From Candidatus Anstonella stagnisolia (GTDB lineage Archaea; Micrarchaeota; Micrarchaeia; Anstonellales; Anstonellaceae), in contig CABMCJ010000002.1 in assembly GCA_902384585.1 (NCBI GenBank), positions 79,062-143,061 of the forward strand: a DNA stretch of 64,000 bases, read 5' to 3'. This document shows, one piece after another, positions 1-64,000 of the stretch; positions within the stretch are counted from its first letter, which is position 1, and the number at the start of each line of letters is the position of its first letter. The notes under the pieces are model-generated. The model was not told where the DNA came from. It did no database searches and saw nothing but the letters and a program-made list of their open reading frames with translations. A program made the position numbers and the translations under genes.

Positions 1-4
1 AAGA

Positions 5-175
5 TGCGCCCGCCGGGAATTTCAACCGCAAGGTTTCAGCCCGCCTCTCTTCGGTTTCGAAGAGGGGGTGAGACCTTAGGGGGATTTTCGGATACCTTTC
101 GGTTCCCCCTAGGTTTTTGAACCCGGCTCACGAGATTGGCAACCTCGGATCCTAACCAGACTAGACTACAGGCGC
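5..175 (-). tRNA. tRNA-Gly(GCC) with apparent ~97-nt intron in the T-loop (approx. 19-115)
   Basis: Minus strand: acceptor GCGCCTG/CGGGCGC, D-stem GTCT/GGAT, anticodon arm CGAGG-TTGCCAA-TCTCG, T-stem CCGGG/CCCGG, discriminator A. Loop TTCAAA|...|T becomes a normal 7-nt T-loop if the insert is removed. Confidence 0.82.
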
Positions 176-231
176 ATGTGAACAAACATTTGCTTATAAG
201 ACTTTAAAAATATGGCGGCGTAGAAAGGCTT

Positions 232-1167
232 ATGAGAATGAGTGCATGCTTTTTTGTGCTTGCTTTTCTTTTTGCGGCAGTTTTTGCGCTCACTTTGCAG
301 GAATTTAAGGCATCTTACTTTTATGCAAACGAGAGCGTAACTTTTAAGGCACTGAAGGCGCAGGGCGCGTATTCGCTTGTGCTTTTTAACGGGAGCGAAG
401 TCGGGATATTTGACTCCGAAAACGGGTCGCTTGTGATGGATAAGGCGAAGATTGCATCCATACTGCGCGAAGACGAATACGCAAGGGCGGATTTTGAGGG
501 GACAAAAACACAGGCAAGCCAGTTCTGGAGCTTGTATTACATGAGCAAGAAGGGAGGGGAGGGGACGTGCAACCAGTATTTCGGGTTAGACAATTACAAC
601 TGCACGGACAAGGTATCCTGCATACGCTCGTGCATGAGCGTCCCGTTGTGCCAGCCCCTCGTGTACGTTGCGGGCTTTGTGGAAGGGATGCAGAAATGGG
701 CAAAAGACAGGGACAGCGTGGATGCGCTTGTGGACGAATTCAATGTCGGGATAGTGGGGGCTTTTTCAAGCGCGCAGGGGATGCAGGAGAAAGGCGAGCA
801 GCTTGAGGGTATAATTGCGCAGGCTGCAAAAGTTAAAAACAGCGGCATTTTCTGGGACCATACGGACGCGCAGTGCAAGAGCAAAACGTGCTTTGCGTTC
901 TGCCCAAAGCCGGATTACGGGGAGAAAGAGGCGGAAGAGCTTGCAGGGAAAATGCTTGTTGTGAAAAGTGCGATTGAAGGCGAGGGCGCAAGGGTGCAGA
1001 GGGCAAATGAGATGCAAACTAAAAGCGAGTGGCTGCAGGAACGCTCAAAAGAGGTTGGGAAACAGCAGCCGCAGCCCCAAGAGGGGAAAAGCGCTGGATG
1101 CATTCCGATGCTTGCAATTAGCGGGCTTGCTGCAACTGTTTTTATTCTTTATCAGAGAAAGCAATAA
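232..1167 (+). CDS. Secreted/membrane-anchored Cys-containing hypothetical protein (signal peptide, C-terminal TM)
   Basis: ORF with N-terminal hydrophobic leader and C-terminal TM segment GCIPMLAISGLAATVFILY. Confidence 0.7.
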   Translation: MRMSACFFVLAFLFAAVFALTLQEFKASYFYANESVTFKALKAQGAYSLVLFNGSEVGIFDSENGSLVMDKAKIASILREDEYARADFEGTKTQASQFWSLYYMSKKGGEGTCNQYFGLDNYNCTDKVSCIRSCMSVPLCQPLVYVAGFVEGMQKWAKDRDSVDALVDEFNVGIVGAFSSAQGMQEKGEQLEGIIAQAAKVKNSGIFWDHTDAQCKSKTCFAFCPKPDYGEKEAEELAGKMLVVKSAIEGEGARVQRANEMQTKSEWLQERSKEVGKQQPQPQEGKSAGCIPMLAISGLAATVFILYQRKQ

Positions 1168-1179
1168 CGAGGGGAGAAC

Positions 1180-2457
1180 ATGAGCAAAGTAAAGGACATT
1201 TCATTTTCAAAAGACGGGGAGCAGGAGCTCTATTGGGCGCGGGTGCACATGCCTATTTTGGCGCAGATAAAGAAGGACTTTGAGAAAGAAAAACCTCTTA
1301 AGGGGCTTGTAATAGGGGTTGCGCTGCACCTTGAGAAAAAGACTGGAATATTGCTTGAAACGCTTGCTGCAGGAGGTGCGCAGATATGGGCTGCCTCGTG
1401 CAACCCGCTTTCCACGGATGACAGGGTTGCGGCTGCACTCTCTTCAAAAATGAATGTATTTGCATGGGCTGGGCAGAGCAAAGAGGAGTATTATTGGTGC
1501 CTTGAGCAGGTCATTTCCCAGAAACCGCAAATACTCATAGACGATGGATGCGACCTCACGTTGCTTGCGCACCAGAAGGGATATGAGAAACTTGTGCTGG
1601 GTGCGTGCGAGGAAACTACTACGGGCGTGAACCGGCTGCATGCAATGCACCGGGACGGGAAACTGAAATTCCCTGTTTTTGCGGTGAATGATGCGTATTC
1701 CAAACATCTTTTTGACAATCGGTATGGGACTGGGCAGAGCACGCTGGACGCGATTATGAATATGCTCAATCTTATTGTGGCTGGAAAAACAGTCGTTGTT
1801 GCGGGATACGGATGGTGCGGCAAGGGAATTGCAAAAAGGATGTCTGCGATGGGTGCGCGCGTTGTATCCGTAGAAATAGACGGGGACTTGGGCGAGGACA
1901 AATCATCCGGAAGCGGAGTGCACAAGGCGCTTGAAGCGCTCTATGACGGGTTTGCAGTAATGAAGATGGAAGAGGCTGCAAAAATCGGGGACATTTTTGT
2001 CACTGCGACAGGGAACCGTGACATACTTACTGAGAAAGAGTTCCGCCTCATGAAAGATGGCGCAATCGTGAGCAACTCAGGGCACTTTGACAATGAGATT
2101 GATGTTGCATACCTTGAGAAAAATGCGAAAAGCAAAAAAGAAGTGAAACCAAACGTAATGGAATACGAGATATTTGGGAAGAAAATTTACCTTCTTTCCC
2201 AAGGCAGGCTTGTGAATTTGGCGCGCCCCACTGGACAAGGGCACCCTGTTGAAATAATGGACGGGTCTTTTGGGATACAGGCGCTTTGCGTGCGCGAACT
2301 TGCGAAAAACACGCCGAAAAAGGCAGGCGTGCAGGCAGTCCCGAAAGAAATTGATGATGCGGTTGCGAGAATGGCACTGAAAGCAAACGGGGTTGTGCTT
2401 GGAAAGCCTACGAAAGAGCAAATTGAGTATGCGAAAGGGTATGGGGAAGGGACTTAG
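1180..2457 (+). CDS. ahcY: Adenosylhomocysteinase
   Basis: Motifs GYGWCGKGIAKRMSAMGARV, ATGNRDILT, SNSGHFDNEID, NLARPTGQGHP. Confidence 0.95.
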   Translation: MSKVKDISFSKDGEQELYWARVHMPILAQIKKDFEKEKPLKGLVIGVALHLEKKTGILLETLAAGGAQIWAASCNPLSTDDRVAAALSSKMNVFAWAGQSKEEYYWCLEQVISQKPQILIDDGCDLTLLAHQKGYEKLVLGACEETTTGVNRLHAMHRDGKLKFPVFAVNDAYSKHLFDNRYGTGQSTLDAIMNMLNLIVAGKTVVVAGYGWCGKGIAKRMSAMGARVVSVEIDGDLGEDKSSGSGVHKALEALYDGFAVMKMEEAAKIGDIFVTATGNRDILTEKEFRLMKDGAIVSNSGHFDNEIDVAYLEKNAKSKKEVKPNVMEYEIFGKKIYLLSQGRLVNLARPTGQGHPVEIMDGSFGIQALCVRELAKNTPKKAGVQAVPKEIDDAVARMALKANGVVLGKPTKEQIEYAKGYGEGT

Positions 2458-2460
2458 GAG

Positions 2461-2826
2461 TTAGTTTTTCAATTCTTTTTTGCCAGCAGATTCCATCACG
2501 TGCTGCCTGCCTATTATGCACAAGCCTGTGATGCCCCACATTATTGGAAGCCATAGGGGGACTCCTGCGATGTTGGGCGCGGCATATTTCCATGCGCCCA
2601 GGCTTATCAGGGCTGATTCTGTGGCAGCGCCTCCAATGCCGCAGAAAATGAAGAGCTTTATTTCAGAATTGCTTTGCCTGTGCATAAGCCTTATTGTGCC
2701 CAGTGCAAGAAGTTCTGCTGCAAGAAGGAGTGGCCGCTCCCACAGCAGCAAAGCTGAGGAGATGGAAAGAGGGCCAAGGTATTTTGAGATTGCAAGTGAG
2801 ATGGAATCGGCAAAGCACTCCTGCAT
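2461..2826 (-). CDS. Small multi-pass membrane protein, unknown
   Basis: Hydrophobic segments; start reassigned to internal Met (MQECFADS) because the longer N-terminus looks non-coding. Confidence 0.6.
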   Translation of the reverse strand: MQECFADSISLAISKYLGPLSISSALLLWERPLLLAAELLALGTIRLMHRQSNSEIKLFIFCGIGGAATESALISLGAWKYAAPNIAGVPLWLPIMWGITGLCIIGRQHVMESAGKKELKN

Positions 2827-3134
2827 CCTGCTTTTTTGCTGGCAGTCGGCGATTGCAGGTTTAAACGGCTCTTGGATTTGAGTTGCATCTTTAGCAATGG
2901 GCTGGGTTTCATGGATTGCCCTGTTTGCAAAAATGCCGCGGCTGCGTGCCTTGAGGAGCCGGAGATTGCGGGCAATGTGGAAATGCACGCGGGCTGGCTG
3001 TTGCGTAGGGAGGCTGCTATCTAGTTGCATAAGCTTAATATTTGTGTGATTATGTTATTAAAGCTTTTTTGAAAAACAGGGAAGAAACAAAAAAGTAAAA
3101 GAGGCAGGCTTGGCTCGTTAATTCTGGTTGGGCT

Positions 3135-4514
3135 CTACGGGCAATTTCTTTCGCAGTATTCTATGAGCTTTGAGAGCGCGCGTATTGCTGAGGAAGGGGA
3201 GGAGTAGGTGGGCACGCCCATTGAGTCCAACTGGCGCCTTTGCGCCTCCGTGTATTCCCCTCCTGTGGAAACGCATACTATGGGTTTTGCGCAGCCTTGC
3301 GCTGCTTTTGCTATTATGCCTGTTACGGACGAATCAAGCGCAGGGGTTTGGAAAAGGAGGATTACGAGAACTGCGTCCACGTTTTTGTCTGCGAGCAAAA
3401 GTTGCAGAGACTTTTCATATCTTGCTGCATCTGCATCCCCTATTATGTCAAGCGGATTTTTTGCGTTTGCATAAGTTGGGAGGAAGGATTTTAGGGCGGA
3501 AGTTGTTTGGGAGGAAAGGGAAGCAAGCTGCAGATTATGATATTCTATTGCATCTGCTGCGAGAACGCCGTTTCCGCCGCCGTTTGTGAGCACTGCGATG
3601 CGCTTTCCGTTTGTGCGAGGCAGCATGAAAATCTTGGGGAGGTCGAACAAATCGTCAAGCGTGTGCGCCTCTATTATGCCTGCCTGCGCAAATGCGGCTT
3701 TGTATGCTGCCGCGCTTCCTGCAAGCGAGCCTGTGTGCGAGGCAACCGCAACTGTCCCTGAGGCGCTTACGCCTGCCTTTAGCGCTATGATGGGCTTTTG
3801 GGGAGTTATTTCGGATGCAATTTGCAGGAATTTCTTTCCGTCCTTAACGCCCTCCAAATAGAGAACGATTGTTTTTGTTTCCTCATCCCCTGCAAGGTAT
3901 TGGAGCAAATCGGACTCGTCTATTACGGACGCGTTTCCAAAAGAAACGAATTTTGAGATTCCTATTCCATATCTGGAAGCCAAGTCTAGTATGCAGCCGC
4001 CAATTGCGCCGGACTGGGAAATGAATGCGATTTCGCCTTTTTTCGGGCGCCCAAGCTTGTAGGTGGGAAGGAAAACGCTGTCTGTCTGGGAGGAAATGCA
4101 AAGGGAGCCCATGCAGTTGGGGCCTATAAGGGCGATGGAATATTTTTTTGCGGTTTGCACGAGCTTTTCCTCAAGCTTTTTGTTCCCCACTTCGGAAAAG
4201 CCGCCGGATATTACAACTGCGGCTTTTGCGCCTTTTTTTGCGCATTCAAGAAGCGCCTGAACTGCCGCCTCTGCTGGGATTGCGATTATTGCGCACTCAA
4301 AGGGAGAGGGAACGTCCTGCACTGAGGCGTAGCAGCGCATGCCAAGTATTTCGCTTGAATGCGGATTTACGGGGTAAATTTGACCCTTGAAGCCTGCTTG
4401 GAGAAAATTCCTAAGTATTGCGTGCCCGATTTTGGAGGGCTCATGCGACGCGCCCACTATGCACACGCTCTTTGGGGAGAAAACATATTGGAGGTTGGAT
4501 GCGGGGGATTTCAT
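3135..4514 (-). CDS. ADP-forming acetyl/acyl-CoA synthetase, alpha subunit
   Basis: CoA-binding and succinyl-CoA ligase-like motifs: SVCIVGASHEPSKIGHAILRN, IGPNCMG, ISQSGAIGGCILD, LTNGGGNGVLAADA. Confidence 0.93.
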   Translation of the reverse strand: MKSPASNLQYVFSPKSVCIVGASHEPSKIGHAILRNFLQAGFKGQIYPVNPHSSEILGMRCYASVQDVPSPFECAIIAIPAEAAVQALLECAKKGAKAAVVISGGFSEVGNKKLEEKLVQTAKKYSIALIGPNCMGSLCISSQTDSVFLPTYKLGRPKKGEIAFISQSGAIGGCILDLASRYGIGISKFVSFGNASVIDESDLLQYLAGDEETKTIVLYLEGVKDGKKFLQIASEITPQKPIIALKAGVSASGTVAVASHTGSLAGSAAAYKAAFAQAGIIEAHTLDDLFDLPKIFMLPRTNGKRIAVLTNGGGNGVLAADAIEYHNLQLASLSSQTTSALKSFLPTYANAKNPLDIIGDADAARYEKSLQLLLADKNVDAVLVILLFQTPALDSSVTGIIAKAAQGCAKPIVCVSTGGEYTEAQRRQLDSMGVPTYSSPSSAIRALSKLIEYCERNCP

Positions 4515-4523
4515 TTTACCAGC

Positions 4524-5150
4524 TTATTTTACCATTCTCATGTCTACTACTTCGCAGTAGTCTTTGTGCACTATTACGGGGTTCAAATCCAGCTCTGCGG
4601 GATTTTTCTTTATGAGGAGTTGGGAGACTTTTGCAAGCACGTCTATGAGGGCTGCCTCGTTTATGGGCTTTCCGCGCACTCCTGCAAGCACCTTGTATCC
4701 TTTTACTTCGCGTATCATGCGCGCAGCCTCGCTTTTGTCTATTGGGCACACTCTCCAGGAAACGTCTTTGTACACTTCTACGAAAATGCCGCCCATGCCA
4801 AACATTATGAGCTGCCCGAACTGGGCATCGCGCTTTCCGCCTATTATCACTTCTATTCCTGCTGCTGCCATCTTTTGCACGAGCACGCCCTGTATGCGAG
4901 CGCCTTTTGCGTTTTGGAGGACCTTTTTGTATCCTGCTCGCACTTCCTGCTCATTTTGCAAATTAAGGAGAACCGCGCCCCTGTCTGTCTTGTGCGGGAT
5001 GTCGGGAGAAACTATCTTGAGCACAACCGGGAAGCCGAGCTTCTTTGCGGCTAAGGCTGTTGCGTCCTCGGTTTTTGCAAGCTTAAACGGCGCGCAGTTT
5101 ATGCGGTTTTTCTGGAGTAGGGAGAAATCGGAAATTACCTTGCTTGCCAT
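4524..5150 (-). CDS. ADP-forming acetyl/acyl-CoA synthetase, beta subunit (ATP-grasp)
   Basis: ATP-grasp motifs PVVLKIVSPDIPHKTDRGAV, FGMGGIFVEVYKDVSWRVCPI, ELDLNPVIV; adjacent to alpha subunit. Confidence 0.93.
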   Translation of the reverse strand: MASKVISDFSLLQKNRINCAPFKLAKTEDATALAAKKLGFPVVLKIVSPDIPHKTDRGAVLLNLQNEQEVRAGYKKVLQNAKGARIQGVLVQKMAAAGIEVIIGGKRDAQFGQLIMFGMGGIFVEVYKDVSWRVCPIDKSEAARMIREVKGYKVLAGVRGKPINEAALIDVLAKVSQLLIKKNPAELDLNPVIVHKDYCEVVDMRMVK

Positions 5151-5160
5151 TGCAACACCC

Positions 5161-6075
5161 CTAACCCAGCTTTATGAAAGCAGAGGTGAGAGCGTAAAAG
5201 AGAAGCGCGCAAAAGAGCAGCAGGAGCACCAAATACGGAAGGTATGCGGAAAGGTAAAAGGAAATCTTTGAGATGAAACGCTCGAACTTTACGTCCTTGG
5301 GCTTGTGATGGGCTGGATGGTGGGGCGGCTGGGCATTGTGCTGGCCGGATTGGGCGGCTTTTGCATCCCCTTGCGCTGAAGCCCCCTCTTTTTTCTCCTG
5401 TGGCTGTTTCATGAGAGCGTCCACGTCCTCGCTTGCGGCTGCTGCTTCGCTCACGCTTACGAGGTTCTTTGGGACCCATGGGGGCGAGCCGGAAGCGGGC
5501 TTTGGCTGCGCAACAAGCGTAGTCTGTGGAGTGACGGGCTTTGAAAGTGCAGTAGTTGCGGGCTGTGTTGTGGGTTGCGCTTGGGGAGTTGAAGTCCCGG
5601 TTGCAGGAGCTGTTGTCTGCGCGCGGATTCCGCCTGTGGAATTAAATCCTTTTTCAGTAAGTGAAACGTAAATTTTTGCAGAGCGAAGCGTGTAGTCTAT
5701 GTATTGCTGCACTGAGAGCTTTTGCAAATGGTATGCGAGGTCGCCCTGGCGGATGTTTATTGCGTTGCTTATGCCCTCCAGGTCGCGCACTCCTGAGGCG
5801 AGAGTGGAAAGTATTGAAGTGTCAAGCGCATCTATGGGCTCTCTTGATTTCTCGTTTGCAACCGTGAGGATGCTTGCGCCCGCGTCCGTGAGGACTACGC
5901 GGCTTAAGCCGCCCACTGAGGACATTATGTCAAGGTATCCCTTGAGCTTCATTGTGCCCAAGAGGTTCGCGGTCTCAAAAAAAGAGGTGTTTATGGAGCT
6001 TCCGAACTTCTCGACCGTTGATTCGGTGTCGATTTTCAAAAGCACTGCCAAATCCAGAAAAGTTAGCTCGTTCAT
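5161..6075 (-). CDS. Winged-helix protein with TQPA-rich linker and C-terminal TM anchor
   Basis: wHTH-like N-terminus (DLEGISNAINIRQGDLAYHLQKLSVQQYI), low-complexity middle, hydrophobic C-terminus YLVLLLLFCALLFYAL. Confidence 0.65.
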   Translation of the reverse strand: MNELTFLDLAVLLKIDTESTVEKFGSSINTSFFETANLLGTMKLKGYLDIMSSVGGLSRVVLTDAGASILTVANEKSREPIDALDTSILSTLASGVRDLEGISNAINIRQGDLAYHLQKLSVQQYIDYTLRSAKIYVSLTEKGFNSTGGIRAQTTAPATGTSTPQAQPTTQPATTALSKPVTPQTTLVAQPKPASGSPPWVPKNLVSVSEAAAASEDVDALMKQPQEKKEGASAQGDAKAAQSGQHNAQPPHHPAHHKPKDVKFERFISKISFYLSAYLPYLVLLLLFCALLFYALTSAFIKLG

Positions 6076-6125
6076 GAGGGGAGTTCGCCGATAACGTTTA
6101 AATATGTTGGGGAGAAGACTTGGAC

Positions 6126-7379
6126 ATGGAACTTACATTCTTAGGAGGCGCGCGCGAAGTGGGAAGGAGCAGCGTGCTTGTGGAAACGGATGCGCGGCTA
6201 CTGCTTGACTATGGGATAAAGATACATGCGGACACCGCATATCCCATGCCGCACCAGGGGGAAATTGATGCGGCCGTAATAACGCACGCGCATTTGGACC
6301 ATTCGGGATTTGTGCCTGAGCTTTACGACAATGATGAGCCTATGTGGCTTGGGACTCCTCCGACACGGACATTGTGCGAAATACTTATACCGGACTGCGC
6401 TAGGATATTGCAAAGGGAAAGGGGCGGGCTACCGTATCGGCATGGGAGCATAAAGCAGGCATTTGAGAATTTTGAGCCGGTCGGGTATGGGCAGGGAAAG
6501 AGCATACGCAACACGCGCATAAATTTCCATGAGGCAGGGCACATCACGGGCTCTGCGATTGTGGAAATCCAGCACAAGAAAACAAAAATTGTGTATACTG
6601 GGGATTTCAAGATGTCGCAGACAAGGATGCATGAGGCTGCGCGCCCCATAAAGGAGGCACATGCACTCATTATGGAGAGCACTTATTTTGACAGGGAGCA
6701 TCCCACGCGCGATGAGATTGAGAGGGATTTGTGCGAGAGAGCGCGCGAAGTAATGGAGAACAAAGGGAACTTGCTCCTTCCTGCGTTTGCGGTTGGAAGG
6801 ACGCAGGAGCTCATAAGGGTTTTCCGTGCGCACATGCGGGATGTGCCCATTTATGTTGACGGGATGGGCTGGGATGCAAGCAAGGCAGTTGCAAAGCACA
6901 CGAACTATATTCGGAACCCGAAACTCTTTAGGAAAGACCTTGAGAGCGTGAGGCATGTGAAAAGCAGGCAGGAGCGGGAAAAGGCGCTCAAAGACCCGTG
7001 CATAATGATTGCGAGCGCGGGAATGCTGCAGGGCGGGCCTGCAATGAGCTATCTTCTCATGCTGAATGCAAGGGAACACCCGGACAGGTCAAAAATCGTA
7101 TTTACTGGGTATTGTGTGGAAGGGACGAATGGGCACAATCTTTTGAACAAGGGGTTTGTGGATGTTGGAGGAGAGCAGCTTAAGGTGAAAGTCCCATACG
7201 AGTATCTGGACTTGTCTGCGCATGCGGGAAGGGAAGAGCTGTTCTCATTTGTGCAGAAAAGCGCGCCTGAGAAAGTATTTTGCATGCACGGGGACAAGCC
7301 TGACGAGTTTGCTGAAGAGCTCAAGCTGGAAGGGTTTGATGCGATTGCACCCAAAATTGGAGAAAGGTTTGAGATTTGA
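6126..7379 (+). CDS. Metallo-beta-lactamase/beta-CASP ribonuclease (archaeal CPSF-like)
   Basis: THAHLDHSG, GDFKMSQTRM, ESTYFDREHP, PAFAVGRTQE, SAGMLQGGPA, HAGREEL; no N-terminal KH region. Confidence 0.93.
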   Translation: MELTFLGGAREVGRSSVLVETDARLLLDYGIKIHADTAYPMPHQGEIDAAVITHAHLDHSGFVPELYDNDEPMWLGTPPTRTLCEILIPDCARILQRERGGLPYRHGSIKQAFENFEPVGYGQGKSIRNTRINFHEAGHITGSAIVEIQHKKTKIVYTGDFKMSQTRMHEAARPIKEAHALIMESTYFDREHPTRDEIERDLCERAREVMENKGNLLLPAFAVGRTQELIRVFRAHMRDVPIYVDGMGWDASKAVAKHTNYIRNPKLFRKDLESVRHVKSRQEREKALKDPCIMIASAGMLQGGPAMSYLLMLNAREHPDRSKIVFTGYCVEGTNGHNLLNKGFVDVGGEQLKVKVPYEYLDLSAHAGREELFSFVQKSAPEKVFCMHGDKPDEFAEELKLEGFDAIAPKIGERFEI

Positions 7380-7388
7380 GAACTTATT

Positions 7389-7949
7389 CTACTTCCTCTC
7401 AATAGTTTTCTGCCCGGGCTTCCAGTCCATTGGGCATAAGCCGCCTGTTTGGAGTGCCTGCAATACGCGCAAAATCTCGTCCACGCTGCGCCCGACATCA
7501 AGGGAGGACACTGTAATGTACTGAAGAACGCCTTCAGGGTCTATTATGAACGTGCCGCGGAGAGAATGCCCTTTTTCCTCTATGAGGACGCCGTATTTTG
7601 AGGAGATTGCGTGCGAGAGGTCGGAGAGCACGGGGAATTTCACCTCTGGGAGGTCTTTGGGAAACCATGCTTTGTGGCAGTCCACGGAGTCAACGGATGC
7701 GCCTATGAGCTGCGTGTTGAGCTTTGTGAATTCCTCCTCTGCTTTTCCAAGGGAGCGAAGCTCGGTTGGGCACACAAAAGTGAAATCGAGAGGGTAGAAG
7801 AAAAGAACGACCCATTTTCCCTTGTAGTCCGAGAGGGAAATTTTCTTTTTGTCCCCGTTTGAGTATGCGTCCGCGCTAAAGTGCGGGGCTGGCTTTCCGA
7901 CCTTGAGCTGCTCAACGCAGCATTCGTCCATGCATTCGTATCCTTCCAT
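7389..7949 (-). CDS. Peroxiredoxin (AhpC/Prx family)
   Basis: FYPLDFTFVCPTELRSLG; RGTFIIDPEGVLQYITV. Confidence 0.95.
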   Translation of the reverse strand: MEGYECMDECCVEQLKVGKPAPHFSADAYSNGDKKKISLSDYKGKWVVLFFYPLDFTFVCPTELRSLGKAEEEFTKLNTQLIGASVDSVDCHKAWFPKDLPEVKFPVLSDLSHAISSKYGVLIEEKGHSLRGTFIIDPEGVLQYITVSSLDVGRSVDEILRVLQALQTGGLCPMDWKPGQKTIERK

Positions 7950-8032
7950 AGTATCACCTTTTTGTTTTGTAGAACAGCGTTATATAGGCACAAAGAAATT
8001 AAAAGAGAGTGCATAACATACAGGTGGTTTTG

Positions 8033-8440
8033 ATGAAAATTGCGGTTTTTGCGCTTGCTGCGGTGCTTTTGCTCACTGTTTCCTTTGCGGCGTGCGAGTT
8101 CAATGCGAGCAAGGCGCTCAAGGATGCGAATACGAGGCTGGGCTGGTACAAGAACCACCAGAATGCGACTTTTGCGAAATTGCTGCTGAATGGGAAGAGA
8201 ACAAACATCACAATTGATGGTGTTTCGTATTATGCCCAGTACAAGGATGACAAGATAACGCAGATTGCGCCAGTGAGGGCGGAATTTGAGGCACAGCTTG
8301 ATTCGTGCACTGCAGTTGGGATTTGGAACGGGAGCATAAGCGGCAAGACGGCGCTGAACAAGAAGCTTGTGAAAATAAAGGCAAACAACTTCTTTGACGG
8401 GCTATTGCTGGGAATGCTTGCACAGGTATTGCCTAGCTAG
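8033..8440 (+). CDS. Small secreted hypothetical protein
   Basis: Signal peptide MKIAVFALAAVLLLTVSFAACEF. Confidence 0.6.
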   Translation: MKIAVFALAAVLLLTVSFAACEFNASKALKDANTRLGWYKNHQNATFAKLLLNGKRTNITIDGVSYYAQYKDDKITQIAPVRAEFEAQLDSCTAVGIWNGSISGKTALNKKLVKIKANNFFDGLLLGMLAQVLPS

Positions 8441-8443
8441 AAT

Positions 8444-8983
8444 TTACCAGGGCTCTTCCTGCACGTGCGCACGCTTGTTTGAGAGTCGCGCGAGCATGAA
8501 AAAGAAGTCCGAGAGGCGGTTCAGGTATATCACTACTTCCTCGTTTATTTTTTCTGTGTGGGACAGGGTTACTACTTTCCTTTCCGCGCGCCTGCATACT
8601 GAGCGGCAGAGGTGCAAATAGCACGCATCCTTGCTGCCCATTGGGAGTATGAACGTGGTGAGGGGCTTGAGCTCCTCCTCGACCTTGTCTATTGAGGCTT
8701 CAAGCTCCTGCGAGTGCGAGGGGGTGATGCGGGAAACCGGCTTTGGGGTCTTTGCGTCTATGGGCGTTGCAAGGTCTGCGCCAACGTCAAAGAGGCTCTT
8801 TTGCACTTTCTTGAGAAGCTCCTTTATTTCGGAATCGTTTGAGTATGCGCGCGCCAATCCCACGAATGCGTTGAGCTCGTCCACCTCGCCGTACGCTGCA
8901 ACGCGCATGTTGTCCTTCGGGACAAGCTGCCCGCTGTACAATGCTGTCTCGCCCTTGTCGCCCTTTTTCGTGTATATTTTCAT
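8444..8983 (-). CDS. Cob(I)yrinic acid a,c-diamide/cobalamin adenosyltransferase, PduO type
   Basis: MKIYTKKGDKGETALYSG..., GEVDELNAFVGLA, RSVCRRAERKVV, YLNRLSDFFFMLAR; start set at MKIYTKKG. Confidence 0.93.
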   Translation of the reverse strand: MKIYTKKGDKGETALYSGQLVPKDNMRVAAYGEVDELNAFVGLARAYSNDSEIKELLKKVQKSLFDVGADLATPIDAKTPKPVSRITPSHSQELEASIDKVEEELKPLTTFILPMGSKDACYLHLCRSVCRRAERKVVTLSHTEKINEEVVIYLNRLSDFFFMLARLSNKRAHVQEEPW

Positions 8984-9109
8984 ATGGGGGATTGGAGGGG
9001 GAAAATTATAATGTTTTGGGAGGCAGGGGGCAGAAGGGGCATTTGACGAAGCAAGAGCGCGCACTTTTATAAGCATTTTTCGCGCATATGTGCGCAACAG
9101 GTGAGTTAG

Positions 9110-9382
9110 ATGCCAAAAGTTACAATTAAAAAAGACAACATTTCAGTCGATGTGCCTGCGGGCACGCCGCTCATGAAAATATGCGACGACAAGGGCGCAA
9201 GCGTGCTCTTTGCATGCAGGGCAGGAAGCTGCCTCTCGTGCCTTGTCACAATTGCAAGCGGCATGGAAAACCTCTCCAAAAAAACAGACGTTGAGGAGGT
9301 TACTCTTTCTTCCTTTGGGTGCCAGCCGAACCAGAGGCTTGCGTGCCAGGTTGTTGTGAACGGGGACGTTGTGATAGAATAG
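9110..9382 (+). CDS. 2Fe-2S ferredoxin
   Basis: CRAGSCLSCLVTI and C-terminal QRLACQ spacing typical of plant-type ferredoxins. Confidence 0.9.
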   Translation: MPKVTIKKDNISVDVPAGTPLMKICDDKGASVLFACRAGSCLSCLVTIASGMENLSKKTDVEEVTLSSFGCQPNQRLACQVVVNGDVVIE

Positions 9383-9426
9383 GTGCTTTGTTTTCTCCTG
9401 TTTTCTCTACGCCGGAAGCGGAAGCC

Positions 9427-9456
9427 TTATATATAAAGTGTGGTATAAATTAGTTT
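9427..9456 (+). promoter_or_regulatory. TATA promoter module, 25/29 match to the promoter at 31322
   Basis: TTATATATAAAGTGTGGTATAAATTAGTT upstream of SD AAGGTGAT. Confidence 0.7.
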
Positions 9457-9468
9457 AAGGTGATATTA

Positions 9469-10002
9469 ATGCAGATTACTAAAACAACGGATAAATGCGC
9501 GCCTGGTGGCCAGCCTGGCAGCATTAGTGCGGGAACACTTGCAACCAAGGGACTTGTTGAACCTGCCAGGAAAATAACGAGCAACAGTGAGCTCGCAGAT
9601 GCATTCTTGCGGGCAATGTTTCCCTCTGGCAGGGCATATGGGAATCTTGGCAAGGCAGCAGCGGGTTTTACTGAAGCAGTAAGAGAGAGCAAGATCGATT
9701 TGCCGGCGCGTTTTGCCCAAAAAGGAAATTTGGATGGGATATGGGTAAATCCAACAATATGGGTACCAGTAGGGGGAGACGTGCTTGAAGTCAATTTCAA
9801 GGTTATTTTAGTTGAATTGCTGGAGGGCGCCGACCCGAGAACAGTTGGGGCAGAACTCAAAGATAAGTTTGACACGTGTGATATATGGGGGGTTATTAAC
9901 GCTGAAATAAATCGCTCTGACATAGGCTCCAGCGCACACATGCGTGCAATGAATGATACGTCCCCGTCGCACGAAAACGCAGTAAGGATACGAGAGGGAT
10001 AA
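9469..10002 (+). CDS. Orphan hypothetical protein
   Basis: ORF with SD GGTGAT and strong TATA promoter; no recognisable family. Confidence 0.7.
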   Translation: MQITKTTDKCAPGGQPGSISAGTLATKGLVEPARKITSNSELADAFLRAMFPSGRAYGNLGKAAAGFTEAVRESKIDLPARFAQKGNLDGIWVNPTIWVPVGGDVLEVNFKVILVELLEGADPRTVGAELKDKFDTCDIWGVINAEINRSDIGSSAHMRAMNDTSPSHENAVRIREG

Positions 10003-10041
10003 ACGTTCTCCTTTTTATTTTTATACAGTGCTAATTCTTGC

Positions 10042-10950
10042 ATGTACGACCTTGCAATTATTGGAGGCGGCGTGAGCGGTTTTGGGGCTGCCATGTACGC
10101 GGGAAGATTCGAGCTGAGCACAGTGCTTTTTGCGGAGCAGCGCGGAGGGGTTCTTATAAACACCGACGAGGTTGCGAATTACCCCGCATTCAAGATGATA
10201 AGCGGGTTTGAGCTTGCGCAAAAAATTGAGGAGCATGCGCTTGAGTACAAGGTGGAAGTGCGCGACGAGAAAGTTGTGGGGATAAATAGGGAGAAGGACG
10301 GGACATTTACTCTTACGGGAACAAGCACAAGCGCGCAGGCAAAAACAGTAATACTTGCAACGGGCACGCAATGGAAGAAATTAGGCGCGCCTGGGGAAAA
10401 GGAGTATGCGAACAAGGGAGTGCACTACTGCGCGCTTTGCGACGGGGCGTTTTACAAGGGAAAAGTTATCGGGGTAGTGGGCGGAAGCGACTCTGCGACA
10501 AAAGAGTCTCTCCTGCTTGCAGGGTATGGGAGCAAGGTGTACATTTTTGCAAGGGGGGAGAAGTTGAGGGCGGAACCAATTAACCTTAAGAGGGCGCTCA
10601 CAAATCCGAAAATAGAAATTGTTACGGGAACGCAGGTGAAAGAGGTAAAGGGCGAGAATGGGAGGGTGAAAAGTGTTGTGCTTTCAAAGCCCCTAAAGGG
10701 AAAAAGCGAACTTGCGCTTGACGCGCTCTTTGTGGAAATAGGGCATGTGCCGCTCTCTGAGCTTGCAAAGCAGGCTGGGGCGGAACTGAACGAGAAGGGC
10801 GAAGTGAAAATAGACCGCAACTGCAAGACGAACGTGCCGGGCTTTTATGCTGCAGGGGATGTTGCGGATACGGAATTCAAGCAGGCTATTACGGGCGTTG
10901 CGGAAGGGGTCATAGCAGCTTATTCTGCTTACAAGCACATCGGAAAATAG
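10042..10950 (+). CDS. trxB: Thioredoxin reductase (FAD, CxxC)
   Basis: GGGVSGFGAAMYAGRF, HYCALCDGAFY, GVVGGSDSATKE, GFYAAGDVAD. Confidence 0.94.
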   Translation: MYDLAIIGGGVSGFGAAMYAGRFELSTVLFAEQRGGVLINTDEVANYPAFKMISGFELAQKIEEHALEYKVEVRDEKVVGINREKDGTFTLTGTSTSAQAKTVILATGTQWKKLGAPGEKEYANKGVHYCALCDGAFYKGKVIGVVGGSDSATKESLLLAGYGSKVYIFARGEKLRAEPINLKRALTNPKIEIVTGTQVKEVKGENGRVKSVVLSKPLKGKSELALDALFVEIGHVPLSELAKQAGAELNEKGEVKIDRNCKTNVPGFYAAGDVADTEFKQAITGVAEGVIAAYSAYKHIGK

Positions 10951-10957
10951 TGAAAGC

Positions 10958-11764
10958 ATGCTAGTTGAAAAGGAAAAGAAAGTGGAGAAAAAGCCTGATT
11001 ACATAGGGGCAGCTTATTTTGGGGTTGCAGCTATTTACTGCGTTTATGTGATTCTAAGCGGCGAAGAATATTTGCCAGTGCCGGTTGTTGCGCCTGCCTT
11101 TTACATGCTGTTGACCGTAATGTGCATTGGGGCAATTGCATACGTTTGCAGGCTTGCCGCCTCTGTTTTTTCAAGCTTCAAGGACAGCAAAAAAATGAAA
11201 GAGGAGTTTGAAGGCGTGGGGCAGGCAGTTGGGGATTTTCTCGTAATGCTCATTGTTGCAGGCATATTGTTCAAGGCGGTTGAGCCGGAAAAAATAGGGG
11301 GATTTTTTGACCCTTATTCGCTGCTGCTTGTTGCGTTTTCCCTTCTCGCGCTTGCGGTGCGCGCTTTCCAGAAAAGCAGCAAAGAAGGAGCACTTTCCCT
11401 TTCAAAGATGCATGAGGCCGCGCGCGCGCTTGCCATCAAGCCGGCAATTTCAGTTGTTTTTGTGCTTATTGCGTTCTATTTCCTTGTGCCGGCAGGAAGG
11501 GAAGCATATAATATCAAATGGGATGCCCTTGTGAGCAGGCTTGTTGGCTGGTGGCTTGTATGCTGGATTGGCTTTGCGCTTGCAACTAAAAAGGACCTGC
11601 TCACGTATACGGGATACGCGCGTGCGATAGTGTGCGGGACTGTGTGCCTGTTCCTTTTGTACCTTGCAACTAGCTTTGTTTCAAACCAGCAGCTTGCAAT
11701 AGTTGGGATTGCGCTTGTGTATGCGTTCCTTGCGCTTGCGGAATTCAAAGGAGAACTGGATTAG
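10958..11764 (+). CDS. Polytopic membrane protein, unknown
   Basis: Multiple TM segments across 268 aa. Confidence 0.7.
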   Translation: MLVEKEKKVEKKPDYIGAAYFGVAAIYCVYVILSGEEYLPVPVVAPAFYMLLTVMCIGAIAYVCRLAASVFSSFKDSKKMKEEFEGVGQAVGDFLVMLIVAGILFKAVEPEKIGGFFDPYSLLLVAFSLLALAVRAFQKSSKEGALSLSKMHEAARALAIKPAISVVFVLIAFYFLVPAGREAYNIKWDALVSRLVGWWLVCWIGFALATKKDLLTYTGYARAIVCGTVCLFLLYLATSFVSNQQLAIVGIALVYAFLALAEFKGELD

Positions 11765-12879
11765 AGGAGCGCTTTTTTTATCTCTTCAAGGGGCGCATTT
11801 GTCCTAAAGCAGGTTGGGGAGAAATGCGTGCGGGAATAGGAAAAGCCTTTTTGTGTGAGGGAATTTTGCAACTTTTCAAGCGAAGGCGCGCCTATTTTCA
11901 TCTTTTTTGAGAGGGTGTGCGCATCGTAGTGGAAGGGAGGGAGAAGCATCTCTTCTGAAATTGTGGGGAGTATTTTTCCAAGCTGCTCCTGCTGCAGATA
12001 TGGGCGGGAAGGGAGGAGTTCTTGCATCTTTTGAATGTGGGATTGCTCCCAAAGCGAGCCTAACCAGAGGGGGCCTGCGTGCTGCAAAGGGGTGCCGCAT
12101 TCGCATATTTTCTTTGTTGGGAATTTGCCCCATTCCCTATAAAGGCATTTTGGGCAGTAGCTCACGTATCCAAGGGATTTTATGGAGGAAACTGCCGGCA
12201 CTGCGCCCTTTTGGACACGGAGGAGGACTTTCACGTAGTGGCGGTGAGAAAAGGAGAAAACTGGGGAAATTCCGTACTCGAAATCTGCTGCGGAACGCGC
12301 AATTTTTGAAATCAAGATGCGGATTGCGTTTTCATGGCAGAATTCGCAATTGAGGGGGGAGCATTGGTATATTTTGTAGCAGGCGTCCGAATGCGCGCCG
12401 CAAAGCACTGCGGTGTCTGTTGCGGTTGCGCACAAGTATGCGGACTTTTTGTCGCCGAGTGAGAAAGAGGAGAATGCATGATGCAAGTATGGGGCGGGAG
12501 TCCCGAATGGGTCTATTTCTAGGAAATCAAAAGAGTGCTTTGCAAGGAAATTCTCTATTTTGTTTTTGTATGCGTGTGCGTTCTTGAGCTTGTTGAGCGC
12601 GATATTTTTCTTGCATGCGGCTGCTGCAGTAAGCGACCAATCTACGAGTGCGAGCTTTGAGATATTTTTGTTTTCAAGCTTGTATCTTATTCCACGTGCG
12701 CCAGTTGCTGCAAAGCCGTCGCAAAGTGTGAGCTTTTTTTCCTGGAGCGCGCCTATTGAAAGGGAAAAAATATCGCGGCAAAGCTGCATATGCGGGTTGA
12801 AGAATACGCCTTCAGGTGCATTTATTTGCGCGAGCCCTTCTTTTAGCTTCATAAGAAAGTTGGGTGCGCAAAACTTCAT
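11761..12879 (-). CDS. trm1: tRNA (guanine-26-N2) dimethyltransferase Trm1
   Basis: EGVFFNPHMQLCRDI, ATGARGIRYKLE, LEIDPFGTPAPYLHHAF, Cys-rich C-terminal domain. Confidence 0.93.
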   Translation of the reverse strand: MKFCAPNFLMKLKEGLAQINAPEGVFFNPHMQLCRDIFSLSIGALQEKKLTLCDGFAATGARGIRYKLENKNISKLALVDWSLTAAAACKKNIALNKLKNAHAYKNKIENFLAKHSFDFLEIDPFGTPAPYLHHAFSSFSLGDKKSAYLCATATDTAVLCGAHSDACYKIYQCSPLNCEFCHENAIRILISKIARSAADFEYGISPVFSFSHRHYVKVLLRVQKGAVPAVSSIKSLGYVSYCPKCLYREWGKFPTKKICECGTPLQHAGPLWLGSLWEQSHIQKMQELLPSRPYLQQEQLGKILPTISEEMLLPPFHYDAHTLSKKMKIGAPSLEKLQNSLTQKGFSYSRTHFSPTCFRTNAPLEEIKKALL

Positions 12880-12903
12880 AAAGCAAGCATGCAAAAATAG
12901 TGC

Positions 12904-14160
12904 ATGAGGATTTCGCCTTCAATAATTTCGGGCAGCTTTTCTGCCCCGCCTTCAAAGGCTGCGAGCATGCGCGCGATAATATGCGCATCCCTTTCTGCTG
13001 GGGGGAGCCTTGTGAGGAACTGCTCGCAGGCAGCAGACGTGCAGGACACCATAGGGGCGTGCAATGCGCTTGGGGTTTATACGCACTGGGTGGAAAAGGA
13101 TTTGCAGGTAATGGGAGGGGGGTTTGCGCTGCCTGCTGGCGAAGTGAACTGCGGGGAGAGCGCTGCAACGCTTAAGATGCTCCTGCCACTTATGGGGCTT
13201 TTTGGGGAAGAGATAACGCTTGGCGGAGGGGAGGGCCTGAAGAAAAGGCAGATTGGGCCCCTTGAGGAAACAATGGAAAAAATCGGGCTGAAAATGAAAA
13301 CAAGCGGGTTTGTGCCGATTACTGTTTCGGGAGAATTGGAATTTGAAAGGCTGAGCGTGCATCCCAATGTGGGCACGCAATTTCTTTCAGGGGTGCTAAT
13401 GTGCATGCCATTGCAGGGGCATGAGAGCTTCCTTGAGATGCCAAGGGCTCTTGTTGCGGCTGAGAATTTGAGGCTCACGCTTGGGATAATGGAAAAATTC
13501 GGGATAAGCGCAAAAGCATCCGAGGAAATGGACATTGTATTCTGCCCTGCGCCGCAGGAGTATGTGGGATGCGAGTATGAGGTGGGCGGGGATTTTGGGG
13601 CTGCTGCATATTTGCTTGGGGCGGGCGCGATAAACGGGAAAGTGAAAGCGAACGGGCTTAGCATGGAAATGCACGCTGCCGAAAAGCGCATTTGCGAAAT
13701 ATTGCAGCAGATGGGAACGTTTGTGATAGTGGATGAGGAGGAGAAAAGCGTTGGTGCGAGCGTTGGGGAACTTACTGGAATCGGGATGGATGCAACTGAC
13801 ATTGGTGGGCTTGTGCCATTGCTTGCGGTCCTTGGATGCTATGCAAAGGGAACTACCGTGATAAAGAACGTGGGAAGGCTGCGAAGAAGGGAGCCGGACA
13901 GGGTTGCATGCATTGCTAAAAATCTTAGATTAATGGGCGGCATTGTGGAAGAGGAAGAGAACTCCATTACGGTGAGGCAGAGCGCGCTCGTTGGGGCAAA
14001 AGTGGATGCAGAAGGGGATGGAAAGGTTGCGATGGCGCTTGCAGTTGCGGCACTTGGGGCAAAGGGAAAAACAGAAATAGTGGGAAGCGAATGCGTTGGG
14101 AGGAGCTATCCAAACTTCTTTGAGGACTTGGAAAAAATTGGGGCCCAGGTTGAGGACTAG
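12904..14160 (+). CDS. aroA: EPSP synthase-family enolpyruvyl transferase
   Basis: SGSFSAPPSKAASMRAI, GESAATLKMLLPL, GGDFGAAAYLLGA, LRRREPDR. Confidence 0.88.
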   Translation: MRISPSIISGSFSAPPSKAASMRAIICASLSAGGSLVRNCSQAADVQDTIGACNALGVYTHWVEKDLQVMGGGFALPAGEVNCGESAATLKMLLPLMGLFGEEITLGGGEGLKKRQIGPLEETMEKIGLKMKTSGFVPITVSGELEFERLSVHPNVGTQFLSGVLMCMPLQGHESFLEMPRALVAAENLRLTLGIMEKFGISAKASEEMDIVFCPAPQEYVGCEYEVGGDFGAAAYLLGAGAINGKVKANGLSMEMHAAEKRICEILQQMGTFVIVDEEEKSVGASVGELTGIGMDATDIGGLVPLLAVLGCYAKGTTVIKNVGRLRRREPDRVACIAKNLRLMGGIVEEEENSITVRQSALVGAKVDAEGDGKVAMALAVAALGAKGKTEIVGSECVGRSYPNFFEDLEKIGAQVED

Positions 14161-14242
14161 TTTTTGAAAGTGCGCATATGCGCGGCGATAAAGGCAAGGG
14201 TATATATACTCGTATATACATAAAAATAAACAGGTGATATTA

Positions 14243-14719
14243 ATGATGGTTAGTCCAACCCAGCCAGAGCCATACTTGGGCCTGAAGGCAATAACAGTTG
14301 ATTTGGCGCAGTTTAGTGCGGCTCGAACGAAGGCAGCCGCGCTTCGAAATAAGGCAGATGCTCTTCTGAGGAAGGCAGACGAAGTGGTAACTCACAAATC
14401 AGGTTCATGGCAATCAAAGGAAGTGTCATTCTCTACTGAGGCAGACAAGGTATTGAGCTACATGGTGGGTTCGGGGCAATCAAAAATATTGATGTCCCAT
14501 ACTAGCGAAGGCTGCATAAATGTTGTCCGCGAAAAATACGATTGAGAAGTAATCGGCAAAGCGGTAGAAGTTATTGACTTGAATAAGGCAGGTCTTGATG
14601 AAAATGGCATCGCGAAGCTGATACTGGATGCAAATGCAGCAGGCCAGATAACGTATGCGATAACGCGCGGCAGCGACTCTTTTGTATTGATTGTTGGGCT
14701 CATTGCGGACAAACTGTAA
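14243..14719 (+). pseudogene. Orphan ORF interrupted by in-frame TGA at 14543-14545 (100 codons, TGA, 57 codons, TAA)
   Basis: SD GGTGATATTAATG; downstream in-frame sequence EVIGKAVEVIDLNKAGLDENGIAKLILDANAAGQITYAITRGSDSFVLIVGLIADKL is clearly protein-like. Confidence 0.7.
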
Positions 14720-14728
14720 AGCTGCGCC

Positions 14729-14983
14729 TTATTTCTTCAGCCTGAAGGCATCAAGAAGCCCGTGCGCGTAGTTTATTGCGCCAAATGCGGTTACATAATC
14801 TTTTTTTTGCAGGAAATATTTCGTGTCCTCGCAGTATTTTTCCGTGAGGGAAAGTGCGTGGGAATTCTGGGCGGTTTTTTTCACTTGCGGCAAATTCGCA
14901 TGGAATTGCTCTATATCTGAGAGAACGCGCTTTTCCTGCTCTTTTTCCCAAGAAGGGGAATAAGGGGTGATTTTGGGCTTCAT
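14729..14983 (-). CDS. Small helical protein, DUF357-like
   Basis: 84 aa: [36 protein letters not shown] resembles archaeal DUF357. Confidence 0.7.
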
Positions 14984-15098
14984 AAGAGGCAGTTGGATGC
15001 AAGCTTTTTATATGTATGGCAGCAAATTAAACCTGTTAATTCTTACTGTAGGTGACTATTTGGGATCAAGACCAAGAAAATGGAAAAAGAAAGGCAGG

Positions 15099-15173
15099 AT
15101 GCGCTGGAAATGGGTAAAGAAAAGGCGCAAACGCCTCAAGAGAAAAATTAAGCGAAGGGTTGGCGAGCTTTAG
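15099..15173 (+). CDS. Ribosomal protein L41e-like, 24 aa
   Basis: [24 protein letters not shown]; size and Arg/Lys pattern of eL41. Confidence 0.7.
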
Positions 15174-15293
15174 GCAGCCGGCGGCATTAGTGTATGCACG
15201 TTTAGCGCGAGCATTAAAGTTAGCCGCTTGCTTCATGGGCGCGCGTGCACTGGGCAGGTTCGCTTTTTTCAGGAAGGCGCGTTCTTTACTGGA

Positions 15294-15884
15294 CTAGCCG
15301 ATTCGCTCTTGGTAGCGCGCGCGGCTTTCCACTTTTTTCATTAAGGAGAGTACTGCGGGCGAGCCGCCTGCACTAGAGTAGCATTGCACAAAGTATGCGC
15401 CGGTTTTCACTAGTGCGTTTTTCATTGTGAGCAAATCCACTGCCTTGTGCTAGTTGTCGTGGCTCGTAAAACCAAGACCGAAATCTATCACTGCAATTCC
15501 TTTTTTTGTGTCCATGAGGTTTGCAGGAGTGAAATCCCCGTGTATTATGTGCAGGGAGTGCAAAGCGGCGAGCATTTGCGCGAACTTTTTTGCGTGCGCA
15601 TGGGAAATTCTCTTTCCTGAGAAAATTTTCCCGCTTAGCTTTTCCATTGTAATTGAGAATTCGGATGTGGAATATACGAGGGGGCAGAGCACTCCGGCAT
15701 CCTTTGCGCGCGAAAGAAGGCGGGCTTCCACCTTTGTGCGTGAGCGGCGGATTTTTTCATCTAGAGAAGATGGGCGGTATTTTTTGGGATTGCGCACTTT
15801 CTCTAACGCGGGCATTGAGCAGAAAGTTGTTGTGTAAAGTTTTGCCTCTGCGCCTTTGGAAAAAACGTGCGTGTCTAAACCCAT
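15294..15884 (-). pseudogene. bud32: Bud32/PRPK-family KEOPS kinase, interrupted by in-frame TAG at 15450-15452
   Basis: Kinase motifs HGDFTPANLM and AVIDFGLGF upstream; after the TAG the same frame gives HKAVDLLTMKNALVKTGAYFVQCYSSAGGSPAVLSLMKKVESRARYQERIG, the Bud32 C-lobe. Confidence 0.85.
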
Positions 15885-15893
15885 AACTGCACC

Positions 15894-16511
15894 TTAGAAT
15901 GTAACGATTGAGGAACCGAGGAAGCAAAGCATGAAAACAGCAAGCCAAATTTGCCAGTTCCATGCAATAACCTTGCTGCCGTCAAGGGGGAAAATCGGGA
16001 GAAGGTTGAAGAGCGCAAGGAAAATGTTCACCTGCGCGCCTATGAAGAAAATGGGCGCGAGGATTTCGTTTGGAAGAACAAGGAAAAGGACTAGGAAGAG
16101 CGCGCAAAGCGCAATGTTTGTTGCAGGGCCTGCAAGGGAAATTATGCCGTTTTGCTTTGAAGAAATTTGCCCCCTGTAAGCGTATATGTACACTGCACCA
16201 GGCGCTAGTATGAGGGGGAGGGAAAAGCCGAAAAGCTGGGGCACGATTGCAAGGGAGAGCATGAGCACCAAGCCTGCGGGCCATGCCTGGAAGCGCGCGC
16301 GTGCCCCGTATTTAACTGCAAAATACTTGTGCGCAAGCTCGTGCAGCACAAAACCGCTTCCTACGGTGATGCCAAAAACAATCATGAGGAAAATGAAGTG
16401 CCCCGCATCCATCTTTATGCCGCCCTGCGCAAAAGTTATGGAGAGGGAGATTGCGACTATTGAAACAAGCATGTGGATTGCTTCGTCTGTGTCGATTGAG
16501 AATTTGCCCAT
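15894..16511 (-). CDS. M50-type (site-2 protease) membrane metalloprotease
   Basis: GSGFVLHELAHKYFAVKYG (HExxH) and NLLPIFPLDGSKV. Confidence 0.9.
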   Translation of the reverse strand: MGKFSIDTDEAIHMLVSIVAISLSITFAQGGIKMDAGHFIFLMIVFGITVGSGFVLHELAHKYFAVKYGARARFQAWPAGLVLMLSLAIVPQLFGFSLPLILAPGAVYIYAYRGQISSKQNGIISLAGPATNIALCALFLVLFLVLPNEILAPIFFIGAQVNIFLALFNLLPIFPLDGSKVIAWNWQIWLAVFMLCFLGSSIVTF

Positions 16512-16520
16512 TTTTGCACC

Positions 16521-16916
16521 TTAGAGTATTTTCAAATCTTTTTGCGAAAGGGAAACGCGCGCGGGGGAGAGTATTCCGGAATAGGAATCAACTGTTGCCT
16601 CCATTTCGGGACCGCCATCAAGCGCAACGCGTATTTTCTTCCCTATATGCCCTTTCTCAAGCGCGGTTGCGTGCTTTGCAACAAAGCCGGTTATGCTGGA
16701 GGTTGTGCCCGCAACAACGACTACCCTGTCCCCGTTTTGCACTCCACGCACGTGCGTGTATATGAAAGGGGCTAGAAGTGAAACGCCCAAGCTTGCTGCA
16801 AGCATTTTTGCAAGCAGCCCAAGGGATGCGCCCGGAAGGACTGCGTAAGCGAGCAGGGAAAGCGCGCTGCACGCTACCAAAGAACGGAAGAAAATCCCTA
16901 GTTTCATTTCCTTCAC
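16521..16916 (-). CDS. Membrane protein, unknown (two TMs plus beta domain)
   Basis: Hydrophobic N-terminus; VRGVQNGDRVVVVAGTTSSITGFV. Confidence 0.6.
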   Translation of the reverse strand: MKEMKLGIFFRSLVACSALSLLAYAVLPGASLGLLAKMLAASLGVSLLAPFIYTHVRGVQNGDRVVVVAGTTSSITGFVAKHATALEKGHIGKKIRVALDGGPEMEATVDSYSGILSPARVSLSQKDLKIL

Positions 16917-19069
16917 CTAAACATGGAGTCGTGCCCACCCTTTGCGAACTTCTTTATGCGCTCAACGTATTCTTTTGAGATAGAGGGCTTTACTGCAGTG
17001 AAAGCCTCTGTGAAATCCGCGGTTGAGATTGCGTCCGACCCTTTGCGTATTGCAACCATGCCTGCCTCGCGGCACACGTTCTCTATGTCGGCGCCCGTGT
17101 AGCCTTCGGATTTTTCCGCCAGCTCGTCCATGGAAACGCTTTTCGCAATGGGCATTTTCTTTGTGTGTATCTTGAAAATTTCCTGCCGCGTTCTCTCGTC
17201 GGGAGGGGGAATCTCGATTATCTTGTCGAACCTGCCCGGGCGAAGAAGCGCCGCATCAAGCATCTCGGGGCGGTTTGTTGCCGCGAGCACGAGAATGTTC
17301 TTGAGGTCCGTGAGCCCGTCCATCTCTATGAGGAGCCCGTTCACAATGTCCTCGTGTATCACTGAGGGGTTGTCTGCTGCACGCGAACGCCCGATTGTGT
17401 CTATCTCGTCTATGAAGATGACACAGGGGGCGGACATGCGCGCGCGGCGGAAGAGCTCGCGCGTAAGGCGCGCGGATTCTCCAACGTGGCGGTGCAAAAG
17501 CTCGGAGCCCTTTATGGAAATGAAGTTTGTCTCCGCTTCAGTTGCAACTGCCTTTGCGAGCATTGTTTTCCCTACTCCGGGCAAGCCTACCAAGAGGATT
17601 CCTTTTACGGGCCGAATGCCCATTTTCGCAAAGGTTTCCGGGCGCTTAAGGGGCAGGTCAACTGCCTCTTTGAGCTCCTTTTTCACTGTGTCAAAGCCGC
17701 CGATGTCTATCCAGTGCACGTTGGGGCGCTCTACAAAGACTTCCCGCAGTGCGGATGGGTGGATTTCGCGCAATGCGCCTGAGAAATCGTCCGCAGTAAC
17801 GCGCATCTTGTCAAGTATTTCAGGAGGTATGAACTCCTGTTCCAGGTCTATCTCAGGCAAAATCCTGCGCAGGCATTTCATTGCTGCCTCTTTTGCAAGC
17901 GAGGACAAGTCTGCGCCCGTGTAGCCGTGCGTTATGTTCGCAAGCTCGTCTAAGGATACGTCCTTTTCAAGCGGCATTTGCCTTGAGTGGATGAGAAGGA
18001 TTTCCTTTCTCGCGTTCCGGTCCGGCACGCCTATTTCTATTTCCCTATCAAAGCGCCCTGGGCGGCGCAAGGCGGGGTCTATTGAGTTCGGCCTGTTTGT
18101 TGCGCCGATTACGATTACTTGCCCCCTGCCTTTTAGACCGTCTAGAAGGGTGAGAAGCTGGGACACCATCCTGCGTTCCACTTCCCCTGTTACTTCTTCT
18201 CTTTTGGGTGCAATCGCATCTATCTCGTCCATGAAGATGATGGTGGGCGCATTGTCCTCTGCATCCTTGAAAATTTGGCGCAAGCGCTCTTCGCTCTCTC
18301 CTACGAACTTTGAGACAAGCTCAGGGCCTCCTATATGTATGAAATTTGCCTCGCTTTCGGATGCGACTGCGCGCGCAAGAAGGGTTTTTCCTGTTCCGGG
18401 CGGGCCGTGGATGAGCACTCCCTTGGGGGCTTCTATTCCAAGCCTTTCAAAGAGCTCTGGGTGGCGCATTGGGAGCTCCACCATTTCGCGCACCTTTTGG
18501 GTTGCGTCCTTCATCCCGCCTATATCTTCGTAGGAGATGGGTGCGACTACGCCTGGAGCCTCCTTTATGGGCTCGTCCTTTATGAGCACTTCTGTATTCT
18601 CGTTCACAAGCACGATTGCCTGCGGCTGCACAATTGCGGCTACGAGCGGGAAAGAGGTTCCGAAAACGCCTATGAAAATTGTGTCTCCGCGGCTTATTGC
18701 GCGCCCGACAAGCCTTTTCTTTACGAACTGGTCAAAGCCTGGTGAGTGCTGGTATTTGCTGCCTTGGGTGGGTGCGAGAATAATCTTTTTTGCGTCCTTG
18801 AGTTCTGCCTTCTTTACGTTTACTTTGTCGTTGAGAGCTACTTTGCAGTTAAGCCTGAGGTAGCCGTCCATGCGGATGAGCCCTAAGCCTTCGTCCTGCG
18901 GCTGCGCCTGCCATACCAAGGCTGCTGTGGAACGTTTTCCTTTTATCTCTACGATGTCGCCGGTATTCACGCCCAGCTCCATCCTGGACTTGGAATCTAT
19001 GCGCACAAGCCACCTTCCAACGTCATTTGGAAGAGGCTCGGCAACGCGAAGCTCAACTGTTTTGCTCAT
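16913..19069 (-). CDS. CDC48/VCP-like AAA ATPase with two AAA domains
   Basis: GPPGTGKTLLARAVA and GLPGVGKTMLAKAVA Walker A motifs, two Walker B/SRH sets, CDC48 N domain. Confidence 0.96.
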   Translation of the reverse strand: MSKTVELRVAEPLPNDVGRWLVRIDSKSRMELGVNTGDIVEIKGKRSTAALVWQAQPQDEGLGLIRMDGYLRLNCKVALNDKVNVKKAELKDAKKIILAPTQGSKYQHSPGFDQFVKKRLVGRAISRGDTIFIGVFGTSFPLVAAIVQPQAIVLVNENTEVLIKDEPIKEAPGVVAPISYEDIGGMKDATQKVREMVELPMRHPELFERLGIEAPKGVLIHGPPGTGKTLLARAVASESEANFIHIGGPELVSKFVGESEERLRQIFKDAEDNAPTIIFMDEIDAIAPKREEVTGEVERRMVSQLLTLLDGLKGRGQVIVIGATNRPNSIDPALRRPGRFDREIEIGVPDRNARKEILLIHSRQMPLEKDVSLDELANITHGYTGADLSSLAKEAAMKCLRRILPEIDLEQEFIPPEILDKMRVTADDFSGALREIHPSALREVFVERPNVHWIDIGGFDTVKKELKEAVDLPLKRPETFAKMGIRPVKGILLVGLPGVGKTMLAKAVATEAETNFISIKGSELLHRHVGESARLTRELFRRARMSAPCVIFIDEIDTIGRSRAADNPSVIHEDIVNGLLIEMDGLTDLKNILVLAATNRPEMLDAALLRPGRFDKIIEIPPPDERTRQEIFKIHTKKMPIAKSVSMDELAEKSEGYTGADIENVCREAGMVAIRKGSDAISTADFTEAFTAVKPSISKEYVERIKKFAKGGHDSMFR

Positions 19070-19173
19070 AAAACGCACCCCTGTTTTCCTATGGTAAAAC
19101 GCCGTTAGAGTTTAAAAAGAGGAGGGGTTTTAGAGGGGCGGCAAAAGCCTATATACAACCTTCGCCCAAATAC

Positions 19174-19236
19174 GTGCAATGATGAGTCGCACATAACTGA
19201 GCTAACGCTGTGATGACGTGACTTGACTCTGATAAT
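19174..19236 (+). ncRNA. C/D box sRNA candidate
   Basis: C ATGATGA 19179-19185; 11-nt guide; D' CTGA 19197-19200; C' GTGATGA 19210-19216; 12-nt guide CGTGACTTGACT; D CTGA 19229-19232; TATA at ~19150 about 25 nt before predicted 5' end. Confidence 0.8.
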
Positions 19237-19240
19237 ATTT

Positions 19241-20788
19241 CTAGCCTTTTTTCAAATTGAATATGTTCGTGCTGCACTCGCCTTTTTGCTCCATTTGAGC
19301 GTTCACGTAGTCAAGAAGGATTTTCCTTATGCGCTCGAATTCCGCCTTGGGAACCTGCTGGTTAAGGACTGCGCAGATAAGGGATTTCGCATTGAAGCAG
19401 AAAATCGCGTCCTGCACGTTTTCGCAGTTGTGGCAGAAATATGCGTTCGCGCTTGAATACGTGCTGTCTACCTCGAAAGAATTGCGCAATTTTGTGGAAT
19501 CAAAGCAGTTTATGCAGAATGCGGAGTGCAGCATGCGCAAGTATCCGCCGAAAATGTGCTCGGATTCTATTGCTGCGGAAGTGTATGCGGAATTCTTGGA
19601 ATTCGTGCTGTCCCAGCATTTGTATATTCCAGAACCTGTAAAAATGTCGGGAGTGTCAGCGCAGTTTATGTTCTGCCCGTCCATGAATTCAACTGCGAAA
19701 TATGCGATTTTCCCAACGCGCGAAAGAAGTTCGGAAAGGGAGGGCGATTCGCCTTCCTTTAGGGAAATTTTCATTTCTGCGCACTTTTTGCTTTCTTCTA
19801 GCGAAACAAGGCGGTCCGCAGGAATGTCGCGCATTATGGGCAGGCCTACTTTGTAGCTGGGGTTCCCAAACGCGCCTTTCACTTTTTTTATGGGAAGTGC
19901 GCGTTTGAGCATGCCAGCGCCGTATTTTTTTATATTTTGGTGTTCTTTGCCAAGCACTATGCGGCAGGTGGAGCGGAAACCCTCTTCTACCTTTGGGGGA
20001 ACTGGGGAATCGTACGCAAGCTTTTCCTCAGGAACGTCTTCCTTTCTCCTGCCAACAAACGCAATGTCTGCAAGGGAGAAGAGGCGCTTGTTTTTGCGCA
20101 GCCCCTCAGCCATTTCTGCAAGCAGTTTCTTTTTTAGGGGAAGGAATTTTTCCTGCGGCAACTCCAAATTCCCTATCACGTTGCGCTTGGAGCGCAAGTT
20201 GAATGCGAAAATGCAATTCTGGCATCCAATGCAGTTTATTGCATAGTACATGTCGCTTATGCTTGCGCATGAGTATTCCTCAAAGCAGCGGTTTGCGTCT
20301 ATCCCTTCCCCGCAGCGCATGGAGAACTTTATTTTGGGGTGCGGGGCAAGCCCGAATACGTTTTCTGACTCGCGAACTACGGAGAGGTATGCCCCGTTTT
20401 TCACGTGGAACACGTTGTGCGAGAAGTGCACGTTTGAGCAGTCCACGCAGTTGTCCACGTCGGAAATCTGGAAATTTGTGCCGAAAACCTTGTTGCCGCA
20501 GAATATTTGGCGCTCTTGCGCGGCTGCAAGGAGCGAATCAATGTCCTTTATTTCGTTTATGTTAAGCGGGGCAAATTTGAGCTTTGAAACCTCTTCTTGC
20601 GAGACGAATTTTGCGTTCTTTGGGTAAAACGGATGCGATACTACTACGGGCTTGCCTGAGAGTGCGGACTTCTGGATTTGGTAAGGCATCATCATTTCCT
20701 TTAAGTAAGGCTCAAAGTCCGAAAGCTTCCCAATCTCGCTCCCAAAGAGGATGCGTGAGGTTGAGTCAAATGCGCTTTGCAAATCCAT
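19241..20788 (-). CDS. Cys-rich two-half protein, unknown function (fused form)
   Basis: 515 aa; CIGCQNCIFAFNLRSKRNVIGNLELPQEKF and CHNCENVQDAIFCFNAKSLICAVLNQQVPKAEFERI; homologous to 45198 and 45964 products. Confidence 0.85.
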   Translation of the reverse strand: MDLQSAFDSTSRILFGSEIGKLSDFEPYLKEMMMPYQIQKSALSGKPVVVSHPFYPKNAKFVSQEEVSKLKFAPLNINEIKDIDSLLAAAQERQIFCGNKVFGTNFQISDVDNCVDCSNVHFSHNVFHVKNGAYLSVVRESENVFGLAPHPKIKFSMRCGEGIDANRCFEEYSCASISDMYYAINCIGCQNCIFAFNLRSKRNVIGNLELPQEKFLPLKKKLLAEMAEGLRKNKRLFSLADIAFVGRRKEDVPEEKLAYDSPVPPKVEEGFRSTCRIVLGKEHQNIKKYGAGMLKRALPIKKVKGAFGNPSYKVGLPIMRDIPADRLVSLEESKKCAEMKISLKEGESPSLSELLSRVGKIAYFAVEFMDGQNINCADTPDIFTGSGIYKCWDSTNSKNSAYTSAAIESEHIFGGYLRMLHSAFCINCFDSTKLRNSFEVDSTYSSANAYFCHNCENVQDAIFCFNAKSLICAVLNQQVPKAEFERIRKILLDYVNAQMEQKGECSTNIFNLKKG

Positions 20789-20916
20789 GAAGATATGCGG
20801 ATTAACATATATATTAAAGATTTTATTGAAATTTGACCGAAAAGAAGGAAAAAAGAGAAAAAAGTATTAAAAACGGTTAGAAAATGAGAAAGAATTAAAT
20901 ATGGGAAAATGCACAT

Positions 20917-21900
20917 ATGTTTATGGAGAAAATTTCGCTGGATGAGATAGACAGGAAAATTCTTGCAGAGCTGGACAGGAACTGCCGCATCCCGAATTCT
21001 GTGCTTGCGAAAAAGGTGCGCCGCTCAAGGGAGGCTGTGAAGTACAGGATAGAGCAGTTGCAGAAGAAAGGGGTTATTGAGAAATTCATCACGTCCACAA
21101 ACCCCAACAAATTCGGGTATTACATGTTCAAGGTGTATTTGAAGCTTGAGAACATACCATCTGAACGGGAGAAATTCTTTGAGGAGCTGCGAAGGAATAG
21201 GGACATTTACTGGATGGGCATTTGTGATGGCGCGTTTGACTGCATTTTTGCAATACTTTCGCGCGACATTACGGGGTATTATGAGAAAATAAATGCGCTT
21301 CTTTCAAAATGGAGGCATCTTATTGTGAGCAAGGTGCTTGGGACGATGGTGGACACAAAACAGTACAACAAGAAATTCTTTACGGGAGATGAGAACGGAA
21401 CGTATGTAACGTTTGCGGGGAACGTTGCTGAAAATAAGGTGGACGAGCTTGATGAGAAAATACTGGATGTGCTTGCAAATGATGCGAGGATACCGATTAG
21501 CGAGCTTGCAAGAAAAGTGAAAAGCAATATGGAGGCTGTGAAGAGGAGAATGAAGAGGATGGAAGAGGCAGGAGTGATATTGCAGTATAGGATTGCAGTT
21601 GATTTCAATAAATTGGGGCTGGAATTCTTCAAGGCGATCATATATTTGAAAACGCTCTCGAAAAAGGATGAGGCTGCGCTTGGGGAATGGATGAGAAGGA
21701 ACCCAAAATCGATTTATTACATACGCAGCATTGCGCCCTGGGACGTGGAATTTGAGTTTGCGGTTGAGAATTACCAGGAGTTTAATGGGATAATAAATGA
21801 CTTGAGAAAGTGCTTCCCGCACGTAGTGGGGAATTGTGAGCACGTGATATTCATAGAGGAGAAATGGATGCCTGGGTATTTGGAAAGTGCGCAGAAGTAG
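20917..21900 (+). CDS. Tandem double Lrp/AsnC-family regulator
   Basis: Two HTH units (LDEIDRKILAELDRNCRIPNSVLAKKV; VDELDEKILDVLANDARIPISELARKV), each followed by a RAM-like region. Confidence 0.9.
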   Translation: MFMEKISLDEIDRKILAELDRNCRIPNSVLAKKVRRSREAVKYRIEQLQKKGVIEKFITSTNPNKFGYYMFKVYLKLENIPSEREKFFEELRRNRDIYWMGICDGAFDCIFAILSRDITGYYEKINALLSKWRHLIVSKVLGTMVDTKQYNKKFFTGDENGTYVTFAGNVAENKVDELDEKILDVLANDARIPISELARKVKSNMEAVKRRMKRMEEAGVILQYRIAVDFNKLGLEFFKAIIYLKTLSKKDEAALGEWMRRNPKSIYYIRSIAPWDVEFEFAVENYQEFNGIINDLRKCFPHVVGNCEHVIFIEEKWMPGYLESAQK

Positions 21901-22977
21901 TTACTTTTTTGCTAAACTTATTTTCCTGCTTCTCCCGTCCTTGCTGGAAATCTCCTGCGTGGAGAGCAAGCCCATTTTTTCCAAGTTCTCTAAATGGTTG
22001 CGGATTGTGCGCTCGGAAGTTTTGGAGAGAAGGGAGTAGAGTTCGCCGCTAAGAAGGGGCTTTTTCTTGAGGGATTCTATTATTTGGGCATCTATTTCAT
22101 CAAGCTGCAGCTCTTTTCGAGCCAAAAAGCCAACTGAGGAAACGCTTTCTCCCTTTACTTTTTGCACATGGGAGATGTCAACGCGCTCTGCACCCTGCCT
22201 TTCAGCTTCGCGCCCTGCGCGCCAGAGGACATTGAGAGCTAAGCGCGCATCTCCTCCGTTTTTTGCGCCCACTGCTGCGCAAAGGGGAAGCACTTCGGGC
22301 CCCACTGCATCCGGGAAAAATGCTGCAGTTGCGCGGGAAAGGAGAATTCCCTTGAGTTCGCTTATGCCGTAGTTGGGGAATTCCACAACGCACTGCGCAA
22401 GGGAAGAGCGCACGCGCGAGTCCAGTTTTGAAACGAAATTCTTGTCGTTTGTAATGCCAAGTATCCCAAGCTTTATGCCGTGCACTTCGGATGCGCGCGC
22501 CAAATCGTAGAGCACGCGCTCCTCTTCGTACTGGGAGGCAAGGAGCCGGTCTATTTCATCAAGCACTATTATGGGGATTATGCCCGTATTTTTTGCAACG
22601 GATACGATGCGCTCAAGCGCTTCGTCCGCTGCAATGCCGCGCCTTGGCATCATTTCGCCGAGTGCGAAAAGGATGGAAGAGAAAATCCCAAAGCGGGTGG
22701 GCACTTCCCAGCAATTCACGTATATTGAGAGGGGCTTGCTGGAGTACTCGCACAGTTCCTTGAGAACGTATTTTGCGCTGCTTGTCTTGCCGCTTCCGGG
22801 TGGGCCGTATACGAGCACGTTTTCCGGCTGGCGGTTTTCCGAAGCCGGGCGAAGCGCATGCGCAAGGGAAGAGAGCTGCGCATCCCGAAATTCCATTTCT
22901 GTTGGAATGTAATCCGGCTGCAGGGCTGCCTCGAACTTGAATATGCGGCTCTCTGGGGAATGTGAGAAGAGTCTCAT
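21901..22977 (-). CDS. cdc6: Orc1/Cdc6 replication initiator
   Basis: VYGPPGSGKTSSAKYVLKEL, PIIVLDEIDRLL, C-terminal wHTH; start set at MRLFSHSPESRIF because the longer ORF overlaps the + strand MFS gene. Confidence 0.93.
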   Translation of the reverse strand: MRLFSHSPESRIFKFEAALQPDYIPTEMEFRDAQLSSLAHALRPASENRQPENVLVYGPPGSGKTSSAKYVLKELCEYSSKPLSIYVNCWEVPTRFGIFSSILFALGEMMPRRGIAADEALERIVSVAKNTGIIPIIVLDEIDRLLASQYEEERVLYDLARASEVHGIKLGILGITNDKNFVSKLDSRVRSSLAQCVVEFPNYGISELKGILLSRATAAFFPDAVGPEVLPLCAAVGAKNGGDARLALNVLWRAGREAERQGAERVDISHVQKVKGESVSSVGFLARKELQLDEIDAQIIESLKKKPLLSGELYSLLSKTSERTIRNHLENLEKMGLLSTQEISSKDGRSRKISLAKK

Positions 22978-23074
22978 GGATGGAATAGCGGGGCAGAAAT
23001 TATAATGATTGGGGAACGCTCTGGCGGCTGTGCTGGATACGGGAGCGGGATTATAATTTTTTTGGGCGCAGTGA

Positions 23075-24205
23075 ATGCAGGTAGATTTAGTGAATATGCT
23101 GAAATTCAGGGCATTCAATGCAATGGACGCATTCATTAGCGCAGCATTGGCAGTTCTTGTGCCACTTGCACTTGCGAGCAGGGGAGTAAGCATTGTATCA
23201 ATTGGGTGGGTGGTTGCACTCACGCCGCTTGTATTCACGATTTCGCGCACGCTTTTTGCATCCCTTGCGGACGGGATTGGGACTAAGCCTTTCTTTATGC
23301 TCAATGCGGCTACGAATGCTGCTGCGGCTTTCCTGTACATGAACGCGACAAGCGCGAGCGCGTACGTCTCCGGGCGGTTCCTTGAGGGAGTGAGGGGAGG
23401 CTCAATATGGGCAGTGAATAGGCTTGAGGCGCTTGAGCTTAGTGCGGAGAGGAGAATTGAGAAGGAATTTGCACGGCTTGCGGGAATGCGCAGCTTTTGC
23501 TTTGCGCTTGGGACTATTGGGGCGGGATTTATTGCGGAAAGGATTGGGTTTGAGGGCGCATTCCTTGGGATGGCAATCCTTGGGGCTGCGGCTTTCCTTT
23601 TGAGCCTCACGGTTGGAAGCGGCGGGCTGCATGTGGAGGCATTGCACCTTATTCTTGCGCGCCTTGACGTGAGGAAGAAAAGCGCGAAAATGTGGAGGTC
23701 TGCTGCGTGCATGGTGCCTGCGATGTCTGCCACTACGCTTCCCCTGAGCTTTCTTTTGCCCCTATATTTGAATTCAAAGGGGTTTGGGTATGAGCAAATC
23801 GGCGTTGCGATTGCGCTTTATTATCTCACGGATGCGTCTGCAACGCAGTTTGCAATGCGCGTGAAAGAGATGCGGGACAATGCTGCGTATGCTGCGCTGC
23901 TCTTTTGCAGCGGGGTTGCTGTGCTTGTTGCAACAGACATGCCATACATCGGGGTTGTGCTGCTTGCAATGGGGGACGGGTTTTGCGCGGTCGTATGGGA
24001 AGCAGTTATAGTGCACGGGAGCAGGGGGAGCAAGAACTCCGCAACAGACATTGGAATTATGCACATACCTGCGCACTTTGTTACTGCAGGGCTGCTTGTT
24101 GCGGCAGGGGTGATAGTGAGCATGTTCGGGTTTGCGGCTGCATTTATGCTAAGCGGTGCGCTCATGCTTACGTATTGCATCATGGTGAGAATTGAGCTGG
24201 ACTAG
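23075..24205 (+). CDS. MFS-family transporter
   Basis: About 11-12 TMs; FASLADGIGTKPFFMLNAA, RFLEGVRGG. Confidence 0.82.
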   Translation: MQVDLVNMLKFRAFNAMDAFISAALAVLVPLALASRGVSIVSIGWVVALTPLVFTISRTLFASLADGIGTKPFFMLNAATNAAAAFLYMNATSASAYVSGRFLEGVRGGSIWAVNRLEALELSAERRIEKEFARLAGMRSFCFALGTIGAGFIAERIGFEGAFLGMAILGAAAFLLSLTVGSGGLHVEALHLILARLDVRKKSAKMWRSAACMVPAMSATTLPLSFLLPLYLNSKGFGYEQIGVAIALYYLTDASATQFAMRVKEMRDNAAYAALLFCSGVAVLVATDMPYIGVVLLAMGDGFCAVVWEAVIVHGSRGSKNSATDIGIMHIPAHFVTAGLLVAAGVIVSMFGFAAAFMLSGALMLTYCIMVRIELD

Positions 24206-24310
24206 GAATGCGGGTTAAGAAAATGCGCGTGGGAGTGCATTGATGCGGTTTTTGGGCTGGACTAGTTAAAGTTAAGAAATAAGCGCGTGTATTGTGCCTG
24301 GGAGGAGAAT

Positions 24311-25564
24311 ATGCCACGCTGCGTTGCAGACTTGCACATACACTCAAAGTACTCTAGGGCGACCAGCCCGAACATGGAGCTGGAAGGGCTTAGCGAGTGG
24401 GGCAAGATAAAGGGGATAGATGTAATCGGGACAGGGGACTTCACGCATCCCAAATGGATTAAGGAGCTTAAGGAGAAAGCGATAGAGGAAGACTCGGGGC
24501 TGCTTCTTTTCAATGGGCAGCATTTCATGCTCACTGTGGAGCTTTCAAGCATATATACGGACAAAGGGAGAGGGAGGAGGATACATCAGGTTGTGCTTGC
24601 GCCTTCCTTGGAAATTGCGGAGCAGATTAATGAACGGCTAAAGAAAAAGGGTGCGAACCTTGCTTCGGATGGGCGGCCGATTATGGGCTTATCCGCACCG
24701 GACATTGTGGAGACGATAATGGAAATTTCCCCCAAATGCATGGTGATACCCGCGCACGCATGGACACCGTGGTTTTCTGTTTTTGGGTCAAAGAGCGGAT
24801 TTGATAGCGTAAAGGAGTGCTATGGGGACATGGAAAAGCACATTTATGCGCTTGAGACCGGTCTTTCTTCAGACCCTGCAATGAACTGGAGGGTGAGCGC
24901 GCTGGACAAATATGCGCTTGTATCGAACTCGGACTCGCATTCGCCGCAGAAAATCGGGAGGGAGGCGAACGTGTTTGAGCTAAATAGGCTTACGTATGAT
25001 GAGATTGTGGATGCGATTAAGGACAGGAGCAGCGGAAGGTTCAAGCTCACGTACGAGTTTTATCCGGAAGAGGGGAAATATCATTTGGATGGGCACAGAG
25101 ATTGTGGGGTGCGGCTCACTCCTGCGCAAACGAAGAAGCTAAAGGGGCTGTGCCCAAAATGCGGCAAAGCAGTTGTAATTGGGGTGCAGTATAGGGTGGA
25201 GGAGCTTGCGGACAGGGAGGAGGGATTTGTTCCGAAAGGGGCTGTTCCTTTTGAGAAGCTTGTGCCGCTTGCGGAAATAATTGCGAAAGTTCTTGGGGGC
25301 ACGGAAGCCTCAAAGAAAGTGCTGGAAATGTATGCGGTGCTTGTGAAAGCGTTTGGGAATGAGATTAAGGTGCTGCACGCGCCTTATGAGCAGCTCAAGC
25401 TTGCGAGTGATGAGAGGATTGCAAAAGCGATATGCGATGTGCGAGAGGGGAATATTACGTTCTTGGCGGGATATGATGGCACTTACGGGGAAATGCATTT
25501 TGGGAAAAGGAAAATAGAGCAGGAGGACTATACGAGCAGGCAAAAGAGCATTACGGACTTTTGA
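24311..25564 (+). CDS. PHP-domain endonuclease Q-like protein
   Basis: ADLHIHSKYSRATSPNMELEGLSEWGKIKGIDVIGTGDFTHPKW; zinc-finger region CGVRLTPAQTKKLKGLCPKCGK. Confidence 0.88.
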   Translation: MPRCVADLHIHSKYSRATSPNMELEGLSEWGKIKGIDVIGTGDFTHPKWIKELKEKAIEEDSGLLLFNGQHFMLTVELSSIYTDKGRGRRIHQVVLAPSLEIAEQINERLKKKGANLASDGRPIMGLSAPDIVETIMEISPKCMVIPAHAWTPWFSVFGSKSGFDSVKECYGDMEKHIYALETGLSSDPAMNWRVSALDKYALVSNSDSHSPQKIGREANVFELNRLTYDEIVDAIKDRSSGRFKLTYEFYPEEGKYHLDGHRDCGVRLTPAQTKKLKGLCPKCGKAVVIGVQYRVEELADREEGFVPKGAVPFEKLVPLAEIIAKVLGGTEASKKVLEMYAVLVKAFGNEIKVLHAPYEQLKLASDERIAKAICDVREGNITFLAGYDGTYGEMHFGKRKIEQEDYTSRQKSITDF

Positions 25565-25621
25565 AGAAAAGGCGGGCTCAAAGAGCAGCACGGGCTATTG
25601 GGAAAAAGCGGGCGCAGGGTA

Positions 25622-26581
25622 CTACGAGCTTTTGAGGGTTAGGGCTGCTGCTTCCAGCTCTTGGGCGCGCTGTTCAGGGGGAGCAATAAGAATGGCGAAA
25701 TCCTTAGGCTTATTTTTAGGGTCCCAGTAAGGGACTATGCGCGGCGTTATTGCGAGGTGGAAATGGAATTCCGGCCCTTTTGCAGGATGGGTGGAGAAAT
25801 AACGTATTTTTAAGGGGGCAAAGCCGGTTATTTTATCAAGCGCACCAGTAACGAGCTTGAAAATTTCAGCCAGGGACTCAAGCGCCCTCGCAGACATGCT
25901 GTCAAATGAGGATATGTGCTTTCTTGATATTAATGAGACCTGGTATTCGAATTGGGCGTCAGGAGGGCAAAGCGCAACGAAATCCTCATTTTCTGCCCAT
26001 ATGTTTTTGGCTGCTGATGCTGCATAGGGGTTTAATGCTTTTGGATGCATCTGGCAGAAATAGCATGAGCCGTGCTGGAGCATTTTGGAAGCTGCGAGTA
26101 TGCTGCCGTTTATTTCGTGCGAGCCGATTATATGGGTGTGGGGATGGTTTGTTGGGTTGTTTGGCAAAAGGTCCTCCTTTGTTAAACCATGAACGTATCT
26201 GATGCCGGGCGCGTTGCGTATCCTCGCATATGCCCGTGAAATCAGGGTAAAATTTGCTATAAGCTCTGCTTTTGAGAGAACGGAAAAGGGGATATTGTGT
26301 TTGGGAGTGGGTATAACTATTTGGTGCCCGGGCGTAACGCCATCTGGCGTGTGCTCTATGGATATGCAGCGCGCTTTCTGAGGGCCGTTTCCAATGCTGT
26401 CTATTTCCTGCGGCGGGAAAATGTAGTTGTTTGGGCAGAGCGCGCATTTTGAGTTGAATGCGCGGCCCATGAGATGGGGCGCAGGGCGGAACTGCAGTTG
26501 CAGGCCCGGCTGGGGTCTTAGGAGCATTTGGCCGTGCGGCCCTGTAGTTATTTTGCCTTGCGGCGCAGCAATTAAGCTCAT
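25622..26581 (-). CDS. GalT-like/HIT-superfamily nucleotidyltransferase
   Basis: CALCPNN, NPTNHPHTHIIGSHEINGS, FHFHLAITPR. Confidence 0.72.
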   Translation of the reverse strand: MSLIAAPQGKITTGPHGQMLLRPQPGLQLQFRPAPHLMGRAFNSKCALCPNNYIFPPQEIDSIGNGPQKARCISIEHTPDGVTPGHQIVIPTPKHNIPFSVLSKAELIANFTLISRAYARIRNAPGIRYVHGLTKEDLLPNNPTNHPHTHIIGSHEINGSILAASKMLQHGSCYFCQMHPKALNPYAASAAKNIWAENEDFVALCPPDAQFEYQVSLISRKHISSFDSMSARALESLAEIFKLVTGALDKITGFAPLKIRYFSTHPAKGPEFHFHLAITPRIVPYWDPKNKPKDFAILIAPPEQRAQELEAAALTLKSS

Positions 26582-26718
26582 AGTAATCTAAGTGGTATTA
26601 GGTCAACAGTTGTATAAATAGGTATGTGTTTTTATAACGGAAAGTCACTTCGGACACGCATACCTTTTTATATACATATAAACACAGTATAGGTTAGAAG
26701 GAATTTAGAGGAGATAAT

Positions 26719-27138
26719 ATGCAAATTTCAAAAGAAATCGACATGGGTAGGGTGAGGAGTACTGTTTCAGTGCTGAAAGACGGGAAAGGGAATAGCAAGG
26801 TTGAGAACGCATTTTATTGCAAGCTTCTTGGGAATATTGATGCAAAACAAAGTGGCGACATAAATGTTGTTCTTGCGAAAACACGGGAAGACGTAGTTGC
26901 TCAAGAGACAGAATATTTGGAAAGGGGCAAAAACAGGATGGCAGTGTATGCAACAGCATTGCTTATAGGCGGAGCGATAGTTGCATTCACAAAGCCAGTA
27001 GTTGGGATTGCATGCATGGCAATTGGCGGGGTGTGCGCGGCAGTTTCTGGCATCAGCGCACTGTTGATAAAATTAACCAAAAATGAGGTTAGCGGATTTG
27101 TGAATGCGGTGGAGCAGGCACTGCAAAGCGGCAATTAA
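26719..27138 (+). CDS. Small membrane protein, orphan
   Basis: SD GAGGAGAT; hydrophobic MAVYATALLIGGAIVAFTKPVVGIACMAIGGVCAAVSG. Confidence 0.7.
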   Translation: MQISKEIDMGRVRSTVSVLKDGKGNSKVENAFYCKLLGNIDAKQSGDINVVLAKTREDVVAQETEYLERGKNRMAVYATALLIGGAIVAFTKPVVGIACMAIGGVCAAVSGISALLIKLTKNEVSGFVNAVEQALQSGN

Positions 27139-27139
27139 G

Positions 27140-27568
27140 CTATTTCTTTCCTCGTGAGTCCGCAAGTTTTTTCGCAAGTTCTTTATTTCCAAGCGCGAGT
27201 ATTTCTATTGCGAGAAGCGCAGCATTTTTTCCGTTGTCTATTCCTACGGTTGCGACTGGGACTCCTGGGGGAAGCTGCATTGTGGAGAGGAGAGCATCTA
27301 ATCCGTCAAGCTTCACGTTCACGGGAACGCCGATTACGGGCTTTGTTGTTTTTGAGGCGATTGTGCCGGGGAGAGCTGCGGACAAGCCTGCTATTCCGAT
27401 GAAAACTTTTGCGTCGGACTCTTTTACGAGCTTTTCAAGGAGGTCGGGCGTGCGGTGCGCGGATGCAACGTCTATTTTGTGCGAGACTGAAAACTCCTTC
27501 AGGGTGGCTGCAACTTTCTCTGCGATTGGCATGTCTGTATTGCTTCCAAGGAATATGTGGACATCCAT
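27140..27568 (-). CDS. purE: N5-carboxyaminoimidazole ribonucleotide mutase/AIR carboxylase
   Basis: [33 protein letters not shown]. Confidence 0.93.
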
Positions 27569-27631
27569 ATGGGCACCTCAGAATTATGTGAATTCAAAAG
27601 GTTATTAATATTCTCCTTCCAATGCGCAGAT

Positions 27632-28456
27632 ATGGAGATGCGCGTTCTCAAAAACGACGGGACTTTGGAAACTTTTGACAGGAGGAAGGTGGAGGGCGCG
27701 CTCATAAAATCAGGGGCAAGCGGAAGCCTTGCGCGCGAGGTTACGGATATAGTGGAAGGGAAAATGCACGAGAACATGAAGACTTCGGAAATTTACAAGC
27801 TTGCGTTTGAAACGCTTGCGAGTTATAAGCCGGGGGCGGCGTTTAGGTATGGGCTGAAACGGGCGCTTTTGGACATGGGGCCTGAGGGGCACGCGTTTGA
27901 GACTTATGTGGGCGCTATCCTTGGGGCGCATGGGCATGAGATAAAGTTGCGGCAGGTTTTAAACGGAAAGTGCATACAGCATGAGGTGGATGTTGTTGCG
28001 AAAAAGAACGGAAAAGTAATAGTGTATGAGTGCAAATACCACAACAAGCCGGGGTTAAGGTGCCACATACAGAATGCGCTTTATACGTATGCGCGCTTCT
28101 TGGATTTGAGGGACACGGGCGCTGCCGAGGCAGGTGCGCTTGCGACCAATACGAAATTCAGCTATGATGTAATACAGTATGCGCAGTGCGTAAAATTGGG
28201 ATTGCTGGGATGGAGCTATCCGCAAACCGGAAGCCTGCAGGAGCTTATAGAGGCGCAAAAGCTTTATCCTGTGAATATGCTTACGGGCGTGGATCGGCAC
28301 ATTTTCTATAGGCTGCACGATGCGAACATCATTACGGTAAAGGAATTTCTTTTGGCGACTGATGCGCAGCTTGAGAAGGCGAGCGTGCCAAGCAAAGCTA
28401 TAGAGAAAATAAGGCAGCAGGCGCGCGAAGTAATGAACGGGAATGGGAAGCACTAG
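27632..28456 (+). CDS. ATP-cone plus Mrr-like nuclease domain plus C-terminal helical domain
   Basis: ATP-cone MRVLKNDGTLETFDRRKVEGALIKSGAS; nuclease core HEVDVVAKKNGKVIVYECKYHNKPG. Confidence 0.8.
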   Translation: MEMRVLKNDGTLETFDRRKVEGALIKSGASGSLAREVTDIVEGKMHENMKTSEIYKLAFETLASYKPGAAFRYGLKRALLDMGPEGHAFETYVGAILGAHGHEIKLRQVLNGKCIQHEVDVVAKKNGKVIVYECKYHNKPGLRCHIQNALYTYARFLDLRDTGAAEAGALATNTKFSYDVIQYAQCVKLGLLGWSYPQTGSLQELIEAQKLYPVNMLTGVDRHIFYRLHDANIITVKEFLLATDAQLEKASVPSKAIEKIRQQAREVMNGNGKH

Positions 28457-28468
28457 TTTCTTTGGAAA

Positions 28469-29092
28469 CTAGCTGCTCTTTATCTCCTTCACTGTAATTT
28501 TGAAGATGAGCGTTTCGCCTGCAAGCGGGTGGTTGAAATCTATTAGGGCGTCCGTGCCGTTTATGCCGGATATTATGCCACGTGCGCCGCTTGGGGTGTA
28601 TACGAAACCTCCGATTGTTACGTTCCTGCCATCAGACTGTATGTTTGCGAGCGGGACTGCGATTACGCGGGTCTTGTCCTTTTCCCCGTATGCCTGCGCG
28701 GGAGTGAGCGTGATTGTTTTTGTCTCGTTTATTTTCATTCCGATTACGCCCGCATCAAAGCCCGCAATCATCTGCCCTGCGCCCACTGTGAAGGTGAGGG
28801 GCTCGTAGGAGTCGCGCAAGGCAAGGCCTCCTTTTGCAGCCTCTGCCTGTATGCTCGTGTCAAAGAGCGTGCCGTTTGGGAGAGTACCAATGTAGTCCAC
28901 GGAAACAGTGTCGCCGCGCTTTACGAAAAGACTAGTGCCTGACGTGCCGGTTTTTCCGTTTGAGCCGGTTGAAATGTTCTTTTCATTGGTTGTAGTATTT
29001 GTTTTTCCTTTCATGTTTTCACCACTTGTGTTAGTATTTGTGCATCCGAACAGGAGAATTATTGCTAATGCAATTGCGAACATCGCTTTCAT
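28469..29092 (-). CDS. FKBP-type peptidyl-prolyl isomerase, lipoprotein-like
   Basis: IILLFGCTNTN lipobox; GDTVSVDYIGTLPNGTLFDTS; GMKINETKTITLTPAQAYGEKD. Confidence 0.92.
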   Translation of the reverse strand: MKAMFAIALAIILLFGCTNTNTSGENMKGKTNTTTNEKNISTGSNGKTGTSGTSLFVKRGDTVSVDYIGTLPNGTLFDTSIQAEAAKGGLALRDSYEPLTFTVGAGQMIAGFDAGVIGMKINETKTITLTPAQAYGEKDKTRVIAVPLANIQSDGRNVTIGGFVYTPSGARGIISGINGTDALIDFNHPLAGETLIFKITVKEIKSS

Positions 29093-29104
29093 GTTTTCAC
29101 CTCA

Positions 29105-29154
29105 TGAAAAATTTCCGCAGAAATTTTTCAGCTGTCGTAAATGCAATTTACGAC
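29105..29154. repeat. Two adjacent perfect inverted repeats
   Basis: TGAAAAATTTC-CGCA-GAAATTTTTCA and GTCGTAAAT-GCA-ATTTACGAC. Confidence 0.9.
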
Positions 29155-29177
29155 TCAATAAAAAATAAAGAAAAAAA

Positions 29178-31211
29178 TTACAGGAAGAGCGGCGCAAGCA
29201 CGAGCGTTACTGTTGCGAGCAGTTTTATGAGCACGTGCAAGGAAGGGCCTGCGGTGTCCTTGAAGGGATCCCCAACCATGTCGCCCACCACTGCTGCCTT
29301 GTGCGCATCAGAGCCCTTTCCTCCGAGCACTCCGGTCTCAATGTATTTTTTCGCATTGTCCCATGCGCCTCCTGCGTTGTTTAGGAAGAGAGCCATTAGG
29401 ATGCCTGCGATTGTGCCCACCATGAGGAAGGCTGCCATTGCCTCGTACTTTAGGAGGAAACCCACGCATACTGGGAAAAGGATTGCGAGCAAGCCTGGGA
29501 GCACCATGTTCTTTAGGGCACCCAATGTTGTGATGTCCACGCACTTTGCGTAGTCCGGCTTTACTTTTCCCTCAAGTATTCCCTTGTTCTTGAACTGGCG
29601 GCGCACTTCCTCCACCATGTATTGCGCGGTTTTGCTTACTGCGCGTATTGCAAGGGAAGTGAAGAGGTATACGAGCATTGCGCCGAGCATTGCGCCAACA
29701 AAGACCTCTACCTTTGAGAGGTTCACTACGTTGAACACATGCCCTGTGAGCTGCGTTACCTCGTCCATGTATGCGGAGAAGAGTAGGAATGCTGCTAGAG
29801 CTGCTGTGCCTATTGCATAGCCTTTTGTGAGCGCTTTTGTGGTATTCCCGACTGCATCAAGCCTGTCGGAATTTTTGCGCACAGATGCGGGCGCGCCGGA
29901 CATCTCTATTATGCCGCCTGCATTGTCTGCGATTGGGCCGAAATTGTCCATTGCGAGCACATAAGCCGCTGTTGCAAGCATTCCGATTGTTGCGATTGCG
30001 GTTGCGTAGAGGCCCCCGTTTGCAACTCCGGAATTCGTGCCCAGCCAGAAGGAAACGAGCAACCCTATTGCGATTGCGAGCACTGGGACTGCAACGCATT
30101 CAAAGCCGACTGAGATTCCCTGTATTATGTTTGTTGCTGCGCCTGTCCTGCTTGCCTCTGTTATTTCTTTTACAGGGCGGTATTTGTTGTCCGTGTAGTA
30201 CTGAGTAATCCAGAGGAAGAGCACTGAGAGAACTATTCCTAGAAGAGATGCTGCATAGAAATACATATTCCCATTGAGCAGCCAGCTTATTGCGAAATAG
30301 AAGAGCACTGCCGCGATTATGGCGGTTGCGTAGTATCCCCTGTTTAGAGCGCTCATGGGGTCTTCGTGCTCCTTGGGCTGCACAAAGAAAATCCCGAACA
30401 TTGAGGCGAGCACACCGAGGGAGACTCCCACTAGCGGGAAGAGAACTCCGTTTGCTCCGAACGCAGAGAAAATCGCAACTCCAAGAATCATTGCGCCTAT
30501 GTTTTCTGCTGCAGTGGATTCGAATAAGTCTGCACCCCTGCCTGCGCAGTCTCCTACGTTGTCTCCAACTAAGTCTGCGATTACTGCTGGGTTTCTTGGG
30601 TCATCCTCTGGGATGTTTGCCTCTATTTTTCCTACCAAGTCAGCGCCTATGTCAGCGGCTTTTGTGTAAATTCCTCCTCCAAGCTGCGCGAAAAGAGCTA
30701 CAAGGGAGGCTCCAAAGCCAAACCCTACTATAAGGTAAGGGGTGCTCTGCGGGTTTGCACCAAGAAGAACGTATGTGATGCTAACGCCGAGAAGGGAGAG
30801 GGACATTATGCAAAGTGCGCTCACTGCGCCTCCGTGCAGGGCGATTTTGGTTGCTTTTGCTGCACTTTCCCCGACTGCGGCTGCGGTTCTCAAATTCGCG
30901 CGCACTGAAACGTACATGCCTACAATGCCTGCGATTGCGGAGCAGAATGCGCCGAAAAGGAACGCGAGCGAGGTTGTGAGCGCGAGGTTGCCCTTGCCCA
31001 TGAACACGTAGAGTGCGTAGAGCACTACTGCTATAATGAGCGAAATTATTGCGATTGTTGTGTATTGGCGCTTTATGAACGCCTCTGCGCCTTCCCTTAT
31101 TGCATCAGAGACTTCCTGCATCTTTGCGGTCCCCTTGTCCTGCTTAAGGGTGGAGCGGGCAAAATATGCGGCGAGTGCGAGCGCCAAAATGCATATGCCG
31201 AATACTAGCAT
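29178..31211 (-). CDS. hppA: Membrane pyrophosphatase, probably K+-independent H+-PPase
   Basis: DVGADLVGKIE-type motif (DIGADLVGKIEANIPEDDPRNPAVIADLVGDNVGDCAGRGADLFES); GNTTKALTKG has Lys at the K+-independence position. Confidence 0.95.
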   Translation of the reverse strand: MLVFGICILALALAAYFARSTLKQDKGTAKMQEVSDAIREGAEAFIKRQYTTIAIISLIIAVVLYALYVFMGKGNLALTTSLAFLFGAFCSAIAGIVGMYVSVRANLRTAAAVGESAAKATKIALHGGAVSALCIMSLSLLGVSITYVLLGANPQSTPYLIVGFGFGASLVALFAQLGGGIYTKAADIGADLVGKIEANIPEDDPRNPAVIADLVGDNVGDCAGRGADLFESTAAENIGAMILGVAIFSAFGANGVLFPLVGVSLGVLASMFGIFFVQPKEHEDPMSALNRGYYATAIIAAVLFYFAISWLLNGNMYFYAASLLGIVLSVLFLWITQYYTDNKYRPVKEITEASRTGAATNIIQGISVGFECVAVPVLAIAIGLLVSFWLGTNSGVANGGLYATAIATIGMLATAAYVLAMDNFGPIADNAGGIIEMSGAPASVRKNSDRLDAVGNTTKALTKGYAIGTAALAAFLLFSAYMDEVTQLTGHVFNVVNLSKVEVFVGAMLGAMLVYLFTSLAIRAVSKTAQYMVEEVRRQFKNKGILEGKVKPDYAKCVDITTLGALKNMVLPGLLAILFPVCVGFLLKYEAMAAFLMVGTIAGILMALFLNNAGGAWDNAKKYIETGVLGGKGSDAHKAAVVGDMVGDPFKDTAGPSLHVLIKLLATVTLVLAPLFL

Positions 31212-31321
31212 TAACGGTTCCAGAATATCACCTTCCCAAGTTAAACTTTATCTCGTAATTTCAGTAAAAAAGTATATAAAGGGTTTGCCGATTTTTGCTC
31301 TTTTTCGGCGATTGGATAGGT

Positions 31322-31350
31322 TTATATATAAGATGTGGTATAATATAGTT
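31322..31350 (+). promoter_or_regulatory. TATA promoter module, 25/29 match to 9427
   Basis: TTATATATAAGATGTGGTATAATATAGTT. Confidence 0.7.
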
Positions 31351-31373
31351 CAGTATGTTTTTAAGGTGTAAAA

Positions 31374-32228
31374 ATGAGCTTAGCTAATATAGAAAAAAGC
31401 GTTGCAGGTGCGGTAGGTAGAGCTGATGCCGCCCGCAAACCTGGAATTTTCAAAAGAATGCTTGAGCCAAAAGCATACAGTGCGGCCCAAGCATATGAGA
31501 TGGGAATTGGAAGGTTGCTGAAACCCGGAGAAAATCAAACCCTTGAGAGAGAGGTTGCACAGGTGGCAAAAAAGATGGGTTTGGTGCAACCACCTGCAAT
31601 AATGGTAGATGCCGGCGGCAGCTTTTTCGAGATGATTTTGGGCGTAACTAATACGGCAGCAGCGTCAGACCAGCTCAGGGTGCACGAAAATGGCAGTGTT
31701 TCGTTTCAGCTTGTAAAAAAGACGCCGGGGGCACTCATTGTTTATGATGATGCATACGAGCTTGAGGCACCGGAGAGAAAGTTCGCCATTGCACATGAGT
31801 TGGCCCATATTAAGAACAGGGACGGCAAATTCAGAGCAATTGTAAACAAAATTGCTGAGTGCACCATTGTTCCTGCTGCTGCAGCATATATCTTCCCCTT
31901 TTTTGCAAATTATGCGATAGGTATGGCCAAGCTGGCTGCGCATCACTCGTTAACATTATTGCTTGCACCTGTATATTTCTTTCAGGAATACAGGGCGGAC
32001 AGGATGGCTGTAGCGGTTACCGGAGATCCGATGGCAGGAATTTCGTTTATGTCGACTGCGTCGTCACAAGGACGAAAGCATGCAGATAATAGATTAATGG
32101 AATTTCTGAAAGTTATAGGACCGCGTCGTTACATTGGTTTTATCCTGAATTTGAACCTTAGCCACGGAATATTCCCTGCACATCCATCATATCAGAAAAG
32201 GATAGAAAGGCTTGAGGAACTTGCGTAG
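31374..32228 (+). CDS. M48-family (HtpX-like) membrane metalloprotease
   Basis: FAIAHELAHIKNRD (HExxH) and FFQEYRADRMAV. Confidence 0.9.
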   Translation: MSLANIEKSVAGAVGRADAARKPGIFKRMLEPKAYSAAQAYEMGIGRLLKPGENQTLEREVAQVAKKMGLVQPPAIMVDAGGSFFEMILGVTNTAAASDQLRVHENGSVSFQLVKKTPGALIVYDDAYELEAPERKFAIAHELAHIKNRDGKFRAIVNKIAECTIVPAAAAYIFPFFANYAIGMAKLAAHHSLTLLLAPVYFFQEYRADRMAVAVTGDPMAGISFMSTASSQGRKHADNRLMEFLKVIGPRRYIGFILNLNLSHGIFPAHPSYQKRIERLEELA

Positions 32229-32254
32229 AGGACGGAAGAGGAGCAGAAAACAAA

Positions 32255-32863
32255 TCAGTAAATTTTCCAGCCGCCTGTTTTTTTGTATAGATACCCGTAC
32301 GCAAGCCCGCCAAGAAGCCCTCCGATGTGCGCCAAGTTCCCTACTGTGGAAGTTGGGCTGAACACCCCAAGCAAGTCAAGGAAGAACCAGACAAAAACCG
32401 CCATGTACATGGGCATGGGAATGAACCAGACATAGAGCTGCATGTTGGGGCGAAGTACAGCGAGTGTGCCTAGGACGCCCATAAGCGCGCCGGATGCACC
32501 GAGTGCTGGGAGGGGCGCAGTTATGCCGAAATATATTCCTGCAAGGTAAAGGAGACCGCCAAGAATTCCGGTTCCAAAATACACTTCTAAGAATTTCCTT
32601 CCCCCTATAAGCTGCTCAAGAAGGGGGCCGAACATAATGAGAGTGAAGCCGTTGAAGAAAATGTGCGTTAAGCTTCCGTGCAGGAACATTGAGGTTACAA
32701 GCTGCCATGGGGCAGAGAGAACTGTTTTGGGGTTGAGGTAAAACGTTTCTGTGAAGCCGGGGATTGCAAGCTGCAAAATGAACACTATGCCTATTGCTGC
32801 GAGAAGGTAAGTTGTATAACTCGTTTGTTGTTGCACGCGCGAATAAGGATAGTAGTATTGCAT
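32255..32863 (-). CDS. Rhomboid-family intramembrane protease
   Basis: LTHIFFNGFTLIMFG, GASGALMGVLG, NLAHIGGLLGGLAYG. Confidence 0.94.
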   Translation of the reverse strand: MQYYYPYSRVQQQTSYTTYLLAAIGIVFILQLAIPGFTETFYLNPKTVLSAPWQLVTSMFLHGSLTHIFFNGFTLIMFGPLLEQLIGGRKFLEVYFGTGILGGLLYLAGIYFGITAPLPALGASGALMGVLGTLAVLRPNMQLYVWFIPMPMYMAVFVWFFLDLLGVFSPTSTVGNLAHIGGLLGGLAYGYLYKKTGGWKIY

Positions 32864-32929
32864 GTGTGGGTTTGGGGATATATGTTTTAAAATGTTAGAT
32901 GCGCATATGTGTTATAGTGGGTGGTAAGA

Positions 32930-34273
32930 ATGCTTAATAGTAAAGTGGTTAGCACGGGAAATGCTTCTTTTGAAAGTGCAGGCAGGGGCACAATACAACC
33001 TAGCAGGAGCGGGCTTTGCGAGCAGCGGGCGAATGGCGGGGCAGTGTTTGGTGCGCGTCCGGGCATTGTTGCGGTAAGTGATGTTAGGCAGAGCGAGGCA
33101 CGCGCACCTATTGCAAAAAGGGGGAAAGAACCTGCAGGAAAGAATGCACATTCTTCTTTGCTCGGGTTTGTTGCAAGCCCCTTAGTCTTGCTGAAGGACG
33201 GGGTGCAATGGGTTGCGGATGAGTATTGCGTAAGGAAAAGTTATGTTGCAGGCAGGACTGCGCAGGATGCGGTTGATGTTGCGCGGGAACTGCAGAAAAG
33301 GGAAGTGAGTTCTATTTTCAATTGCCTTGGGGAGCATTCAAAGGCAGAGGCAGACGTGGAGAAGACTGTGGAGGAATACTTGGAACTTGTAGGGCTGGCA
33401 AGCAAAGGGGGAATCGGGCAGGCAACGCTTGCAATACGTCCTTCTGCGTTTGGTGCGGACGTAAGCAGGGAGGATCGGTGGGAGTACTGTTATGAGAATA
33501 TGCGGACGGTTGTTGAGGCTGCAAAGAGAGAGGGCTATTTGGTGTGCATAGACATGGAAAACCTTAGTTATTGCGACAAAACCCTTGAAATACACAGAAG
33601 GCTGCAGGAGAAATTCGGGAACGTAAGCACAGTGCTGCAGGCAAATGTTAAGCGCTCAATGCAGGATTTGCTTGCGATTTTGGAAAATCCCGCACTTGCA
33701 AAAATTGGAACAAGGCTCGTAAGGGGAATATATGAGGAGGATGAAAGCGTGTCGTACAAGGGGCACGAAAGGATACACGGGAATTATAGTGAAATGATGA
33801 GGGCGGCATTTGAAAAGGGCCCGAAGGGCGCGCATATAATAGTCGGGACGCACCATGAGGGAAGGGTTTTGGATGCCCTGCGCCTGTGGGCAAAGCATCC
33901 GGACAAGACGCTTGAAATACAGATGCTACGGGGCATAAAGGAGGATTTGGCAGAACTTTTGATAAGGGCAGGCAAAATAATGGGATTTGGGGTATCGCTT
34001 TATGTGCCGCATGGAAGGCATCCGGCGCCTTATGTGCTAAGGCGCATGGGAAAATCCCCCTCGTTTGCGCAGATGGGGGTGGCGAACACCGTTAGCGGGC
34101 TTCCAAAGCCAATTCAGGCAGTAGTGCTGCATGCGACCCATCTTATATTCAACGGGGTTTACCGCATTGTTACGGGCAAGAAGCTCAAAATAGAAGCGGC
34201 ACCGGGCACAGAGGAAGAAAAGAGGCAGCTTTACCTGCTTCTGCAGGAAAAGGGAGTGCAGGTTCCGGCTTAG
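32930..34273 (+). CDS. Proline dehydrogenase-like protein
   Basis: NCLGEHSKAEADVEKTVEEYLEL, CIDMENLSYCDKTLEI, RLVRGIYEE, VGTHHEGRV, LEIQMLRGI, LYVPHGRHPAPYVLRRM. Confidence 0.85.
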   Translation: MLNSKVVSTGNASFESAGRGTIQPSRSGLCEQRANGGAVFGARPGIVAVSDVRQSEARAPIAKRGKEPAGKNAHSSLLGFVASPLVLLKDGVQWVADEYCVRKSYVAGRTAQDAVDVARELQKREVSSIFNCLGEHSKAEADVEKTVEEYLELVGLASKGGIGQATLAIRPSAFGADVSREDRWEYCYENMRTVVEAAKREGYLVCIDMENLSYCDKTLEIHRRLQEKFGNVSTVLQANVKRSMQDLLAILENPALAKIGTRLVRGIYEEDESVSYKGHERIHGNYSEMMRAAFEKGPKGAHIIVGTHHEGRVLDALRLWAKHPDKTLEIQMLRGIKEDLAELLIRAGKIMGFGVSLYVPHGRHPAPYVLRRMGKSPSFAQMGVANTVSGLPKPIQAVVLHATHLIFNGVYRIVTGKKLKIEAAPGTEEEKRQLYLLLQEKGVQVPA

Positions 34274-35238
34274 AACCCGGCTTCCCCAAACTGCAGGAAG
34301 AATATGCAGAAGATGTAGAATGCGTAGAGCGCAAGCATGAGAGCGCCCTCAAATTTCCCGAACTTCTTTTTAACTGCCGCAATGTACAGGAAAACAACGT
34401 TTGCTACTATGGAGAAGAGAAGCGCTGCCATGAAGACTTTTAGCTGCACGGATATGGGGCTTATCACCGCGCCTATGCCAAGCACGAGCGTGAGGTTTGC
34501 AACGCAGCTGCCTATCGCATCCCCCAGCGCAAGCCCGTACTGCTTTTTGCGTATTGCAGCAAGCGCGATTGAGATTTCAGGAAGGGAGGTGCCCACTGCG
34601 ATTATGGTTGCGCCCATGAAGCTTTCGCTGAGCCCAAGCCCCTCCGCAAGCTGCAGGGAGGAGGCGACCACTATCATTGAGCTAAGCACTACTGCGACAA
34701 GGCTTATTGCAAAAAGCAGGAAGTATATCGCGCCGTCGCGCACGTCCAGTTTTTTGGAACTCTCATAAGCGGGCATTTCGTCCTTGCTTGCGGACTGCGT
34801 CATGTACCAGCCTGCGACCGCGAGCAGGAGGAGCCCTTCGAAAAGCCCAAGGGTGCTGCCTGCGACCTGCGAGCGGAAGATAATGTATATTGTGATTAGG
34901 GTGGAGAGGAGAAGGACGAGCGCGATTTCCTTGAGGTTTTTGCGGCTTACCGGGAAGCCGTAAAGGTATGCGCCTGCGCCGAGTATTACGAGGATGTTTG
35001 CAATGTTTGCGCCAAACACGTTGCCTGCCGCAAGCGCCCCTTCTTTGGCGGTTGAGGAGATTATGGAAATTGCGACTTCAGGAAGCGAGGTTGCGAGAGC
35101 GATGAAGAGAAAGCCCATCCCTACCTGCCCTATCTTGAGCATCCTTGCGAGCTTTGCGGCATTCTCAACTACCAGTGAGGAGGACCTTGCAAGTATGTAG
35201 AGGAAGAGAAGCAGGAGTATGAAGGGGATTTCAAGCAT
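34270..35238 (-). CDS. Cation/Ca2+ exchanger (CaCA family)
   Basis: Paired repeats GMGFLFIALATSLPEVAIS and GATIIAVGTSLPEISIALAA. Confidence 0.93.
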   Translation of the reverse strand: MLEIPFILLLLFLYILARSSSLVVENAAKLARMLKIGQVGMGFLFIALATSLPEVAISIISSTAKEGALAAGNVFGANIANILVILGAGAYLYGFPVSRKNLKEIALVLLLSTLITIYIIFRSQVAGSTLGLFEGLLLLAVAGWYMTQSASKDEMPAYESSKKLDVRDGAIYFLLFAISLVAVVLSSMIVVASSLQLAEGLGLSESFMGATIIAVGTSLPEISIALAAIRKKQYGLALGDAIGSCVANLTLVLGIGAVISPISVQLKVFMAALLFSIVANVVFLYIAAVKKKFGKFEGALMLALYAFYIFCIFFLQFGEAGF

Positions 35239-35355
35239 GCAAAACTAATGCAAGAAAGGTATTTAGTGCTTGCTATGCGGGCTGTTTTTATGCCGGAAAG
35301 CGGCTGCTGCGGGCGCCAATGCCAGGCGTGAAGGAAGGCTGGGCGCAAGCTTGCT

Positions 35356-36105
35356 TTAGGCAGGGAGGATTGCTGCGATGAGGCATATTATGCCCGCGCC
35401 CACGAGCACGAAAAAGAGCTGCAATGCGAGGTGCCTTATGTCATGGTGCTTGGAGATTTCCGGGAAAAGGTCGGAAGTTGAAATGTAAATGAGGCTGCCT
35501 GCTGCAAGCGCGGTCGCATACGGGATAAGGCCTTCAAAGGAGGAGAGGAAGAAAAAGCCCGCGAGAGTGCCGATTATTGCGGTTGTTGCGGAAAGGAAAT
35601 TGTACAGGAGCGCGGTGTTTTTCCGAAAGCCCGCGTTGAGGAGGACTGCGAAGTCCCCAAGCTCCTGCGGTATTTCGTGCGCTATTATTGCGATTGTGGT
35701 GACTATCCCTACAGGGACGCTCACAAGGTATGCGGACGCGATAATTATGCCGTCAAGGAAATTATGCACCCCGTCCCCAACTAAATTCATGTACCCCACG
35801 GATTTCTTTGAGTATACGTTGCACTTTGAAATCTGGCAGTGGTGCCAGTGCATGAAGGATTCTATGAAGAGGAAGAGGATTATGCCGCCGAAAACGAAAA
35901 AGGGCGCTGCCTTTGGGGCGCCTGCGAGGGCTTCTGGGAGAAGGTCAAAGAAAGCTGCCGCAAGCATGGAGCCTGCCGCAAAGCTCACCAGGATGAGGAG
36001 CGTTTCGTGCGAAATTTTGCTCTTGAAAAAGAAAAGGAGCACGCCCACCAGGGAGATGAGGCTCACTATGAATACGGATGCGAGCGCGTACAGGAAATTG
36101 TCCAT
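35356..36105 (-). CDS. ZIP-family metal transporter
   Basis: GDGVHNFLDGIIIASAYLVS and AIIAHEIPQELGDFAVLLNAGF. Confidence 0.94.
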   Translation of the reverse strand: MDNFLYALASVFIVSLISLVGVLLFFFKSKISHETLLILVSFAAGSMLAAAFFDLLPEALAGAPKAAPFFVFGGIILFLFIESFMHWHHCQISKCNVYSKKSVGYMNLVGDGVHNFLDGIIIASAYLVSVPVGIVTTIAIIAHEIPQELGDFAVLLNAGFRKNTALLYNFLSATTAIIGTLAGFFFLSSFEGLIPYATALAAGSLIYISTSDLFPEISKHHDIRHLALQLFFVLVGAGIICLIAAILPA

Positions 36106-36256
36106 GCAGGGAATTGCGCGGGTAAGTTAATAAGAGATTTGAGCAAAGTTGATAAGTTTGGGCTCATTTTTGGTGCGAAATTATTAAGCCGCGGGAATTT
36201 CATATGTGTTGCCAGAAAGGTTTATATATGGGCTTGAATAGAATTAATGTGATATT

Positions 36257-36937
36257 ATGGGGACAGAATCCGAAGGCTCGGAAAAAGGGGCAAGCATGTT
36301 CGAATGGATAGCACGGGCGTATTCAGGCAGGGTTGCAGTGCCATCGTTGGCAGCAACTGCGGCTAATTTGTATGGCGTACTTAAAATTATGGATGCGGGC
36401 GCTGCCCTGAGCAGGGTTTTGATGGTTGGCGATATCGCGCCAACGCTTTTTGTGATTGGAAGGGAATTGGAAATCTTGGGGACGTTGGTTTTCGGGATTG
36501 GGCTTGTGACCGTCAGGGGAATCAGCAAGAAAACTGCGGAAGCATATGAATGCGTAAAAACATCAAACTGTGTGCTGCAGGCGCAGCCTCAGGCCCAGGC
36601 AGTTCTGGAGCACGTTGCAAAATCAGCCAAATCCTTAAGGATATTCGGGTTATGCATTGCGTCGGGCATTTTGCTTAACATAAGCAGCTGTGTGGTTGAC
36701 ATGTGCGCACCGCAAGTTGAATTTCGCATAATAAAGCCTGAAAAAGAAGAGCAGAAAGAAGAAAAAATTAAGGAACAGCAGAATAATGCAAAAAATATCC
36801 TGACGGGCATGGAACAGAAGGAGGGCGGGAAGAAAATGGAAATTTTGAGGGCGAGGAAAGCCGCTTTTGAAAAATATGCCGGGGAGCGCTATCCGCAACG
36901 CCCTTATGTGCAGAGAATGCAAGCACAGAGAATTTAG
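36257..36937 (+). CDS. Orphan membrane protein with charged C-terminus
   Basis: Two or three TM segments; KPEKEEQKEEKIKEQQNN tail; TATA promoter TTTATATATGG upstream. Confidence 0.65.
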   Translation: MGTESEGSEKGASMFEWIARAYSGRVAVPSLAATAANLYGVLKIMDAGAALSRVLMVGDIAPTLFVIGRELEILGTLVFGIGLVTVRGISKKTAEAYECVKTSNCVLQAQPQAQAVLEHVAKSAKSLRIFGLCIASGILLNISSCVVDMCAPQVEFRIIKPEKEEQKEEKIKEQQNNAKNILTGMEQKEGGKKMEILRARKAAFEKYAGERYPQRPYVQRMQAQRI

Positions 36938-36938
36938 G

Positions 36939-37703
36939 TCAATTTTCTATTGAGTGCCTTATTTTTTCCTGCAATTTCTGCGCACCCATCCATATTCTTG
37001 GGGAGGGGCGGTTCAGGAAGGTATCATCAAGGGAGAAAATTTTGTTGTTTTGGACTGCTGCGAGAGAGCCCCATCCGCTTCTTTTTGCAACTGACGGGAT
37101 GTCGCTTCTCTCCCCAAAGCCGCACCAGTGGAGAACTATTAGGTCGGGGTTGAAGGAAGAAAGCTCAAGAAGATTTGTGGGATAGCTGAAAATTCCTGCG
37201 CGCGAGAAGGGGATGCCGCCTGCGGTTTGCACGAGTTCGGGCACCCAGTTTGCGGATGCAAAGGGAGGGGAATTGAACTCCTCGCAGTAAATTTTTGGGT
37301 GCGAGGGAAAGCCTGAGGATGCGGACTTTATTTGGGCGAGTTTTGCTTTCATTTCAGAGATTACGGTTTTTGCGTCCTCTTCCTTCTGTACTATGCTTCC
37401 TATTTTTTCTATGCTCTTGTAAATTCCTTCAAGGGAAGTCGGGCATACGGAAAGGAGAGGGATGCTTTTTTCTGCTGCCCATTTCTCAAGGGCAGGGGGA
37501 ACGTACATTGAGGCGAGAAGCAGGTTGGGCTTGAGTTTTTCCATTGTGGAAAAATCGTGCGAGGATGTCCAGCTGCCTATTTTGGGAAGCTTTTTTGCAG
37601 CTGGGGGAAAATCGCACAAATGCGTTACGCCTGCGAGAGAAGATTGCGCGCCCAATGCAAAAAGTATTTCCGTGTTGCTTGGGGCAAGGGAAATTATGCG
37701 CAT
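36939..37703 (-). CDS. BtuF-like periplasmic-binding-fold protein
   Basis: MRIISLAPSNTEILFALGAQSSLAGVTHLCDFPPAA, LKPNLLLAS; start moved to second Met. Confidence 0.82.
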   Translation of the reverse strand: MRIISLAPSNTEILFALGAQSSLAGVTHLCDFPPAAKKLPKIGSWTSSHDFSTMEKLKPNLLLASMYVPPALEKWAAEKSIPLLSVCPTSLEGIYKSIEKIGSIVQKEEDAKTVISEMKAKLAQIKSASSGFPSHPKIYCEEFNSPPFASANWVPELVQTAGGIPFSRAGIFSYPTNLLELSSFNPDLIVLHWCGFGERSDIPSVAKRSGWGSLAAVQNNKIFSLDDTFLNRPSPRIWMGAQKLQEKIRHSIEN

Positions 37704-37810
37704 GGGAGGAAAAGGCACAAGAAACTTTTATGCGTTTGCAGGGAGTACAAGCGTTATATTATATAAACTTCTATGCATAAACACTAAATACCAAATTAGT
37801 GGGGGAGGAT

Positions 37811-38590
37811 ATGGGCATTGTTGCACCTTCAGCGATTGCAATGCGAAAGCCGGTAGTTGTATCCATGCCTTTTGGAAAGGAGAGGGTGCATTTGGCGGTT
37901 TTGAGGAGCTGGAGGGAGGGTGCGCGCTTTTTTGAAATGCCGCTTCTTCTTGAGGGGATAAATCTGGAACTAGGGATTAATGCGAAATTGCTCAGCCCGT
38001 GCGCTGCGCAGGAGCTTGCAGACGTGAACAAAAGCGGCAAATGGAAGGAATTTGGGGATGCAAACAAATGGCAGGACTTTTGGTATTTGGGTTTTCCTGC
38101 TGCAACAGGCACGTTGGTTGCGCATGGGAAAGCGGTTATGGAGGACAGAGGGCACGGGATACGGGTGGTTTCTGATAGGCTTGCGCTTGGAAGCCCTATT
38201 TCAAATCTGCAAGAAGGGAACCACGTAGAAATGGTTGTGCCTGGGGAATATAGGCTGAAAAAAGGCGTGCTTGTTGCAAGGGAGATTGAGGGCAGGTGTT
38301 TTGCAAGCGCAGGGAAAGGAATATTGATTACTGTCCCATCCGACAAATTGGAGTACGTTGAGCGCGGTTCGCATAATCTTGTGGAGAGGGTTCCTGCGCA
38401 TCTTCTTTCATGCAAGGAGGATGTGGAGGTTAAGCTTGCGGCAGAGGCAAACATAAGCCCGATTGGGCTTGTGCAGGTTGCAGGGCCGGTGATAAGATTG
38501 CTCAAATTGGCGGCTGATTTTTCTGCAGGGTTCCGCTTTGCGCTTGTTGTGCAGGTTGGGGAAGAAGATGCGAAAGTGCTGAGAAACTGA
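37811..38590 (+). CDS. Hypothetical protein
   Basis: SD GGGGGAGG 5 nt upstream of ATG; no recognised family. Confidence 0.65.
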   Translation: MGIVAPSAIAMRKPVVVSMPFGKERVHLAVLRSWREGARFFEMPLLLEGINLELGINAKLLSPCAAQELADVNKSGKWKEFGDANKWQDFWYLGFPAATGTLVAHGKAVMEDRGHGIRVVSDRLALGSPISNLQEGNHVEMVVPGEYRLKKGVLVAREIEGRCFASAGKGILITVPSDKLEYVERGSHNLVERVPAHLLSCKEDVEVKLAAEANISPIGLVQVAGPVIRLLKLAADFSAGFRFALVVQVGEEDAKVLRN

Positions 38591-39973
38591 TTACCATTTG
38601 TACCTTTTCCCAGAGAACTCGTGCACGTACGCGGAAAGGTAAGTGAAGCCTATGAAAAGCGGGTAGAGGTACACTATTCCTATCAGGGGAAGGATGTGGC
38701 GCGCCTGCGGCTTTTGGCCTGAGATGGAAAAGCTCTTGTGCACAAAATAGCCCCATATCACAAGGGAGATAAGGCCGAATATCATTGCAGAGTCAAGCAG
38801 GAATGGGTCGAACGGGACTGAAATGCCGCTTGCCGCAAGGACTGAGAAGTGCGAAAGCCAGGGGGCAGCATAGTTTATTCCTGCGCGCGCGTAGTTGAGG
38901 AGCGTCCAGAGGATAAAGAGGGCTGCAAAAAAGCCGCTTCCAAGAGTTACGGGGAGGATGAAAAGCCCGAAATTCCCGTGCATGGGGTTTAGGAACATGT
39001 CTATGTACTTGAGCATGTTCATTATGCCGCCGCGGAACCAGCGCAGCCTTTGGCGGTAAAGGGACTTCAATGTTGCAGGCACTTCCGTGAAAACTACTGA
39101 AGTGTGGCAGGCTTTTATTTTCCAGCCGTGCCTCTGCATGCGCAAGGCGATTTCCATATCCTCCGTGAGGTTTTTTTCGTCAAAGCCCCCAAGCTCCTCG
39201 AACATTCTCTTTCTATAGAGCGCCATGGGGCCAGGGGTTACGTACAAGCCGTCTATTGCTGCCACTGTTTTGAAGAAAAAGCCAAAGGAAATCCAGTATT
39301 CTATTTCCTGCACTGCCTGTATGAAGGTTTTTGGAGGGGTCGTGTTTATGAAAAGCACTACGGAGCCCACTTTCTTGTCTGCCTCAAAATATTTCACTGC
39401 GTGCAGGAGCGCATCCTCCTTGGGGTATGTGTCCGAATCCACGCAGCCCACTATCTCGCCCTTTGAGGCTAGTATTCCGGTATTCATTGCGGCTGCCTTT
39501 CCCTCGTTCTTTTCCTTGTGTATTACGCGTATGCCTTTTATGGAGTGCAATTTTTCGCACGAGCCGTCCGTGCTTCCGTCGTCCACTACTGTAATGTCAA
39601 GCTTGCCGGGGTATTGGAGTTTTTGGCACGCCTCCACGCACTTGAAAATCGTGTGGGCGGAATTGAAAGAGGGAATGATGAGGGAGACAGATGGGTATTC
39701 CTTTATGGAAGCCGGCTCCTTGTCCTCCCATGCGCCATCCACCCAGAGCACAAGGTAGCACATGAAAACGAAAATCGTGAAAATGCTGTAAGCCATGAAA
39801 ATTGTCTGGTAGGAGAGAAGGAGCGAAATGAAAATCGCGATTGCGAGAAGCATCATGCCTGCGATTATGATGTTCCGCCGCGCTGGGATGTTTATCTTTG
39901 AGCGCTCAAAGCCCGAAGGTGCGACTGAGCCGTCAAGCAGGCCGGTTTGGGAATCGTAGTGCTTGAGTTCCAT
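38591..39973 (-). CDS. Family 2 membrane glycosyltransferase
   Basis: SLIIPSFNSAHTIFKCVEA, ITVVDDGSTDGSCEKL, CVDSDTYP, QRLRWFRGG (QxxRW). Confidence 0.94.
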   Translation of the reverse strand: MELKHYDSQTGLLDGSVAPSGFERSKINIPARRNIIIAGMMLLAIAIFISLLLSYQTIFMAYSIFTIFVFMCYLVLWVDGAWEDKEPASIKEYPSVSLIIPSFNSAHTIFKCVEACQKLQYPGKLDITVVDDGSTDGSCEKLHSIKGIRVIHKEKNEGKAAAMNTGILASKGEIVGCVDSDTYPKEDALLHAVKYFEADKKVGSVVLFINTTPPKTFIQAVQEIEYWISFGFFFKTVAAIDGLYVTPGPMALYRKRMFEELGGFDEKNLTEDMEIALRMQRHGWKIKACHTSVVFTEVPATLKSLYRQRLRWFRGGIMNMLKYIDMFLNPMHGNFGLFILPVTLGSGFFAALFILWTLLNYARAGINYAAPWLSHFSVLAASGISVPFDPFLLDSAMIFGLISLVIWGYFVHKSFSISGQKPQARHILPLIGIVYLYPLFIGFTYLSAYVHEFSGKRYKW

Positions 39974-40045
39974 CTAATCAGCCGCCCGCAGGCGCTTAAG
40001 TTCCATTTTATCAGCAGTCAAGTGAGCACGTGTGCCCTGAAAAAC

Positions 40046-40705
40046 TTACTGGCAGGTTGCACCGTTTGCAACAAGGGAGTTTATGAGAGCCGCCTCGCTT
40101 TGCAATCCGGCTTGCGCGCTCCCGTCGTTTATCACAATTGCGGGCACTGCGCTTATTTTGTACCTGTCCGCGAGGATTTTCACTGGCTCAAGGGAATAGT
40201 CTGCCGGGAAGGCGTATATGCGCACGTTCTTGCAGCGCTTTGCAACGTTTGAGAGGATTGCATTTTGGGAAAGGCAGTCGGGACAAAGGGAATTTTCCTT
40301 GTAGAAGAATGCGAGCGGGATTTCCTCCACGCCGCACGTCTTGCGGTTTTCAAAGCCGGAGACGTACATTGAGCTGAGGCCGAGGAAGTAGGAAAGCTTT
40401 AGCTGCTCGTATTCTGCGTTCAGGATGTTGCTGCGCTCGTAGTCTTGGAGGCGAAGCGCAATGGAGTATGTGCGGTCAAGCTGCGCCTGGCGAAGCGAAA
40501 GAAGGTAGGGGCACTGCTCTTGTGGGGACTTTGCAAGCACGCGCGAGTATTGGGCAAGCACATCCTCTGCCTGCTTTTGCGCGAGCACGGACTCGACGTT
40601 TTTCCTTAGCTCGTTTGCGCGCATGTTGTCTATCTGGGAGACCATTAGGAATGCGAGCAGCACCACGAGAGCCGTAAGGATGCCTGCCTTTAGGAATGGG
40701 TTCAT
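40046..40705 (-). CDS. Membrane-anchored thioredoxin-fold-like protein
   Basis: N-terminal TM; NSLCPDCLSQN and ISAVPAIVINDG. Confidence 0.65.
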   Translation of the reverse strand: MNPFLKAGILTALVVLLAFLMVSQIDNMRANELRKNVESVLAQKQAEDVLAQYSRVLAKSPQEQCPYLLSLRQAQLDRTYSIALRLQDYERSNILNAEYEQLKLSYFLGLSSMYVSGFENRKTCGVEEIPLAFFYKENSLCPDCLSQNAILSNVAKRCKNVRIYAFPADYSLEPVKILADRYKISAVPAIVINDGSAQAGLQSEAALINSLVANGATCQ

Positions 40706-40760
40706 GTGATAATTTTGCCGCTATTGTTTTTAAAGGTCGTGGCGTCGCGGCGTAGCATGC

Positions 40761-41412
40761 TTATTGAGTTGGAGCCTCTGCCTTCGGTGCCAGTATTATC
40801 GCGCCTTCAACTAGTATCGCACATTTGAAGGAAGGGTGGATGTTGAGCTTGATGGTGTATGGGTCGAACCGCAACGCCGGGAATTCTGAGAAGCCACCTT
40901 TTGTCATCTTCAGAAAGAGCATCCCAAACTTTCTGGGAAACCTGCAAAGGAAGGCAGGTTTCTTCATCAACTTTGCCGCCTTGCCTGGATTTTTGGACAA
41001 CATTTCGCACGACTTTTATTGTTTTGGGCTGGATGATAGTTCTTCCCTTATCTACTATGACATGTGCTGGTTTGATATAAAGATAAAGACCTTTTTCATC
41101 ATCAAAAGCTTCTGGCGCAAGGCGTAAAACATCTCTTTCAGGAAGAATCCAGCGGGTTTGCGAATCAACAATGTCCCCTTTTTTGAATTTTTCACCCTCT
41201 GCAGGGTGTGCGACAATTTCGTCGTGCCAGCGGTAGTATACTTTTATTATCGGTCCTGAAGCATCTGGGATTACTGGTCCTTTGTCGTCAAGAGCGTGTG
41301 ATATGAGCCTGCCGCCCATGTCATATGCCATTTGGCGCCCTTCCAAATAACCTCCAGCCTTTCCGGTAATAGTTACTCGCTTGCCTGCGATTAGTATTTG
41401 TTGAGCAGCCAT
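40761..41412 (-). pseudogene. Unknown protein with apparent +1 frameshift near 40860-40900
   Basis: Frame 1 is protein-like to ...KRWLLRIPGVAV; the overlapping frame then gives RFDPYTIKLNIHPSFKCAILVEGAIILAPKAEAPTQ. Confidence 0.65.
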
Positions 41413-41492
41413 GGGCGCACTTTCCTGCCGTGTGTTAGATTATGGGTTTGGGAGTTTAAAAGGTGGGCAGTATGGGAAGTTGAAAAACAGGA

Positions 41493-41646
41493 AGCCCCCG
41501 ATGGGGATTGAACCCATGGCCTCGTGCTTTATGGAAAACGGGAAATAGACTTCTAATTCTCTTTTCTTTCCCAGGGGTTTCTTTTCTCTTTTAAGAGAAA
41601 AGAAAGCCCTTACCATGCACGCGCTCTACCTCTGAGCTACAGGGGC
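41493..41646 (-). tRNA. tRNA-Thr(GGT) with ~80-nt intron after the anticodon
   Basis: GCCCCTG/CGGGGGC acceptor, GCTC/GAGC D-stem, CGTGC-ATGGTAA-GCACG anticodon arm, GGGTTCAATCCC T-arm, discriminator U. Confidence 0.93.
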
Positions 41647-41656
41647 GAATAAGTGT

Positions 41657-42958
41657 TTATTTGCGAAAAACGTCTTTTAATACTATTGCGTGCTCCCGCG
41701 AAGGCCCAACGCCTACGAAGTATATGGGCGTGGCAAGTTCTTTTGAGATGAACTCCAAGTACGTGCGCGCATTCTTGGGAAGCGTGTCAAGGGAATTGCC
41801 TGCGCACTTGTCCCAGCCCGCACCCAAATCTTCCCAGCCTGAAAATTCCTTGTAGATGGGAGTGCAAAGCGCAAAGTCCTGGCTCGTGAGCGGCATGTGG
41901 GTTATCTTTTTCCCTTCAAGCTCGTATGCAGTGCATATTTTCACCTTTGGAAAGCCTGCGAGAGTGTCTAAGCGCGTGAATGCGAGCCCTGTCAAGCCGT
42001 TTACTATTTTTGAGTAGCGGAGCGTTACAAGGTCAAGCCAGCCTATGCGGCGAGGGCGCTTTGTAACTGTGCCGAATTCGCCGCCTCGCTCGCGTATTTT
42101 CTCTGCTGTGGAATCAAAAATTTCGCTGGGAACAGGCCCCTCCCCTACGCGGGAAGTGTATACTTTCACTACGCCCACTACTTCGTTTATTGCGGTCGGG
42201 CCTACGCCTGTTCCTGTGCATGCGCCCCCGGCAGTTGTATTTGAGGAGGTGCAGTAGGGGTAAAAGCCGTGGTCTATGTCAAGCATTGTAGCCTGCGCGC
42301 CCTCAAAGAGAACGTTCTTTTTCTTTGAGATTGCATCGTTGAGAATGAAAGAGGCGTCTGCAATGTATTTGCGGCACTCTTTTGAGTAAGAAATGTATTG
42401 GGAAAGGGTTTTCTCCGCGGGCTGCGACGGGCTTTTTCCGTATATCCCAAGCATCCTTTCTTTCAGGTGAAGGAGTTTGGGGAGCTTTTCGTGCAGGGTT
42501 TCCTCGTCGCAAAACTCCTCGAAGCGCAGTCCAAAGCGCGCTGCCTTGTCTGCGTATGTGGGGCCTATTCCACGCCTTGTGGTGCCCGCTGCATTTCCCT
42601 GCTTGTGCTCTTCTTCTGCTGCATCAATGTCCTTGTGTATGGGAAGCACTACGTGGGCCTTTGGGGAAATAAAGAGGTTGGGAGTGATGCCCGCTGCTTT
42701 TAGCTCGGAAAGCTCTGCAAGGAGCTTTTCAGGTTCTATTACAGTGCCGTTCCCTAGGAGGTTTATCTTTTGGGGATGGAGAACGCCGGAGGGGAGAAGG
42801 TTGAACTTGTATTTCTTTCCTCCGTGCATTACGGTGTGCCCTGCGTTTGCGCCGCCGCAAAAGCGCACGATTACCTCTGCTTCCTTTGCATAGAGGTCTA
42901 CGATTTTTCCCTTTCCCTCGTCGCCCCACTGCGCCCCTACTACTATTACTCCGACCAT
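41657..42958 (-). CDS. purA: Adenylosuccinate synthase
   Basis: GAQWGDEGKGKIVD, GGANAGHTV, GTTRRGIGPTYADKAAR. Confidence 0.96.
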   Translation of the reverse strand: MVGVIVVGAQWGDEGKGKIVDLYAKEAEVIVRFCGGANAGHTVMHGGKKYKFNLLPSGVLHPQKINLLGNGTVIEPEKLLAELSELKAAGITPNLFISPKAHVVLPIHKDIDAAEEEHKQGNAAGTTRRGIGPTYADKAARFGLRFEEFCDEETLHEKLPKLLHLKERMLGIYGKSPSQPAEKTLSQYISYSKECRKYIADASFILNDAISKKKNVLFEGAQATMLDIDHGFYPYCTSSNTTAGGACTGTGVGPTAINEVVGVVKVYTSRVGEGPVPSEIFDSTAEKIRERGGEFGTVTKRPRRIGWLDLVTLRYSKIVNGLTGLAFTRLDTLAGFPKVKICTAYELEGKKITHMPLTSQDFALCTPIYKEFSGWEDLGAGWDKCAGNSLDTLPKNARTYLEFISKELATPIYFVGVGPSREHAIVLKDVFRK

Positions 42959-42963
42959 AAATC

Positions 42964-43947
42964 TCACCACTTAATTGTTTGTACGTGTCCGTCATCCTTT
43001 ACTGCAAGCAATTTCTTATTTGTAAGCCTCACGCATGCGGAGAGGGCTTCGTTTAGGCGCGCTGGATTGTCTCCGGACGCGCTTGCTGCGTATTTGTGCC
43101 CGCCGCCGGTGCCTCCTATGAGGGGCGCAATTTCGCGCATTATGTCCGCAACGCTGATGGGAAGGGTGAGCGAGGAGTCCATGCGAGCGCTTATGCGCGC
43201 AGCCTTTTTGCCTGCGTGCCCCACGAATGCGAAATCCGCGCCTATGTTGAGAAGGGAAAGGGCTGCGTGGGACTCGTATGCGTTTGTAATGCTCCAGGCG
43301 ATTATGTAGTTGCCGGCATTCTCAAACTGCATGCGCTGGAAGGATTGGAGAGTTGTGGTGCGCGCGGAAATATCTTCTGGGACGTGGCACTCCTTGAGAA
43401 GCTCTTGGTAAGAGCATTTGCATTTGGAGAGGAGAGAGTGCATTGCCTTGAAAGTGCGTGCGCTTGCACTCCTAAAGTGCGCGCTGTCGGACACGATTCC
43501 TGCAGCAAGCGCAAAAGCGATTTTCTCGTCTATCTTTTTTGTGGGAAGCAGGAAGGAAAGCATTTCGCACACAGAGCTTGCGCTTGCGTCCTTTATTTTT
43601 ATGGGAGCACTGAGCTCGTCATCGTGCGCCTCGTGGTGGTCTATTATTGCGTCTATCTTTTTTGCAATTAGATGCGGCGCAAGCTTTGCGGAAGAGCAGT
43701 CAAGAAGGATTATGAGGTCAAACTTTTCATTTTGCACGTCTGCAAGGGAGTGAAGGGTGAGCGCGTAGTGGAGCGCAAAATGGCGCGCCTCTGCGTTTAT
43801 GTGGTCGGGAATTACGATTTTTGCCTTCTTGCAAAAGCGCGAGAAAACGTATGCGGATGCAACTGCGTCCAAATCTGCAAGGGAATGGAAAGTGATGAGG
43901 CAGCTTGAGCGCGAGGCTTTTGTGAGCAAGGAGGAGAACTTTTGCAT
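42964..43947 (-). CDS. DHH-family phosphoesterase
   Basis: FHSLADLDAVASAYVF, IDHHEAHDD, GGTGGGHKYAASAS. Confidence 0.9.
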   Translation of the reverse strand: MQKFSSLLTKASRSSCLITFHSLADLDAVASAYVFSRFCKKAKIVIPDHINAEARHFALHYALTLHSLADVQNEKFDLIILLDCSSAKLAPHLIAKKIDAIIDHHEAHDDELSAPIKIKDASASSVCEMLSFLLPTKKIDEKIAFALAAGIVSDSAHFRSASARTFKAMHSLLSKCKCSYQELLKECHVPEDISARTTTLQSFQRMQFENAGNYIIAWSITNAYESHAALSLLNIGADFAFVGHAGKKAARISARMDSSLTLPISVADIMREIAPLIGGTGGGHKYAASASGDNPARLNEALSACVRLTNKKLLAVKDDGHVQTIKW

Positions 43948-44006
43948 AAGAAGCAGTCTGCGAACAAGAATAAAAGGGTTTTGGGGGAATTGTTATCGGT
44001 GATGCT

Positions 44007-44138
44007 ATGATTGCAAGCTTGATGTTCGTTGTGTTGTGGTATTTGAAAATTGTGCAGACGAATTACGACTGGATAATATTGTGCTTCCTTATTGCTCTGG
44101 AAACCGGGAACACGATAAGAGTGGTGCGGCACTACTGA
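44007..44138 (+). CDS. Predicted 43-aa membrane microprotein
   Basis: SD GGTGAT; MIASLMFVVLWYLKIVQTNYDWIILCFLIALETGNTIRVVRHY, one or two TMs. Confidence 0.5.
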   Translation: MIASLMFVVLWYLKIVQTNYDWIILCFLIALETGNTIRVVRHY

Positions 44139-45103
44139 AGCCCTTCATTGCGCAGGGGATTGAGCATGCGCTCCTCTACAACGGAAATAAAGGAGTGCCT
44201 GCCAATTATGTGCCCGAATTTTGTTTTTATTTCCCTAGTGAAATCGTGAAGCTCGGAATTGTCGCGCACTATTATGTCCACTTCGATGTCCCAACTGCCT
44301 ATTGCCTTGTTCAGGAAAACAACGTTGTCGTTTTGAGCGCAAAAGCGAAGGAATTGCTTCTCTTTTTCAGGAGTAATGCTGCGAAAGCCTATGAGGAACT
44401 TGTAGTAGTTGAAGCCGAGTTTTTTTGCATCAAACCATGCAGTAAAGCCCTGTATGAGCCCTTTCTTTTGGAGCATTTTTATGCGATAATTCACGGCGTC
44501 GGGGGTGAGGTTTGATTTTTTTGAGAGCTCCACGCTGCTAATGCGGGAATTGCCATAAAGCTCGCGAAGGATGATAAGGTCTATTGAATCGGTTTTTTCA
44601 ATGTGCGCAAGAGCCTCGGGAGGAAGCGGAGGGGAGCGGGGAGTCCCAAATGCCTTGTTCCACGGGAAATATACCTGATAAGTGGTTGTTGCGATTGTTT
44701 TCTCAACGATTTTTGAGCCGAAGTGCTCTATCATAAGGGATGCAAAGCGCTCGACCTCAAGCTCGTCTTTTGCGAGTATGCGGCACATTGCATCGTATTC
44801 GCCCTCGCATATCACGCCCCAGAGCGTGCGGGGATGGTTTTCAAACACGCGCAGCACTTCCTCCTCTGTTTTCTTGTCTAGGGAATCGAACTTGAAGTAG
44901 AGGCGGTAGGAGCGCAACCCAAGCTTTGCAAAGCTCACGTTTGCAAGCGGGAAGAAAATTATGCCTTGCTGCAAAAGCTGCGCCAGCCGCCGTTGCACTG
45001 CGGTATTGCTTAGGTGGAGCTTTTTCCCAAGCTGCACAAAGCTCTGGCGGGAATTTGTGTACATGAGGTCAAGCAGCCTCTTGTCCTTTGCATCAAGATT
45101 CAT
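44132..45103 (-). CDS. Tandem double Lrp/AsnC-family regulator
   Basis: Two HTH units (LDAKDKRLLDLMYTNSRQSFVQLGKKL; DSIDLIILRELYGNSRISSVELSKKS). Confidence 0.9.
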   Translation of the reverse strand: MNLDAKDKRLLDLMYTNSRQSFVQLGKKLHLSNTAVQRRLAQLLQQGIIFFPLANVSFAKLGLRSYRLYFKFDSLDKKTEEEVLRVFENHPRTLWGVICEGEYDAMCRILAKDELEVERFASLMIEHFGSKIVEKTIATTTYQVYFPWNKAFGTPRSPPLPPEALAHIEKTDSIDLIILRELYGNSRISSVELSKKSNLTPDAVNYRIKMLQKKGLIQGFTAWFDAKKLGFNYYKFLIGFRSITPEKEKQFLRFCAQNDNVVFLNKAIGSWDIEVDIIVRDNSELHDFTREIKTKFGHIIGRHSFISVVEERMLNPLRNEGLQ

Positions 45104-45197
45104 ATGCTAAATACACGAAAAATACATATATTTCTTTCGGTTTTATTGCGTTTTTTCTTAAGAATTTATTAATATAAGAAAGAGTACATATTTCACC

Positions 45198-45962
45198 ATG
45201 GAAAACAAAAATGCTCCCGAATGGGTGGACAAGGCGTGGGGCAGCACGTGCCGCACGCTTCTTGGCGGGGAAGTAGGAAGCATTGGGAAGTTTGAGGAGT
45301 ATTTGAAGAGGGACGTTCCGCATTTTCGGATTGGAAAATCCTCAATAAGCGGCAGGGAAATTGTTGTTGGTGGAGAATATGTGGAGGGAACAAAGTTCAT
45401 TTCCGGGGACGAGATAGGGAAGTATGCGCTTGCGGCTGCGCAATTGAACGTGAACGACATAAAGGATATTGATTCCATAATTGAGGCATTGGGCGAAAGC
45501 GTGCGCTATTGCGGCAACAATTTGATTGGGAATTGCTCAAATGCAACTCTTGCAAACCGACTTATAGACTCGAATTTCGTGCACTGCTCTTATGACGTTT
45601 TTTACAGCAAGTACGTTGCATACTCGAATGGAGTTAAGTATTGCGAATACGTTTTTGGGAGCGAGGGCGCTGGGAAGGGCGCGCATTTTGCGATTAAAGG
45701 GTTTGAGAGCTATGAGTGCAGCCGCGTATTTGAGTGCGTGCACGTGTACAATTCCTCTGACTGCTTTTACTGCGCAAACGTTGAGAACTGCCACGACTGC
45801 CTTTTTTCCTTTAATTTGCGCTCAAAGAGGAGATGCATTGGGAATCTGGAGCTGCAAGAGGGGAAATTTGCAGCGCTTAAGGCAAAATTGAAGGAAGAGA
45901 TTGCAGGGGAGCTTGGGGCGAAGGGCAGCGTGCAGGGAATATTGGGGATAATGGGCGGTTGA
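45198..45962 (+). CDS. Cys-rich protein, homologous to N-terminal half of the 19241 product
   Basis: CANVENCHDCLFSFNLRSKRRCIGNLELQEGKFAALKAKL; shared LNVNDIKDIDSIIEA and YCGNNLIGN. Confidence 0.85.
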   Translation: MENKNAPEWVDKAWGSTCRTLLGGEVGSIGKFEEYLKRDVPHFRIGKSSISGREIVVGGEYVEGTKFISGDEIGKYALAAAQLNVNDIKDIDSIIEALGESVRYCGNNLIGNCSNATLANRLIDSNFVHCSYDVFYSKYVAYSNGVKYCEYVFGSEGAGKGAHFAIKGFESYECSRVFECVHVYNSSDCFYCANVENCHDCLFSFNLRSKRRCIGNLELQEGKFAALKAKLKEEIAGELGAKGSVQGILGIMGG

Positions 45963-45963
45963 T

Positions 45964-46725
45964 ATGGAAGAGATAGAAATTGCATTTGGGAAAGTTACGA
46001 AGATACTGCTTGGAAAGGAGCTGCGCGGCATTGATGCGTATGCAAAATGGATTGCAGGGCGTTTGCGCGGTGGAGTGAAGAGGAAGAAATCAGTGGTGAG
46101 CGGGAACGCTGTTCTTTGCCCTTCGGTGAGGTATTATGAGGGCATGGGAAACAAGGTAGTAACAGCGCAGGAGGCGCTTTTGCTTGGGGAGAAAAAGCTT
46201 GAGGCAGGGGAAGTTGAGGCGCTTTCGCTTGCAAGCGCAAAAGAAACGCTTTCGAGAATAAGCACGAGCACGCCTGAGATTGTGTGGGGCACTAACATTG
46301 GGACGCTTGAGTGCTCAAACTACGGACCCACCCAATACTGCTACCGCAGCGCTTTCTGCTGGTTCTCAAAATGCGTTGCATATTCCTTTTGGCCAAGGGA
46401 ATGCGAGTATGCGTTCGGGTGCTCATACGTGCTCCAGTGCAGCTTTTGCATCCATTGCTACAATTCCACAAAGCTCTCAAGGTGCTTTGAGGTAAGCGAC
46501 TCCACGAATTGCGCGGACTGCTACTTCTGCCACAACTGCGAGAATGTGAATGAGAGCATGTTTTGCTTTAATGCGAAAAATTTGAGGTATGCGATTGGGA
46601 ATAGGGAGGTTGGGCGGGAAGCGTACATGCGGGTAAAGGCAAAAGTGCTTGCGCAGATTGCGGATGGGCTGGAAAAAGAAAAGAGATGCGAGTATGATAT
46701 TTACAAAATAGGATGCGGAAATTAA
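45964..46725 (+). CDS. Cys-rich protein, homologous to C-terminal half of the 19241 product
   Basis: CIHCYNSTKLSRCFEVSDSTNCADCYFCHNCENVNESMFCFNAKNLRYAIGN matches CINCFDSTKLRNSFEVDSTYSSANAYFCHNCENVQDAIFCFNAKSLICAVLN. Confidence 0.85.
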   Translation: MEEIEIAFGKVTKILLGKELRGIDAYAKWIAGRLRGGVKRKKSVVSGNAVLCPSVRYYEGMGNKVVTAQEALLLGEKKLEAGEVEALSLASAKETLSRISTSTPEIVWGTNIGTLECSNYGPTQYCYRSAFCWFSKCVAYSFWPRECEYAFGCSYVLQCSFCIHCYNSTKLSRCFEVSDSTNCADCYFCHNCENVNESMFCFNAKNLRYAIGNREVGREAYMRVKAKVLAQIADGLEKEKRCEYDIYKIGCGN

Positions 46726-46751
46726 AAAAATTAAGAAAAGAAAAGTAGAAC

Positions 46752-47114
46752 TTACTGCTGCGGTGCCGCCATTTTTGCGGCTGCCTCAAGCTGCGTGCGC
46801 ATTTCTGTGAGCTGCTTGCGGAGCTTGTCCTCCTGCTTTGCGGTTATGCCTGCGCGCATGTCAAGGGTCTCTTTCCTCTCTTTCAGGAATGCCTTCACGT
46901 CCTCCTTTGAGGACTCCATTATGAGCGAGCCGACTGCGCGGAAGAGCGCGCCCTTGCTCTTTGCCATTTCCTCCTCTGCCATTTTCACTTCGTCAAGCTG
47001 CACTGCGACCTGCTGCTTTTGCATTGAGAGGAGCTGGAGCTGCCTCTGGAGATTTTGGAAATCCTGCAACTGCTTTTCAAGGTCATCGGTATTTTTTGGA
47101 ACGTTTGCTGCCAT
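46752..47114 (-). CDS. pfdB: Prefoldin beta subunit
   Basis: Coiled-coil prefoldin pattern LQDFQNLQRQLQLLSMQKQQVAVQLDEVKMAEEEM. Confidence 0.9.
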   Translation of the reverse strand: MAANVPKNTDDLEKQLQDFQNLQRQLQLLSMQKQQVAVQLDEVKMAEEEMAKSKGALFRAVGSLIMESSKEDVKAFLKERKETLDMRAGITAKQEDKLRKQLTEMRTQLEAAAKMAAPQQ

Positions 47115-47133
47115 ATGAAACACCCTTTTTTGT

Positions 47134-47394
47134 TTATTCTTCTTTTTCTTTTAAAGCCTGCCTTTTTATCCCGCAAATTGCCTCAAGTATTCGGCACAGG
47201 GAATTAAAGGAAGCTTTTAATGCGACAATGTCAGATGCTGAAATCTCTATGAGGACGCGCTCTTCTTTTGCGCTTATTTTGCAGGAACTGCGTTCCATTT
47301 TGCTGCATTCAAGGGAAAGCGCGTGCAAAATTGCGCTTGCATCCTGCGCGCTTTTTGCGTTGAATTCCAGAGTTGAATGGAACACGCGAACCAC
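47134..47394 (-). CDS. KEOPS subunit Pcc1-like
   Basis: Size, position in exosome cluster, and pattern LEFNAKSAQDASAILHALSLE...ISASDIVALKASFNSLCRIL. Confidence 0.78.
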   Translation of the reverse strand: MVRVFHSTLEFNAKSAQDASAILHALSLECSKMERSSCKISAKEERVLIEISASDIVALKASFNSLCRILEAICGIKRQALKEKEE

Positions 47395-47526
47395 TTAGTC
47401 CGTTGAAACGTCCTTTGCGATTGGCTGGCGCTGCTTGTAGAGGATGCGGTGCCCGCACGAGGGGCAGCGCGTGAATTTCGTGTCAAGCTTTTGTATTTCC
47501 TTTTTGCATTTTGCGCAAGTGTACAT
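47395..47526 (-). CDS. rpoP: DNA-directed RNA polymerase subunit P (Rpb12-like), 43 aa
   Basis: MYTCAKCKKEIQKLDTKFTRCPSCGHRILYKQRQPIAKDVSTD; below the supplied ORF cutoff. Confidence 0.93.
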   Translation of the reverse strand: MYTCAKCKKEIQKLDTKFTRCPSCGHRILYKQRQPIAKDVSTD

Positions 47527-47539
47527 GTAGGCACCTCGT

Positions 47540-47791
47540 TTATCTCTTCTTGTATTCTGTGAGCAGGCGGTTGCTTACGTCACCGGCTGGGGTGCTAAGC
47601 GAATATGCGCCCCCTGCAAATGAGCTTCCGCAGGACTTGCACGTCCATTTGGAGTTTGAGGTGCGCCTTACCGCGAGCTTTCCGCACGTCGGGCAGGAGT
47701 ATGAGAGGCGCTTTGTTGCCCTCACCTTGTCCGCCTGTTTGCGTATTTCTGCGCCGTATCTTACGTCTCTTCCTGACATCAAAATCACCAA
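47540..47791 (-). CDS. rpl37ae: Ribosomal protein L37Ae
   Basis: GRDVRYGAEIRKQADKVRATKRLSYSCPTCGKLAVRRTSNSKWTCKSCGSSFAGGAY. Confidence 0.96.
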   Translation of the reverse strand: MVILMSGRDVRYGAEIRKQADKVRATKRLSYSCPTCGKLAVRRTSNSKWTCKSCGSSFAGGAYSLSTPAGDVSNRLLTEYKKR

Positions 47792-47809
47792 TCCATTTGT
47801 TTATCCATT

Positions 47810-48580
47810 CTAGAAAAGCGAGCAGAGCACTTTTGACTTCTCAGAAGATATATCCACACATTCCAATATATCCTTTTTGGTAAATGCGCCCCATCCGCCC
47901 TTTTGCATTGCGCACACATTCTCACCGCAAGTTGCTATTGTGAGGCGTCCGTCCATTCCGCGTTCCTCGTCAAGGGACGGGTCAAGCAATTTGTGGTCGT
48001 CCACTTTTGCGAATGTGCAGGTTACGGCTTTTCCGTTCAGGGGAAGCAAGCCTGTGCTCTCTGTGCGTATTATCTTGCCCTCTTCGACTTTTGGCATGCG
48101 GGTGCACGTGAGTGCAGCCATTGCCGCAAGTGCAGCCGCATCAAAGAAATTGCCGTCATAGTCTACAACGTACAAGTCAACGTAAAGCGCGAGCACTTTT
48201 CCCTCTTCCAAGAAAAAGGACTTGAGGTCTAAGCAGCCGCTGCTGCGAATTCCCCTGTCTACCACGCGCGCAAGCTCTATGGACTCCGGGCTTGGAGGGC
48301 CGGGCTCAAAGGAGTCGGATGCAAGCGGGACGAGTTCGCAGCCTGTTGAGAGCACGCCTTCAGTTGGGCGGTCTGCAAAGGGAGTTGCAACGTCGAATTT
48401 TACGCCTGCAATCACCTGCGTGTTGCCAAGGTGGCAAAGCGCGCTGCCTTCTGCGTTTGGAATCGCATTCTTTTGTATGGAGATTGGGCGGTAGTCGTAC
48501 ATGTGGCGGCCGTCCTGGCGCTTTCCCTGCAAAAGTATTCTCTTCAATGCGTCTTTTTTGAGTTCTTTTATTATTTCCAT
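47810..48580 (-). CDS. rrp42: Exosome subunit Rrp42
   Basis: RNase PH fold, QGKRQDGRHMYDYRPI; adjacent to Rrp41. Confidence 0.95.
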   Translation of the reverse strand: MEIIKELKKDALKRILLQGKRQDGRHMYDYRPISIQKNAIPNAEGSALCHLGNTQVIAGVKFDVATPFADRPTEGVLSTGCELVPLASDSFEPGPPSPESIELARVVDRGIRSSGCLDLKSFFLEEGKVLALYVDLYVVDYDGNFFDAAALAAMAALTCTRMPKVEEGKIIRTESTGLLPLNGKAVTCTFAKVDDHKLLDPSLDEERGMDGRLTIATCGENVCAMQKGGWGAFTKKDILECVDISSEKSKVLCSLF

Positions 48581-48599
48581 ATTGTCACCCGGTTAACGT

Positions 48600-49355
48600 T
48601 TATTGTTTATTGCCAAGCACAAGGGAAGCCTGGGGCTTGGGGCCGTCGTACACTGCTTTTAAGGCTGCTGCCTGCAGCGCGCTCACTTTTGCGCATGCGC
48701 GGTAAGCCATTTCAAGCGCGTTTGAGAGTTCCTCGCGCGTGAGGTTCCCATCCATCTGGAAGAGAAGCACGTCTCCGTTTCTTGGCGCGATTGCGATTGG
48801 CATGTCGGATTCGCCGTAGTTGTCCTCGTCCTTTGAGAAGTCAACTGCGACTTGGCCGTCTATTTTTCCAACTGCGACTGCGCATACGAGGTCCTTCATT
48901 GGGATGCCTGCGTCTGCAAGCGCAACTGCTGCTGCGGTTATTGCCGCGCAGCGCGTCCCGCCGTCGGATTGGAGCACTTCCATGTAAATGTCTATCTGGG
49001 TGCGCGGGTATGCTTCTGAGATTATTACGTTCTCGAATGCCTCGCGTATAACCTTGGAAAGCTCGTGCGAGCGGCGGTTTGGGCCGCTTCTTCCATGCTC
49101 TTCAAGCGAGCAGAAAGGCGCCATTGTGTAACGGCAGCGAACTACTGCGCGGTACGGGGACGCGTCGTGCCTTGGGATGCATTCGCGGGGACCGTACACT
49201 CCTGCGAGTATTTTGTTGTTGCCCCATTCTACGAGCGCGCTACCTTGGGCGTCGTTGAGAACGTGCGCAGTTATTTTTATGGGGCGAAGGTCCTCCATTG
49301 AGCGGCCGTCCGCGCGTTTTCCGTTTATTATAAGCTGTGGTTTTTCTTTTGCCAT
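48600..49355 (-). CDS. rrp41: Exosome subunit Rrp41
   Basis: KRADGRSMEDLRPIKI, GPRECIPRHDASPYRAVVRCRYTMAPFC, SDGGTRCAAITAAAVALADAGIPM. Confidence 0.96.
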   Translation of the reverse strand: MAKEKPQLIINGKRADGRSMEDLRPIKITAHVLNDAQGSALVEWGNNKILAGVYGPRECIPRHDASPYRAVVRCRYTMAPFCSLEEHGRSGPNRRSHELSKVIREAFENVIISEAYPRTQIDIYMEVLQSDGGTRCAAITAAAVALADAGIPMKDLVCAVAVGKIDGQVAVDFSKDEDNYGESDMPIAIAPRNGDVLLFQMDGNLTREELSNALEMAYRACAKVSALQAAALKAVYDGPKPQASLVLGNKQ

Positions 49356-49370
49356 TTTCTCACCTAAAAA

Positions 49371-49994
49371 TTAATTTGTTGGGGCGGGTGCGCTTTTTTG
49401 TGCATCCAGATGCGCCTTTATGCGGTCAGTAAGCCCGCTTATGTGCGCCTGCGCCTCCACCATCTTTATTGTTTCAATTGCAAGCTTTGCATTTCCCTTC
49501 TCAGATACCCAGATGTAGCCGTTTCGCCCGACGTAAATTTCGCAGCCGGTTGCTGCGGTAATCATTCCAATCATGGAATTTTTCTTCCCTATAATGCGGG
49601 GAATTTTCACTGCGTCAGTCTCTATGAGCTTTCCGCCTCGAAGTATGCGTGCATCCGTGAGCTCAACACTTTTTACCTCGTCAACCGAGTTTATGCGCAC
49701 GTATATCACGTCGCCAAGCTGGAGCTTTTGGGCTGTTTCCCTCCCGGAAAGGTATGCGTTTGCAGCGCCGTTTATGTTTATGTTGTAGCCTGAAAAGCGC
49801 ACTTCCTGCACGTATGCGACTACGTAATCGTCAAGCATGGGCTCGTAGGGTCCGCAAAGCGGGACGAGCCTGCCGTCCTCGGAAAGAAGCGAGAGCACGG
49901 ATGCATACGTCTTGTTTTTCTCTACATAGCAGTAGGGGAGGCGCACTGGGCGGTCTGCCACCATCTGCCCTGGGAGCACTATATTGTTTTTCAT
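49371..49994 (-). CDS. rrp4: Exosome cap subunit Rrp4
   Basis: S1/KH protein upstream of Rrp41; IIGKKNSMIGMITAATGCEIYVGRNGYIWV. Confidence 0.94.
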   Translation of the reverse strand: MKNNIVLPGQMVADRPVRLPYCYVEKNKTYASVLSLLSEDGRLVPLCGPYEPMLDDYVVAYVQEVRFSGYNININGAANAYLSGRETAQKLQLGDVIYVRINSVDEVKSVELTDARILRGGKLIETDAVKIPRIIGKKNSMIGMITAATGCEIYVGRNGYIWVSEKGNAKLAIETIKMVEAQAHISGLTDRIKAHLDAQKSAPAPTN

Positions 49995-50002
49995 TTTTTC
50001 AC

Positions 50003-50108
50003 CAACAACCCGCGCCCAAGCCCGCCTTCGGCGGGTAAATGCGCGGTTATTTTTAAATATTATTTTTCATTGTTTTGTCAAGCCCGCGCATTTAGGCGAG
50101 GGTTGTTG
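50003..50108. repeat. Nested inverted repeats between SBDS and Rrp4
   Basis: CAACAACCC/GGGTTGTTG outer arms; TAAATGCGCGG/CCGCGCATTTA inner arms; CCCGCC-TTCG-GCGGG mini-hairpin. Confidence 0.85.
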
Positions 50109-50126
50109 ACCTTCTCTTTTGAAATA

Positions 50127-50819
50127 TTACTTCATTATTTTTGTTTGCGCGGAGCCTTGGGTTGCCTTGTTCAGGCGGTCAAGGAATTCCCCCACAAGGC
50201 CTGCAGGAAGTTCGTGCATTGTTATGAGGTTTCCGTTTCGGTCCCATTCCTCTTTTTGTATCCCGTGCTCGCGGAGCATCCCATAGATGCGCTGCGCATG
50301 TTCTGGGCCTACTTTCACTGCAATCCTTGTCTTTTCAAACTTCATTGGGATTATCAGGCGGAGCTCCTTTATCACGTCGTCAATTTGCGATTCCGCGTCC
50401 TTGAAGGGGTCTATTTGCACGCGAGCCTCTTCCATTGCATTTTCTATGCGCATTACGGTGTGCACCGCGCCTGTGCGCGGGTCTATGCATTCGCGCGCGA
50501 GTATTGCGATTATTTTCTTGCGCTTTTCCTCCAGCATTTTCCTTTTTTGGTCTGTTGTGAGCTGCAGTTCGCCTTTCTTCAGTATTATGTCCGCGATTGC
50601 GAAAATGTCGGTCGTGTGGAAGGCCTTTTGGAGCTCGGTTGCCTTGTGCCGCTCGCCCTTCTTTGCGTTCTTGAAGATTTCCTCAACAACGAGAACGTTG
50701 TTGAGCTCTTTTTTGCGGCCGTCCCTGTACATCCTCGCGAGCTCGGAGTCCACCAGTATTTCAAAGCGTTCACCGGCATAATCCATGTGCGCGGTTATCG
50801 CTGTTTCAAGGCTTGACAT
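50127..50819 (-). CDS. SBDS ribosome maturation protein
   Basis: GERFEILVDSELARMYRDGRKKELNNVLVVEEIFKNAKKGERHK. Confidence 0.95.
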   Translation of the reverse strand: MSSLETAITAHMDYAGERFEILVDSELARMYRDGRKKELNNVLVVEEIFKNAKKGERHKATELQKAFHTTDIFAIADIILKKGELQLTTDQKRKMLEEKRKKIIAILARECIDPRTGAVHTVMRIENAMEEARVQIDPFKDAESQIDDVIKELRLIIPMKFEKTRIAVKVGPEHAQRIYGMLREHGIQKEEWDRNGNLITMHELPAGLVGEFLDRLNKATQGSAQTKIMK

Positions 50820-50904
50820 TAAGACGCCTTCGTTTTCGCATTTCTACAGTAGTATTGCGAATGATGCATATATATTACTTGTGGAAAAATGTGCTACTTT
50901 TGCC

Positions 50905-51615
50905 TTACTTTAGGTATTTTTCCACTTCTTTCTGGGAGAGCACCGTGAATTCCTTCTTTTTCGTGCTTGCGACCGCAATTTCTATGTTGTCGGAGGTGAG
51001 CTTTGCGTCCCCGCTCTTCTTTATTGCCTTTAGGGCGAGTGCGACTCCTTCCTCTAGGGAGATGCCTTCCTTGTATTCTTTCTCAAAGAATTCCTCTACC
51101 TCTTTCTTTCCCATTCCTACTGCGGCTGCCTTATAGCCCGTTAGTGCTCCCGAGGGCTCTGCCTCGTAGAGTTTTGCCGAGCCATCCACTCCTGCAATCA
51201 GGAGGGACACGCCGAATGGGCGGATGCCGCCATATTGGGTGTATGCCTGCATTATGTCGCACAGGTTCTTTGCGATTAGTTCTACTGAGGCGGGTTCTGC
51301 GTAGGAAAGGCGGTGCCTTTGCGCTTCCAGGCGCGCTATATCTACCAGGCGGCGTGCATCTGCGATCAAGCCGCTTGCTGTGGATGCGATGTGAGTGTCT
51401 ATTTCGAAAATTTTCTTCATGCTTTCTGGGACTAGGAGGGAGGAGGTTGCATTCTTGAATGCTGCGAGAACTACGCCGTCTGCGCACACTACGCCAACTG
51501 CGGTTGCGCCCCTCTTTACTGCTTCCTTTGCGTATTCCACCTGGAACAGCCTTCCATCTGGGGAGAATACAGTAATTGCGCGGTCATATGCCTGTGCCTG
51601 TGGTGAAGGATACAT
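50905..51615 (-). CDS. psmA: Proteasome alpha subunit
   Basis: AYDRAITVFSPDGRLFQVEYAKEAVKRGATAVGV. Confidence 0.97.
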   Translation of the reverse strand: MYPSPQAQAYDRAITVFSPDGRLFQVEYAKEAVKRGATAVGVVCADGVVLAAFKNATSSLLVPESMKKIFEIDTHIASTASGLIADARRLVDIARLEAQRHRLSYAEPASVELIAKNLCDIMQAYTQYGGIRPFGVSLLIAGVDGSAKLYEAEPSGALTGYKAAAVGMGKKEVEEFFEKEYKEGISLEEGVALALKAIKKSGDAKLTSDNIEIAVASTKKKEFTVLSQKEVEKYLK

Positions 51616-51909
51616 AGATACACCTCTTTTCTGAATAGAAATACGCACAAACTATGCGCCGTAGGTTTATAATGCTTGCAGGTTTGGGCGGTTTGGGCTG
51701 GGAAGGAAGCATTAAATACTACTTAAGGCGCAGTTCTCCCCTATGGCAAAGGGCAATGCGTTGGAACTTTTTGTGCACACGCTTAGCCTTTGCTTTGCAC
51801 CGACGCCAGGGCGCTAGCCCACTAAACTACTTTTTTGCAATTTGAATTCTGCTTTCATTACGTTAGTTTTTGCAATAGGCTACTGGATAAAAATAAAAGA
51901 GGTGTAAAA

Positions 51910-52852
51910 ATGGAAAATAAAATACAAAACGGGTGTTCGCGCCCAGAATGAGGCGGACACGAAAGGCGCATTTAGAAAAGATGCGCTTGTTGAAGGTGCG
52001 ATGATGGACAAAAAGAATTTGCTTGCAGGCAAAAGAATAGCCGTGATTGGCGGGAGCGGGAATGTAGGCTCGCTGCTTGCGAAAAAGCTTGCGCAAGTGG
52101 AAGGCATAGGCGGCGTTGTTGCAACCGGAAGGGATGCGCAGAAATTGCACACGCTTTCGCAGGAGGGGATTGAAACCTCCACGGACAATGTGCAAGCAGT
52201 GCAGGAAGCGGACATCGTGCTCTTGTGCGTGAAGCCCCAGCAAATGAAGGGGGTTGTTGCGCAAATAGGCGCTCACGCGCAGGGAAAGATTGTTGTGTCC
52301 GTTGCGGCGGGCGTTCCGCTGGAATATCTTGAGAGGGAGCTTGCGGGCGCGGCAGTTGTAAGGTGCATGCCGAATTTGTGCGCATCAATTGGGATGTCGC
52401 AGACTGCGGTTGCAACAAACTCCAAAAACGGGGAAGGCGCGATTGCGCGCGCAATGCTCTCCCTTCTTGGGAAAACCTACGAGGTGGAAGAAAAGCAGGT
52501 TGCAGTATGGACTTCGGTGTGCGCAAGCGGGCCTGCGTTCCTTGTGAGGGCTGCGGTGCGCAACATACGGGATGAGCACATGCTGCCTTGCATGGAAGAT
52601 GCGCTTTGCAGGGAAGGGTTTGGAAAAAGCGAGGCTGCGCAAATCGCGCGGGACGTGCTCTCTTCCACAAAGAGGCTCATGGAAGAAAGGGAATGGGGAG
52701 CCGCGGAATTTGTGAAAAAGGTAGCATCAAGGAAAGGGACTACGCGCGCAGGGCTTAAGGCATGGGGAAGGAAGTTTGATGAAGAAGGGCTTTCTTCTGC
52801 ATTTGAGGCTGCAAAGCTGCGTGCGCAGGAAATAGAGAGGGGCTTTGCATAA
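51910..52852 (+). CDS. proC: Pyrroline-5-carboxylate reductase; conservative start 52001, possible frameshifted N-terminal extension from 51910
   Basis: GKRIAVIGGSGNVGSLLAKKLA, VLLCVKPQQMKGV, RCMPNLCASIG; +1-frame extension KTGVRAQNEADTKGAFRKDALVEGA upstream. Confidence 0.85.
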
Positions 52853-52907
52853 GCCCTTCTTTTTTATTTTTTTGTTTTGGGAGGCGGAAGCAGCAAAGCT
52901 TTATATA

Positions 52908-52933
52908 TTCATATGCGCATATAAGCATATGAA
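52908..52933. promoter_or_regulatory. Inverted-repeat operator overlapping the arsR-like start codon
   Basis: TTCATATGC-GCATATAA-GCATATGAA, perfect 9-bp arms next to TATA TTTATATA. Confidence 0.8.
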
Positions 52934-53195
52934 AAACGAACGCATGGCGAAAGTGTTTTTGGCTCTTTGCGACCCAACCAGGCTGCAAATCGTGCAAAAG
53001 CTTGCAAAAAGCAAGGGGTGCGTGCAGGAAATTGGGAGGAGCATTGGGAAAAACCAGCCGAACGTTTCGCAGCACCTAAGGGTGCTCAAGGAGGCAGGGC
53101 TTGTGGAAACAAGAAGGGAAGGAAAGCGCATTTGCTATTCTATTAGGGGCGAGAACGTGGGAAAGCTCATTGGAATTGCGCAAAAAATTGGGTAG
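52929..53195 (+). CDS. ArsR-family transcriptional regulator
   Basis: FLALCDPTRLQIVQKLAKSKGCVQEIGRSIGKNQPNVSQHLRVLKEAGLVETRREGKRICYSI. Confidence 0.93.
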   Translation: MKNERMAKVFLALCDPTRLQIVQKLAKSKGCVQEIGRSIGKNQPNVSQHLRVLKEAGLVETRREGKRICYSIRGENVGKLIGIAQKIG

Positions 53196-53204
53196 GTGGT
53201 ATTT

Positions 53205-53507
53205 ATGGACGAACTGGAATGGATAAGGAAAAAGAAAATGGATGAGCTTATGAAAAACATGGGGGGGATGGGAATGCAGAAAAAAATCACAGTATACTCC
53301 ACGCCGACTTGCCCGTTTTGCACAATGGCAAAGCAGTATTTGAAGGGCAAGGGAGTGCAATTCTCGGACATTGATGTTGCAAAGGACAAGAATGCGGCGC
53401 TTGAGATGGTGAAAAAGAGCGGGCAGATGGGAGTCCCTGTGCTGGACATAGGCGGGAAAATAATTGTCGGGTTTGATAGGGCAAAGATAGATTCTGCACT
53501 AATTTAA
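53205..53507 (+). CDS. Glutaredoxin-like protein with N-terminal charged helix
   Basis: ITVYSTPTCPFCTMAKQYLKGKGV, GVPVLDIGGKIIVGFD; N-terminal MDELEWIRKKKMDELMKN. Confidence 0.92.
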   Translation: MDELEWIRKKKMDELMKNMGGMGMQKKITVYSTPTCPFCTMAKQYLKGKGVQFSDIDVAKDKNAALEMVKKSGQMGVPVLDIGGKIIVGFDRAKIDSALI

Positions 53508-53584
53508 GTCACTTGCCGGATTCTGGAATTGCGCGCGCTGGGTTTATTTGTCTGGTTCGGAAAGTTTGGGCGGGCTTCTTTAAT

Positions 53585-54406
53585 TTACTTGTCTGGTTCA
53601 GGTATTGTGCCGCCTGAGTGGTACGAAATAAGCCGCTTTATCATGTCGCACATCTCAAAGAACTCGGGGTCGCGCGTGTGCTCTGTGCGCGGGCGCTCCA
53701 CGTCCACGTGTATGTCCGCGATAACGCGCCCAGGGCGCTTGGAAAGCACTACTATTCGGTCAGCCATAAAGACTGCCTCGTCTATCAAATGCGTTATCAT
53801 CACGAATGTGTTCGTTGCGGTGCGCGGGTCGTTCCAGATGTCAAGCACGTCGCGCCTAAGGTTCTCTGCTGTAAGCGCGTCGAGCGCGGAAAAGGGCTCG
53901 TCCATGAGAAGGAGGCGCGGCTCCACTGCGAGCGCGCGCGCAATCCCCACGCGCTGCTTCATGCCACCGGAAAGCTCAAAGGGATAGGCATCTGCAAAAT
54001 CCTCAAGGTCCATGAGCTTTATGTACTTGTTTATGATGGGCGGGCGCTTTTCAAGCGGGACGTTTATGGACTCAAGCCCAAGGGAAATGTTCTCGTACAC
54101 GCTCCTCCAGGGAAGAAGCGCAAAAGTCTGGAAAATCATTGCGCTCATTTTCGGGTCGGGGCCTGTCACCTTCTTGTTGCGGAAAAGCACCTCGCCTTTT
54201 GTGGGAGTCTCAAGGCCTGCGATAAGGCGAAGCAGGGTGGACTTGCCGCAGCCTGAAGGCCCTACTACGCACACGAACTCGTGCTCGTGCACGTGGAAGC
54301 TCACGTCCTCAAGGGCGCGCGCGCGGTTCTTTGCCTCCACAAAATCCTTGTAAACGTGGCGCACTTCAAGCTCCACGCTTGGGGACTTTTTTTTCTTTGT
54401 TGCCAT
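53585..54406 (-). CDS. ABC transporter ATPase (NitT/TauT-like)
   Basis: GPSGCGKSTLLRLIAGLE, LSGGMKQRVGIARALAVEPRLLLMDEPFSALDA. Confidence 0.95.
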   Translation of the reverse strand: MATKKKKSPSVELEVRHVYKDFVEAKNRARALEDVSFHVHEHEFVCVVGPSGCGKSTLLRLIAGLETPTKGEVLFRNKKVTGPDPKMSAMIFQTFALLPWRSVYENISLGLESINVPLEKRPPIINKYIKLMDLEDFADAYPFELSGGMKQRVGIARALAVEPRLLLMDEPFSALDALTAENLRRDVLDIWNDPRTATNTFVMITHLIDEAVFMADRIVVLSKRPGRVIADIHVDVERPRTEHTRDPEFFEMCDMIKRLISYHSGGTIPEPDK

Positions 54407-54424
54407 TTTTTCGCCTTTTGGGAA

Positions 54425-56167
54425 TTATGTGCCTTCAAACCTGAATCGCTCGGCATAATTAAAAAGCCGACGCCAGATGAAGTAATTCATAAGCATTATA
54501 ACGGTCGTTATTGTTGCGATGCAAAGCGTTATTGCAAGCGGGTCTGGGTTTGCCGAGGTTGTCATCTTTGAGAGGAAAGCGCCTATGCCCGGCACTGAGT
54601 GCACCTGCCCGTTGTACGTAATGTACTCGCTTACTATGAGGGAATTCCATGCGCCGCCCCATGCCTGTATGCTGCCAAGTATTATGCCTGGGAGGATTGC
54701 CGGGATGAGTATCTTTTGGTAGAGGAGCGTATTTTTGAGCCCGAATGCGCGCGAAGCTTCGAGTATGTCACCGGGAATGTTGCGAAGCGCGCCTATTATG
54801 TTGAAGAGCAGGTACCATTGGGTGCCCGTGAGAAGGAGAAGGATGCATGCGACCTCCACCCCGAACTGCCCGCCGCCGAAAATCCCTATCACAAGTATCA
54901 CGATGAAGGGGAAGAGCGCGAGTGCGGGGGTGGATTGGCCGATGTCAAACACAGGGAAAAATATCTGGGAGAGGCGCGAGCTGCGCACAACGATTATTGC
55001 TGCAATGAGCGTCCACACGAGCGCGATTATGTATGCTATCAGGATGCGCACAAAAGAGCGGGCTGCGAGTATTGGAAGCTCCAGGATTTCCTTGTGCGTT
55101 GTAAGGGTGTTCCAGAAATTTATCACGGGGGCGGAGAAAGAGGATGAGAAGAACCAGAGAAGCGCGAACATCACTACAAGGAAGAGCACGGTGTAAATTG
55201 AGAAGAGCTCCCATGCGGGCATCTGCAAATGGCGGCGCGTGCGGGGGACGTATTTCACCCCGATTTTGTATTTGCGCATTGCAATGAAAAAGCGCTCTAT
55301 TGGCTCGTTTATGTGCGCATCAAACCAATGGGATTTGGAGCGCACCCATATGAAAAGGCGCACAATTGCGGAATCCTCCTCTTCCTCTTCCAGCATTTCG
55401 GATTTCATTGTCTGTATTTTGAAGCGCTTGGAGTATGAGAGAAGCGGCTTCCATACCAGCATGTTGATGGTGTACACGATTGAAACGAACACGATGAGGC
55501 CGAAAAGCGCTGCAGGGATGTTGCCAAGGTTGTATACTGCGTTCCCAAGGTAGGTGCCTATCCCGGGAAGGAAATGCGTTGTTGTGCCGTAGGTGAGCAT
55601 TTCGGCTGCAACCAGGAAATACCAGCCGCCGCCCCATGCAAGAACGCTGCCTGTTATGAAGGCGGGGATTATTGCGGGAAGCACGATGTGGTACACGTAG
55701 CGCCAGCCGTGCAGGCCATAGGAATTTGAGGCTTCCCGTATGTCGTTTGGGATGTTGCGCACGCCTGAGAGGACTGAGAATGTGACTGCCCATGCCATTC
55801 CCGTAAAGATTAGGAAAATGGAGGCGATTTCAAAGCCTAGCGCGCCTGGGAGGAAGCCGAGGAAGAAAAAGAGTGCTGCAGGCACGTACCCGAGTACAGG
55901 TATGGATTGGAGAATGTCCAGAAGCGGCAGCATGAAAAGCCGCGGTGTGCGATAGAGCCCCGCGATTATGCCGTATGCGAGGGAGAATGCAACCACGAGC
56001 GCATATGCCGCGAACATGCGCAGCATTGTGCGGAAAATGAAATAGGGAAGCTGCGGGGTTTGGGGGTCTGCGAGGACGTCCTTCCACCAGCCCAGGTAGC
56101 TGTAGAGAGCAAATACAGTAAGAAAAAGCGCCGAGAGCACAAGCAATAGGGTTCTTGTTCTTGACAC
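54425..56167 (-). CDS. Fused double permease of NitT/TauT-like ABC transporter
   Basis: Two BPD_transp_1-like halves: ILQSIPVLGYVPAALFFFLGF...SNSYGLHGWRYVYHIVLPAIIPAFITGSVLAWGGGW and DIGQSTPALALFPFIVILV...SRAFGLKNTLLYQKILIPAILPGIILGSIQAWGGAW. Confidence 0.94.
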   Translation of the reverse strand: MSRTRTLLLVLSALFLTVFALYSYLGWWKDVLADPQTPQLPYFIFRTMLRMFAAYALVVAFSLAYGIIAGLYRTPRLFMLPLLDILQSIPVLGYVPAALFFFLGFLPGALGFEIASIFLIFTGMAWAVTFSVLSGVRNIPNDIREASNSYGLHGWRYVYHIVLPAIIPAFITGSVLAWGGGWYFLVAAEMLTYGTTTHFLPGIGTYLGNAVYNLGNIPAALFGLIVFVSIVYTINMLVWKPLLSYSKRFKIQTMKSEMLEEEEEDSAIVRLFIWVRSKSHWFDAHINEPIERFFIAMRKYKIGVKYVPRTRRHLQMPAWELFSIYTVLFLVVMFALLWFFSSSFSAPVINFWNTLTTHKEILELPILAARSFVRILIAYIIALVWTLIAAIIVVRSSRLSQIFFPVFDIGQSTPALALFPFIVILVIGIFGGGQFGVEVACILLLLTGTQWYLLFNIIGALRNIPGDILEASRAFGLKNTLLYQKILIPAILPGIILGSIQAWGGAWNSLIVSEYITYNGQVHSVPGIGAFLSKMTTSANPDPLAITLCIATITTVIMLMNYFIWRRLFNYAERFRFEGT

Positions 56168-56265
56168 AAGAAAAATCTCGGGCGGGAAAGTTTATATTTG
56201 GTTGTGCAGGGCTTGCACACATTCACCTTTATATATTTTTGATGACAACGATATAACGGTAGGTA

Positions 56266-56961
56266 ATGATGGCACAGGCAGTAATAAAGGCGGCACGAAT
56301 GGACGGGCTGCGCGTTTTTGAAAACAGGAATTTTTCTTTTGGAAAGCCGCGCACGCTGGAGCAGATAACAGCGAGAATAATTAGGTACAGGGAGGATGAA
56401 GTTTATGGAAATAGGCAGCCACCATGGCTTGTATGGAATACAAAGCTAAGTAACTATGCCCATGGGCTTTTTGTTGACTCTGATGGGCGTTTGCTTAAGT
56501 GGCCAAACATTGAGAAATATCTTGAGAAGAAAATTGCGGGGGCAAACGGAAGGGGAGAAAAACTGCGCGTTCTTGACATAGGGCTGGGGAGCGGGGAGCA
56601 GTGGCTGGAATTCATCAAAACGCACGAGGTAGACTTTTACGGGACTGCACTTGCAATGAAGCACGTGCATCCGGATTTGAGGGAAAGGGTAAAGCTGTGC
56701 ACTGCCGCCAGCTTGTATAAGAGATTCGCGGCAAATTCGTTTGACGTTGTAGTAACGCATCTTGGGGCGCACTGCCAGGAAATTGAGGCAATTGAAAATG
56801 CACTTTTCGTACTGAAAAAAGGCGGCGAAGCCGTGTTTGTCTTTGAACACTTCGTGCCGGCGGAAGTGAATGCTGCGGCGCTTGAACGCAGGTGCTTTGA
56901 GCTTGTTAAAGAAACAGAGAATAATGGAAGGTATAATGTGCTGCACATAAGGAAATTATGA
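56266..56961 (+). CDS. Class I SAM-dependent methyltransferase-like protein
   Basis: [34 protein letters not shown]. Confidence 0.82.
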
Positions 56962-57711
56962 ATGCTGCTTTTTCGCCTTTCCCTGCGCTTCGACTTTTTC
57001 CATTGCGGCTTTCACTTTCTTCGGGTCTCCTAGGTAGTAATGCCTTAGGGGCTTGAGGGAATTGTCCAGTTCGTACACAAGAGGGATTCCTGTGGGGATG
57101 TTAAGCTCAACTATTTTCCTGTCGGAAACCTTGTCCAGGTATTTCACGAGCGCGCGAAGGGAATTGCCGTGCGCGACTATTAGGACGCGCTTTCCTTTCT
57201 TTATTGAAGGCGCGATTTCTTCTTTCCAGTAAGGGAGGAATCGTGTGTAAGTGTCCTTTAGGCATTCGGAAGAGGGAAGAAGGGAGCGCGGCACATTTTT
57301 GTAAAGGGAATCGTGCATTGGATGGCGCGGGTCGGACTTTTTTAAGGAAGGCGGGCGTATTGCATAGCTTCGCCTCCAGATTTTCACCTGCGCCTCTCCG
57401 AACTTTTGCGCCATTTCGGACTTGTTCATTCCTTGGAGGGCGCCATAATGCCGCTCATTGAGGCGCCAGGAATATTTTATGGGAGGGGAGGAATGCATTT
57501 CCTTAAGGGCTAATTCCATTGTCTGGATTGCGCGCTTGAGAACTGAAGTGTAAACGATATCAAAAGAGAAATTTTCCTTGAGAAGAAGCTGCCCCGCTTC
57601 CTTTGCCTCTTCTTTTCCTTTTTCACTTAGTGGGACGTCTGTCCAGCCGCTAAAGCGGTTTTCCTGATTCCATGTGCTTTCGCCGTGGCGCAGGAGGACG
57701 AGTGTGTGCAT
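56956..57711 (-). CDS. gpmA: 2,3-bisphosphoglycerate-dependent phosphoglycerate mutase-like
   Basis: [51 protein letters not shown]. Confidence 0.94.
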
Positions 57712-57790
57712 GAGGGGAGTTCGAAGAAAAGAGATTTAAGGATAATACTAAAGGTTATGGAAATAAAAAAGGAAAAAGAAGAAAAGCAGC

Positions 57791-58444
57791 TTACGGGCTT
57801 GTCGCGCCGGTGTTGGGGTTTATTGTGTTGCTGCCCGTGTCCGGATTAGTTGGGTTCCCGGGGTTGGCATTGCCTGCGCCCGGGGTTGCTGGATTAGTGG
57901 CGGTATTTGTATTGGTGTTGCCGGTTGGGTTTGTTGGCGCGACTGCAGTTGTTTTCTGCGCCTTTGCGCTAAGCGTTGCGCTTGCAACGCGGCGCGGGAA
58001 ATCTGCGCCGTCATCAGGGAGCTTGTAGTATACGTAGAGCTTTCCTGAGAAGTCCTCCCCTACGCTCATGGGGGCTGTGTTGTCCTTCTTGCACTCTATT
58101 CCGTTTATCGCATAGTCGTTGCTTGCTGGCACGAATATGCTGTTGGTGCTTGTGGGCGCGGGCGCTTCCTTTGAGTTTGAGCAGATTACCTCATACACGT
58201 ATATGCCGCTTGAGAAGCCGTTTGTTATTTTCCCATAGAGCTTGCCTGCGTGCTCGTTGTCCGCTGTGAGAAGCGGCTTTCCGCACACAAAAGAAGGAGT
58301 GTCAAATGTGCATTGTTCCGGAGCACGGAAGGGGTTTATGAAAAGCAATGCAGCAAGCACAACAACTATTACTAGGAGTGCCCAGCCGTATGTCATTAAG
58401 TATTCCATTGCAGCTTGCCCTTTTGTAATTCCGAATATTTTCAT
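57791..58444 (-). CDS. Pilin-like protein with class III signal motif and T/N/P/G-rich tail
   Basis: MKIFGITKGQAAMEYLMTYGWALLVIVVVLAALL. Confidence 0.88.
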   Translation of the reverse strand: MKIFGITKGQAAMEYLMTYGWALLVIVVVLAALLFINPFRAPEQCTFDTPSFVCGKPLLTADNEHAGKLYGKITNGFSSGIYVYEVICSNSKEAPAPTSTNSIFVPASNDYAINGIECKKDNTAPMSVGEDFSGKLYVYYKLPDDGADFPRRVASATLSAKAQKTTAVAPTNPTGNTNTNTATNPATPGAGNANPGNPTNPDTGSNTINPNTGATSP

Positions 58445-58455
58445 TAAACCACCTC

Positions 58456-59508
58456 TTACACGCTTACGTATGCGTCAAGCAATGCAGATATTAGAAGGAA
58501 TATTGCGATAGATGCCCCGAGGATGAGGGGGATGTATTTTATGCCCTGCTTCTTGGAGCCGTACTGGATTGCGCCTATTATGAGCGATGCGAACACCGCG
58601 GTAATTGTTGCGGATGCGAGCGTGAAAAGGTAGAACTCTGAAGAGCTTATGGAGGGGGAAACAGGGTGGATGAAGCCTGCGCCTGCTGCGCTTGAGATTA
58701 CAGGCATGGATGCGAACACTCCCTCAAGTATTGAGATGAGCTTTGTGGAAACTGCAAAGAGGAAGGGAGTGCCGATTGCGGCTGCGAACACTATGAAGAT
58801 TACGTACATTAGAAGGGACGCGTAAATTTCCTTTGCAAGAATTTGCATTGCGCGCGAGTCCTCTGCTGTGCGCTCAAGTATTTGAGCCATTTCGCCTCCG
58901 GATGCGATTCCCTGCTTTATCAGGGAAATTGAGCGCCGGAGTGCCTTGGAATCAAAGCGCATTGAGAGCATGTCAAGGGCTTTTGGGAAAGGCGTGCCTG
59001 CAAACGCCTGCCTGGAAACGTTCTCAACTTCGCGCGAGAGAAGCCCGAACTCGGGTTTTGCAGCGTGCCAGAGCGCGGAATCAATTGCCATGCCTGCGCG
59101 CACGTTTGAGGATGCGAGCAGCAGGAAATCAGGGAGAACGCTTTCGACCTGTTTTTTGCGCTCCTCCGCGAGCATTATGAGCACTGTGTAGGAGAGAAGG
59201 AACACAAGAAGCGAAGTGAGGCATACGGAAATTATGAACGTGAGGAGTGCTGGCACAAGAAGCGAAGAGGCAGTGAGCGAGGGGATGAGGAATGCTGAGA
59301 GCTTGAGGATTTCGTTGCGAAGGAGCGGGATGCTGGAGAATATTATGAAGAGCAATATTGTGATGAGCGCATCTATTGTGAGAAGGAACCCAAGGAACGC
59401 CTCTGCGCCCATGGACATGCCTGCGGAGCTTATGAGCTCTGCGGTTTTCCTTGTGCGCGTGCGCGAGAAAAGGCGCCCCAATGTTTCGTAAAATGTGTTG
59501 TTGTTCAT
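58456..59508 (-). CDS. TadC/GspF-like pilus membrane protein
   Basis: VESVLPDFLLLASSNVRAGMAIDSALWHAAKPEFGLLSREVENVSRQAFAGTPFPKALDML. Confidence 0.85.
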   Translation of the reverse strand: MNNNTFYETLGRLFSRTRTRKTAELISSAGMSMGAEAFLGFLLTIDALITILLFIIFSSIPLLRNEILKLSAFLIPSLTASSLLVPALLTFIISVCLTSLLVFLLSYTVLIMLAEERKKQVESVLPDFLLLASSNVRAGMAIDSALWHAAKPEFGLLSREVENVSRQAFAGTPFPKALDMLSMRFDSKALRRSISLIKQGIASGGEMAQILERTAEDSRAMQILAKEIYASLLMYVIFIVFAAAIGTPFLFAVSTKLISILEGVFASMPVISSAAGAGFIHPVSPSISSSEFYLFTLASATITAVFASLIIGAIQYGSKKQGIKYIPLILGASIAIFLLISALLDAYVSV

Positions 59509-59516
59509 GCGAGCAC

Positions 59517-60425
59517 CTATAGGATATCGAATTTCGGGCGGGAATTCTCAACTGCACCAAGGAACAGGAACTGCATTATGGCAAGCAGGGCGAGTATGCC
59601 TGCGAGCGCGGTTGCGCTTATGCTCACCTGCCCGCCTCCTATGAAGGAGAGGAGTATGATGAGGAATGCAACGCCCAGCGAGGGCATTATCACGCCGAAA
59701 ATCATGAAGAACATCACAAGCGGGTTGAGCTTTTGCCCGTAAGACTTGAGCGCGATTGTCTGCTCCTTTGAAATCTGGTCAAGCACCGCGTCAAGGCCCT
59801 TTTCTATATCGGAACCGGAAGTGATGGAGCTTGAGAGCTGAAGGACCAGGCGGCGGAAATATGTTGAAGGGTTTTGGGCAGCGGCTTCTGCGAGCGCAAC
59901 GTTCACGGACACGCCAAGCGTCACTTTCTCGACTATTTTGTTGAACTCCACGCTCACTTCGCCGTATTCGCGGCTTATGCCAAGGAGCGCATTGAAAAGC
60001 GGCACGCCAGCCTTTATGCTTATTTGCATGTGCCTGCCTGCGAACACGAGCTCCTGGTCTATAAGGCGCGCACGCTGCTTTGCGCGCACGCTTGGGAATG
60101 CCATCACGTAGAAGAACATCAGGACAAGGTATATTGGCGCGAGTACGAGGGAAAATAGCGCATTCGCATTGAGCGTGGAGAGGAGGAAGTAGGTGAGCGC
60201 GGAGAGGAAAATGCAAAGCGCGAGTGCGAGAACGCTTGCGGATGCGATATACTCCACGGGCTGCTCGTTCATGCCCGCCTGCACGAGCTTGTTTTTCAGG
60301 TCGGGAAAGCGCAATGCGAGGGCTGAAAAGAAATTCTTGAAGGGAACAGGGGATTTTGCAGCGGCAGCCTCGCGCATGGGAACTGCCACGAAGGGGTGCG
60401 GGGCGATTGGCTGCTCTTTTTTCAT
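59517..60425 (-). CDS. TadC/GspF-like pilus membrane protein
   Basis: IDQELVFAGRHMQISIKAGVPLFNALLGISREYGEVSVEFNKIVEKVTLG; SITSGSDIEKGLDAVLDQ. Confidence 0.85.
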   Translation of the reverse strand: MKKEQPIAPHPFVAVPMREAAAAKSPVPFKNFFSALALRFPDLKNKLVQAGMNEQPVEYIASASVLALALCIFLSALTYFLLSTLNANALFSLVLAPIYLVLMFFYVMAFPSVRAKQRARLIDQELVFAGRHMQISIKAGVPLFNALLGISREYGEVSVEFNKIVEKVTLGVSVNVALAEAAAQNPSTYFRRLVLQLSSSITSGSDIEKGLDAVLDQISKEQTIALKSYGQKLNPLVMFFMIFGVIMPSLGVAFLIILLSFIGGGQVSISATALAGILALLAIMQFLFLGAVENSRPKFDIL

Positions 60426-60483
60426 AGCCTCAACTCAGTCTATATGGGGCGCTTGTTTTTTAAATTTCCCGTAGGGTGCCGCA

Positions 60484-63400
60484 TTATTTTTTGAATTTCT
60501 TGCTGCCTGAGCCCTGAAGCCGCTCGAACGCGCTTTCTGCGGATGCAAGCCCGCCCTCCTGCGAAGAAGCCTGTGGGGTTGAAGGGGTTGGGGCGCCTCC
60601 CATGCGCTCGCGCACCTTTGCGGTGAAATCCGCATTGCTCATGCCGCCCATCTTGTAAATTTCGTAAAGCCACTTGAGGTTCTCCTTCGCATATGCGATT
60701 ACTTCGGGGTCTTCAAGCTGCGCATCTTGTGAAGAGGGAGTGGGGGAGAGCTGCTGCAAAGTTTTTGGAATCGGGGCTTGCCCGCCGGCTTGCTGCGCTT
60801 TTTTGGGGGGAGGCAGCGGGATTTCCTCTTCCTGCGTTTCCTCCTGCATTTTCTTTTTTGGAAGCGGGGGCGCGAATTCTTCGTTTCCAGGGCCTTCCTG
60901 CGTTTCTTGGGGCATTTCTTCCTGCTGGATTTCTTCCCCGGATGGCTGCAGTTTCTTTTTTGGTTTTGGGGGAAGCGGGAGCATGTTTTGGGGCGCTTCC
61001 TGCGCATGCTCTTGCTGCAGGTTTTCCGAAAGTTCCTGCCCCTCTTCTTGGGCTGGCGCAACCTGCTTTCTTATGGGCTGCCTTTGGGGCAGGGCGGGTT
61101 TTCTTGCGGGCGCGGCTTGCGGGTATGCACTCGGCTGCGCTTGAGGATATTGGGGAGGATAAGGCTGCTGCGCGGGAGGGCGGTATTGCTGGGGGTAAGG
61201 CTGCTGTGCGGGATAGGCAGGCTGCTGCAAAGGCGGGCGGGGCGGGTTGGGATACGGGGCTTGCGAAGGAGGCTGCCTGTATTGCTGCGGATAAGCTTGG
61301 GGGGGATATGCGGGTTGTAGTTGCCTGGGATAGGGAGGCTGGCGCATTGGGGCAGGATAGGGCGGTTGCTGGGATGAAACGGGCTGCTGGGGAGGGGAGA
61401 TTGGGCGCATTTGCTGGGGGTAAGCGGGCTGGCGGGCTTGGGAAGGCTGGCGCATCTGGTATGGGGAAAGCGGCTGGGTTTGGGATTGGTATTGCTGGGG
61501 CGGGACTTGCGGGCGCACTTGCTGCGGGTATTGCACTGGTTGGGGCGCGCGGCTCTGGGCTCTTGGGGTTGGCTGCTGGGCAGGGGGCGCGGCAATTGCC
61601 TGTTGGGCTGGGGGCTGCGGGCGCATTTTTGGAGCTGGTTTTGCAAATGCAACCGTAACTTCCTGCTGCGCTTGTGCGCGCGGCATTCTTTGCTGCGGAT
61701 AAGTGGAAAGAGGGGGGGCGGTTGCCTGCGCCTGCGTTGTGTGCGCATGCTGCAAAGGAATTTGCGCTTGCGTCCCTAAGGGCTGCGTTGGGTAAGCGGG
61801 AGAAGTTACTGGGCGCGGCTGGGCTTGGGGCTGCGGCTGCACTGCTGCCTTTGTGCGCGAAGAGGGTTTTTTCATTGGGGCGGCTGGAGCTTGCGTTTGT
61901 TGCGGCATTTCCTGCTGGGATTTTGCTTTCCCTTTTTTCTTTTGGAGTGCGGGCGGTTGGGGCGCAATGCCGGTTTTTTTCTTTTGGGAAGTGGGTGCTG
62001 CGGGCGTGGGGGAGGGCTTTTCATTTTGGGCAGGGAACCCGGAAAGCGATTGGGGAAATTCTTCTGCCCCCTGAAGCGGCATTTGTTTTGCCTGCTTTTT
62101 CCCTCCTTTTTTTCTTGCAGGCATTGGCGCAGTGGCTTCAATTTGCGGCTGCGGGGCAGCCGCTTTTTCTTTTCCTTTCTTTTTGGATTTTAGAGGCGCT
62201 TGCGGCTGCGGTGCGGGCTCTTCCTGCAATTCGTATGCGGGCGTTATTATGGGCTCGGCGGGATTTTTTCCGGCGGGCTTTTTGGAAGGGATTGGGGTTT
62301 CCTGCTGCGCTTTTGCTCTGGGCATGAGCTTTTGGGGCGCGATTGCTTTTTGGGGCTGTTTGGGGGCAAACAGGACTGGCTTTAGCTTGCCCTTTGCAGC
62401 GGGCTTTTCCTGCGAAAGAACTGCCTTCTTCTCTTTTCCTTTTGGAATTGCAGGCTGCTCCTGCTCTTCTTTGGTTTGTTCTTCTTTTATTTGGGAAACG
62501 TGCCTTGCTTTTGCGGGCTTTGCCTTTGCGCTTGGGGGGGTAGGGAGGAATGCGTGGGGCTCTTGTTCGCTTTCTTGGGAAGCCGCGGGCTGCTCTTGCA
62601 TTTCCTTTTCCGCCGGGGCTTCCTGCTCTTCCTGCGCCTCCTTGCGCTTGCTTGCGAATTTCCTTAGTATTTCCTCAAGCTCCTGCTGCTCGCTTGAAGG
62701 CGGCTCCTGCGCTGGTGCGCGTTTTTCCTCGTCGGCTGAACTTTCCCGCTGCTCTTTTTCCTCTTGGGAAAAAAGCCCGCGCTCAGGCTGGATTTCACGT
62801 TCGGGCCCTTTTTCTTCTTCAATAGTATTTTCCTGCGGCTGCATTTCCTCGCGCGCTTCTTTTCCAAATGAAGGCTTTGCTTTTGGGATTTTTGGGACTG
62901 AAGTTCCGGTAGGTGCGATTGGCTTTATTATGAGTTTCTCTTCCTCCTCTTGGGAGTCGCGCTCTTTGTTCCCCTCTTCTTCGTGCGCTGCCTCTTCGCC
63001 TTCTTCGGGCGGTTCAGGCGGCGGGGCGCGCACAGGCGGGATGGGAGGTGCCGCCCTTGCGGTGCGCGATTGCTGCGAAAGGGAAGGGATTGGAGGGGGG
63101 GAAGGGGAAACTGAATACATGGGCTTTATGGGGATTGCCTTTCCGCCCACCATCATTGTGCTTGATGGGGACTGGGCTGGAGAAGCTTTTGAAACAGGGA
63201 TTGATGGCGGGGCGGTTTGCATTCTTGCAGATGCTGGCGCGTATGCGGGCTGCGGTATTTTTGCAGACACTGGAATGGGTGGGACTGTGCTGGATTTGGA
63301 ACCTGGTTGCATTGCAGTGGATACCGATGGTGGCGTGATTTGAGTTTTTGCATAGGAGACTGGCGGTTGCGGGACGTATGCGCTCTCGGCTGGGTATGCG

Positions 63401-63888
63401 GGGGATGAGATTATTGGGGCTGAGGGGGCGGATTGCACTGCCACCTTTCCTGCGGAAGAGGGAAGCCTGGATTTTTTCACGTGCGCTGCGCGCTCAAGGG
63501 ATTCAAAGGGGGTGCCCGCCGGGGATTCCTTTTTCCCAAACACCATCCCAAAAGAGGTTTTGAGCATTGAGATTGGGGAATCCGAAGTTGCGGATGCGCC
63601 CTCGGGCGCGGCTGTTGCGAAAGTGGGGGCTGCGGAGATTGGCATTTTAAGCTCTGGGCGGGAAATGGACTGCTGGTAGTATGCTGCCAAAAGCTTGCGC
63701 TCCATGTTTTGCGCGCGCGAAAGAAGTTCAGGGAACTCCACGTGCTCAAACACTTGGGACGCTTCTGCCTGCGAAAGAAGCGAAAGCTCTGACTCGTCGC
63801 GCTTTATTGTAAGGAGATCTTTCTCCAGATTTTTTGCCCGCTTTGAAAGGGATTCAAAGGAAGGCAGCGAATCGGGTGTGCCTGCCAT
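60484..63888 (-). CDS. Giant P/Q/A/K-rich low-complexity protein with short C-terminal SHOCT-like motif
   Basis: About 1134 aa; QAPYPNPPRPPLQQPAYPAQQPYPQQYRPP-type repeats; C-terminal LKWLYEIYKMGGMSNADFTAKVRERMG. Confidence 0.85.
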   Translation of the reverse strand: MAGTPDSLPSFESLSKRAKNLEKDLLTIKRDESELSLLSQAEASQVFEHVEFPELLSRAQNMERKLLAAYYQQSISRPELKMPISAAPTFATAAPEGASATSDSPISMLKTSFGMVFGKKESPAGTPFESLERAAHVKKSRLPSSAGKVAVQSAPSAPIISSPAYPAESAYVPQPPVSYAKTQITPPSVSTAMQPGSKSSTVPPIPVSAKIPQPAYAPASARMQTAPPSIPVSKASPAQSPSSTMMVGGKAIPIKPMYSVSPSPPPIPSLSQQSRTARAAPPIPPVRAPPPEPPEEGEEAAHEEEGNKERDSQEEEEKLIIKPIAPTGTSVPKIPKAKPSFGKEAREEMQPQENTIEEEKGPEREIQPERGLFSQEEKEQRESSADEEKRAPAQEPPSSEQQELEEILRKFASKRKEAQEEQEAPAEKEMQEQPAASQESEQEPHAFLPTPPSAKAKPAKARHVSQIKEEQTKEEQEQPAIPKGKEKKAVLSQEKPAAKGKLKPVLFAPKQPQKAIAPQKLMPRAKAQQETPIPSKKPAGKNPAEPIITPAYELQEEPAPQPQAPLKSKKKGKEKAAAPQPQIEATAPMPARKKGGKKQAKQMPLQGAEEFPQSLSGFPAQNEKPSPTPAAPTSQKKKTGIAPQPPALQKKKGKAKSQQEMPQQTQAPAAPMKKPSSRTKAAVQPQPQAQPRPVTSPAYPTQPLGTQAQIPLQHAHTTQAQATAPPLSTYPQQRMPRAQAQQEVTVAFAKPAPKMRPQPPAQQAIAAPPAQQPTPRAQSRAPQPVQYPQQVRPQVPPQQYQSQTQPLSPYQMRQPSQARQPAYPQQMRPISPPQQPVSSQQPPYPAPMRQPPYPRQLQPAYPPQAYPQQYRQPPSQAPYPNPPRPPLQQPAYPAQQPYPQQYRPPAQQPYPPQYPQAQPSAYPQAAPARKPALPQRQPIRKQVAPAQEEGQELSENLQQEHAQEAPQNMLPLPPKPKKKLQPSGEEIQQEEMPQETQEGPGNEEFAPPLPKKKMQEETQEEEIPLPPPKKAQQAGGQAPIPKTLQQLSPTPSSQDAQLEDPEVIAYAKENLKWLYEIYKMGGMSNADFTAKVRERMGGAPTPSTPQASSQEGGLASAESAFERLQGSGSKKFKK

Positions 63889-63889
63889 G

Positions 63890-64000
63890 TCAAGCCTCAA
63901 GGTTTATGGAAGCGTTCTTTGATGCAAGCTCCACAATCTCTTCAGGGTCCATGTAATAGCGGGAGGTTATAAGGCCGAACGTGTTCACGTCCTTGTAGCC
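63890..64000 (-). CDS. Partial CDS, C-terminus of probable secretion/pilus ATPase
   Basis: Minus-strand translation ...GYKDVNTFGLITSRYYMDPEEIVELASKNASINLEA*; position next to TadC genes. Confidence 0.5.
   Translation of the reverse strand, partial: GYKDVNTFGLITSRYYMDPEEIVELASKNASINLEA

Follow-up and report, generated by a model that had tools for sequence, protein, structure and literature searches.

A gene for a double-Lrp/AsnC regulator lies divergently from two consecutive genes of a cysteine-rich protein family in the window, that is, the whole 64,000-nucleotide stretch that was analysed (G000:C2:79062-143061, from a genome of 1.33 Mb in 6 contigs). This arrangement was designated cassette B, and CRP is used here as the working name of the cysteine-rich protein family found both in this cassette and in a second one, cassette A (Table 1; ORF starts are approximate throughout). 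The TGA of CRP-N ends at 45962 and the ATG of CRP-C starts at 45964, leaving one base between the genes; the open reading frames, this gap and the divergent region were exactly as described in the first-pass annotation of this DNA. That annotation had also matched the two CRP proteins of cassette B to the N- and C-terminal halves of a single protein, of 515 aa, in cassette A. Indeed, profiles constructed from the own-genome paralogues separated the two genes cleanly, with CRP-N scoring 258 bits against the N profile and 134 bits against the C profile, and CRP-C scoring 298 bits against the C profile and 166 bits against the N profile. The motifs said to be common to the two cassettes were likewise present in the sequences.

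Table 1 Features of cassettes A and B, with positions in the window.
Feature	Position	Strand	Remarks and basis
Cassette A: fused N+C CRP	19241..20788	-	515 aa; in a deep clade other than that of cassette B
Divergent spacer, cassette A	20789..20916	.	11-nt near-palindrome TTAACATATAT/ATATATATTAA
Double-Lrp regulator, cassette A	20917..21900	+	327 aa; Pfam
Double-Lrp/AsnC regulator, cassette B	44132..45103	-	323 aa; ORF and Pfam
AT-rich divergent promoter region, cassette B	45104..45197	.	94 bp; sequence
CRP-N, N-type half	45198..45962	+	254 aa; own-genome N profile
CRP-C, C-type half	45964..46725	+	253 aa; own-genome C profile
Cys ladder within the CRP-C solenoid (FCIHCYNSTKLSRCFEV...YFCHNCENVNESMFCFN)	46444..46572	+	9-residue repeats; Cys-column autocorrelation

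The regulator of cassette B contained two stretches each of HTH_24, HTH_AsnC-type and AsnC_trans_reg domains above the Pfam cut-offs (PF13404, 69.1 against 27 bits; PF01037, 34.3 against 25 bits), which places it in the Lrp/AsnC family and bears out its earlier description as a double-Lrp protein. Its orthologues were found in G024 (61% identity) and G025 (56%). In G024 the regulator is again divergent from the CRP genes, with a CRP-C of 51% identity and a spacer of 103 bp; in G025 it faces an unrelated 367-aa gene with no Pfam match, and no CRP (L190:4736-5839). Two repeats in the spacer of cassette B are candidate operators, namely a near-palindrome of 12 nt, AAATACATATAT/ATATATTTCTTT, and an inverted repeat of 7 nt, TTTCTTA/TAAGAAA. 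In addition, a TCGGTTTT..TT block is common to this spacer and the orthologous spacer of G024 (two sequences only). The genome encodes eight double-Lrp genes, five of which are divergent from a CRP gene and within 130 bp of it. Two others have no CRP neighbour (L023:5200-6210 and L025:4762-5727), and one CRP-less copy adjoins an asparaginase gene (L023:6243-7283), which hints at amino-acid-linked control. The regulator upstream of the CRP array is of the HTH_10 (PF04967) type in other families, instead of a double-Lrp protein (L034:7520-8215, L079:4193-4915, L100:2509-3303 and others), and one HTH_10 gene also adjoins a CRP in the own genome.

Cassettes A and B proved to be paralogous and to share the same layout 24 kb apart, as had been noted. 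However, their identity was 33% for the CRPs and 23% for the regulators, and they fell into different deep clades of the CRP tree, so that a recent or local duplication is rejected and the earlier proposal that they had been duplicated as a functional unit did not hold. Cassette A is kept as a unit in G001, G005 and G006 (regulator 64-89%, CRP 59-81%), and an A-type CRP (58%) is paired with an unrelated regulator (22%) in G009. Divergence of the regulators correlated with that of the CRPs (0.69 overall, above all 5000 shuffles), but the correlation fell to 0.13 once close pairs were removed. Co-divergence is thus confined to orthologues, and deep co-duplication of regulators with their CRPs was rejected as a general rule; the units are co-inherited for some time and reshuffled later. 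It is extremely unlikely that cassette B is a unit duplicate of cassette A whose fused gene broke in two: the common layout at a distance of 24 kb would agree with such an origin, but the deep clades, the low identities, the lack of long-range co-divergence, a split common to orthologues in three other genomes and its ancestral position in the tree of C halves (see below) all speak against it.

The two cassettes, on which the first-pass annotation had built its view of two copies in the window, account for 2 of the genome's roughly 19 copies, namely 3 split pairs and 16 fused genes, one of which is broken by an in-frame TGA, and that view had missed the ATPase partner described below. About 29 kb (about 2%) of this genome is thereby devoted to one uncharacterised protein family, in a group whose genomes are about 1 Mb. 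With some 19 family members in the genome and orthologues of cassette B that are likewise split in G005, G006 and G024, the pattern of this cassette is far beyond chance. The family was found in 24 of 39 relatives, with 0-33 matches per genome, and in 39 of 196 genomes of a phylum-wide sample; the named relatives are Candidatus Micrarchaeota (NCBI phylum Microcaldota). The own-genome paralogues have conserved orthologues (82% in the genus mate). The copy with the in-frame TGA, a paralogue of the cassette A protein (56%) in the main cluster (L021:12272-13600; G000:C4:684271-685809), carries this codon inside its C half, which reflects either decay of the copy or an error in the sequence; selenocysteine was dropped because the position is a serine column.

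No match to CRP was obtained in Pfam, NCBIfam, PDB sequences or PADLOC, no CRP relative was found in viral contigs, phages or plasmids, and a literature search retrieved no paper on the family in Micrarchaeota. The functionally uncharacterised viral profile phrog_15341 matched 13 of 14 paralogues (up to 7e-10) in a shifting repeat register, and Methanosarcina also matched it.

Origin, pairing and predicted fold of the CRP halves

Comparison by hhalign showed the N and C families to be homologous (E 2e-32). Trees that combined 102 halves with 8 single-domain relatives as the outgroup gave three clades (N, C and single-domain), each with support of at least 100/98; this indicates one common origin of the halves, and not the independent origins that the first-pass annotation had named as a refutation of its view. 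The halves are ancient homologues born of one duplication, and their conserved motifs differ (KDIDS, R167 and E170 in N; HNCE and FCFN.K in C).

The genes of the split pairs are always in the order N then C, and they overlap or abut (-59 to +5 bp, 28 pairs). Over all loci surveyed, a partner was present for 41 N and 45 C halves, 7 others lay at contig or locus ends, and the sole apparent orphan was a frame-broken fused gene (L054), so that no true orphan half was observed. Furthermore, the N and C distances in split pairs correlated with r=0.80, the best of 2000 shuffles being 0.31. The absence of true orphans and this co-divergence favour an obligate N+C pair, as had been proposed for the split version. 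The CRP unit thus consists of two homologous but distinct halves, in one chain or two, and never of one half alone.

Which state came first was read from the same trees. When the C tree was rooted on the single-domain outgroup, its first two branches were all split, and 172 of 200 bootstraps recovered the split as ancestral, the other 28 being ambiguous. The N tree was ambiguous in 110 and gave the fused state in 89 of 200. On the bootstraps of the C tree, the split state is quite probably ancestral and fusion later, contrary to the earlier notion of the split as derived. The tree neighbours of cassette B include fused genes (L104 and L095), and a local re-split may have occurred in its lineage.

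AlphaFold modelling of the fused protein of cassette A with 130 natural homologues gave a pLDDT of 92.3 and a pTM of 0.90; with 14 sequences the pLDDT was 78 and no fold match was obtained. In the model, each half combines a helix/hairpin head with a solenoid rich in strands, and a long helix forms its C-terminal part; the pTM would be consistent with an N/C interface. Read across from this paralogue, CRP-N is predicted to have a helical/beta-hairpin head, a beta-solenoid and a C-terminal helix, and CRP-C the same domain plan. Foldseek found nothing significant in PDB or BFVD (best E 0.025 and 0.048, respectively; TM about 0.1 by query), including the known beta-solenoid families (LbH hexapeptide, gamma-carbonic anhydrase); the weak matches were left-handed beta-helix proteins.

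The autocorrelation of Cys columns was positive only at multiples of 3, with the strongest emphasis at 9. At lag 9 the values were 0.48 and 0.55 (p 0.0004 and <0.0002), the latter being that of CRP-C (permutation p<0.0002). Among the columns with over 30% Cys, one was 98% Cys and the rest were 31-91%, swapping with Ser, Ala, Val and Thr, and the invariant metal-ligand cysteines of metallothionein or zinc-type proteins were not found in CRP. These properties fit a beta-solenoid of 9-residue repeats in which the cysteines occupy stacked core positions. Since the periodicity is 3/9 residues and the Cys columns interchange with Ser and Ala, the cysteines are probably core ladders and not metal sites. 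A cysteine content of 4.7-7.1%, with CxxC motifs in cassette B, and the location of most own-genome copies away from the ATPase might suggest instead that CRPs are independent metal- or redox-binding proteins whose link to the ATPase is incidental. This is very unlikely, as the residue swaps and the strict spacing disfavour metal sites and the co-occurrence with the ATPase, given below, is too strong.

A HerA/DUF87-type ATPase beside CRP genes

When all genes neighbouring a CRP were clustered, the most frequent one, present in 24 genomes, encoded an ATPase of about 560 aa. The own-genome copy (G000:C4:688105-689763) is outside the window, beside the main CRP cluster of the genome. DUF87 matched all 10 aligned members including this copy (E<=0.001), exceeding the Pfam gathering score of 23.2 bits in L060 (48.5) and L196 (26.4), and Walker A (GxSGxGKSK) and Walker B (DEF) motifs were present; the protein therefore belongs to the HerA/DUF87 ATPases. 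One ATPase is found per genome, usually beside the CRP array. In the 196 genomes, 36 had both genes, 3 only CRP (G008, G015 and the incomplete G160), 2 only the ATPase (G002, L176; G029, L171) and 155 neither (Fisher 2e-33, a p-value inflated by the shared ancestry of the genomes). Both genes are also present in remote families, where their sequences have diverged (E 1e-22 to 1e-30 for CRP; 31-35% identity for the ATPase). Some of the other loci had been chosen by CRP, and adjacency is therefore unbiased only in the 20 regions that had been selected by way of the ATPase; 15 of these had a CRP next to the ATPase, and the distance between the two was often 0-100 bp. Taken together, these findings identify a HerA/DUF87-type ATPase, by gene association, as the main partner of the CRP family.

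In the ATPase-chosen regions only HTH_10 or double-Lrp regulators were otherwise conserved beside the ATPase, and no membrane, NurA, restriction, nuclease, SIR2 or DUF4297 gene was conserved there. In one group a conserved gene nearby is presumably threonine-synthase-like. A double-Lrp gene is divergent from the ATPase itself in G023 (L167), at about 105 bp. A distant HerA-like ATPase (24%) on a viral contig (L202:4001-5002) was the one such protein in the viral collection.

The most distant loci consist of one ATPase and one single-domain gene. The minimal loci L195 and L196 have the ATPase followed by one single-domain CRP, that of L196 scoring equally with both profiles (115 bits for N, 114 for C); in G191 and G192 the locus is an ATPase with one single-domain CRP, and in G125 an ATPase with five or six. 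These loci and the order of the half trees suggest a series from a single-domain partner through a duplicated pair and fusion to expansion. So complete a series of single gene, duplicated pair and fused protein is rare, and it offers a testbed for obligate pairing.

No strong transmembrane segment was found in CRP or the ATPase, which, with the lack of any other conserved partner gene, is as expected of a soluble motor-partner pair. Paired genes, massive paralogue expansion and a single ATPase of the FtsK-HerA superfamily would also be consistent with CRP pairs as cargo exported by an FtsK/HerA-like ATPase, in the manner of EccC with type VII substrates. The ATPase profile matched the FtsK/SpoIIIE-type PDB 4nh0 (6.8e-8) and EccCb (6e-7), and TrwB_AAD_bind matched all 10 members. 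However, the EccCb match reached 28 bits, far under the curated cut-off of 346.6, CRP has no visible signal sequence, and neither a transmembrane segment in the ATPase nor a conserved membrane gene by the arrays was seen; export of CRPs is therefore decidedly unlikely.

A role in defence or DNA processing, with the ATPase moving on DNA and CRP recognising invading DNA or proteins, is a narrower version of the explanation preferred below. HerA-type ATPases recur in defence systems, the ATPase matched PADLOC mad8 (1.3e-14) and several HerA models (1e-6 to 1e-8), and the family is patchy in spread and very variable in copy number. However, these matches are remote and mainly cover the P-loop, no nuclease or other effector was recognised, the orthologues are conserved in the genus mate and are not a fast-changing repertoire, and dedicated Lrp switches are unusual in defence, all of which makes this role unlikely.

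A proposed two-part machine and known systems

With slightly less than even confidence, we read cassette B as a separately regulated satellite copy of an ATPase + CRP module, in which the N+C heterodimer would partner the HerA-type ATPase, one motor serving interchangeable partners. From the gene association we infer a physical interaction between CRP and ATPase, a biological role for it, and each of the following steps. CRP-N and CRP-C of cassette B would assemble into a heterodimer that corresponds to the fused protein, and the CRP unit would dock on the ATPase ring as a partner or adaptor, as NurA, SIR2 or DUF4297 do on HerA. The many paralogues may be interchangeable partners that direct one motor to different targets or states, as their multiplicity and dedicated Lrp switches suggest. 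The double-Lrp protein might sense a small ligand of the amino-acid type and switch its own cassette via the shared 94-bp promoter. Against a machine of this kind count the lack of a recognised nuclease or other enzymatic motif in CRP, the location of most own-genome copies, cassettes A and B among them, far from the ATPase, and the five genomes with only one of the two genes. More broadly, it is possible, if somewhat doubtful, that Micrarchaeota possess a HerA-type machine of a new class, in which one motor is served by many interchangeable, individually regulated beta-solenoid partners of two halves, derived from a single-domain partner by duplication to an obligate pair and later fusion and expansion. 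The association suggests that these archaea of tiny genomes contain a molecular machine of two parts that has not been described before; the pairing of CRP with one HerA-type motor would make of an expanded ORFan family a defined two-component machine open to testing, whose natural minimal versions (the ATPase and one single-domain CRP) are suited to biochemistry.

Type VII secretion combines an ATPase of the FtsK-HerA superfamily, EccC, with paired adjacent genes (Esx or PE/PPE) and large paralogue expansions. In contrast, no membrane parts were found for the CRP module, and its proteins are predicted beta-solenoids and not helical hairpin pairs. The DNA-translocating ATPases CedB/CedD of Crenarchaeota and TdtA of Thermus are HerA-like, as is the Micrarchaeota ATPase (CedD match 1.4e-8), but the CedD model NF053655 gave 33.9 against 600 bits, and no Ced membrane proteins were conserved near the Micrarchaeota ATPase. 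A secretion or conjugation channel is less likely in view of the missing membrane parts, a point tempered by the ability of the HerA-like hexamer of TdtA to act at the membrane (PMC5365140). The regulators share the HTH and ligand-binding domain of Lrp/AsnC (FFRP) proteins but are tandem, double-length proteins with eight paralogues. As a lead only, a CPR protein annotated as 'CaiB/BaiF family protein' is presumably a similar Cys-rich repeat protein, with a 'NLRNKxYxIxNKQYxKEEY'-like end motif.

The HerA two-component systems (DUF4297-HerA, HerA-SIR2 and HerA-NurA) likewise place a DUF87/HerA-type P-loop ATPase beside a soluble partner, but the matches of the Micrarchaeota ATPase to HerA models were far below the cut-offs (HerA-antiphage model NF042943, 31.7 against 800 bits). 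We know of no parallel in these systems to some 19-30 CRPs per single ATPase. In DUF4297-HerA, the HerA hexamer is activated by layers of the partner stacked upon it (PMC11291478). CRP differs from the partners in those systems in being a predicted beta-solenoid in which no nuclease or NADase motif was recognised, in its many paralogues per ATPase, and in being duplicated and either split or fused.
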